This document shows, one piece after another, positions 1 to 41,851 of a stretch of 41,851 nt of DNA (position 1 is its first letter; every line of letters begins with the position of its first letter). Source of the DNA: Bacteroidales bacterium (GTDB taxonomy: Bacteria; Bacteroidota; Bacteroidia; Bacteroidales; UBA7960); NCBI GenBank assembly GCA_007130125.1, contig SLSZ01000143.1, positions 1 through 41,851 on the forward strand, written 5' to 3'. The notes below the pieces were generated by a model. That model worked only from the letters and a program-made list of their open reading frames with translations. It was not told the origin of the DNA and made no database searches. Made by a program: the position numbers and the translations under genes.

Positions 1-117
1 ATATTTTGAAATTTTTTTACTATTGTTGCTCTATAATAACTATAATATATAGGATCTTATATATTTTAAATAAAAAACTAAGTTTTAACTCCAATATTTA
101 TGATATTACTTGTTTTT

Positions 118-1302
118 TTACATGATCTTTTGATAAACCTGCCACCACCTGTCGGGAATTTCTTCGCAACATGTTGCCTGGTAGTCTTTATAGGAGCAAG
201 GTACAAGGTGTTGTCGTTCATATTTGGTTTGTAATAATGAAGGGCAAGGTATTTCCATCCACCAGCGATCGCTCATTTTGCTTTTATAAAAAACAATCTC
301 ATTCTGGAAGTTTTTCAATGATACAACATATTTGATGTAACTTTTTGAATTTTTATTTGTTTTTGTTGGGAAGTCATCTTTTCTGTTATAAAACCCTTCA
401 ATAAAGTACCATATCATTTGTGCTACCAGGTGAGCTGTTTGGTCTCCTTTGTCAAATGCGGGATTCATTTCATAAAATCCTACTGATGATATTTTATCAC
501 TCAGGCCTGCATATCTGATTATTTGACATGCTTCTTCACCATAAAACCCATTGGGTGATGCATTGGAAGTTGCCGGTGCATCAGATTGTCTGATGCTGGA
601 GATGTCAAACGAGAGCATATCCCCATTTCGCACTATTGGCTCAACTTCTTCTATGTTTTGGCGAACATAACCAAGTCGGTAAACATCAAAATAGAGTTTA
701 TCCATCAACTCCAGTGCATCCTGATCAACAAAATAAGTTTGATAGCCGATGTTTGTGAAATTGAAAAGATAGTTGGGTTGATGTGTGAAAATTGAACTAA
801 GGTAGTTATTGTTATTTATGGAGTCTTTTTTTGCTCCAAGGTCAAAAGAAGAATCTACATTTACCAGGTTTATTATTTGGCCTAGTGATTCATAAGCAAG
901 ATAGTTGGCATAGGTTAAATCCTGGCTGCCACCTACAATTACCGGGATTATATTTTTTTCAATAAGTAATGCTATAGCAAATTTGACTGCAGAGTAGGTG
1001 TCTTGAATTGTTTCACCCGGAATAATATTACCCAAATCGGCAATTTTTGCTTTAAAACTACCCTGAAACAAGCGGTATAAATACTTTCTGACATAATCTG
1101 GAGCAAGCCTGCACCCTGGGTTATTGACAGCATTTCTGTCTTCTGTTATTCCTATTATAGCAATATCAACATTATCTAGGTCAGGGAACTGATTTTTATC
1201 ATAATATGATTTAATTATTTCAGATAGAGATAAAGGGTGTTGCTCACCGGATATCTGAAGGTTTGCTTTGTTAACAGGTTCGAGAAAGTCAGTCAATTCC
1301 AT
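118..1302 (-). CDS. Arginase/formimidoylglutamase (ureohydrolase-fold) family protein, divergent metal site
   Basis: 394 aa ORF; ureohydrolase-like landmarks PVIVGGSQDLTYANY, NVDSSFDLG, DMLSFDISSIRQSDAPA. Confidence 0.75.
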   Translation of the reverse strand: MELTDFLEPVNKANLQISGEQHPLSLSEIIKSYYDKNQFPDLDNVDIAIIGITEDRNAVNNPGCRLAPDYVRKYLYRLFQGSFKAKIADLGNIIPGETIQDTYSAVKFAIALLIEKNIIPVIVGGSQDLTYANYLAYESLGQIINLVNVDSSFDLGAKKDSINNNNYLSSIFTHQPNYLFNFTNIGYQTYFVDQDALELMDKLYFDVYRLGYVRQNIEEVEPIVRNGDMLSFDISSIRQSDAPATSNASPNGFYGEEACQIIRYAGLSDKISSVGFYEMNPAFDKGDQTAHLVAQMIWYFIEGFYNRKDDFPTKTNKNSKSYIKYVVSLKNFQNEIVFYKSKMSDRWWMEIPCPSLLQTKYERQHLVPCSYKDYQATCCEEIPDRWWQVYQKIM

Positions 1303-1322
1303 ATAGCGCGATAATTTTAAAA

Positions 1323-3662
1323 CTACTTTTTTGGTTTTTTAGTAGTTTTTTTTCTTTTTGTACGTGCTTTTTTGTCTGAGGTTGCCTGTTTTGTCAAATC
1401 TAAGCAATCTTCGTACGACATATCTTCAGGATTGACTGTTTTGGGTATTCTGAAATTTTTACCTTTATAGGAAATGTATGGTCCCCATCTGCCTCTTAGT
1501 ATTTTAGTTTCAGGGTCTTTGTCGAAAGTTTTGATAATTTTTTTCTTTTCAGCTTGCCTTTTTTCTTCAATGATCTCAATAGCTCTTTCCTTTGTAATAG
1601 TAAAAGGGTCATCACCTTTAGGAATAGAAAAGAACTTATCGTCAAACCTTATGTAAGGGCCGAATCTTCCTATAGATGCAACAAGCTTTTTTCCTTCATA
1701 TTCGCCGACATCACGTGGAAGCTTAAAAAGCTCAAGTGCTTCTTCCAGAGTAATTGTTTCAAGGCTGTGATTTTTTAAAATTGAAGCAAATTTTGGCTTT
1801 TCCTCTTCTTCGGCATCACCAATTTGTACCATAGGTCCGTATCTGCCTATTTTTGCATATACATTGCGGCCTGTTTTTGGGTCTTTCCCAAGAAGCCTTT
1901 CACCGGAAAATTTTTCGGACTTTTTTGTTGTATCCTCAACTTTATGGTGAAAAGGATGGTAAAAGTCTTTTATTACCTGATCCCATTTATTTTGACCTTG
2001 TGCAATATCATCAAATTTCTTTTCCAGGCTTGCAGTAAAGTTATAATCTAAAATATCTTTAAAATATTCTGTAAGAAATTTTGTAACAACAATGCCCAGG
2101 TCGGTCGGGAACAATTTGTTTTTTTCAACGCCGGTGTTTTCGGCCTTTGTGTCATCGGAAATACTGTCATTTTTTAATAAAAGGTAGTTGAATGATCTCT
2201 TAGTACCTTCTCGACTTTCTTTAATGACATAATCTCGTTTTTGTACGGTTGAAATTGTTGGGGCGTAGGTTGACGGTCTTCCAATGCCCAGCTCTTCAAG
2301 CTTTTTTACCAGGCTAGCTTCAGTGTATCTGGGTGGGTGTTTGGAGAATCTTTCTGTTGCGCTTAATTCATTAAGTATAAGCTTTTGTGATTCTTTTAAC
2401 GGGGGTAATATTCCGGTTTCTGTTTCTTCTTCATCGTCGCTTGATTCAATATATACTTTTAAGAATCCGTCAAATTTAAGCACTTCTCCTGTTGCCTGCA
2501 ATTTGTGATCGGATGTTGATATCCCTATTGTTACGTTGGTTTTATCTATAAGTGCTTCACTCATCTGAGAAGCAATAGTCCTTTTCCAGATCAGTTCGTA
2601 TAGTTTTTGATCTTCAGGGTTTCCTTTAACATTTTCAACGTTTAAATAGGTTGGGCGAATTGCTTCGTGTGCTTCCTGCGCACCTTTTGACTTGGTTGCA
2701 TATTTTCTTGGCTTCAGATATTTTTCGCCAAATTGTTCTGTGATAACTTTTTTGGCCATGCCTATGGCTGTATCAGAGATGTTTACCGAGTCGGTACGCA
2801 TATAGGTTATTTTCCCTGATTCGTAGAGTCTTTGAGCGACGGTCATAGTGCGGGCTACTGAAAACCCAAGCTTCCGGCTTGCTTCTTGTTGAAGAGTTGA
2901 TGTTGTGAAAGGAGCTGCCGGAGATTTCTTCGATGGTTTGGTTTCGGTTTTTTTAACCACAAAAGTGGCGCCCTTACAAGATTCTAAAAATTCAACAGCC
3001 TCCTTTTTGGTTTTGAACCTTTTCGGCAGTTCGGCTTTGAAGCTGTTTTTTTGATCATTGTCTTCAGGAAAAAAATATCCCACAACTCTATATGCAGACT
3101 CAGGTTTGAAGTTTTGTATTTCCCTCTCGCGCTCCACTATAAGTCTTACGGCTACAGACTGCACTCTCCCGGCAGAAAGAGATGGTTTTACTTTTTTCCA
3201 GAGCAGTGGAGAAAGTTCAAATCCAACCAGCCTGTCAAGAATACGCCTTGCTTGTTGGGCATTTACCAGGTTCTGATCTATTTTTCTTGGGTTTTCTATA
3301 GCATTTTTTATAGCATTGGGTGTTATTTCATGAAAGACTATACGCTTATATTTTTTCTCATCAAGCTTAAGGCTTTCTACCAAATGCCATGAAATAGCCT
3401 CCCCCTCTCTATCTTCATCAGTTGCCAGCCAAACGGTGCCGGCTTCTTTTGACAATTTCTTTAATTCATTTACAACAGGTTTTTTATCAGAAGGGATTTC
3501 ATAGTTGGGGTTAAAATTATTTTCAATGTCAACTCCAAGGTTTGTTTTTGAAAGATCGCGCACATGTCCGTAACTTGACTTAACAAGAAATTCCTTGCCC
3601 AGAAAACTTTCAATGGTTTTAGCTTTTGCTGGTGACTCTACAATAACCAGGTTTTTCGTCAT
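1323..3662 (-). CDS. topA: DNA topoisomerase I (type IA)
   Basis: 779 aa; TOPRIM start LVIVESPAKAKTIESFLG, DEDREGEAISWH, active-site region ESGKITYMRTDSVNIS, C-terminal repeats GRYGPMVQ/GRFGPYIR/GRWGPYIS, Lys-rich tail. Confidence 0.97.
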   Translation of the reverse strand: MTKNLVIVESPAKAKTIESFLGKEFLVKSSYGHVRDLSKTNLGVDIENNFNPNYEIPSDKKPVVNELKKLSKEAGTVWLATDEDREGEAISWHLVESLKLDEKKYKRIVFHEITPNAIKNAIENPRKIDQNLVNAQQARRILDRLVGFELSPLLWKKVKPSLSAGRVQSVAVRLIVEREREIQNFKPESAYRVVGYFFPEDNDQKNSFKAELPKRFKTKKEAVEFLESCKGATFVVKKTETKPSKKSPAAPFTTSTLQQEASRKLGFSVARTMTVAQRLYESGKITYMRTDSVNISDTAIGMAKKVITEQFGEKYLKPRKYATKSKGAQEAHEAIRPTYLNVENVKGNPEDQKLYELIWKRTIASQMSEALIDKTNVTIGISTSDHKLQATGEVLKFDGFLKVYIESSDDEEETETGILPPLKESQKLILNELSATERFSKHPPRYTEASLVKKLEELGIGRPSTYAPTISTVQKRDYVIKESREGTKRSFNYLLLKNDSISDDTKAENTGVEKNKLFPTDLGIVVTKFLTEYFKDILDYNFTASLEKKFDDIAQGQNKWDQVIKDFYHPFHHKVEDTTKKSEKFSGERLLGKDPKTGRNVYAKIGRYGPMVQIGDAEEEEKPKFASILKNHSLETITLEEALELFKLPRDVGEYEGKKLVASIGRFGPYIRFDDKFFSIPKGDDPFTITKERAIEIIEEKRQAEKKKIIKTFDKDPETKILRGRWGPYISYKGKNFRIPKTVNPEDMSYEDCLDLTKQATSDKKARTKRKKTTKKPKK

Positions 3663-3976
3663 AATATATTATTTCTTTCTGTGTATTATTCTCGTACTAT
3701 TTGTTATTTAAGTGACTTCTAAAACTATTAGAACGGGCACATTATTATATAAACAGCTAACTTTTTTAACAAACAAGATCAAAAGTACAATTACTTATTT
3801 TTTAACAAATATAAACAACATAAGGTTATCAAAATACAACTTGTTTTAACACAGGATTTTTGGATATTGGTGTTTATTTGTTAATCAAAAAATTTTAGCT
3901 TGCAAAGAAAAGCAAAAGGTTTTTTATAAACCACATCTTTTAATAATTTTTTGATTTATTTCATATTGAAATTGAG

Positions 3977-3984
3977 TACCTTTG
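3977..3984 (+). promoter_or_regulatory. Bacteroidetes-type -7 element (TACCTTTG) for miaB
   Basis: Exact match to TAnnTTTG about 36 nt before the probable GTG start; candidate -33 TTG is spaced 23 nt, so a weak match. Confidence 0.4.
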
Positions 3985-4020
3985 CACGGCAAAAACCAGC
4001 AGAATCAACATAAAAGGATT

Positions 4021-5385
4021 GTGAAAAAATTTTTATACATAGAGACATACGGGTGTCAGATGAATTTTTCTGACAGTGAAATTGTTGTGTCAATAATGAA
4101 AGATCAGGGATATGAAATGACCGGCAAGCCTGAAGATGCTGATGCGGTTTTTTTGAATACATGCTCTATACGTGACAATGCCGAGAAAAGGGTTTTGAGG
4201 CGATTAGAGAATTTGCAGTCACTTAGGAAGAAAAAACCTAACCTGATTATTGGTGTTTTGGGTTGCATGGCTGAGAGGGTAAAAGAATCGTTGTTGGAAG
4301 AGGCTGAAATTGGTATGCGTATTGATATGGTTGTGGGTCCTGATGCTTATCGTGATCTACCTTATTTGATACGCGATGCAGAAAGCGGTCACAAAGCTAT
4401 CAATGTTATTTTATCAACTGAGGAGACCTATGCTGATCTGACTCCTGTAAGATATGATTCAAATGGTGTATCGGCTTTTATATCAATCATGCGTGGTTGC
4501 GAGAATTTTTGTTCTTATTGTGTGGTTCCAGGTACTAGGGGCAAAGAGAGAAGCCGTTCGCCCAAAACTATAGTCAGCGAGGCCGGTCAGCTTTATGAGC
4601 GAGGATACCGGGAAATTACGCTTTTAGGTCAAAATGTTAATTCATTTATGTGGGATTGCTCAACAGATAGAGACGTTATAAATTTCCCTGCTCTTATTGA
4701 TAATATAGCAAAAAAGCATCCTTTGATGAGGATACGTTTTGCTACTTCACATCCCAAAGATCTGTCAGATGATCTGATAAGTGTGATTGCATCAAACCCT
4801 AATATATGCCGCTCAATACATCTTCCTGTTCAGTCAGGTAGTAATCCGGTATTGAAACGCATGAACCGTAAGTACACAGCTGAGTCGTACATGGAAAGAG
4901 TTCAATCTATAAGAGACAGAATTCCCGGGTGTACTGTTTCTACAGATATTATTTCCGGCTTTTGTGGTGAGACCGAAGAAGATCATCGTCGTACTATGAG
5001 TTTAATGAAAAAAGCCGGGTTCGATTTTGCATACATGTTCAAGTATTCTGAAAGGCCGGGAACCCTTGCGGAAAGTTCTTTTGAAGATGACGTGCCTGAT
5101 GATGTAAAAACCAGGAGGCTTGAAGAAATAATTAATTTGCAGCAAGAGTTATCGCATGAAAGCAATCTTAGTGATGTGGGGAAGGTTTTTGAGGTTTTGG
5201 TTGAAGGTGTTTCTAAGCGTTCGAATGAAAACGTCATGGGGCGAAACTCACAGAACAAGGTTGTTATTTTCAAGGATAAAGGTTTTAAGGCCGGAACCTA
5301 TGTGAGTGTAGAAATCAAGCAATGCACATCTGCAACTCTGCTTGGCGAAGCAGTGGCCGTAAGTGAACAATGCGGAGGTGAGTAA
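4021..5385 (+). CDS. miaB: tRNA-2-methylthio-N6-dimethylallyladenosine synthase (radical SAM methylthiotransferase)
   Basis: YIETYGCQMNFSDSEIV; radical SAM motif CENFCSYC; TRAM-like C-terminus; GTG start at 4021 preferred over the TTG at 3982. Confidence 0.95.
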   Translation: MKKFLYIETYGCQMNFSDSEIVVSIMKDQGYEMTGKPEDADAVFLNTCSIRDNAEKRVLRRLENLQSLRKKKPNLIIGVLGCMAERVKESLLEEAEIGMRIDMVVGPDAYRDLPYLIRDAESGHKAINVILSTEETYADLTPVRYDSNGVSAFISIMRGCENFCSYCVVPGTRGKERSRSPKTIVSEAGQLYERGYREITLLGQNVNSFMWDCSTDRDVINFPALIDNIAKKHPLMRIRFATSHPKDLSDDLISVIASNPNICRSIHLPVQSGSNPVLKRMNRKYTAESYMERVQSIRDRIPGCTVSTDIISGFCGETEEDHRRTMSLMKKAGFDFAYMFKYSERPGTLAESSFEDDVPDDVKTRRLEEIINLQQELSHESNLSDVGKVFEVLVEGVSKRSNENVMGRNSQNKVVIFKDKGFKAGTYVSVEIKQCTSATLLGEAVAVSEQCGGE

Positions 5386-5502
5386 AAGGGTGATTAATAT
5401 AAAAGTTGAAAAGCAATAAAAACAATATCCAAAAAGCTTAAACAACTAGACGTCTTAACGACTCAACCAATATAATTTTCCGGCATTTAAAATTCACACA
5501 AT

Positions 5503-6171
5503 TTATTTTCCAAGGAAAGCCTTTGCAATCAGTATATCTTCCGGAGTGGTAATTTTGATATTTTCTTTGTTTCCATCAACCAGAAAAATTCTTTCACCTC
5601 TTGATTCAAGTACCGATGCGTCATCGGTGAAACTATCTTTATAATTTTGATTATATGCGTCTTTTATTTTTTCTGATACAAAGCCCTGTGGTGTTTGAAC
5701 AATTTTTAGTTTGCTGCGGTCCTGTATTTTACTCATAGCACCATCAACCAATCTGACAGATTCATTAATATCTATTACAGGTATTGCATTGCCAAATTTT
5801 TGTGCACAGTTATATACTTTTTCAATTGTTTCGTTGTTAACTAAAGGCCTTACGCCATCATGGATTGCTACAATGCAATTATCAGGAATATATTTGAGAC
5901 CGTATTTAACTGAATGAAACCTTGTTGGCCCTCCCGGGATGACTTTGTGTTTATAAGAAAAGTTGTGCTTTTTGCACAATTCTTTCCATTGGCTTATTAG
6001 TTCTTCAGGCAGGACCAGCACAATTTTTATGTTGGGAAAATGCTTTATAAAAGGCTCAATAGAGTGAATTAATATTGGCTTTCCTTTTATAACAAAAAAC
6101 TGCTTGGGGTTTTTGGACTGCATTCTTAAGCCTTTCCCCCCTGCTGTTATAAGTAATGCTTTTTCAGACAT
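5503..6171 (-). CDS. ispD: 2-C-methyl-D-erythritol 4-phosphate cytidylyltransferase
   Basis: LLITAGGKGLRMQSKNPKQFFVIKGKPIL; AIHDGVRPLV; TDDASVLE. Confidence 0.95.
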   Translation of the reverse strand: MSEKALLITAGGKGLRMQSKNPKQFFVIKGKPILIHSIEPFIKHFPNIKIVLVLPEELISQWKELCKKHNFSYKHKVIPGGPTRFHSVKYGLKYIPDNCIVAIHDGVRPLVNNETIEKVYNCAQKFGNAIPVIDINESVRLVDGAMSKIQDRSKLKIVQTPQGFVSEKIKDAYNQNYKDSFTDDASVLESRGERIFLVDGNKENIKITTPEDILIAKAFLGK

Positions 6172-6178
6172 TTTACAA

Positions 6179-7234
6179 TCAAATAATTAACATGGCATCA
6201 CCATAGGTGAAAAACTTATATTTTTCCTTAATGGCTGTTTTGTAGGCTTTCATCAAGAAATCATAACCTGCAAAAGCTGCTACCATCATCATCAAAGTTG
6301 ACTGTGGCAGATGGAAATTAGATACCATGCAATTGGCAACACTAAAGTCGTAAGGTGGGTAAATAAATTTATTTGTCCAGCCTTCGTGTGGCTTGAGGTA
6401 CCCTGTGATTGATACCGATGATTCCAGTGCTCTCATTGTTGTAGTACCAACTGCACATATTTTTTTTCGCTTGTCTTTTGCATTGTTAATTACTTCCGTA
6501 GTTTTTTCTTCAATTGAGAATTTTTCGGAATCCATTTTGTGTTTGCTAAGGTCTTCAACATCTACACTTCTAAAGTTTCCAAGCCCTGCATGCAGGGTGA
6601 TGTCTGTAAAGTTAACACCTTTTATTTCCAGTCTTTTTATCAGTTGACGGCTGAAATGCATTCCTGCCGTAGGAGCAACCACGGCACCCTCTTTTTTAGC
6701 GAATATAGTTTGGTAGCGTTCTTTGTCTTCGGGTGTCACAGGCCTGTTAATTTGCTTGGGTATTGGTGTTTCACCCAACGCCTCAATGGTTTTTTTGAAC
6801 TCATTATAAGTGCCATCAAACAAAAATCTGATTGTACGCCCTCTTGATGTTGTATTGTCGATAACCTCAGCAACAAGGTTTTCATCTTCACCAAAATATA
6901 GTTTGTTGCCTATTCTTATTTTTCGTGCAGGGTCAACAAGAACATCCCATAATCTGGCTTCCCGGTTTAGCTCACGAAGCAAAAAAACCTCAATCTTTGC
7001 CCCGGTTTTCTCTTTAGTGCCATACAAACGAGCGGGAAAAACCTTGGTGTTGTTTACAATCATTATGTCACCATCGCCAAAATAATCAAGAATGTCTTTG
7101 AAAACCTTATGTTCGATGGTTTGTTTTTTCCGGTCAAGCACCATTAACCTGGATTCATCTCTGTTATCAGCAGGATGTTTTGCAATAAGATCAGCTGGTA
7201 AGTTTAATCTAAAATCTGACAACTTCATTTTCAA
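6179..7234 (-). CDS. queA: S-adenosylmethionine:tRNA ribosyltransferase-isomerase
   Basis: [53 protein letters not shown]. Confidence 0.96.
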
Positions 7235-7597
7235 AACGCTTTTTGTTAATTAAACCAAGGGTGGTATGAATAAATTGGTTTCGGAACTATAATAATATCC
7301 AGAGAGAAATTAATTTATCAACAAATTTGTTAAAAGGTAATTGGCAATTTTTATCCTGGAATTATTTCCGAGCTTAAAGTTTTACTTATGTTTATTTTTT
7401 TAAGGTTTGCAAAGATAATATTTGAAAGGGCGGTTGTCAACTAGTTGTTAAAATTAAAAAAAACACGAAATTTTATTTTAGTTATAACTGATGCATAACA
7501 TATTGATAGTTAAAGATAAAACTGCCTTAATTATTTATGAATTTTTAACAAAGCATGATAATTATTGCTGGTATGGAAAATATTTTGAGAAAGTTTT

Positions 7598-8305
7598 TTA
7601 TTGTGTAATCATTTTTTCAAATTCTTCTATGCTGATGGCGTTATTTATTTGATATTCGCCTATCCTTGTTCGTCTTAAATTCTTGAGGTATGCACCTGAT
7701 CCCAGGGCGAAGCCGAAATCACGAGCCAGGGATCTTATATATGTACCTTTACTGCAGACAACGTTAAAGTCTATATCAGGCAAAGCTGTTTTTTTTATTT
7801 GAAATTTTGAAATGTATATGGTGTTTGGTTCAATAGGGGTGTCACTTTTTCCTTTTCTTGCATATAAATAAGCACGTTTGCCGTTTATCTTCTTAGCTGA
7901 ATAAAGTGGCGGTAACTGTTCCAGTTTGCCAGTAAGTTTTTCAACTGCCTTTTCAATCATTTTTTCTGTAATATGCTCTGTGGTATATTCTTTATCGAGT
8001 TGTGTTTCAAGATCAAATGACGGAGTTGTAGCACCCAGGTGAAATGTTCCTTCATATTCTTTTTCCATATTTTGAAATTCCTGGATTGTCTTGGTCTTTT
8101 TCCCGGTACATATTATCAGCAAACCCGTGGCGAGAGGATCAAGTGTTCCGGCATGTCCGATTTTGATTTTTTTTATATCGAGTTTATATCGCAGCAGGGA
8201 TTTGATCTTGCTGATCACGTCAAAAGATGTCCATTTGTATGGCTTGTCAAAAAGCAATACCTCACCAGTTAACAGTGAATCTTTAAGTTGTTGGATTTTT
8301 TCCAT
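7598..8305 (-). CDS. truB: tRNA pseudouridine(55) synthase
   Basis: LLFDKPYKWTSFDVISKIK; KIGHAGTLDPLATGLLIICTGKKTK; SKGTYIRSLARDFG. Internal Met at 8305 is the likely start; the ORF extends to 8329. Confidence 0.95.
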   Translation of the reverse strand: MEKIQQLKDSLLTGEVLLFDKPYKWTSFDVISKIKSLLRYKLDIKKIKIGHAGTLDPLATGLLIICTGKKTKTIQEFQNMEKEYEGTFHLGATTPSFDLETQLDKEYTTEHITEKMIEKAVEKLTGKLEQLPPLYSAKKINGKRAYLYARKGKSDTPIEPNTIYISKFQIKKTALPDIDFNVVCSKGTYIRSLARDFGFALGSGAYLKNLRRTRIGEYQINNAISIEEFEKMITQ

Positions 8306-8312
8306 AGCAGAA

Positions 8313-9116
8313 TTACATGTTGCTGCCAATAATGATAGCAGTAAGGCCTACTATCAAGCAGTAAATTGAAAAGTATTCGATTTTTCCTCTTCTTACTATA
8401 TTGAGCATCCATTTACATGCAACAACTCCCGCGACAAACGCGGCTACTGCTCCTATTATCATTGGCCCTGCAGTTGTAGATGCTTCTGCGGTATGCTCTG
8501 ACATTTGAATTACCTTTAAAAAGTTTGCACCGAAAATAGGAATAAGAACCATTAAAAATGAAAAGCGAATAGCTTTAGTTCTTTCTATTCCAAAGAATAA
8601 AGCGGTAGATATAGTGGCTCCACTTCTGCTTATCCCCGGCAAAATAGCTAATGTTTGCGCTACGCCTATTATCAGGGCAGTTTTCAATGTAACATCTTTA
8701 TCATTTTTTGGAACAAAACGGGTTAGAAACAGTAAGGTGGCGGTAATAAGCAACATAAAACCAACAATTACGACCACATTGTCTTCTGTAAAAATACTTT
8801 CTATTTGTTCTTCAAAAAGTAAACCTACAATAGCTGTTGGTACAGCTGATGCCAATAGCAACAGTGTAAACTTCATTTCAGGGTTCCACTCAAATTTGAA
8901 AAAGTTAACCGCAAGGCTAACAATATCTTTCCAAAAAACAACTACTACGCTTAAAAATGTTGCACCATGTACAATAATGTTAAATGTAAAAAAGTCGTGT
9001 GGGTCTTCCAGTTTAAAGATAGCCCCCGCCAGCTCCAGGTGCCCGCTGCTACTTACCGGTAAAAACTCAGTTAACCCCTGCAATAAGCCTAGTATTAATG
9101 CTTCCAGCCAACTCAT
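8313..9116 (-). CDS. uppP: Undecaprenyl-diphosphatase (BacA/UppP family)
   Basis: ILGLLQGLTEFLPVSSSGHLELAGAIF; LPGISRSGATIS. Confidence 0.96.
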   Translation of the reverse strand: MSWLEALILGLLQGLTEFLPVSSSGHLELAGAIFKLEDPHDFFTFNIIVHGATFLSVVVVFWKDIVSLAVNFFKFEWNPEMKFTLLLLASAVPTAIVGLLFEEQIESIFTEDNVVVIVGFMLLITATLLFLTRFVPKNDKDVTLKTALIIGVAQTLAILPGISRSGATISTALFFGIERTKAIRFSFLMVLIPIFGANFLKVIQMSEHTAEASTTAGPMIIGAVAAFVAGVVACKWMLNIVRRGKIEYFSIYCLIVGLTAIIIGSNM

Positions 9117-9362
9117 AACTGTGTAAACTTTTTATTTAAATAAAAATTGCGTGCAAAGATATTAAATTCATAATATAATAAACTATGAAGTACGGTTAAA
9201 CAGAAACCCTTAAATTAACTTTATTACCGGCAAATGGGTTGAGTATGCAAATCTTAAAGGGTGTGGTTATAGTATAGTTAAGAATAGTTATGGTCTTGAC
9301 TATTATATAATATATAACACAACTAAATTCAATAGCATGCCTTAATTAACCCAATTATTGAC

Positions 9363-9635
9363 TTACTTTTTTTTACTGGTATCTTCTCCAGGCTTATCTG
9401 TTTTTTTGCTTAAAATAACATATATCTGTACAGCAAAGCCAAATAAAACCAATATAGGGGCTAGGGTTATTCTTCTGAAGCTGAATATATCTTCAGAGAA
9501 TTTGGAGGGGTCCTCCGTTCCACCTCCAATCATAAGCAGAAAGCCAATAGCAGTAATAATTAATCCTGCTATCATTAGGGTGTATTTACGCTTATCGAAC
9601 AATAATTCTTTTTTGGGTTGTTTGCTTTTCGCCAT
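9363..9635 (-). CDS. Small two-TM protein, DUF3098-like
   Basis: 90 aa with two hydrophobic segments, between ftsX and uppP as is usual in Bacteroidetes. Confidence 0.7.
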   Translation of the reverse strand: MAKSKQPKKELLFDKRKYTLMIAGLIITAIGFLLMIGGGTEDPSKFSEDIFSFRRITLAPILVLFGFAVQIYVILSKKTDKPGEDTSKKK

Positions 9636-9649
9636 GGTTTAAAAGTTTT

Positions 9650-10531
9650 CTAATAGAAGTAAAGATTATCGGTTTTTATTTTTAAATATTTTCTAACTGC
9701 AAAGAAAGTGGATATCCAACTAATTATTATTCCCAGAAAAACAACAATAACAAAAAGCATAAACAAAAGGTTGATATCCTGAAAAGCTTGTAGTTCAGGT
9801 ATTTGTTTTTGGGCAGTGTAAAGAGTGAAAATAAGCAGGCCTATTGCTATCATGGCACCAATAATGCCCTGTATAACTCCTTTTATCACAAATGGTTTTC
9901 GTATGAATGACTGTGTTGCTCCTACCAGCTGCATGCTTTTGATTAAAAATCTTTTGGAGAACACACTCAGCCTAATAGTGTTATTTATAAGAGCAAAAGC
10001 TATTATGGTTAGCAAAACGCTGAACAATAACAGCACGGCACCTATCCGTTTTATATTTTCGTTAATAAGATGTACCAAAGATCTTTGGTAATATACTTCT
10101 TTTACTATCCGGTTTTCCATCAATTGGTTTTCAAAAACGGCTACTGTATCAGGGTGGGTGTAACCCGCTCTTAACCTTACATCTATAGATGGGAACAGGG
10201 GGTTGTAACCGAGAAATTCAATAAAGTCTTCTCCAAGCTCATCAATAAGCTCTTCAGCAGCTTCATCTTTTGATACGAAATTTGTTGACTTAATAGCAGG
10301 CTTTGTGTCAAGGCTGTTTTGCAAAAGGTTAATATCTGCTTGTCTTGCATTATCAGTAAGTATCACAGAAAACCCAATGTTTTCTTGTATGTGATCGGAA
10401 ATCATTTTGGCATGGAGAACTATAAGTCCTAATAAACCCAACACATAAAGCACCAAAGTGATACTTACCACTGTTGATATATATGAGTTTTTTAGCCTCT
10501 TGCCTACTATGATGTCTTCTTGTCGTGCCAT
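9650..10531 (-). CDS. ftsX: Cell division protein FtsX (ABC transporter permease-like)
   Basis: 293 aa, N-terminal TM, extracytoplasmic domain, C-terminal FtsX permease region (SMQLVGATQSFIRKPFVIKGVIQGIIGA). Confidence 0.9.
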   Translation of the reverse strand: MARQEDIIVGKRLKNSYISTVVSITLVLYVLGLLGLIVLHAKMISDHIQENIGFSVILTDNARQADINLLQNSLDTKPAIKSTNFVSKDEAAEELIDELGEDFIEFLGYNPLFPSIDVRLRAGYTHPDTVAVFENQLMENRIVKEVYYQRSLVHLINENIKRIGAVLLLFSVLLTIIAFALINNTIRLSVFSKRFLIKSMQLVGATQSFIRKPFVIKGVIQGIIGAMIAIGLLIFTLYTAQKQIPELQAFQDINLLFMLFVIVVFLGIIISWISTFFAVRKYLKIKTDNLYFY

Positions 10532-10790
10532 AGTTTTTTATTGAACGCAAATTTACAAAAAAATATATACAGGATTGTTAATTTGTAACGTAGTTGTTTA
10601 TTGTTGGGTTTTTGTTTGATAGATTGATGTTTTTAGAGGATTTAAAGAGTATAGTGTTAGTTGGGTTGAACGGATTGGGGTGTTTGTTATAAGTAAATTT
10701 GTTTTTTATTCAAACAATTTATAATATTTTTGGTTTGAATATAAAACAATGTACAAAAACTTATTTAGCTAAACTTTAATCAACAGGCAT

Positions 10791-12461
10791 ATGAAAACTG
10801 ACATTGAAATTGCAAAAGCTTCCAGCATGAAGCCAATTGAAGAGATTGCTTCTCGCTTGGGTTTGGATGACAAAGATCTTTATAAGTATGGCAAATATAT
10901 TGCCAAGCTTCCATTACATTTAATAAATGATAAGGTAGTCAATGATAAAAAGCTAGTACTTGTTACAGCTATTACACCTACACCTGCTGGTGAGGGTAAA
11001 ACCACAACGAGTATAGGTTTAACTGAAGGTTTAAACCGGATAGGGATAAAAACCTCGGTGGTTTTACGTGAGCCATCGCTTGGCCCTGTATTTGGCATTA
11101 AGGGTGGAGCTGCAGGAGGTGGCTATTCACAGGTTTTACCTATGGAAGATATAAATCTTCATTTTACTAATGATATAGCTGCTGTTGAAAAAGCAAATAA
11201 TTTACTATCTTCTCTTATTGACAATCATATTCATAGCAGGCAAAATTCGCTGAATCTTGATCCTCGCAGGGTAGTATGGAAGAGGGTGCTTGATATGAAT
11301 GAGAGGTCCTTGCGCGACATTGTCATTGGCCTTGGCGGTCGGAAGCAAGGGATGCCCAGGCAAACCGGTTTTGATATTGCTGCTGCATCTGAGGTTATGG
11401 CTGCATTATGCCTGGCAGAAGACCTGGAAGATCTTAAAGAAAAGTTTAGTAATATTTTAATAGGGTATACTTTTGATGATCAACCTGTTTATGCTCATCA
11501 GCTTAATGCCCAGGGGGCTATGGCTGCACTGATGAAGTATGCAATAATGCCTAATCTGGTTCAGACTATAGAAGGTAACCCTGCTATTATGCATGGCGGA
11601 CCGTTTGCTAACATTGCCCAAGGTACTAATTCTCTTATTGCCACTAAGATGGGGCTTTCGCTTTCCGATTATGTTGTCACGGAAGCCGGTTTTGCATCAG
11701 AGCTGGGTGCAGAGAAGTTTCTTAACATTAAGTGCCAGTATGGCGGACTATTCCCAAATGCATCGGTAATTGTTGCAACCATAAGGGCTTTAAAATATCA
11801 TGGTGGTGTTAAGGCCGGGGAGCTTAGCAAGCCTAATCCGGATGCTGTATCTGAAGGGTTGCAAAACCTGGAAAAACATGTTGAGAACATTAGACATTTT
11901 AATATTAGCCCTGTAGTGGCTATCAACAGGTTTGTTGCTGATACAGAAGAGGAGGTTGAGCTGGTTAAACAAAAATGTGAGGAGTTGGATGTAAGATGTG
12001 CAATTAGTGATGGATGGGCAAAAGGGGGCGAGGGAACAATAGAACTGGCAGAAATGGTTAAAGAGGAGGCTGAGAAATGCACTACTTGCTTTGATCCTTT
12101 GTATGACTTCAGCTGGGATGTTGAAAAAAAGCTCCATACAATTGCAACAAAACTTTACGGTGCTGATCATGTTGAATATACTGTAAAGGCCAAAGCACAA
12201 ATAGAACAGTTTAAAAAACTAGGATTGGATAAACTGCCGGTATGTGTTGCCAAAACTCAAAAATCATTGTCTGACGATGTTTATAAATTAAACAGACCCA
12301 GGGATTTCATTGTGAAAATTCGCGAATTTGAAGTGGCGGCAGGTGCAGGATTTCTAATACCAATTGCAGGTACTATTATGCGTATGCCTGGATTGCCTGC
12401 CAAACCTTCGGCTGAAAAAATTGATGTTGATAACGAAGGAAATATAAGCGGGCTGTTTTAA
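10791..12461 (+). CDS. fhs: Formate--tetrahydrofolate ligase
   Basis: TPAGEGKTTTSIGLTEGLNRIG; REPSLGPVFGIKGGAAGGGYSQVLPMEDINLHFTND. Confidence 0.97.
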   Translation: MKTDIEIAKASSMKPIEEIASRLGLDDKDLYKYGKYIAKLPLHLINDKVVNDKKLVLVTAITPTPAGEGKTTTSIGLTEGLNRIGIKTSVVLREPSLGPVFGIKGGAAGGGYSQVLPMEDINLHFTNDIAAVEKANNLLSSLIDNHIHSRQNSLNLDPRRVVWKRVLDMNERSLRDIVIGLGGRKQGMPRQTGFDIAAASEVMAALCLAEDLEDLKEKFSNILIGYTFDDQPVYAHQLNAQGAMAALMKYAIMPNLVQTIEGNPAIMHGGPFANIAQGTNSLIATKMGLSLSDYVVTEAGFASELGAEKFLNIKCQYGGLFPNASVIVATIRALKYHGGVKAGELSKPNPDAVSEGLQNLEKHVENIRHFNISPVVAINRFVADTEEEVELVKQKCEELDVRCAISDGWAKGGEGTIELAEMVKEEAEKCTTCFDPLYDFSWDVEKKLHTIATKLYGADHVEYTVKAKAQIEQFKKLGLDKLPVCVAKTQKSLSDDVYKLNRPRDFIVKIREFEVAAGAGFLIPIAGTIMRMPGLPAKPSAEKIDVDNEGNISGLF

Positions 12462-12487
12462 GTAAAATTCTTATAAAAAAGACAGAT

Positions 12488-12579
12488 CGGCAAAGAGAGG
12501 TAACCGGATTATTGATTTTTAGATTATATTAAAACTATTATCAATTGTCAGGCATTATTATGATTAACTCTCTTTGCCG
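12488..12579. terminator. Convergent fhs/metH bidirectional terminator-like structure
   Basis: Perfect 12-bp inverted repeat CGGCAAAGAGAG (12488-12499) / CTCTCTTTGCCG (12568-12579); T-runs outside both arms; unusually long 68-nt loop. Confidence 0.6.
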
Positions 12580-12604
12580 TTTTGTTTTATAAAAACGTCT
12601 TTTC

Positions 12605-15190
12605 TCACTCCACTTTTTTTACCACAGCACTTATTTTCGAAGCATCTTTTATCTGGAATACTTTACCGCTATATGCTGGGGAAATATTCTTTTTTGTATG
12701 CTTTTCAGTAGTGGCTGCTCCTCCGACAAGCAATGGTATGCGCAAGCCTTTTTCTTCAAGCAATTCGGCAACTTTTACCATCTCGTGCAGGCTTGGAGTT
12801 ATAAGGCCACTTAACCCGGCTATATTGGCGTTTGTCTCTATTATTTTTTCAACGATTTTATCTGCCGGCACCATTATACCCATGTCAATCACTTCATATC
12901 CGCTGCATTCAAAAACTATAGAAGCAATATTTTTCCCTATGTCGTGAACGTCACCCTCTACCGTTGCAAGAACAACTTTCCCTTTTGAGCTGCTTTTTGT
13001 TCCTGTTTCAGAATGCATGTGTGGTTGTAATGTATCAACAGCCTTTTGGAAAACTGTTGCACTTCTTATTACTTGTGGCAGGAACAGTGTCCCATCGTCA
13101 AATCTTGTGCTGATTTCCTCCATTGCAGGCATTAGGATTTTCTCTATGATCTCATATGGGTTTTCAAAACTTTGAACCGCTTCTCCCATATCCTCTTCCA
13201 GATAATCATTAATACCATTGATCAGCGAATACTTTATGCGATCTTTAGCATCATGTTCGCGCCAAGATTTCCTGGTTTTAACTGCTTTTTTGGTTGAGTT
13301 TGAGCTTGCGTAATTCATCAACTCTTCCATTGCTTGCTGATTATCATCAAATACAACAGCTTTAGCAAGCTGTAAAAGTTCTTCGGGTATATTGTTATTG
13401 TTTATTTCAGCAGGGTTGATGATTGCAAATTTAAGTCCGGCATCGCATGCGGCTTTAAGAAATACCTGGTGAAGTGCCTTGCGTGGCTTGTTTGCACCCC
13501 TGAGTGCAAAAGATAAATTGCTTATACCTCCAACTATATTACATTTCGGAAAATGTTTCCTGATATATTTGCAAGTTTCTATGAAGCTGACAGCTTGATT
13601 TTCACCATTGCTTAAACCTGTTCCAACAGCCATAATATTGGGGTCGAAAACAATTTCTTCCTGATGGTAGCCCGCTTTTTCTGTTAATAATTTATAGCTT
13701 CTGTTGACTATTTCTGTTCTTCTGGCAGTGTTGTGTGCTTGCCCTTTTTCATCAAACAGCATGATAGTCGCAATGGCTCCAAACCTTTTTATTTCTCTTG
13801 CTTTTTTTATAAAAGTTTGTTCGCCGTCTTTCAGCGAAATACTATTAACAATAGGTCTTCCTTGTATGCATTGCAATGCGGAAGTTATTGTTTTGAAGTC
13901 GGACGAGTCGATCATTACCGGCAGTTTTGCAAGTTCCGAGTTTGTACTCAGAATTGCCAAAAAATCCCTGATAGCTTCCGAGGAGTTAACCCCGGCTGCA
14001 TCCATGCAAATATCAAGCATATCAGCTCCGTCTTCTATTTGTTGGTATGCTATATCTAAAGCTTCACGGTAATTTTTTGAATTTATTAGTTTAGAAAACC
14101 TTTTTGAACCTGATACATTTGTTTTTTCTCCAATGTAAACAAGTTCTTTTTTATTGTTTATTTCAAAAGTATCAAGCCCAGCCAGTACCGTTTGTTTTTC
14201 TATGTTGTTTGGCTTGAATGGTTTATATTTTTCTGCCAGTTTTGAGAAAGCTTCAATGTGTTCGGGTGTTGTACCACAGCAACCACCAACAATATTTATG
14301 TTTCCTTTTTTCAGTATTTTTTCAAGGTGCTTTGCCATTTTTTTTGGTGACTGGGTGTATTTCCCTTCATGGTCCGGAATACCGGCGTTTGGATGGAAAG
14401 ATATAAAGCAAGAAGCTTCTTTCGTTAATTCTTTAACAAAAGTTTCCAGTTCTTTTGCACCAAAGCCACAGTTTAACCCAACAGACAATAAAGGATTGGC
14501 ATGCTTAACTGAATGATAAAAAGCCTGCACGTTTTGTCCTGAAAGAATTCTTCCGGATTCACCTGATATGGTTGCGGATATCATTACAGGCAAGCTTTTA
14601 TTCTTTGCCTGTAAAACTTCATCAATGGAATAAATTGCTGCTTTGGCATTTAGAGTGTCGAAAATTGTTTCAATCATCAGTATGTCGGCACCGCCGTCCA
14701 CAAGTCCTTCAACTTGCTCTTTGTATGCTTCGGCAAGTTCATTAAAGTCCAGGCTTTTGCTGCTTTGTTCCTTCGACTGTAATGACATTGAAAGTGACTT
14801 TGATGTTGGGCCTATACAACCGGCAACAAACCTTGGCTTGTTTGTTGAGGAGTATTCTGATGCTGCCTTTTTGGCTATCTGGCTGGCTTCCAGGTTTATC
14901 CTATAACACAGGTGTTCTGTTTTATAATCTTTTTGTGATATTGCATTGCCACTGAAAGAGTTTGTAGTTATGATATCTGCTCCTGCTTCAAGGTATGAAG
15001 CATGAATATCATATATCATTTCCGGACAATACAGGTTAAGTAATTCGTGATTGCCTTTGAGTTTAATCTTGTGATCCTTCAATTCGGAACCCCGATAATC
15101 ACTTTCACCTGGTGCTTTTTGTTGAATAAGCGACCCCATCGCTCCATCCAAAACAAGTATTCTCTCGCTTAATATTTCTTTTATCAACAT
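12605..15190 (-). CDS. metH: Cobalamin-dependent methionine synthase, form lacking the C-terminal reactivation domain
   Basis: LDGAMGSLIQ; VGGCCGTTPEH (Zn cysteines); pterin-binding NVSGSKRF; B12 domain DVHDIGKNI; ends after the B12 domain at 861 aa. Confidence 0.94.
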   Translation of the reverse strand: MLIKEILSERILVLDGAMGSLIQQKAPGESDYRGSELKDHKIKLKGNHELLNLYCPEMIYDIHASYLEAGADIITTNSFSGNAISQKDYKTEHLCYRINLEASQIAKKAASEYSSTNKPRFVAGCIGPTSKSLSMSLQSKEQSSKSLDFNELAEAYKEQVEGLVDGGADILMIETIFDTLNAKAAIYSIDEVLQAKNKSLPVMISATISGESGRILSGQNVQAFYHSVKHANPLLSVGLNCGFGAKELETFVKELTKEASCFISFHPNAGIPDHEGKYTQSPKKMAKHLEKILKKGNINIVGGCCGTTPEHIEAFSKLAEKYKPFKPNNIEKQTVLAGLDTFEINNKKELVYIGEKTNVSGSKRFSKLINSKNYREALDIAYQQIEDGADMLDICMDAAGVNSSEAIRDFLAILSTNSELAKLPVMIDSSDFKTITSALQCIQGRPIVNSISLKDGEQTFIKKAREIKRFGAIATIMLFDEKGQAHNTARRTEIVNRSYKLLTEKAGYHQEEIVFDPNIMAVGTGLSNGENQAVSFIETCKYIRKHFPKCNIVGGISNLSFALRGANKPRKALHQVFLKAACDAGLKFAIINPAEINNNNIPEELLQLAKAVVFDDNQQAMEELMNYASSNSTKKAVKTRKSWREHDAKDRIKYSLINGINDYLEEDMGEAVQSFENPYEIIEKILMPAMEEISTRFDDGTLFLPQVIRSATVFQKAVDTLQPHMHSETGTKSSSKGKVVLATVEGDVHDIGKNIASIVFECSGYEVIDMGIMVPADKIVEKIIETNANIAGLSGLITPSLHEMVKVAELLEEKGLRIPLLVGGAATTEKHTKKNISPAYSGKVFQIKDASKISAVVKKVE

Positions 15191-15444
15191 AATTTATTGT
15201 AATTAATTTATCGTTAATAATTTATATTTCTTTTAAATTCCATTGAAAACACAGATGTTTTCTATTTGCAATTTGATTTTTTTTTGGATTAATTTTTTAC
15301 AGCTGTTGTTTGCTGGTTTTCCGGGTGTTTTTTTGTTACTCTAAAGGCAATGATTAAAAAATATAACAGATAAGGTTGTTCTGGAATATTTAATTATTAC
15401 CGTTGAAAGTTAGGGTAAGAAAGAAAACTCCCGGGCCTTATTAG

Positions 15445-15582
15445 TCAGTTGACGCGCATATAGCGCATAAACATGCACATATGGGATGATGCTAAGGTTG
15501 GCATATGCCGTATAATCACGTTGACGGCAATTAATAGCTGATTTTTTAATAAAAAACCGTAACTCAAAAAAGAATTTTTCAT
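15445..15582 (-). CDS. Candidate Met-rich leader peptide between the SAM riboswitch and metH
   Basis: ATG...TGA, 45 codons: MKNSFLSYGFLLKNQLLIAVNVIIRHMPTLASSHMCMFMRYMRVN; 5 Met in the last 19 residues; not in the supplied ORF track. Confidence 0.5.
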   Translation of the reverse strand: MKNSFLSYGFLLKNQLLIAVNVIIRHMPTLASSHMCMFMRYMRVN

Positions 15583-15608
15583 GATAATTGGTTTTCAAGT
15601 TTATAATT

Positions 15609-15714
15609 CCTTTAAAAGGCAGGTTTTAGCACCTTTTCTCAAGCGAGAAGGTTGCTAGAGCTTCACAGAGCCTGTTCTCTCAGCTCTTCTTTATAAATCA
15701 AACCCTTTTGAAAG
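15609..15714 (-). ncRNA. SAM-I (S-box) riboswitch upstream of metH
   Basis: Reverse complement AAGAAGAGCTGAGAGAACAGGCTCTGTGAAGCTCTAGCAACC...AAAAGGTGCTAAAACCTGCC matches the SAM-I core order (agaGag..GGcu...gaa.Cu.GCAACC....AaGGUGCuAA.uCC); closing stem CTTTcAAAAGG / CCTTTTAAAG. Confidence 0.85.
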
Positions 15715-15735
15715 ATTGATTTCTAAAATGTAATA

Positions 15736-15766
15736 CAAAAGTATAAAAAAAATCTTTTACAGCAAA
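15736..15766 (-). promoter_or_regulatory. Bacteroidetes sigma-ABfr-type promoter for the riboswitch-metH transcript
   Basis: Minus strand TTTG (15766-15763), 19 nt, TACTTTTG (15743-15736): matches TTTG-N19-TAnnTTTG. Confidence 0.75.
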
Positions 15767-15832
15767 ATGTTTTTTTAAAATGGTTCAAAAAGCATAGTCT
15801 ATATAACAGAAAAAGTTTTTTGTAAAAATAAT

Positions 15833-15864
15833 TTTGAAAAATTGAATTTAATTAATTACTTTTG
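15833..15864 (+). promoter_or_regulatory. Bacteroidetes-type promoter, divergent from the riboswitch promoter
   Basis: TTTG (15833-15836), 20 nt, TACTTTTG (15857-15864). Confidence 0.6.
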
Positions 15865-15908
15865 TTTCAGGAAAAACAAGAAATCATAATAATATTAAAA
15901 AGATGTAA

Positions 15909-15950
15909 TGGCATACATTGTCACTTATGACAATGGATGCCAACTTTTTT
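15909..15950 (+). terminator. Rho-independent terminator-like hairpin
   Basis: TGGCAT A CATTGTCA-CTTA-TGACAATG G ATGCCA followed by AACTTTTTT; 14 bp with one mismatch. Confidence 0.6.
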
Positions 15951-16285
15951 ATACTCAAAAATCAAGGTTTTTATTAGTTTTTAATAAACGGATTTGTTAT
16001 GTTTTTGAATAGTGCAATATTTTTAAAAAGCAAAGAGGCCATGCTTTTACGGTGGTGTAAAGCCTGTTTATTGCTTTTTGCAAATGCCGTTTATTTAAAA
16101 TTTATTGTATTAAAGATTCCATTACCTGAAGATAAAACCTGGTTCGTAATTCCCTTAAGCTTAATTGCTAATAAGCGGGAGCTAGGATAGGCTAATTAAA
16201 TTAAAGTTTTATTGCTCCCGGATGACAGGCATAATAATTACAATGCTTGCGGGTAGTTTTTGTAAAACAATAAATAATTTTAGAC

Positions 16286-16759
16286 ATGAATGAAGTTAAG
16301 TATTTCACAGAGGAGGGGTTGCAAAAATTAAAAGAAGAACTAGAAAACCTCAAGTCGGTTGAAAGACCTGCAATATCTCAGCAGATTGCTGAGGCACGGG
16401 AAAAGGGAGACCTTTCGGAAAATGCTGAATATGATGCTGCAAAGAATGCGCAGGCTATGCTTGAGTTAAAAATATCCAAGCTTGAAGAGACTTTAAGCAA
16501 TGCAAGGGTTATTGATGAAAGTCAAATAGATAATAAAAAGATAGCTATTCTAAGTAAGGTAAAACTAAAAAACCTTAAAACAGGAGCCAAAATGACTTAT
16601 ACAATAGTTCCCGAAAATGAAGCTGATATTAAAGCCGGGAAGATTTCAGTAAACTCTCCTATTGCGCGAGGTTTGCTTGGAAAAAAGCCGGGTGATAATG
16701 TTGAAATAGAAGTTCCTGCCGGAAAGTTATCATTAGAGATACTTGACATTTCCAGGTAA
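16286..16759 (+). CDS. greA: Transcription elongation factor GreA
   Basis: 157 aa; YFTEEGLQKLKEELENLK...AREKGDLSENAEYDAAK. Confidence 0.97.
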   Translation: MNEVKYFTEEGLQKLKEELENLKSVERPAISQQIAEAREKGDLSENAEYDAAKNAQAMLELKISKLEETLSNARVIDESQIDNKKIAILSKVKLKNLKTGAKMTYTIVPENEADIKAGKISVNSPIARGLLGKKPGDNVEIEVPAGKLSLEILDISR

Positions 16760-16777
16760 TAACGAAAAAATAAAATT

Positions 16778-17176
16778 ATGGCAAGTGTATTCACAAAACT
16801 AATCAATGGTGAGTTGCCTTGTTACAAGGTAGCTGAAGACGACAACTATCTCGCTTTTCTTGACATTAATCCTTTGGCAAAAGGACATACTCTTGTTATT
16901 CCAAAAAAAGAGGTTGATTATATCTTTGATCTTAAGGATGAAGAATACAAAGGGTTGTTTCTTTTTGCAAAGAAGGTAGCTCGTGGTATTGACCTTGCTG
17001 TTGAGTGCAGGCGTGTTGGTATTGCTGTGATCGGTCTTGAAGTGCCTCATGCACATATACATCTTGTTCCTGTTGATGGAATTTATGACATTGATTTCAG
17101 CAAACCTAAGCTGAACCTTTCGGATGAAGAGTTTTTTCAGATCAGTTCTATGATTTCAGAAAAAGTAGAGTTGTAG
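16778..17176 (+). CDS. HIT family protein (histidine triad)
   Basis: FTKLINGELPCYKVAEDDNYLAFLDINPLAKGHTLVIPKKE; histidine triad HAHIHLVP. Confidence 0.95.
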   Translation: MASVFTKLINGELPCYKVAEDDNYLAFLDINPLAKGHTLVIPKKEVDYIFDLKDEEYKGLFLFAKKVARGIDLAVECRRVGIAVIGLEVPHAHIHLVPVDGIYDIDFSKPKLNLSDEEFFQISSMISEKVEL

Positions 17177-17180
17177 TTTT

Positions 17181-17744
17181 TTACCTTCCTTTTATTTTGC
17201 CCGGATTTTGTGCTATGAATGCTCTCCAACCGGTGTATTGTTTGCCGGAGGCAGCTCCGGGGTTGCTTTTCTGAAAGAAGTGACAAGCAGCTACTGCTAT
17301 GGCATCAGTGATATCAAGGTATTCAGGGATGTTTTCCATTTTTAGCATACGTATAAGCATAGCTGCCACCTGTTCTTTTGAGGCGTTGCCTCTGCCGGTT
17401 ATAGATTGCTTGATTTTTCTTGGTGAATATTCAAAAACTGGAATATCGCGGTGTAGAGCAGCAGCTATAGCCACGCCCTGAGCTCTGCCTAGCTTGAGCA
17501 TAGACTGTACATTTTTCCCGAAGAACTGGCTCTCAATTGCCAACTCGTCAGGATGAAAATGGTCAATGGTTCGAAGTACTGTGTCAAAGATTTTTTTTAG
17601 CTTTACAGCGTGATCATCGATTTTTTCGGTTTTCAGCAAGTCCATGGCTATAAGCGACAAGCTATTGCCGGTAATACCAATAATTCCTATACCCATGTTG
17701 TTGGTGCCGGGGTCGATGCCAAGTATTATTTTGTTGTATTCCAA
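17181..17744 (-). CDS. ruvC: Crossover junction endodeoxyribonuclease RuvC
   Basis: ILGIDPGTNNMGIGII; DELAIESQFFGKN; YLDITDAIAVAACH. Proposed TTG start at 17744; the ORF track extends to 17885. Confidence 0.93.
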   Translation of the reverse strand: MEYNKIILGIDPGTNNMGIGIIGITGNSLSLIAMDLLKTEKIDDHAVKLKKIFDTVLRTIDHFHPDELAIESQFFGKNVQSMLKLGRAQGVAIAAALHRDIPVFEYSPRKIKQSITGRGNASKEQVAAMLIRMLKMENIPEYLDITDAIAVAACHFFQKSNPGAASGKQYTGWRAFIAQNPGKIKGR

Positions 17745-17753
17745 GATGTAAAA

Positions 17754-18785
17754 ATGTTGTTTAAAAGTACCGATAGTGTTAATGCAAATGTAATCAAATT
17801 TCTGCTTAAGGCAGTCAAACTTATTATATGGTTTGGTGCTGTTGCTTATATTGTATACAAGCTTATCGGTTTTACCGGAGAGCAATATAATAATTGGTTT
17901 ATTTTTTCCCGGCCGGACAATTCAGTGTTTTTTATCCTTTTGTTGGTTTGCTTGCTTTCAATTTTAAACTGGACCCTGGAGTCACTAAAGTGGCAGTCGT
18001 TATCAGGCAAAATTCAGGATATTTCTTTTATGCGTTCGTTTAAAGGGGTGCTGCTTGGTGTTGCAATGGGAATGGTTACACCAAAAAGACTGGGAGAGTT
18101 TGCGGGCAGGGTTATCGTACTGGAGAAAAACAAAAGAATAGAGGGAGCCGTGATAAATGTTGCCGGAACTATCTGCCAGCTAATGGTTACATTGATTGCA
18201 GGTGGAGTTTCAATATTTATTCTGTTTTTTCATCAGAACGTTCATTTCTCCGCTTTTTTTTCATTTAATGCCGGAGCTGTTTTATTAATAATTTTCGCAG
18301 TATTGTCAATAATAGCATATTTCTTTAGAAAGCGATTGATTAGCTTTTTTGAGAAATATAAATGGTTTTGTGAAGGTTATAAAAAGCTTCTTGTTTTAAA
18401 AAAGATAAATGGCCGTGAGTTTCTAAGGTTGTTTTTATTGAGCTTTCTTAGATATGTCGTATTTATGTCGCAATGTTATTTGCTTTATAGCCTTGCCGGT
18501 CTAAAATTGACAATACCTGAGGTACTGATCTTTCAAAGCATAGTGTTTTTGTTTATGACTATCATGCCGGTATCAGCTTTCTCTGAACTTGCTGTTAAGG
18601 GTGGTGTTGCCATAGTAGTGTTTACCCAAATATTTGCGGGATCTGTTGTTGTTTATCATGGTTATGAACTAAGCATTGTGATTGCCAACGGATTGTTGTG
18701 GTTTGTCAATCTGGCAATACCGGCTTTGGTAGGAGTGATATGGGGAATGGATTATGGGTTCTCCTTTAGAAAACAATTTGTTTAA
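17754..18785 (+). CDS. Lysylphosphatidylglycerol synthase TM-region/UPF0104-like membrane protein
   Basis: Multi-TM; FMRSFKGVLLGVAMGMVTPKRLGEFAGRVIVL; proposed start ATG 17754 within the longer ORF from 17610. Confidence 0.75.
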   Translation: MLFKSTDSVNANVIKFLLKAVKLIIWFGAVAYIVYKLIGFTGEQYNNWFIFSRPDNSVFFILLLVCLLSILNWTLESLKWQSLSGKIQDISFMRSFKGVLLGVAMGMVTPKRLGEFAGRVIVLEKNKRIEGAVINVAGTICQLMVTLIAGGVSIFILFFHQNVHFSAFFSFNAGAVLLIIFAVLSIIAYFFRKRLISFFEKYKWFCEGYKKLLVLKKINGREFLRLFLLSFLRYVVFMSQCYLLYSLAGLKLTIPEVLIFQSIVFLFMTIMPVSAFSELAVKGGVAIVVFTQIFAGSVVVYHGYELSIVIANGLLWFVNLAIPALVGVIWGMDYGFSFRKQFV

Positions 18786-18879
18786 AGGGAAAAAGGGGGG
18801 TATGAAACTAATCGGTTAAATTTGTTTGTCCGCCTGATAACCGGCATAAGTATTATGTTTTTTTCCAAGCAATGATCAA

Positions 18880-20007
18880 ATGATATTTGATGTTATAATT
18901 ATTTCACTTGCAGTAATTTATTCACTGTTGATAATTTGGCTGATAATAGGTTGGCATAGGCTTTCTTATTTTGAAAGCTATAACAACCAGCCAAATACAA
19001 AGTTTAGCATTATAGTACCTGCCAGAAATGAAGAAGACACTATAAGGGATTGTTTGGATGCAATTCTGGGTCAGCACTATCCTAAAAAGCTTTTTGAAGT
19101 TGTTGTGGTTGATGATCATTCAACTGATGGAACAGCAGGAAAAGTTTCGGACTTCATAAAAAACAAATTTGCCGGGAATATCAGTATTATCTCTCTTTCG
19201 GTCATTGAAGGCTCGGGATTTGGGAAAAAGGCAGCATTAACTGCCGGGATCGAAGCTAGCAAAAATGATGTTATAATAACCACCGATGCTGATTGCAAGA
19301 TGGGTTCAGGCTGGTTGAGAACAATTGATTCGTTCTTTTGCAGGCATAAGCCTTCAATGCTTGTGATGCCTGTATATATTGAACAATGGCGGACCTTTTT
19401 TCACAAGCTGCAAACACTTGAGTTCATCAGTATAGCCGGAGTTACAGGTGCTTCAGCCGGATGGGGGCATCATATAATGTGCAACGGTGCAAACCTTGCT
19501 TTTGTAAAAGATGCCTTTGAAAAAATTGGTGGCTATTCAGGCAATCTGAATTACGCCTCAGGCGATGACGTGTTCCTGCTTCAAAAAATGAAAAAAGCCT
19601 TCCCGAAAGAGATATGTTTTTTGAAAAGCCGGGATGTAACTGTTAAGACCAATCCTTTGCCTGACGTAGTATCATTTTTCAATCAAAGGGTAAGGTGGTT
19701 TTCAAAAAATAAAGCCTTTAAGGATACTGCTACTATTATTACAGGTACAATAGTTGGTGTTTTTAATTTATTGCTTGCTCTTTCGCCTCTTTGTTTGTTT
19801 TTGGCTGGTTGTATTTGGTGGTTTATGGCCTGGGTGATTAAGATTGTAATCGATCTCCCTTTATTGACAGCAGCAGCTTCATTTTTTCGAAAACAAAAGC
19901 TTTTGTGGTTATATCTTCCTGCAGCATTATTATATCCTTTCTATGTGTTTGTTACATTTATTCTGGGATTAAGAGGGAGGTTTTTATGGAAAGGAAGAAA
20001 ATATTGA
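18880..20007 (+). CDS. Glycosyltransferase family 2 membrane protein
   Basis: FSIIVPARNEEDTIRDCLDAIL, VVDDHSTDGT, TTDADCKMG, FNQRVRWFSK (QxxRW-like), C-terminal TMs. Confidence 0.88.
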   Translation: MIFDVIIISLAVIYSLLIIWLIIGWHRLSYFESYNNQPNTKFSIIVPARNEEDTIRDCLDAILGQHYPKKLFEVVVVDDHSTDGTAGKVSDFIKNKFAGNISIISLSVIEGSGFGKKAALTAGIEASKNDVIITTDADCKMGSGWLRTIDSFFCRHKPSMLVMPVYIEQWRTFFHKLQTLEFISIAGVTGASAGWGHHIMCNGANLAFVKDAFEKIGGYSGNLNYASGDDVFLLQKMKKAFPKEICFLKSRDVTVKTNPLPDVVSFFNQRVRWFSKNKAFKDTATIITGTIVGVFNLLLALSPLCLFLAGCIWWFMAWVIKIVIDLPLLTAAASFFRKQKLLWLYLPAALLYPFYVFVTFILGLRGRFLWKGRKY

Positions 20008-20100
20008 TTTGATTTTTCTTTATTCCCGAATGTCTTCTGATAGCAGGAAAAGACTTTAGTTTTTTGTCACCAATAAAGACTGGATGGCTGCTTTTAATTG

Positions 20101-20121
20101 TACATTTAAACTTTAAATGTA
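20101..20121. repeat. 21-bp perfect palindrome, possible operator
   Basis: TACATTTAAA-C-TTTAAATGTA. Confidence 0.5.
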
Positions 20122-20418
20122 ATCCTTGAATTTAAAATGTTAAAAAATACTTTATCAGGGTTGCTTTGTTTGGTCATGTTTTTGATTTTCAACTTCTTAT
20201 TATTTTCATAAACTTTCGTCGTATTGTAAATTAGGCTATTTTATTAAGTATATTTGGTATATACAGCTGCAACAATATTTTTATTTGATTATTTTTATTC
20301 AGGCATAGTTGTTGCTCTAAATATTAACGTAAAAAGTCATTCCCGGATTTAAATTAAGATTAAAGTAACGGTATAATTATATCTTAGGCACAGTTTATAA
20401 AATAAATACAATAATATT

Positions 20419-21327
20419 ATGAGAACACATTTTACAAAAATATTTGCCTTTATTTTGACTTTTATGTTGGTTTCATGCGAAAGATACGAGGAGTACTTTC
20501 AGAAGCCTGAGCTTCAATCATTGAGGCATGGCGTAAGAACTGCAGCCACCATAGGGTATTGTGCATCAATAGCAACTTCTGCTTTCAAAGGAGAACCTTT
20601 GCCTGAGAATGTTGAGTTTAATGAAAGTGCGGGTTTGATTTATGTTGAGATAAGTGAAGATTATCCTTTACCTTTCACTAATACTACCGGCGACCTGGTA
20701 ATGTCCGTTATCTGGAATAATGGCAGTGGAGTAATGTCCATTTTGTTTGGGGATTTGGATATTCTTGGTGGAGAAGCCAAACTATATGGTATTTATATGA
20801 TCCCTTTTCAGGAAAGAGATGATGATGGGATTTTGACGATTATGGCCGAACAAGATGTTATATTGGGAAGAGGCTCAGATACAATTCTTGATTTGAGTAA
20901 TGTTACAGTTTCAATGTTTAATGCAGAACTGGAACGTCTTGATTCAACCCCGCCTTCTGATTTATTTGTAGCTGTAGAGCAAAATGTCTGGCATATCAAA
21001 ATAGACCAAAGCCAAACACTTGCGTATGTATATGATGATTACATAAAAGTAACCGGAGGTGGACAAATTGCAGAAGTGGAAGGTTCTTCGGGTGGTGTTA
21101 TTTATCATGCTTTGTTGGAAACAATAATTAATTATTCAGTTTGTCCTGAAAATCCTATAAGCGGTTCTGCCCTGTCACAAAACTTTAAGGCCGGTGGAAC
21201 ACCTTACATAGACCTGGGAAACTCATATCTGGAATTTCACGAAACTTGCGATGGCATGGCTTATGTAAAATGGAGCAGTGGAATATACAGGGATTACAGA
21301 GAAGAATATATCTCTCTGGATCTGTAA
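20419..21327 (+). CDS. Predicted lipoprotein of unknown function
   Basis: 302 aa; lipobox-like signal MRTHFTKIFAFILTFMLVSC; no recognised domain. Confidence 0.7.
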   Translation: MRTHFTKIFAFILTFMLVSCERYEEYFQKPELQSLRHGVRTAATIGYCASIATSAFKGEPLPENVEFNESAGLIYVEISEDYPLPFTNTTGDLVMSVIWNNGSGVMSILFGDLDILGGEAKLYGIYMIPFQERDDDGILTIMAEQDVILGRGSDTILDLSNVTVSMFNAELERLDSTPPSDLFVAVEQNVWHIKIDQSQTLAYVYDDYIKVTGGGQIAEVEGSSGGVIYHALLETIINYSVCPENPISGSALSQNFKAGGTPYIDLGNSYLEFHETCDGMAYVKWSSGIYRDYREEYISLDL

Positions 21328-21336
21328 AACGTGACG

Positions 21337-21864
21337 TTAGTCAATGTTTTTCACCGAGAATCCTGTAGCCTCAACAATATCCTTAATTTGTTTGCGGTTT
21401 ATAAGAGTTGTGTCATAAATTATGGTTGCATTCTTTTCAACATAGGATATTTCGGACATTTTGATGCCAGCATGTGCATTTAACTTTTCTTTAAGCAGAA
21501 CTTCACACTCATGGCTTTCCATACCCTTGACCTGAAAGGTTTCATTGTAAATGTTTTTTGGGTCTATCACAACCTCATCGTTATTCTGTTCTTCAACTGC
21601 TACTTCAAGCCTTTCAAAGAAAAACGGGAGTGCAAGCAGCATTATAATTAGCAGAGTAACTATACCTAAAAGGATTATGGGGTTAATAATTCCGATCATT
21701 TTTCTGTTATCATGTTTGTCATGCCTGCGACGCATGTTTTTGATCTGGTTGTACCACAAAAAAGCAAGCAGTAATACTACTAGCACAATTAGAAGCGGCC
21801 ACAAAGAGATAACTCTTTCGAAAAACATTGACTGAAAGAAACTGTTTGGTGTTAAAAGTATCAT
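21337..21864 (-). CDS. Membrane protein with C-terminal HMA-like domain
   Basis: Two TM segments, then ETFQVKGMESHECEVLLKEKL...VDIVEATGFSV-like beta-alpha-beta HMA pattern. Confidence 0.65.
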   Translation of the reverse strand: MILLTPNSFFQSMFFERVISLWPLLIVLVVLLLAFLWYNQIKNMRRRHDKHDNRKMIGIINPIILLGIVTLLIIMLLALPFFFERLEVAVEEQNNDEVVIDPKNIYNETFQVKGMESHECEVLLKEKLNAHAGIKMSEISYVEKNATIIYDTTLINRKQIKDIVEATGFSVKNID

Positions 21865-22162
21865 AGAATAAATGTTTTGTTTATAAATTATTTGCTGGAA
21901 GAAATGATCGTTGTTTTGGTTCTATAACAAATTGCATGGGCAATGCCCGTATAATATGATTAGCCAGGTTTTTATGCCAACTTTTTGTTTAGTGAATTAT
22001 ATCTGAATAAGGAAGTTGGCATTTTGTTATATGTTTACAGCACAAGCTATTTGAATTTCATTTTATTCTTTTTGACCTTAAACTGCAAATTAATATTTAT
22101 ACTGCATAAATTGTTATAGAACGGTTTTTTTAAAAGGTATAAATATAGTCAATTTTTAGTTT

Positions 22163-22188
22163 CCGGCCTTAGTTTAAAACTAAACCGG
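22163..22188. repeat. Hairpin in the divergent intergenic region
   Basis: CCGG cc TTAGTTT-A-AAACTAA a CCGG followed by GTGTTTTT. Confidence 0.4.
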
Positions 22189-22326
22189 GTGTTTTTCTAA
22201 AATATGGGGGTTTCGTTTTAAATGTGGCTTATAAGTTATAATGCAAAATACAAAAGCAGACTTTGGTAATAGTTTTATATATTTGTTTGGTTTTAAAACT
22301 AATCTCACAAAAAAGCAAAAAACCAA

Positions 22327-23433
22327 ATGCTTGGAAATAAGACTGTTGCTGTTGTAGTACCTGCATTCAATGAAGAAAAACAAATAGGCTTTGTGATAGA
22401 GTCAATGCCCGATTTTGTTGATAAGATAATTGTGGTTAATGATTGTTCCACTGATAAAACAAAGGAAGTTGTAACCTCGTATTCAGGCAGTGAATATAAC
22501 AAATGCGGAGTTATAATACAGAACATTACACAAAAAGACATTACCGGTAAATACGAGCGCGCCAACAGGGCTCTAATGGAATTAATGGTGGATGAGATGA
22601 AATATTTTACCCCATCGGAGGTTGTAAGCGAATCGCCGGAAAGTGACAGGATTATTCTCATAAACCAAAAGAAGAATGCAGGTGTGGGAGCTGCAATAGC
22701 ACGGGGATATAAATGGTGTAAAGATCATAACGTTGACTGCACAGCTGTTATGGCTGGAGATGGTCAGATGGATCCTGATGAGTTGGAAAAAATTTGTCTT
22801 CCTGTTATTGAGGAAAATATAGATTATGTTAAAGGCAACAGGTTGATTCATAGAAGCTCTTCTTTAATTATGCCAAAAGTCAGATTTTTTGGCAACTCCA
22901 TACTGTCTATTCTTACCAAACTTGCATCTGGCTATTGGAGAGTTTCCGATACCCAAACAGGTTATACAGCTATCTCCCGAAAAGCTATTAATGCAATTGA
23001 GTTGCATAAAATTTATAAAAGCTATGGTGTTCCAAACGATATTCTTGTAAAACTAAATATTGCATTATGTACAGTCAAAGAGGTTGAAATAAAACCTGTT
23101 TATGATATTGGTGAAAAATCAAAGATGAAGATCCGTAAGGTTATTCCACGAGTGTCATGGTTGTTGTTTAAATCTTTTTTTATAAGGATATGGAAAAAAT
23201 ATTTTTTACGTGACTTTCATCCGTTGTTCATTTTGTACAACCTGTCTTTCATTTTGTTTTTTGTAAGCATTCCATTTGCGATACAGATACTTGGTTATTA
23301 CTTTGGAAGTCAGGGAGGAGAAAGGCCAATCTTAAACTCAATTATGTTTATGTTTTTGATTGTGAGTTCGATGCAATCAATTCTTTTTGCAATGTGGATG
23401 GATATACAGGATAATGAACGACTATATAAATAA
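22327..23433 (+). CDS. Glycosyltransferase family 2 (polyprenyl-phosphate sugar synthase-like) with C-terminal TMs
   Basis: VAVVVPAFNEEKQIGFVIESMP; VVNDCSTDKT; AGDGQMDPDEL; two C-terminal TM segments. Confidence 0.87.
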   Translation: MLGNKTVAVVVPAFNEEKQIGFVIESMPDFVDKIIVVNDCSTDKTKEVVTSYSGSEYNKCGVIIQNITQKDITGKYERANRALMELMVDEMKYFTPSEVVSESPESDRIILINQKKNAGVGAAIARGYKWCKDHNVDCTAVMAGDGQMDPDELEKICLPVIEENIDYVKGNRLIHRSSSLIMPKVRFFGNSILSILTKLASGYWRVSDTQTGYTAISRKAINAIELHKIYKSYGVPNDILVKLNIALCTVKEVEIKPVYDIGEKSKMKIRKVIPRVSWLLFKSFFIRIWKKYFLRDFHPLFILYNLSFILFFVSIPFAIQILGYYFGSQGGERPILNSIMFMFLIVSSMQSILFAMWMDIQDNERLYK

Positions 23434-23441
23434 GTGATGTT

Positions 23442-24380
23442 TTGAGCAATTCTATAAATAATAATCATATTGCATTGTCATTTGATGTAGAGGATTGGTA
23501 CCATGCCGCTCCTGTTACCGGGTCTTCTTTTTCAATTTATAAAAGCCTGGATGACTTTTTTTTTGACAAAGAGGTTTCAAAACAAGATTGCATAACAAAT
23601 GAAACCATTCGTATAATTAAAATTCTGGATGAGTTGAATATAAGAGCAACTTTTTTCATTGTAGCTGACGTAGCAAAAAGGTATCCGTTAATTACCAAAG
23701 CATTAAAAAACAGCCAGCATGAAATTGCTTCCCATAGTTTAAACCATCATTCGGCAATAGATGCAAAAACAAAAGCAGATTTACAAACACGTGATAAATG
23801 GTATGAGGAGCAAAAAGAAGCAAAAAAAGCACTTGAAAATATATTTGATAAAGAAGTAATAGGATGGAGGGCCCCTAATGCTTATTTTGCAAATTGGATG
23901 GTGCCTTTACTCGTAAAACTGGGGTTTAAATACGATTCTTCAATAGCATACAACAGCTTTTATAACAAAACCAATGTTAAGTTGAAAGACATACCATCAA
24001 GGCCTTATTGGCTTAACTCCGAGAATTTAAGCCATGTCAATCCTGATTCAAAACTTTTGGAATTGCCCTGGAGCAATTATAAAATAAACAACAGATTGAT
24101 ATTGCCGGCCGGTGGCGGATTCTTCTTCAGACTTGCAGGTTACAGATTTTTCAAAAAAGTGCTGAACAGATCCCTGAAAAATGGTGATTCTATGTTTTAT
24201 CTGCACCCTCTCGATATATCTGAAAAAAAAATACCTTTGGAAAACAAATTATCACGGCCCTTGTTGTGGATGAACAAAGGTAAAACGACAGAAAAAAAAC
24301 TCGTTAAGCTCCTTAATAACTACAAAGGAATACTTAAGCCATGTTCCGATATTTATTATAAATATAAAGAGGAATCATAA
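23442..24380 (+). CDS. Polysaccharide deacetylase (NodB-like)
   Basis: ALSFDVEDWYHAAP; ATFFIVADVAKRYP; EIASHSLNHHS; GWRAPNAYF; TTG start. Confidence 0.88.
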   Translation: MSNSINNNHIALSFDVEDWYHAAPVTGSSFSIYKSLDDFFFDKEVSKQDCITNETIRIIKILDELNIRATFFIVADVAKRYPLITKALKNSQHEIASHSLNHHSAIDAKTKADLQTRDKWYEEQKEAKKALENIFDKEVIGWRAPNAYFANWMVPLLVKLGFKYDSSIAYNSFYNKTNVKLKDIPSRPYWLNSENLSHVNPDSKLLELPWSNYKINNRLILPAGGGFFFRLAGYRFFKKVLNRSLKNGDSMFYLHPLDISEKKIPLENKLSRPLLWMNKGKTTEKKLVKLLNNYKGILKPCSDIYYKYKEES

Positions 24381-24429
24381 AAACTGCACGCTACAGATAT
24401 TCAGAAGTATCCGAAACAATAATTTTTTA

Positions 24430-25380
24430 ATGAAAAAATACAATAAAACTATAAAATGGATATTACAGGTAGCAGTTACCGGCTTATTATTGTATTTTAC
24501 ATTACAAAAGTTAGAAGCCGGAAAGTTAAAAGAAATTCTAAGCGGCATAAGTTTATGGATGATCTTGCCCGTAATGGTGTTTCTTTTTTTTGATATGATC
24601 ATAAACAGCTATAGAATATTGGCTTTGTATCGGTTTTATGGTGTAAAAGCTAAATTATTGAATATTTGTTTAGTAAAGTTTCATGGCTTTTTTTTCTCAT
24701 TGTTTTTTCCCTTACTTGGAGATGCATATAAGATACAGGCGTTTAAAACCAAATATGGAGCCAGCTATGGCAAAAACTCAGTAGTTGTTTTGCTTGACCG
24801 CCTTATTTATACATTTGCACTTACGGTTATACTAGTTCCTATATGGATTTTAAATATAATTGAAATTAACATAGTCTTTAAAATTGTTATTGTTGCTTTG
24901 TTTTTTTTAGAGATCAGTGTTCTTGTTCTTTTGAATAAACCAAATATTATTAATAAAATAATTTTACTACCCGGTAGAATCCATAATAAATTATCACTCT
25001 CCGGTTATAATTTTGAAAGAAAAAGAAAATATTCTATAGAAATAGCAAAAAACACATTAGTTGCTATCATAAGACATGTTTTTATAGCATTGTTATACTT
25101 TTTAATCGCATATACAGTTATGCCTGAAATAAGTTTTAATGTTGTTTTATTCATTTTAATTGTTTTTTCAATAATGCTATCCAGGGTTATACCGGTATCG
25201 GTTGGGGGTATCGGTTTGCGTGAATATATAGCTGTCATTATATTTCCGCAAATTGGGATCGCAGAAGAGTATGCATTTACAATAGCATTTATAATGTCTT
25301 CTATTATGATCATACAAGGTATTTTGGGTGGCTTTTCATTTTTGATAACACGGCTTATTAAACCTGTGAAAACTATATAA
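24430..25380 (+). CDS. Lysylphosphatidylglycerol synthase TM-region/UPF0104-like membrane protein (second copy)
   Basis: Multi-[39 protein letters not shown] typical of the family. Confidence 0.82.
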
Positions 25381-25384
25381 TCTT

Positions 25385-25957
25385 ATGGAAAAGGTGAAAT
25401 TATCATTTACATACAAATTGTTAAAAAAGATGGGGTTCCACTTATCTCCTGAAACTTATGGTGACATACGTTTTTTTAACATGCTTTTTAAGGTGATCCG
25501 ATACTGGAAAAATGAAATTCTGCAATCCATAGCGCGTCATTGTGTTTTTTTGGCACCAATAAATTCAAGATTTTTGCGTCCAATGCTGCAAAGATGGCGG
25601 GGTGTTAAAGTAGGAAAAAACGTATTTATTGGTTTGGATGTTTTAATTGACAGTGTTTATCCTGAAAATGTTTATATAGGAAACGGTGTCAGGCTTTTAA
25701 ATAAAGTTCAGATTGTTGCACATGACCGTGATTTGAACAAGTACAATAAAACTGTAAAAATTTCTGAATTACCTTATAGAATTAAAAAAACAATAATCGA
25801 AGATGATGCAAGCATTATGATAAACAGTATAGTTTTAGCCGGTGTAAGGATAGGTAAAGGCGCTATAGTAGCTGCCGGCTCTGTGGTAACGCGCGATGTG
25901 GAGCCCTATACTATGGTGGCTGGTGTACCTGCTAAGATCATAAAGAGATTTGATTAG
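25385..25957 (+). CDS. Left-handed beta-helix (hexapeptide) acyltransferase
   Basis: Hexapeptide repeats; [53 protein letters not shown]. Confidence 0.9.
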
Positions 25958-25988
25958 ATCAGTTGTTTATTAATTAAGGTCATGAAAA

Positions 25989-27473
25989 TTACTGATCTTT
26001 GGCTTTCTCAATTCTTATAAGCTTACAATATTCATCCGAATCTATAACTTCATAGGAAAAATTTTCCAGCAGTTTTTCTTTAACATTGTTATCGCAGGCG
26101 ATAATAGTATCATCTTCAGCTTTGATTTTATCAACGTCTTTGTAAATGGTAGTGTTTGTCCCATCAAGATATTCATATTTGTTTATATAGAACTGAAGTT
26201 GTCGAGTATGGTGTGGGATAATTACACCTATATCCCTTATTTGTGGATGGTCTTGTTTAACAGAGTCAAAAAACCGCCCTTCACGTTCAAAATAGTATAC
26301 ACTTTTTTTATAATGATGATTTGCCCTGTGAATTTTTTTTATAGGATTAAAGCATAAGGCGATAATAATTGCTACGAAAACAATATTGATCATCAGGTGG
26401 TATTTTCTGTCTGTTTTTAATATTATAATATCTTTCATTCCGATCATGGTTGCACTAGTAAAAATTGCAAGAAAAGGGTATACTGGTGCTATATACCATT
26501 CGTTTTTCAACGTGGCGGCTGACATTGCAAGGATGAAAATAATAATACCCCAAAATGTATATTTTATAAGCTCTTTTACTGTATTGTCTTTAGAATAAAG
26601 GTATACTAATAATGAAAGCGGGAAAATATACATAAAGGGTTTAAAACCTTCAGTAAACAAGTAGTTTATATAGAAAGTAAATTTCGGATGTTTTACCCAA
26701 TCGTTGGGCGCTTCTTTAAAAGAAAAAATCTCATACCTTAATACATAAGCAAAATATCCCGGGTCCAGATATTCCCTTAAAACGTAATAAATAATAACTA
26801 AAATTACAACCGAAAATGATGTTACATAAAATTTGTAATCAGATAAAACCTTCCTTCCATTTTTGTTTGCAAGTGCATATATTCCAAGTCCGGCAAGGGG
26901 CGCTAAACCCATTATGCCTTTAGTATACATGGCTAGTAAAAGCGATATTCCAAGGAACAAATAATATTTGTTATTTTTTATGGGATATTTTTGTATAAGC
27001 TGGTATAAAGACAAAATGGCTAATGTTACAAAAAATACTAATAAAGCATCAGGGTCACCTGTACGGGAAACATGGTAGCTGACATATCCCTTTGAAGAGA
27101 TCAGTATAAGAGCAAATAAAATTCCCAAGTCAGCTCGTTTCAATACGAAAAACCCAAAATACCATAATACGAGCATTGTAAGAATTGATGCTATAATTGA
27201 CGGCAGTCTGACAGAAAATTCATTAATACCAAAAAAGTGGTAGCAAATCATTTTCAGCCAAATGTTTAATGGAGGCTTCAGCGTGCCTCTGGCGGGCTCC
27301 CCATCTTTATAATGAAAAAAATAATTGTTGTTGGCATACATGTCAACAGACACTTTTGCACTGGCACTTTCATCCCATATTTTTATTTGCTCTTTATGAA
27401 AATCCTTTACTATTAAATAGGAGCCAACAAACAAAACAATTAACGAGAAAACTATGCTCAAATATCTATTCAT
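25989..27473 (-). CDS. ArnT-like/GT39-type dolichyl-phosphate-mannose-protein mannosyltransferase family
   Basis: IWDESASA near the N-terminus, KPPLNIWLKMICYHFFGINEFSVRLPSII, SRTGDPDALLVFF; multi-TM. Confidence 0.85.
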   Translation of the reverse strand: MNRYLSIVFSLIVLFVGSYLIVKDFHKEQIKIWDESASAKVSVDMYANNNYFFHYKDGEPARGTLKPPLNIWLKMICYHFFGINEFSVRLPSIIASILTMLVLWYFGFFVLKRADLGILFALILISSKGYVSYHVSRTGDPDALLVFFVTLAILSLYQLIQKYPIKNNKYYLFLGISLLLAMYTKGIMGLAPLAGLGIYALANKNGRKVLSDYKFYVTSFSVVILVIIYYVLREYLDPGYFAYVLRYEIFSFKEAPNDWVKHPKFTFYINYLFTEGFKPFMYIFPLSLLVYLYSKDNTVKELIKYTFWGIIIFILAMSAATLKNEWYIAPVYPFLAIFTSATMIGMKDIIILKTDRKYHLMINIVFVAIIIALCFNPIKKIHRANHHYKKSVYYFEREGRFFDSVKQDHPQIRDIGVIIPHHTRQLQFYINKYEYLDGTNTTIYKDVDKIKAEDDTIIACDNNVKEKLLENFSYEVIDSDEYCKLIRIEKAKDQ

Positions 27474-27831
27474 TAAACATGTTTTTTATAAGAGTTAAAT
27501 GATTTTTTTACAAAGATTAAATAGAAAATGCTAAAAGTATAAATTTTTTGCTATCATTTATAAGTTTTACCGTAGTAAAATCGCTTATTTTAGTCAAAAA
27601 CCCGACACAATTATGGATCAACTTATGTAAACAGTTGTTTGTTTTTAGATTTATTGAAAAGAATTATTGATAAAGTAGAAGATATGTTATTATTTTAATC
27701 TGTGTTTTTTTATTGAAACTAATTCTTTAATTTTGCGCCATCAAAAAATGAATCAAGTGATGTTTTATTTAGTGTTTCAGTTAATTAAAAAAAATTATTG
27801 GGTCAATTCTCATTTTAAATAACATATTTTT

Positions 27832-27868
27832 AAAAGGGGTATTTGTGTAAAAATATATGCCCCTTTTT
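27832..27868 (+). terminator. Terminator-like hairpin in a divergent intergenic region
   Basis: AAAAGGGG (27832-27839) / CCCCTTTTT (27860-27868). Confidence 0.5.
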
Positions 27869-28044
27869 CATTATTTATTATGGTAATATCAATAAGCTGT
27901 TTACAATATAAACAAAAAATAAATTAGTTATCTTAGAAAGGATTTACATAAGTAGTGATTTAAAATCTCTTGGTCTAAGCTAATAATAAATATTTAAAGT
28001 TACTGTGTTATTTATAAAACAAGAAAAAAAGTAAACATACGATC

Positions 28045-29529
28045 ATGAACATATATTTATTGGTAATTATTGCGTATTTTGGATTTATAACCCTTATTTC
28101 TTTGCTTACCAAAAAAGTAGCAAGTCGCTCTGCTGCTGATTATCTTGTTGCCGGCAGAAATTTGGGAATAATAGCATGTGCCGTTGTGGTAGCTTCGGAG
28201 TGGCTTGGAGGTATGAGTACGATAGGAGTTAGCGAGAGAGCTTTTATGTCTGGAACAATGCAGCCCATTCTTTACAATATTTCCACAGCTTTAGGTATGA
28301 TAATAATTGGTTTTACCGTTGCCAGGCATTACCGTGATAATAATGTTCATACTGTCAGTGAGATGCTAGAGAACTTATTTGGCAGGAGGGCGAGAGCTTT
28401 ATCTGCTATAGCTTTTCTTTTTGCCTATGTGGTTCTTGCTTTTGTTCAACTGCAAACGGCTGCCAGTGTTATTTCGGCTATGTTTGATTTTCCATGGCTG
28501 CATTCGGTAATAATTTCATCGGTGATAATTACTATTTACACTTATGTTGGGGGGATGCATGCTCTTGCCATAACAGGTATAATTCATGTTGTGGTTATGT
28601 TTATTGGTGTTGGTATTGCTGCCATTATTGGTGTTAGTGATGTTGGCGGTTTTGTAGCATTGAAAGAAAATATGATAAATCTAGGCTCGCCTGAAAATCT
28701 TTATAATCCCTTCAGTGGCGGATTAAGCTATGCCTGGAGTTTGGTTCTTGGAGGTGTCTTGGGTGGTATGGCAGGGCAGGCAAGTATACAGCCTATATTT
28801 GCTGCAAGAAGTGCTTCAATTGCAAGAAAAGCTGCAATACTTTCTTCATTGATAATAGCTCCTTTTGGCATAATGGTCGCATTATTAGGACTGGTAGCTA
28901 AAACCGGCAATTACTTTGATGTAACTACTGCTGCAAGCCCATTATGGGACAGTGCCCACCAGATTATCAACCCTAAAATGGTACTGCCTACGCTGATGGT
29001 TACACCGGAATTTATTCACCCGGTCTTAGGAGGGATTGCATTAGCAGGAATACTCGCGGCAATTCTTTCTACAGTCGGACCGGTGAATTTTGCAGTAGTT
29101 ACCATTGCTACCAAAGATATTTATCATGGTATTATCAATAAAACAGCTGTTGACAAAAAGCTTATTTCTACTGCAAGAAAGCTTGTTTTGCTGGTTAATT
29201 TTATTACAATACCATTGGCTTATTACAGCACAGGTGCCATACTTGACATGGCCTATATATCTTATGGAATACGTGCTATCGGTGCTATAGTTATTGTTAT
29301 GGGATTATACAAGAGAGGGTGGATAAGCACGGATGGAGTGAGGTTTGCATTTGTTGGAGGCACAATTGCCGTATTGATAAATATAATTGCAGGTATTTTT
29401 GGCTGGTGGAGTGTTGAAAATACTTATGTGGCAATAGGTGCAGCAATTGTCTTTATAATAATAGGCAATATTTATTCACGTAATAAGAAAGCCCAGATAG
29501 CTGAAGATAACCCTGAAATTAAGAAATAA
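28045..29529 (+). CDS. Sodium:solute symporter (SSS) family transporter
   Basis: 494 aa multi-TM; SAADYLVAGRNLG; WLGGMSTIGVSERAF; GIALAGILAAILSTVGP. Confidence 0.9.
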   Translation: MNIYLLVIIAYFGFITLISLLTKKVASRSAADYLVAGRNLGIIACAVVVASEWLGGMSTIGVSERAFMSGTMQPILYNISTALGMIIIGFTVARHYRDNNVHTVSEMLENLFGRRARALSAIAFLFAYVVLAFVQLQTAASVISAMFDFPWLHSVIISSVIITIYTYVGGMHALAITGIIHVVVMFIGVGIAAIIGVSDVGGFVALKENMINLGSPENLYNPFSGGLSYAWSLVLGGVLGGMAGQASIQPIFAARSASIARKAAILSSLIIAPFGIMVALLGLVAKTGNYFDVTTAASPLWDSAHQIINPKMVLPTLMVTPEFIHPVLGGIALAGILAAILSTVGPVNFAVVTIATKDIYHGIINKTAVDKKLISTARKLVLLVNFITIPLAYYSTGAILDMAYISYGIRAIGAIVIVMGLYKRGWISTDGVRFAFVGGTIAVLINIIAGIFGWWSVENTYVAIGAAIVFIIIGNIYSRNKKAQIAEDNPEIKK

Positions 29530-29604
29530 AAGGTTTGACTTTATTTATATTGGCTTGATAATGCGGGAAATTGACAATATTTAAACAGATATAAAATAAC
29601 TATT

Positions 29605-30825
29605 ATGGACGAAAAGACACCATTGGAAGGTTTGAAGGTGCTTGAGTTGGCAAATGTATTAGCCGGCCCCAGCGTGGGGATGTTTTTTGCCGAACTGGGA
29701 GCTACAGTAGTCAAGGTTGAAAACATCACTACAGAGGGTGATGTTACACGTAAATGGAAACTGGCTTCAGAAGACCCCGATACCGATATTTCCGGGTATT
29801 TTTCCTGCGTCAATTGGGGTAAATCATCATTTGCTGTCGATCTCCGCAAAGAGGAGGGCCTTGAGATAGTATACAAACTTGCTGCCGAGTGTGATATCGT
29901 TTTGGTAAGTTATAAGCCCGGTGATGCCGAAAAGCTTAGGGTTGACTATCCTACACTGAAAAAATACAATCAGAGTTTGATATACTCGCATATAACCGGG
30001 TATGGTTTAGAAAACACTAGAGCCGGCTTTGATGCTATTATTCAGGCTGAAAGCGGATTTACGTACATGAATGGCAATCCCGGCGGCCCACCTACCAAAA
30101 TGCCTGTTGCCCTTATGGATGTTTTGGCAGCACATCACCTGAAGGAGGCTATACTTCTGGCCTTACTTTACCGCGAAAGAACCGGAAAAGGGCAATACAT
30201 TGAAGCATCACTATTCAAGGCAGGTGTGTCATCGCTGGCAAACCAGGCTACTAATTGGCTTGTTGGCAATAAAATCCCTGAAAGGATTGGATCAGACCAT
30301 CCCAACATTGTGCCTTACGGTACTATTTTCAAAACAGCCGATGATAAAGAGATCGTGTTGGCTGCAGGAACAGATAAACAATTTAAGGAGCTCATTTCTT
30401 TGCTTGGAAAACCTGAACTTGCCGAAGATGAAAGATTTGCCAAAAATCAAAACAGGGTTATAAACAAAAAAGAGATACTATCAATTTTACAAGAACTTAT
30501 TTCTGAGTACAGGCGTGATGAAATTTTGAAACTTTTTGAACAAAAACGTATTCCTGCAGGTGGTGTTTTTAATATGAAAGAGGTCTTTGAGGTGCCGGAG
30601 TCAAAAGGAATGGTATTGCAGGGAACATATTCCGAAAACAAAAAAATTGAAGGTGTACGTTCAATAGCTTTTACCACTACAGATAACTTAATTAAAGAAC
30701 ATCTTTCACCCCCACCTCATTATGCAGAGCATACTGAGATGATTCTAAGGGATTGGCTTGGATATACTGAAAAACAAATTGAAAATATTATTAGTAAAGG
30801 AGTAGTTTATGCAAGAAAAAAATAA
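29605..30825 (+). CDS. Class III CoA-transferase (CaiB/BaiF family)
   Basis: PLEGLKVLELANVLAGPSVGMFFAELGATVVKVE; catalytic Asp region ALMDVLAAHH; SDHPNIVPYGTIFKTADG-like motif. Confidence 0.94.
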   Translation: MDEKTPLEGLKVLELANVLAGPSVGMFFAELGATVVKVENITTEGDVTRKWKLASEDPDTDISGYFSCVNWGKSSFAVDLRKEEGLEIVYKLAAECDIVLVSYKPGDAEKLRVDYPTLKKYNQSLIYSHITGYGLENTRAGFDAIIQAESGFTYMNGNPGGPPTKMPVALMDVLAAHHLKEAILLALLYRERTGKGQYIEASLFKAGVSSLANQATNWLVGNKIPERIGSDHPNIVPYGTIFKTADDKEIVLAAGTDKQFKELISLLGKPELAEDERFAKNQNRVINKKEILSILQELISEYRRDEILKLFEQKRIPAGGVFNMKEVFEVPESKGMVLQGTYSENKKIEGVRSIAFTTTDNLIKEHLSPPPHYAEHTEMILRDWLGYTEKQIENIISKGVVYARKK

Positions 30826-31927
30826 AGAACAGCAGGTATTGATTGACGGTTCACGCCTGATTATTGAGAGTATGGCGCGTGCCGGGGCTGATGCCTTTAT
30901 CGGGTACCCTATCACACCTGCAAATTTGCTATATGCATATGGCAGCCAAAGGATGTCAATAATGCTACCGGCACCTGATGAAATAACAACATTACAATGG
31001 ATGTCAGGGTTGGCGGTTACAGGTAAGATACCCATTACAGCAACATCTTTTCCGGGGTTTGCTTTGATGGTTGAGACGATAAATATGGCCTATATGATGG
31101 AGTTGCCTATGGTAATTATACTTGTTCAAAGGCTAGGCCCGGCAACTGGTACTGCTACCTGCGGTGCTCAAGGCGACTTGCTTTTGCTTAAAGGTATGAT
31201 GTCGGGCGGCCATCCATTACCAGTATTGGCAACTTCAAATTTTGAAGATTGCTGGAAACTGTCGGAAAAAGCTGTTAACATGGCAGTTGAGCTCAGAACG
31301 CCTGTTGTTTTACTAACTTCCAAGGAAGAAGTGATGACGCAAAAAAGCTTTAATATGGGACTGCTTGATGATATCAAACCTGTTGAGCGAAAATTTTACA
31401 ACAAGGATTGTGACTATAAGCCTTATGGTGCTGAAGGGTTGGTGCCTGATTTTTTACCGGTTACGCAAAACAAACATCAGGTCAGGATCAATGCTTCTAC
31501 TCACGATCAGCGTGGCATTTTACAACACTCATCGGATGAAGCGCTGAATAATACCCGCAGGCTGGAAAATAAAGTCAATGAGTCTGTTAAAGACTATAAT
31601 TATTATGAACATGATCACCAGGAGGGAGCTCAGGACCTGGTAATATCTTATGGTATATCTTCAGCAGCAGCTATTGATGCTGTAGACAGAATGCGCAAGC
31701 AAGGCAGAAAAATAAGCCTGTTGATACCCAAAACACTTATTCCGACACCGGTTGAATATAAAAAGATTATTAAAAAATATAGTAAAACGGTTATTGCGGA
31801 GGAGAATATCAATAATCAGCTTGGCCAGTTGCTGTTTGGAGTTGAAAGGCCTGAAAACATTAGATTTGTAGAAGGTTTGGGTAAAATGATCACACCCGAA
31901 GAAATTTTAAAGGAGGTAGAAAAATGA
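30809..31927 (+). CDS. 2-oxoacid:acceptor oxidoreductase, alpha subunit
   Basis: AFIGYPITPANLLYAY (YPITP motif); QRLGPATGTATCGAQGDLLL; overlaps the CoA-transferase by 17 nt. Confidence 0.92.
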   Translation: MQEKNKEQQVLIDGSRLIIESMARAGADAFIGYPITPANLLYAYGSQRMSIMLPAPDEITTLQWMSGLAVTGKIPITATSFPGFALMVETINMAYMMELPMVIILVQRLGPATGTATCGAQGDLLLLKGMMSGGHPLPVLATSNFEDCWKLSEKAVNMAVELRTPVVLLTSKEEVMTQKSFNMGLLDDIKPVERKFYNKDCDYKPYGAEGLVPDFLPVTQNKHQVRINASTHDQRGILQHSSDEALNNTRRLENKVNESVKDYNYYEHDHQEGAQDLVISYGISSAAAIDAVDRMRKQGRKISLLIPKTLIPTPVEYKKIIKKYSKTVIAEENINNQLGQLLFGVERPENIRFVEGLGKMITPEEILKEVEK

Positions 31928-33192
31928 GCACACAATTTTTAAACACATCATCTTTACCTTATTGTAAGGGTTGCGGACATGACATGATAGCCAAGCATAG
32001 TACAAAAGCTATGGAAAGCCTTGGTTTGTCAGCTCTTGATGTTGTAATGATAACAGATATAGGATGCCATGGGATTATTGACAAGTGTTTGAATACTCAT
32101 ACCGTTCACGGCTTGCATGGCAGGTCTCCGGCACTGGGTGCCGGCATATCGTTTGGTATAGAAAACCCTGATAAAAAAGTTGTTGTTTTCATTGGTGACG
32201 GCGGGGCTACCATTGGTTTGCAGCATATTATGGAAGCAGCAAGACTGAACCTTAACATGACTATTGTTTTACACAATAATATGCTTTATGGTATGACCGG
32301 TGGCCAAACCAGCGGACTTACACCTAAAGGCTTTGCTACGACAACATCTTATGATGGTAATCCTTTGTCGGGTTATGATATTTGTGCTCTTGCACACACC
32401 GCAGGAGCAGCTCATGTAAGCAGAGTGCTCGGAGTTGGAGATATTTCTGAGAAGTTTGTCAATGCTTTTAAAACAGATGGGTTTTCGTTAATCGAAGTGA
32501 TTGAAATATGCCCCAGCTACGGTGTTAAGCTAAATCCAAAACGTAAGCTTACAGAAATTGTAGAGAGTTCCGGGCGTGAAATTGGAGAATGGACAAACCA
32601 GAGGCCGGCATATAAGTTTACACAAACCCAAAAAACAAATGATCTTTTAAGTAAAGTTTCAACGATTAAAGCAGACTTTAAGCATAATCTTAAAGAGCCA
32701 TTGTCTGTTGTGTTGAGTGGATCAGCAGGCGAAGGTGTCCAACTGGCGGCTGCTATGCTTTCTAAAGCTGCTATGCGGTCAGGTCTGGATGTTACTCAGA
32801 AAGGAAGCTATCCGGTTACTGTTGGTGTGGGCTTCTCAACAGCAGAATTAAACTTGTCACCGGAAAAAATCAACTTCCATGGGATAAATATTCCCGATGT
32901 GGCGATTATCACCTCTACAGACGGTTTAAATCATAACAAAAAGCGTATAGGACACATGCAAAAAGGTGTTCTTTATATTGATTCAAGCCTGGAAGTCCCT
33001 GACACCGGCGCAGAAGTTATTAAATATGACTTCAGAAGCCTGGGTGCTAAAAACGCTGCTTTGGCTTCTATTGTTTTGTTTGCGGTAAAATCTCAAATAA
33101 TAAACCACGAATCAATATTTAAAACAATAGAAGAAGAAGCCGCAGGTAAAAAACTGCCTGTTGATAAGATTAAAAAAACATTGGGGATTTAA
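31924..33192 (+). CDS. 2-oxoacid:acceptor oxidoreductase, fused beta (TPP) and gamma subunits
   Basis: YCKGCGHDM; TPP motif GDGGATIGLQHIMEAARLNLNMTIVLHNNMLYGMTGGQ; C-terminal gamma domain VVLSGSAGEGVQLAAAMLSKAA; ATGA overlap with the alpha gene. Confidence 0.92.
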   Translation: MSTQFLNTSSLPYCKGCGHDMIAKHSTKAMESLGLSALDVVMITDIGCHGIIDKCLNTHTVHGLHGRSPALGAGISFGIENPDKKVVVFIGDGGATIGLQHIMEAARLNLNMTIVLHNNMLYGMTGGQTSGLTPKGFATTTSYDGNPLSGYDICALAHTAGAAHVSRVLGVGDISEKFVNAFKTDGFSLIEVIEICPSYGVKLNPKRKLTEIVESSGREIGEWTNQRPAYKFTQTQKTNDLLSKVSTIKADFKHNLKEPLSVVLSGSAGEGVQLAAAMLSKAAMRSGLDVTQKGSYPVTVGVGFSTAELNLSPEKINFHGINIPDVAIITSTDGLNHNKKRIGHMQKGVLYIDSSLEVPDTGAEVIKYDFRSLGAKNAALASIVLFAVKSQIINHESIFKTIEEEAAGKKLPVDKIKKTLGI

Positions 33193-33233
33193 CAAATAAC
33201 AGGTCTGAATAAACAAGGATTAAAATAATAATT

Positions 33234-33279
33234 AAAAAAGCCGGCAATTGGACAGTTAATGCCACTTGCCGGCTTTTTT
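33234..33279 (+). terminator. Rho-independent terminator after the oxidoreductase operon
   Basis: AAAAAAGCCGGCAA (33234-33247) / TTGCCGGCTTTTTT (33266-33279), perfect 14-bp inverted repeat with T-run. Confidence 0.92.
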
Positions 33280-33333
33280 GGCTTCCGTTGTAACCTGATA
33301 ACAAGTTAGCCGGATTAAATATTTGATGTGTTA

Positions 33334-33987
33334 TTAACCTTCTTGCTCAATTACCGGATTATCAATAATTAGTGATTTGTAGAGCTGTCCAAATAATCCT
33401 ATAAATGCTGCAAAAGATAATACTGCTATTGCAACAAAAAAGATAAACCCAAAAAATGCTCCCAGCCAACCTGCAATTTGACCTAAACCTGTGGCTATCA
33501 ATCCCAGAAGAAGGCTTATCAACCATATGATTATACCTAATACGAGGTAAGCGAAAAAGATAGTCCATTTACTGCCATAAGTGGCTTTATAACTTGTGTT
33601 TATTGCTTCAATTGGCTTCATGCCTTTGTTAATAACCAAAGCAGCAGCAAACATCCAGGCATACATAATGACTAAGCCGGGAAAAAAAGCCAGCAGGAAG
33701 GCAAAACCTATACCTGCATTTACTAAACCTAATACAAGAAAAAAGTTTGTCATATTTTCCCTGTATTTAGCATCAAAAATCTCTGTTGGGGAGAAACTCT
33801 CTCCTTTGCCTAATTTTACAGGCAATACAGTAAAGAAAGCAATAGTAGTTCCAATGTTTAAATAAGGTATCCAAACAGTTATAGCGTACAATATTGCTGC
33901 ACCAATAACTGTCATGGCATTTTTAGTGCCAATTTGAATTGCTCCTTTAAGAGTTTGACCGAAATCGAGTCTTTTAGTTACTTCCAT
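33334..33987 (-). CDS. Multi-TM membrane protein of unknown function
   Basis: 217 aa; repeated hydrophobic Gly/Ala-rich segments; no recognised catalytic motif. Confidence 0.7.
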   Translation of the reverse strand: MEVTKRLDFGQTLKGAIQIGTKNAMTVIGAAILYAITVWIPYLNIGTTIAFFTVLPVKLGKGESFSPTEIFDAKYRENMTNFFLVLGLVNAGIGFAFLLAFFPGLVIMYAWMFAAALVINKGMKPIEAINTSYKATYGSKWTIFFAYLVLGIIIWLISLLLGLIATGLGQIAGWLGAFFGFIFFVAIAVLSFAAFIGLFGQLYKSLIIDNPVIEQEG

Positions 33988-34205
33988 CGTATTGAAATTT
34001 GGTTAATAAATTATATTAGTTATAAAAAAGTAAAATTTTGCATTGACCAAAGTTATAAATTTATTTTACATAAGTTGTATGTCTATTGTTTTTTTTATTA
34101 TATCGAAAAGATTTGTTTAAAATTTAAAATATCAAAGTTTGCGGGTGAGGGTTTATATATAAATTGGTTTGTTTGAAATATTTTATAATTTTGAAAAAAA
34201 GTATT

Positions 34206-35417
34206 ATGATTCCTTTTTCACCGCCCCGTATAGATAACAAGATATTAGAAGAGGTAAAAGAAACTCTTTTATCCGGATGGATTACTACCGGTCCAAAAAC
34301 AAAATTATTTGAGGAGCATATAACTAAATATTGCGGGCATGAGCGAACAATCTGTGTAAACTCGGCCACTGCAGGTTTAGAAATAGTTTTGAGTTGGTTT
34401 GGTGTTGGCAAGGGTGATGAAGTGATCTTACCGGCATATACTTATTGTGCTATAGCGAATGCAGTGGTGCGCCTTAATGCAAAACCAGTAATGGTTGATG
34501 TGGAAGATGATTTTACCATATCACCCGATGAAATCAAAAAGGCTGTTTCTTCAAAAACCAAAGTAATAATTCCAGTGGATGTTGGAGGATACCCTGCTGA
34601 CTATACGAGAATATATGAAGTAATTAATGACCTAAATATTAAAAAGAAGTTCAGACCTTCCAACAATATTCAAAAAGAAATTGGAAGGATTTTGATTATT
34701 GCTGATGCTGCTCATTCACTTGGAGCCACATATGAAGGAAAAAAAACCGGGAGCCTTGCTGATATTACAGTTTTTTCTTTTCAGGCCACAAAAAACATTA
34801 CTACTTCCGAAGGCGGTGCAATCTGTTTAAATCTGCCAAAGTCAATGGATTGCGACGAGATATATAAAAAGATTACCATAAAATCATTTCAGGGGCAAAC
34901 AAAAGATTCTTATTCCAAAACAAAAGGCGATAGCTGGCGCTATGATGTGCTGGAAGCCGGATTTAAATCCAATATGACTGACCTGCAAGCTGCAATCGGA
35001 CTGGTTGAACTTCAGCGCTATGAAGATGATATGCTGCCAAAACGGAAATATATTTTTAACAAATATTACAGTTTGCTAAAGGATAAAGAGTGGGCTGTTT
35101 TGCCTCCTGCAGATAGCGCCCAAAGAAAGAGTTCTAATAACTTTTTTATGCTTAGAATAAAAGGCGCTGATGAACAAATAAGAGATGAAATAATAAAAAA
35201 AGTTTATGAAGACGGAGCTTCACTAAATGTACATTTTATTCCACTGCCTTTGCTGACTTTATACAAGAAACTGAACTACAAAATTGAAGATTATCCAAAA
35301 AGCTATGAGCTTTTTTGCAATGAGGTCTCGTTGCCGATATACTATGATTTGACGGATGAAAACATTGATTTTATCATCAATTCATTGATAAAAAATGTTG
35401 ATAGTGTTTTGGATTGA
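34206..35417 (+). CDS. DegT/DnrJ/EryC1/StrS aminotransferase
   Basis: MIPFSPPRIDNKILEEVKETLLSGWITTGPKTKLFEEH; PLP lysine region FSFQATKNITTSEGGAI; start ATG 34206 preferred. Confidence 0.93.
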   Translation: MIPFSPPRIDNKILEEVKETLLSGWITTGPKTKLFEEHITKYCGHERTICVNSATAGLEIVLSWFGVGKGDEVILPAYTYCAIANAVVRLNAKPVMVDVEDDFTISPDEIKKAVSSKTKVIIPVDVGGYPADYTRIYEVINDLNIKKKFRPSNNIQKEIGRILIIADAAHSLGATYEGKKTGSLADITVFSFQATKNITTSEGGAICLNLPKSMDCDEIYKKITIKSFQGQTKDSYSKTKGDSWRYDVLEAGFKSNMTDLQAAIGLVELQRYEDDMLPKRKYIFNKYYSLLKDKEWAVLPPADSAQRKSSNNFFMLRIKGADEQIRDEIIKKVYEDGASLNVHFIPLPLLTLYKKLNYKIEDYPKSYELFCNEVSLPIYYDLTDENIDFIINSLIKNVDSVLD

Positions 35418-35500
35418 TCTAAAGAAGGCAAGGTTTAAAATTAAGGCTAAAACATTATATCTTAGGTCAATAAGGTCTTTTTCAAAGTTTGATAGAGCTT

Positions 35501-36400
35501 CTAACTTTCATCTTCTGCAATGCAAATGTAACCAAGTTTGTACAAATCAAAAATCCACAGCTTTGGTTTTGAGCCCAGCAGGTTTTTATCCATTAGATTT
35601 TTAAATGTCTTGTACCCAAAACGCATAAAAAATGCGATTTTAAATTGTTTTACCCTGGAATATGCTTGAAGTAGACTTACCATTGAAGCAAACTCCTTGT
35701 CATGTTCTGTATATTTGTAAGCTTTCAAAAGGTTGCGTATTGCTTCCCTGGTTTTATTAAGAAAAACGTCTGATGTTTCAAGGCCAACATGAATAAGTGG
35801 GTTGTCAATATGAATAATACTTATTCCCTCTTTTTTTAACTGATAACCGAAATAAGTATCTTCATGGCCATATCCGGAAATAGTTTCATTTAATTTGTAC
35901 TTGTTGAACAGTTCTTTGTGTATCAGGAAGTTGTTGGTCATAAATGATCTGTTAGGCTTTTTCCCTCTTTGTTTCGCTGTTTTTTCTTCTCTCTTGGTGC
36001 CATAAAGCCACCTTAGTCTGAATTGTTTGTTTTTTAAAGAATTGTAATAGGTCGTTCCGCCACAGACAACAATGCCTTTTTTAAGATAGGGCATGTATCT
36101 TTTGAGGTAATTGTCATCGGGGACTATTGTGTCGCAATCAATAAATAGTAAATATTGGAAACTGGATTTGCTTGCAAGGAGATTACGGATTTTAGCCCTT
36201 CCAATATTTTTATCCAGTTGAATATATTTAACATGATCAAGTTGATCAAGCTTAATGTTTTGCGTTCTGTAGTTTTTTTCTGATGCATCATCAGCCAGTA
36301 TTATTTCAAATGGGATGTTAAGGTTTACTCCCTGCTCATGGAGTGAGCTAACCAAAGCATTTAAATCATGATTGTAAACAGGTATACAAATGGATAACAT
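35501..36400 (-). CDS. Glycosyltransferase family 2
   Basis: LSICIPVYNHDLNALVSSL; ILADDAS; FIDCDTIVPDDNY; GYGHEDTYFGYQL. Confidence 0.9.
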   Translation of the reverse strand: MLSICIPVYNHDLNALVSSLHEQGVNLNIPFEIILADDASEKNYRTQNIKLDQLDHVKYIQLDKNIGRAKIRNLLASKSSFQYLLFIDCDTIVPDDNYLKRYMPYLKKGIVVCGGTTYYNSLKNKQFRLRWLYGTKREEKTAKQRGKKPNRSFMTNNFLIHKELFNKYKLNETISGYGHEDTYFGYQLKKEGISIIHIDNPLIHVGLETSDVFLNKTREAIRNLLKAYKYTEHDKEFASMVSLLQAYSRVKQFKIAFFMRFGYKTFKNLMDKNLLGSKPKLWIFDLYKLGYICIAEDES

Positions 36401-36423
36401 TTTAAATAATTCAGTTGTTTTTA

Positions 36424-38271
36424 CTAGCTGTTTTTATTTTGTGCTATTAGTTTTGCAAGTTCTTTGGCAGCATTTTTCTGCTCTATGTTTTTTTTGATAA
36501 TTTTCTGTTTTTTATAAAGGTGGATTTTTCCCCTTCCCGAGCCCACCAAGCCGTAATCAGCATCAGCCATTTCTCCTGGACCGTTGACTACACACCCCAT
36601 GATTGCAATTTTTAAACCCTTGAAGTGTTGTGTTTGTTTTTTAACATCTTCAATTACTTCCTGCAGGTTAAAAGAGGTTCGGGCGCAGGTAGGGCATGAT
36701 ATATACTGATTGGTAGTAATGCGCTTGCCGGTAGCCTGAAGTAATGAAAATGACAACAGGGCGGTTTCATTGTTTTTTATGTTGTCTTTTGAGTCTACCC
36801 ATATTCCGTTTATTACTCCTTCAGATATCAAATATCCGTACAGATTAGCCAAATCTATTATAAGTTGCTCGCGGTCGCTTATGTTTGTTGTGGTTTTAAG
36901 GACTACAGGCATAGAACAAGTTGATAAAACTTCCTTTACAAAGTCAATAATTGTATCTGTGGGGGTTGGAAGATAAGTTTCAAGAACTAAAACCGCATCT
37001 TTAACTGAGCATACAGATTTTAGTTCCTCTTTGGTTATGTCGGTCGTTTTGACAAGGATAAACTTAGTGTTAGCTTTAATATTTACGGTGGAGCTAATAT
37101 CACTGATACTAATCAAAGGATATATATCTGAGCTGTTCTGTTCTTTCCATAATTTGTATGGTAAAATAAGTTTCTCACTGTTTGTTTTTACAATCTCATT
37201 ACAAAAAACATAATCCGGTTTCTGATGTTGTTTTGATTTTTCTTTTAATGATATTGTGCTTTCTGGTATACATGTTGATATGACAACAGGATATTCAGAA
37301 GGCTTATTTGGCAATTTGTTCTTTATTTTACTGAGGATTTTGAATTTGTCCGATTCCCTGAACAATGGTTTTTCACTTTTGTGGCTCAAATTATTTTTTT
37401 CGTATGTTTTTATGATTTTTTTGGCAAAAGGAATTTCTTTCTCAGGTTCTTCAGAGAGGCTGACTCTGATAGTATCTCCTATGCCATCATTTAGCAGTGA
37501 GCAGATACCGACTGCCGATCTGACTCTTCCTTCATCTTGTGCTCCGGCTTCTGTTACACCTAAGTGTAAAGGATAACAGTGTTTGCGTTTGATGAGGGCG
37601 CAGGCTATTTGCCGGTAGGCCTCAATCATAATTGCAGGACTACTTGATTTAAGCGATATGACAGTTTTATAAAATCCAAAATCTTCAAGTATTTTTAAAT
37701 ACTCCAAAGTAGCTTGTACCATTCCTTCCGCTGTGTTACCGTAACGGTACAATATGCGGGGAGAAAGAGAACCGTGATTAGTTCCGATACGTATAGCAGT
37801 ACCATATTCTTTGCAAATTTCCAGTAGTGGTGAGATGTTTTTGTGTATTACTTCAAGTTCATTAGTATAGTTTTTTTCATTAATTGTTTGTTTTTCAAAT
37901 GAGGCTGCTGAGCAGTAATTCCCCGGGTTTATCCTTATTTTTTCAGCTATGCGTGCAGCAATAAGAGCGACATCGGGTTTGTAATGGATATCAGCTATAA
38001 GCGGGGTGTTATAACCGGCGGCGCGGATATGCTTTTTTATTTCGGCAAGATTTCTTGCACTCTTAATGTTGGGAGTGGAAATGCGAACAAAATCAGCACC
38101 TGCTTCGATAATACGCAGACATTGTTCAACAGTTTCCTTTGTATTATGGGTTGCGGTGTTGGTCATGGATTGTGTCCTTACGGGATTATTGCCACCTAAT
38201 CCAATATCGCCGATAATAACTTCTTTTGCAGGGAAACGGCCATGCCAGGATTTGTTGATTGCTTCGTGCAT
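36424..38271 (-). CDS. ispG: 4-hydroxy-3-methylbut-2-enyl diphosphate synthase, long form
   Basis: GGNNPVRTQSMTNT; MGCVVNGPGEMADADYGLVGSGRG; SCPTCARTSF; 615 aa with internal insertion. Confidence 0.96.
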   Translation of the reverse strand: MHEAINKSWHGRFPAKEVIIGDIGLGGNNPVRTQSMTNTATHNTKETVEQCLRIIEAGADFVRISTPNIKSARNLAEIKKHIRAAGYNTPLIADIHYKPDVALIAARIAEKIRINPGNYCSAASFEKQTINEKNYTNELEVIHKNISPLLEICKEYGTAIRIGTNHGSLSPRILYRYGNTAEGMVQATLEYLKILEDFGFYKTVISLKSSSPAIMIEAYRQIACALIKRKHCYPLHLGVTEAGAQDEGRVRSAVGICSLLNDGIGDTIRVSLSEEPEKEIPFAKKIIKTYEKNNLSHKSEKPLFRESDKFKILSKIKNKLPNKPSEYPVVISTCIPESTISLKEKSKQHQKPDYVFCNEIVKTNSEKLILPYKLWKEQNSSDIYPLISISDISSTVNIKANTKFILVKTTDITKEELKSVCSVKDAVLVLETYLPTPTDTIIDFVKEVLSTCSMPVVLKTTTNISDREQLIIDLANLYGYLISEGVINGIWVDSKDNIKNNETALLSFSLLQATGKRITTNQYISCPTCARTSFNLQEVIEDVKKQTQHFKGLKIAIMGCVVNGPGEMADADYGLVGSGRGKIHLYKKQKIIKKNIEQKNAAKELAKLIAQNKNS

Positions 38272-38314
38272 GTTTTAATGCTTTAATAGCTATACATGTT
38301 TGCGTATTAAAAAA

Positions 38315-39397
38315 TCATTGTGTTATACCGGCTTTTGGTGCTTTGCTGGCTATTATAAATAAAGTTGTAAAAACCGTGGCCAGATAGAGTCCAAAACCAA
38401 CAAAATGTTTTATATTCCAGTTTTCTATGTAGTTTGTTATAATAACAGTAAAAAGCAATGATATTGCAGAAAGAATAATAAAAACAATAGCTACTTGTCT
38501 TTCTGATAAGCCGAGATATGAAAGGTGATGTGTGGTATGGTCTTTTCCACCGACAAAAGGGGATGTGCCTTTTGCAATGCGCTTGATAAAAACAGTAGTC
38601 GTGTCAATTAAAGGCATTGAAAAGGCCATCGCGACAGCCGTTATTTTCATGCTTAATATATGGTTACCGCTTGCATCAGTGCCATTCCAGAAATGGATAA
38701 TGCCAACCCCTGCAAGCATTACACCAAGCAGTTGACTGCCTGTATCTCCCATGAACATTTTTGCAGGGCTCCAGTTATAAAAAATAAAACCAATCAATGC
38801 ACCTGTAAGGCCTATAATAAGTATTATCAATGGGTTTGTATAGTCACCTTTTAAAAACAAGCTTGCCAGGATAGTACCTAAGATGAATGTTGAAACAATG
38901 GTTGTTATACCATCCATGTTGTCAAGCATGTTAATGGAATTCATAATGCCTACAACCCAAAATATTGTGAGAAAGTAATTTAAAAAGTCGTTTTTGAAAA
39001 ATTCTATATATGTTCCTGTAGCAATAAGGACCAATGCACAAAGCACTTGTGTAAAAAACTTTATCCATGGCCGGGTGTTGTATGCATCATCGAAAAGCCC
39101 AAGCATAAAACCTATTGTGACGGCAATAAATAGCCCCATTGTTTGCATATTAAGAAAATCAACACTGTTGTTTTTCAGGAATGCAAAAACAATTATTGTT
39201 AAGAGGAAAACTATATAAAAAGAGATACCACCCAACGAAGGTTTTTCATTGGCACTCCAACGAATAAGGGTGCTGTCAGTTCTGCTGCGAATACCAATAG
39301 TTTTTGAAAACTTCAATAAGAAGCGGTTTATTAATAATGAAAAAGCCAGTGCAGCAAAAAAGAACAAGAGGTATATCAAACCCAAATTTTCTTCCAT
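38315..39397 (-). CDS. Glycosyltransferase family 4 (MraY/WecA-like UDP-sugar:polyprenyl-phosphate transferase)
   Basis: NMLDNMDGITT; FNWSPAKMFMGDTGSQLLG; GGKDHTTHHL; start MEENLGLI at 39397 avoids overlap with rfbC. Confidence 0.9.
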   Translation of the reverse strand: MEENLGLIYLLFFFAALAFSLLINRFLLKFSKTIGIRSRTDSTLIRWSANEKPSLGGISFYIVFLLTIIVFAFLKNNSVDFLNMQTMGLFIAVTIGFMLGLFDDAYNTRPWIKFFTQVLCALVLIATGTYIEFFKNDFLNYFLTIFWVVGIMNSINMLDNMDGITTIVSTFILGTILASLFLKGDYTNPLIILIIGLTGALIGFIFYNWSPAKMFMGDTGSQLLGVMLAGVGIIHFWNGTDASGNHILSMKITAVAMAFSMPLIDTTTVFIKRIAKGTSPFVGGKDHTTHHLSYLGLSERQVAIVFIILSAISLLFTVIITNYIENWNIKHFVGFGLYLATVFTTLFIIASKAPKAGITQ

Positions 39398-39452
39398 TAT
39401 CAAATGTTTAATATTTATCTGTTGTTTTTCAATAATTTTGCTTTTCACTAAT

Positions 39453-39995
39453 TCAAAAAGGGCTGTCCAATTGATCAAATGCAGGTGCTTTTGCATCTTT
39501 TGGCGATACAATAGGGCTGCTAACTCCCCAATCGATATTTAATTCCGGGTCATTCCAGATAATGGATCTCTCGGAATCCTTATCATACCTTTTTGTACAC
39601 TTATATAAAAAAATAGTATTGTCTTCCAGGGTAAGAAAACCATGAGCAAATCCGGGAGGAATCCAAAACAACTTTTTTTCGCCGGAATTAAGTATTATTT
39701 TAAAATGTTTTCCGTAAGTGTTGCTTTTTTTTCTTAAATCTACAGCAACATCCATTACGCTTCCGCTAACGACTCTTAAAAGCTTTCCCTGCTCGTAAGG
39801 GGGGTTTTGGAAATGCAGTCCTCGAAGAACATTTTTTACTGAACATGATTGATTATCCTGCACAAAATCCCAATCAAGCCCTTGTTTAGCAAAAACTTGC
39901 TTGTTCCACGATTCAAAAAAGTGCCCCCGTTCGTCTTCAAACACTTTAGGTTCAATGATTAGCAGTCCTTCAATTTCCGTTTTGATTAACTTCAT
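39453..39995 (-). CDS. rfbC: dTDP-4-dehydrorhamnose 3,5-epimerase
   Basis: GLLIIEPKVFEDERGHFFESWN; VLRGLHFQNPPYEQGKLLRVVSGSVMDVAVDLRK; IPPGFAHGF. Confidence 0.95.
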   Translation of the reverse strand: MKLIKTEIEGLLIIEPKVFEDERGHFFESWNKQVFAKQGLDWDFVQDNQSCSVKNVLRGLHFQNPPYEQGKLLRVVSGSVMDVAVDLRKKSNTYGKHFKIILNSGEKKLFWIPPGFAHGFLTLEDNTIFLYKCTKRYDKDSERSIIWNDPELNIDWGVSSPIVSPKDAKAPAFDQLDSPF

Positions 39996-40003
39996 TTCAG
40001 CCG

Positions 40004-41851
40004 TTAAATGGTTAATTTGTTTTTTAGCCGGTTCATAATTTTCCGGAATTTGCCGGGTTCAAAATCACTATCGTCGTAATATCCAAAATCATACCCGTAA
40101 CCTTTGTAGCCTTGGTAAGAGTACATTTTTCCGTATCCATAACTTGAAAACTCATAGTCGATAGCATTTAGCACCAGGGAAAGGTGTGATATTTTGTTGT
40201 CGATAATCAGTCGGTTCAAGTTCTGAATAAACAATCTTTTTGAATAGTTGGCTTTAAACATGTAAATCGGATAATCGGCCATCAACAAGCATTTCATTCC
40301 ATCGGTAACAATGCCGACAGGGGGGGTGTCTATAATAACGAAATCATATTTATCTTTAAGCCAATTGATCATTTCGTTCATATTATTGCTGATAATCAAT
40401 TCAGAGGGGTTTGGAGGAACCGGGCCGGCAGTAATGAAATCAAGGTTTTTTACATTCGACGATTGAATGCATTCATCAACATTGTCAATACCTGATAATA
40501 TAGTGCTTATACCTTTAAGGTTATTCACATTAAACCCTTTATGAATTTTAGGCTTTCTCATGTCCAGGTCAATTACTATAACCTTTTTGTTGCTGAAAGC
40601 CAGGATGCCTGCAAGGTTCATTGAGAAGAACGTTTTTCCTTCTCCTGATATGGTAGAAGTAACGGAAATCAGCTTGCTTCCCGGATCGTTGTTTATAAAT
40701 TGCAGGTTTGTCCGGATTGCCCGTAATGATTCGGCAATAATGGATTTAGGCTTTTTTGAAACCAACAATTGGTTTGGAGGAATTTCCTTTTTATATTTTG
40801 GTATGACACCCAAAACCGAAGCATTTGTATATTTTGTAACATCACTGAGGGAGGATATCTCATTATAAAAAAGGTATTTTAGTAGTATCACACCGATACC
40901 CAAAAAAGCTGCTGCCAGCAAACTGCTGATATACACATTTCTTGGTTTTGGTGCTATGGGCTTGCCCGGAGTGCGCGATGATTCAAGTATAACACTTTGA
41001 GAAACAAAGCCTGCTTTAGAAATGGAATGTTCGGCTTTTTTTTCCACCAACTGATTGTAAAATCGCTCATTTATAGAATGCACTCTCTGCAGCCTGCTGA
41101 ATTCAATATGACTGTACTGCCCTCTTTGATTTAAAACATGTTGCTCGTATTGTGCAATTTTGTTTTTTAACTCCTCTTTTCTTGAGTTGATATTGTTTTT
41201 CAGGGATCCTATACTTTCGATAATAATCTTTTTTTGAATGTCAATCTGATGGTCAAGTGAGGATATTTGCCTGCTGCTGGGAGTGACTTCATATAAAAGC
41301 TTTTCTCTTTCCAGTAGTAATTCCTGTAAATTTGACAGCATCCGGGAAATATTGTCCTGAAATTCACTGCCTGAAAGTATAGCTACAAGACTGTAAATGT
41401 CGGTTTCGTCGTCCTTTTTTAAATTTTCTTCTATCTGTCTATAAATACTCTCCTCCATTTCGAGGTGGATGATCTGTGTTTCGAAATCACTGATCCTGTC
41501 GATAATGGATGGAAGGGGAGATGGTTTTGTCTCGTTTATTTGGTGTTGCTGCTTAAACTGTTCCAGTTCAATTTCCGATTCGGAGAGCTTGGCGAAAACC
41601 ATATCAAGTTGGGAGTCAATAAAACTCAGTATTTTGTCAGCACTTTCGGTTTTCTTTTCAAGTTCATAAATGCCAAATTCCTCTGCAATTGCGTTTACAA
41701 TATCAGAAGCTTTTTGAGCATTATTGCCTTCAAATGTAATTTGTACTGTTTTTGCTGCAGAACTGAGAACATTTATTTTCAGGTCGTCAGCATATTTTTC
41801 AGCTATAGTTTTTGGGTTGTTTAAAACAAAAAAGTATGAGTTTTTGCTAAA
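40004..41851 (-). CDS. Wzc-like polysaccharide chain-length determinant/BY-kinase (5' part beyond the window)
   Basis: Coiled-coil Wzz region; GNVYISSLLAA-like TM; Walker A STISGEGKTFFSMNLA; VIDLDMRKPKIH; FVIIDTPPVG; Tyr-rich tail; frame stays open past the M at 41602 to the window edge. Confidence 0.92.
   Translation of the reverse strand, partial: FSKNSYFFVLNNPKTIAEKYADDLKINVLSSAAKTVQITFEGNNAQKASDIVNAIAEEFGIYELEKKTESADKILSFIDSQLDMVFAKLSESEIELEQFKQQHQINETKPSPLPSIIDRISDFETQIIHLEMEESIYRQIEENLKKDDETDIYSLVAILSGSEFQDNISRMLSNLQELLLEREKLLYEVTPSSRQISSLDHQIDIQKKIIIESIGSLKNNINSRKEELKNKIAQYEQHVLNQRGQYSHIEFSRLQRVHSINERFYNQLVEKKAEHSISKAGFVSQSVILESSRTPGKPIAPKPRNVYISSLLAAAFLGIGVILLKYLFYNEISSLSDVTKYTNASVLGVIPKYKKEIPPNQLLVSKKPKSIIAESLRAIRTNLQFINNDPGSKLISVTSTISGEGKTFFSMNLAGILAFSNKKVIVIDLDMRKPKIHKGFNVNNLKGISTILSGIDNVDECIQSSNVKNLDFITAGPVPPNPSELIISNNMNEMINWLKDKYDFVIIDTPPVGIVTDGMKCLLMADYPIYMFKANYSKRLFIQNLNRLIIDNKISHLSLVLNAIDYEFSSYGYGKMYSYQGYKGYGYDFGYYDDSDFEPGKFRKIMNRLKNKLTI

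Follow-up and report, generated by a model that had tools for sequence, protein, structure and literature searches.

In the trp, his and leu attenuators of Proteobacteria, a short ORF lies early in the transcript, codons for the pathway amino acid cluster at its end, a hairpin overlaps them, and a biosynthetic gene follows. Leader peptides were previously known only from Proteobacteria and Actinobacteria, to which a survey in 2010 added Firmicutes (PMC2965389). Attenuation by leader peptides has been put forward as a mechanism for amino-acid operons of Flavobacterium psychrophilum (PMC9723704), and B. thetaiotaomicron has been noted to carry small ORFs within long 5′ UTRs (PMC7366714). Among riboswitches, translational SAM-I elements have the RBS within the 3′ side of P1 (Barrick and Breaker, 2007; PMC2258182), and the SAM-II aptamer of the S. 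meliloti metA leader controls translation at a distance (Scheuer, 2022; PMC9373788). The B12 riboswitch of M. tuberculosis ppe2 acts via a uORF, with a 4-nt overlap between the uORF stop and the gene start (Kipkorir, 2024, reviewed in PMC12713380). The Cys codons of uORFC-8-2, a leader ORF before cysS in Rhodobacterales, are a proposed tRNA sensor (PMC8632094).

The locus described here, a SAM-I riboswitch followed by a Met-rich leader ORF and metH, lies in a window of 41,851 nt (the whole stretch of DNA analyzed) from a Bacteroidales bacterium, and shares features with each of these systems. It has all of the above features of the trp, his and leu attenuators, but entry into the leader is apparently gated by a SAM-I aptamer, the control codons are Met and/or Cys, and an intrinsic terminator can be recognized in only some of the loci compared. 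The aptamer family and the start-codon spacing past P1 are those of the translational SAM-I platform, whereas the first start codon is that of a leader peptide and not of the enzyme gene (PMC2258182). As in the ppe2 relay (PMC12713380), the riboswitch would act through uORF translation; however, uORF stop and gene start are here usually ∼40–350 nt apart, and the leader contains control codons for amino acids. The ppe2-type arrangement, a uORF stop overlapping or adjoining the gene start, is not met in the window, where 254 nt separate the leader stop from the metH start codon. The S. meliloti metA leader also resembles the proposed arrangement in having a terminator between two start codons, but differs in its aptamer class, its in-frame second start and its lack of a Met-rich leader peptide (PMC9373788). 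The leader-ORF Cys codons of uORFC-8-2 are comparable to those reported below, but there is no riboswitch, and both the phylum and the gene are different (PMC8632094). The earlier note on this DNA knew of no SAM-I riboswitch combined with a Met leader peptide, and none was found in the open-access papers searched, subscription papers being mostly uncovered; the combination, as well as Met as a control codon, appear to be new.

The metH Leader and Its Source Genome

The SAM-I riboswitch aptamer (15699..15598, minus strand) scored 81.2 bits for RF00162 (gathering score, 44.4), and matched the covariance model over its full length (model positions 1–108), from which SAM binding is inferred. A candidate Bacteroidota-type −7 promoter box, TACTTTTG (15736..15743, minus strand; consensus TAnnTTTG), was located 44 nt upstream of the aptamer by pattern match only. 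The A/U-rich P1 of the aptamer closes beside the start of a leader ORF of 45 codons plus stop (15582..15445, minus strand), a counterpart of which follows most SAM-I aptamers of type B (see below). Its product, MKNSFLSYGFLLKNQLLIAVNVIIRHMPTLASSHMCMFMRYMRVN, agreed exactly with the ATG frame that the earlier note had placed between the riboswitch and metH, as did the count of five Met in the last 19 residues, four of them within HMCMFMRYM; the distance of about 27 nt between riboswitch and ATG had to be corrected to 15 nt, measured from the Rfam 3′ end of the aptamer. The candidate control codons form a cluster, M-C-M-F-M-R-Y-M (15457..15480, minus strand). Among the 229 ATG ORFs of 20–80 aa in the window, the leader ORF alone exceeded two Met over the final 12 codons, where it has four, a count that 1017 stop-free shuffles of its own letters never reached. 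Searches of the leader peptides against Pfam and NCBIfam yielded no meaningful family, a Pfam MtN3_slv match (E 0.006) being below the cut-off and judged to be chance.

The presumed regulated gene, metH (12605..15190, minus strand), was identified by its ORF and Pfam domains and encodes 861 aa. The protein ends after the B12-binding domains, and the C-terminal activation domain was not represented among the matches listed.

One further SAM-I riboswitch is present in the source genome, and the short ATG ORF directly behind it ends in the same manner. The peptide, MKNRSLLFFRKKSFFYYYSIVFHMPMEMR, ends in FHMPMEMR, and the gene downstream is presumably, from reading its sequence, homocysteine-biosynthesis-like. 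Neither HisG nor TrpE (Anth_synt_I_N) was detected in this 92%-complete genome (G000); the source organism may therefore be a His and Trp auxotroph, and its His and Trp leaders were unusable as a same-genome comparison.

Leader ORFs Across Bacteroidota SAM-I Loci

The main set consisted of 140 SAM-I loci from the family, order and class of the window, sorted only by the 5′ strand of P1 into type A (P1 starting CTTAT; 39 loci) and type B (A/U-rich P1; 101 loci, almost all of them belonging to the order of the window). A hairpin and U-run adjoining the aptamer (≤−10 kcal/mol, within 110 nt) occurred in 74% of type-A and 12% of type-B loci. A short ATG ORF was present in 83 of the 101 type-B loci, with AAA or AAG as second codon in 38 of the 83. 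The type-B ATGs clustered 10–14 nt past P1 (73 in this bin, compared with 3 to 9 per bin between 20 and 49 nt), and the median P1-to-ATG spacing over the set was 12 nt.

Within the last 12 uORF codons, 168 ATG were in frame, compared with 8 and 9 in the other two frames and 17.3 ± 3.8 in letter shuffles, and Met made up 16.9% of the last 12 residues but 1.3% of the remaining ones. The prediction that frame and Met cluster would be conserved in relatives was borne out: two or more Met occurred among the final 12 codons in 55 of the 83 type-B uORFs (1.3 expected), and 24 of 39 families had at least one Met-cluster ORF. Examples of leader endings, each running up to the stop, are NNFLHKVHMAMPMPGC, FIMPLMPMCMR, SMRMRRSLRMR, SSMDMRCMR and HMFMRCMRSMLS. 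No short ORF was found in 18 of the 101 type-B loci, others had an ORF without the cluster, and the frame was lost in one member of the window's genus (L025). As for the control sets, Met clusters were absent from five type-A short ORFs and from six near TPP riboswitches. The leader ORF satisfies the attenuator criterion of being short and having a cluster of control codons for the pathway amino acid. That a conserved coding leader is real can be regarded as nearly certain as far as sequence comparison goes, and it is on such comparison that the ORF, its fixed start and its in-frame cluster rest.

Sorted by target gene, two or more Met or Cys were present among the final 12 codons at 30 of 37 metY, 8 of 11 aspartokinase and 10 of 28 metH loci of the main set, as well as before a few homocysteine-biosynthesis, metX and metF genes. 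Thus metH, the target originally proposed, is among the targets but as a minority, the main one being metY. A screen of named genomes for metH, made with a crude pattern and not a covariance model, found few further riboswitch loci on this gene.

At the level of the phylum, loci L297–L323 belong to another SAM-I group, with a P1 ending in GATGATG(G/T) directly followed by TATGCATGCC or ATGCAT, and with ATG codons inside or beside P1. The best-scoring phylum-level loci had a different P1 type and no evident leader of the Met-cluster kind.

Coding Signal and Cysteine Variants

In pairs of close relatives, changes in the last 15 codons numbered 113, 117 and 206 at codon positions 1, 2 and 3, and 40% of the changed codons were synonymous, compared with 20% expected from single random changes. 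This signal derives mostly from one sister genus, and the pairs are not independent. The synonymous-site bias that had been anticipated was seen among close relatives but not in the window's own genus, where 3 synonymous and 22 non-synonymous changes gave no excess. Within that genus the leader peptide was not constrained outside its Met codons, and the four clustered Met were invariant in three relatives of equal length, compared with 2 of 10 other positions (Fisher p 0.015). The sister-genus metY leaders L003, L004, L007, L013, L014 and L015 have in common a conserved core resembling I-I-A-H-R-x-S-x-L-C before the C-terminal Met, which goes beyond what codon sensing would require.

Three SAM-I leaders in genome G198 end in FIPRMR, CCCCCCC and CCCFCCC. 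One of the Cys leaders (L251) precedes an operon that we take, from our own reading of the sequences, to contain a substrate-binding-like protein, SusC/D, a peptidase, a permease and a cystathionine beta-synthase-like gene, and the other one presumably precedes metY. The L251 operon (from 2657 on) is perhaps a sulfur-peptide uptake system. Outside the window's order, leaders ending in CMCMCCCCC, MCMCCCC and CMCCCIQ were found before metY-metX-homoserine dehydrogenase operons. The property shared among leaders is their sulfur amino-acid codons and not a peptide motif.

SAM Input

Six type-B leaders lacked a uORF and had the start codon of metH or metY itself at +10 to +15, the position occupied elsewhere by the uORF ATG; P1 therefore probably gates the ATG at that spot. 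We infer that P1 gates whichever ATG sits there and that the uORF, where present, relays SAM, and gating of leader initiation by P1 is considered likely. The criterion for a translational platform, a start codon just past P1 without an adjacent intrinsic terminator, is met.

RNA Structure After the Leader

Folding excess over dinucleotide shuffles (58 loci) peaked in 50-nt segments whose first nucleotide lay 20 or 10 nt ahead of the uORF stop, with a mean z of −1.46, and dropped to −0.43 for segments starting at the stop itself. Since this comparative peak precedes the stop, the 5′ arm of the hairpin would consist of the last codons, where a stalled ribosome would cover it. The attenuator criterion of a hairpin 5′ arm overlapping the control codons is met in these fold predictions, and also in the window, where a hairpin AUGCGC-UAUAU-GCGCGU (plus GUU:AAC) is predicted within the last leader codons (15448..15472, minus strand), in line with the class-wide structure peak at leader ends.

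In the sister-genus metY leaders, a hairpin of −19 to −27 kcal/mol followed by a U-rich run began in the last leader codons at six of eight loci, and the same hairpin arm could pair instead with a segment ∼90 nt further on. The structure with the alternative pairing covaried (both partners had changed in 6 of 18 pairs; its score was reached by 0 of 500 shuffles), while the terminator pairing was kept in 92% of cells and its covariation was not significant. Set-wide, hairpins of ≤−18 kcal/mol before a U-run were found at 19% of loci compared with 2% in shuffles; a universal intrinsic terminator after the uORF is unsupported, a strong hairpin with U-run being a minority feature. The terminator candidates of the window were weak (−10.9 and −11.6 kcal/mol), the latter being an AUAAGG..CCUUAU stem followed by a U-rich stretch (15356..15444, minus strand), of low confidence and with approximate ends. 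With terminator-like hairpins strong in the sister genus, a minority in the set and weak in the window, the terminator is demonstrated only in part. Reinitiation from the uORF to the gene is unlikely, because the spacer is mostly ∼40–350 nt and the distance peak reported for Bacteroidetes is 11–14 bp (PMC4833913). Attenuation, although inferred, is the best-supported output.

Proposed Mechanism and Alternatives

On balance, the best reading of these loci is a SAM-gated two-stage leader-peptide attenuator, of which the output step in the window itself is the least certain part. In the first stage, bound SAM would stabilize P1, the 3′ strand of which forms part of the site where ribosomes land for the ATG ∼12 nt downstream, so that at high SAM the leader ORF would not be translated. 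In the second stage, at low SAM, ribosomes would enter the leader ORF and, with charged Met-tRNA (or Cys-tRNA in the Cys variants) plentiful, reach the stop and leave, upon which the hairpin whose 5′ arm is made up of the final ORF codons would form and transcription would stop. If the charged tRNA were scarce, a ribosome would stall on the Met/Cys cluster and cover the 5′ arm, and transcription would proceed into metH, metY and other targets. Output would be high only if SAM and charged sulfur-amino-acid tRNA were both low. Stalling is inferred and there are no expression data; transcription attenuation via tRNA-dependent stalling is nevertheless rather more probable than not. The two-input leader suggested in the earlier note is supported by the conserved frame and Met cluster, but the inputs look serial and not parallel. 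Met starvation would also lower initiation on the leader, which counts against the mechanism.

The uORF could instead be a mere relay of the riboswitch, in which SAM sets translation and translation itself blocks Rho or melts the RNA and thereby allows expression of the gene, the Met and Cys codons being incidental. The P1-to-ATG spacing, the precedent in M. tuberculosis (PMC12713380) and the minority of intrinsic terminators in the set are all compatible with this; however, it leaves unexplained the in-frame Met cluster, its placement at the ORF end, the replacement by Cys and the invariant Met positions, and we regard it as unlikely. Less probable still is a nascent-peptide sensor, with the leader peptide itself arresting the ribosome, perhaps as a response to SAM or methionine, instead of charged tRNA being read. 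Although some genera keep residues besides Met, as in NNFLHKVHMAMPMPGC and AHR.S.LC, the peptides are wholly different between families, poly-Cys replaces Met clusters, and sulfur amino-acid content is the only common feature.

Stems of the form AUGCGC...GCGCAU at the ORF end of many leaders raise the question of whether the Met cluster merely reflects an RNA hairpin, with nothing translated. This is very improbable given the frame specificity of the ATG, the third-position excess and synonymous bias, the fixed ATG position with its AAA/AAG second codon, the Cys variants, and clusters without AUGCGC (MPLMPMCM, MAMPMPGC); as sole cause it is rejected on the frame-specific ATG counts. A chance ORF in the long 5′ UTR of a single MAG, to which only the weak peptide conservation outside Met in the window's genus would point, is hardly credible in view of the second copy in the genome, the 229-ORF and shuffle tests and the invariant Met positions, and conservation across families refutes a chance Met cluster.

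Significance

The attenuator reading extends, with somewhat better than even confidence, to a widespread serial AND gate in Bacteroidota, in which the SAM-I riboswitch would control ribosome loading and Met, Cys or mixed codons would read the charged-tRNA pool. If this is true, it would have no precedent known to us, either as a leader-peptide attenuator specific for Met or as a leader peptide placed under the control of a SAM-I riboswitch, and it would occur in a phylum in which amino-acid leader peptides are barely described. A single transcript would then read the end product (SAM) and next the translational supply (Met- or Cys-tRNA) in series, and the lack of a terminator in many Bacteroidota SAM-I leaders, as well as their distance from the gene, would be explained. 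The swaps between Met and Cys codons would make the sensed amino acid readable from the sequence.
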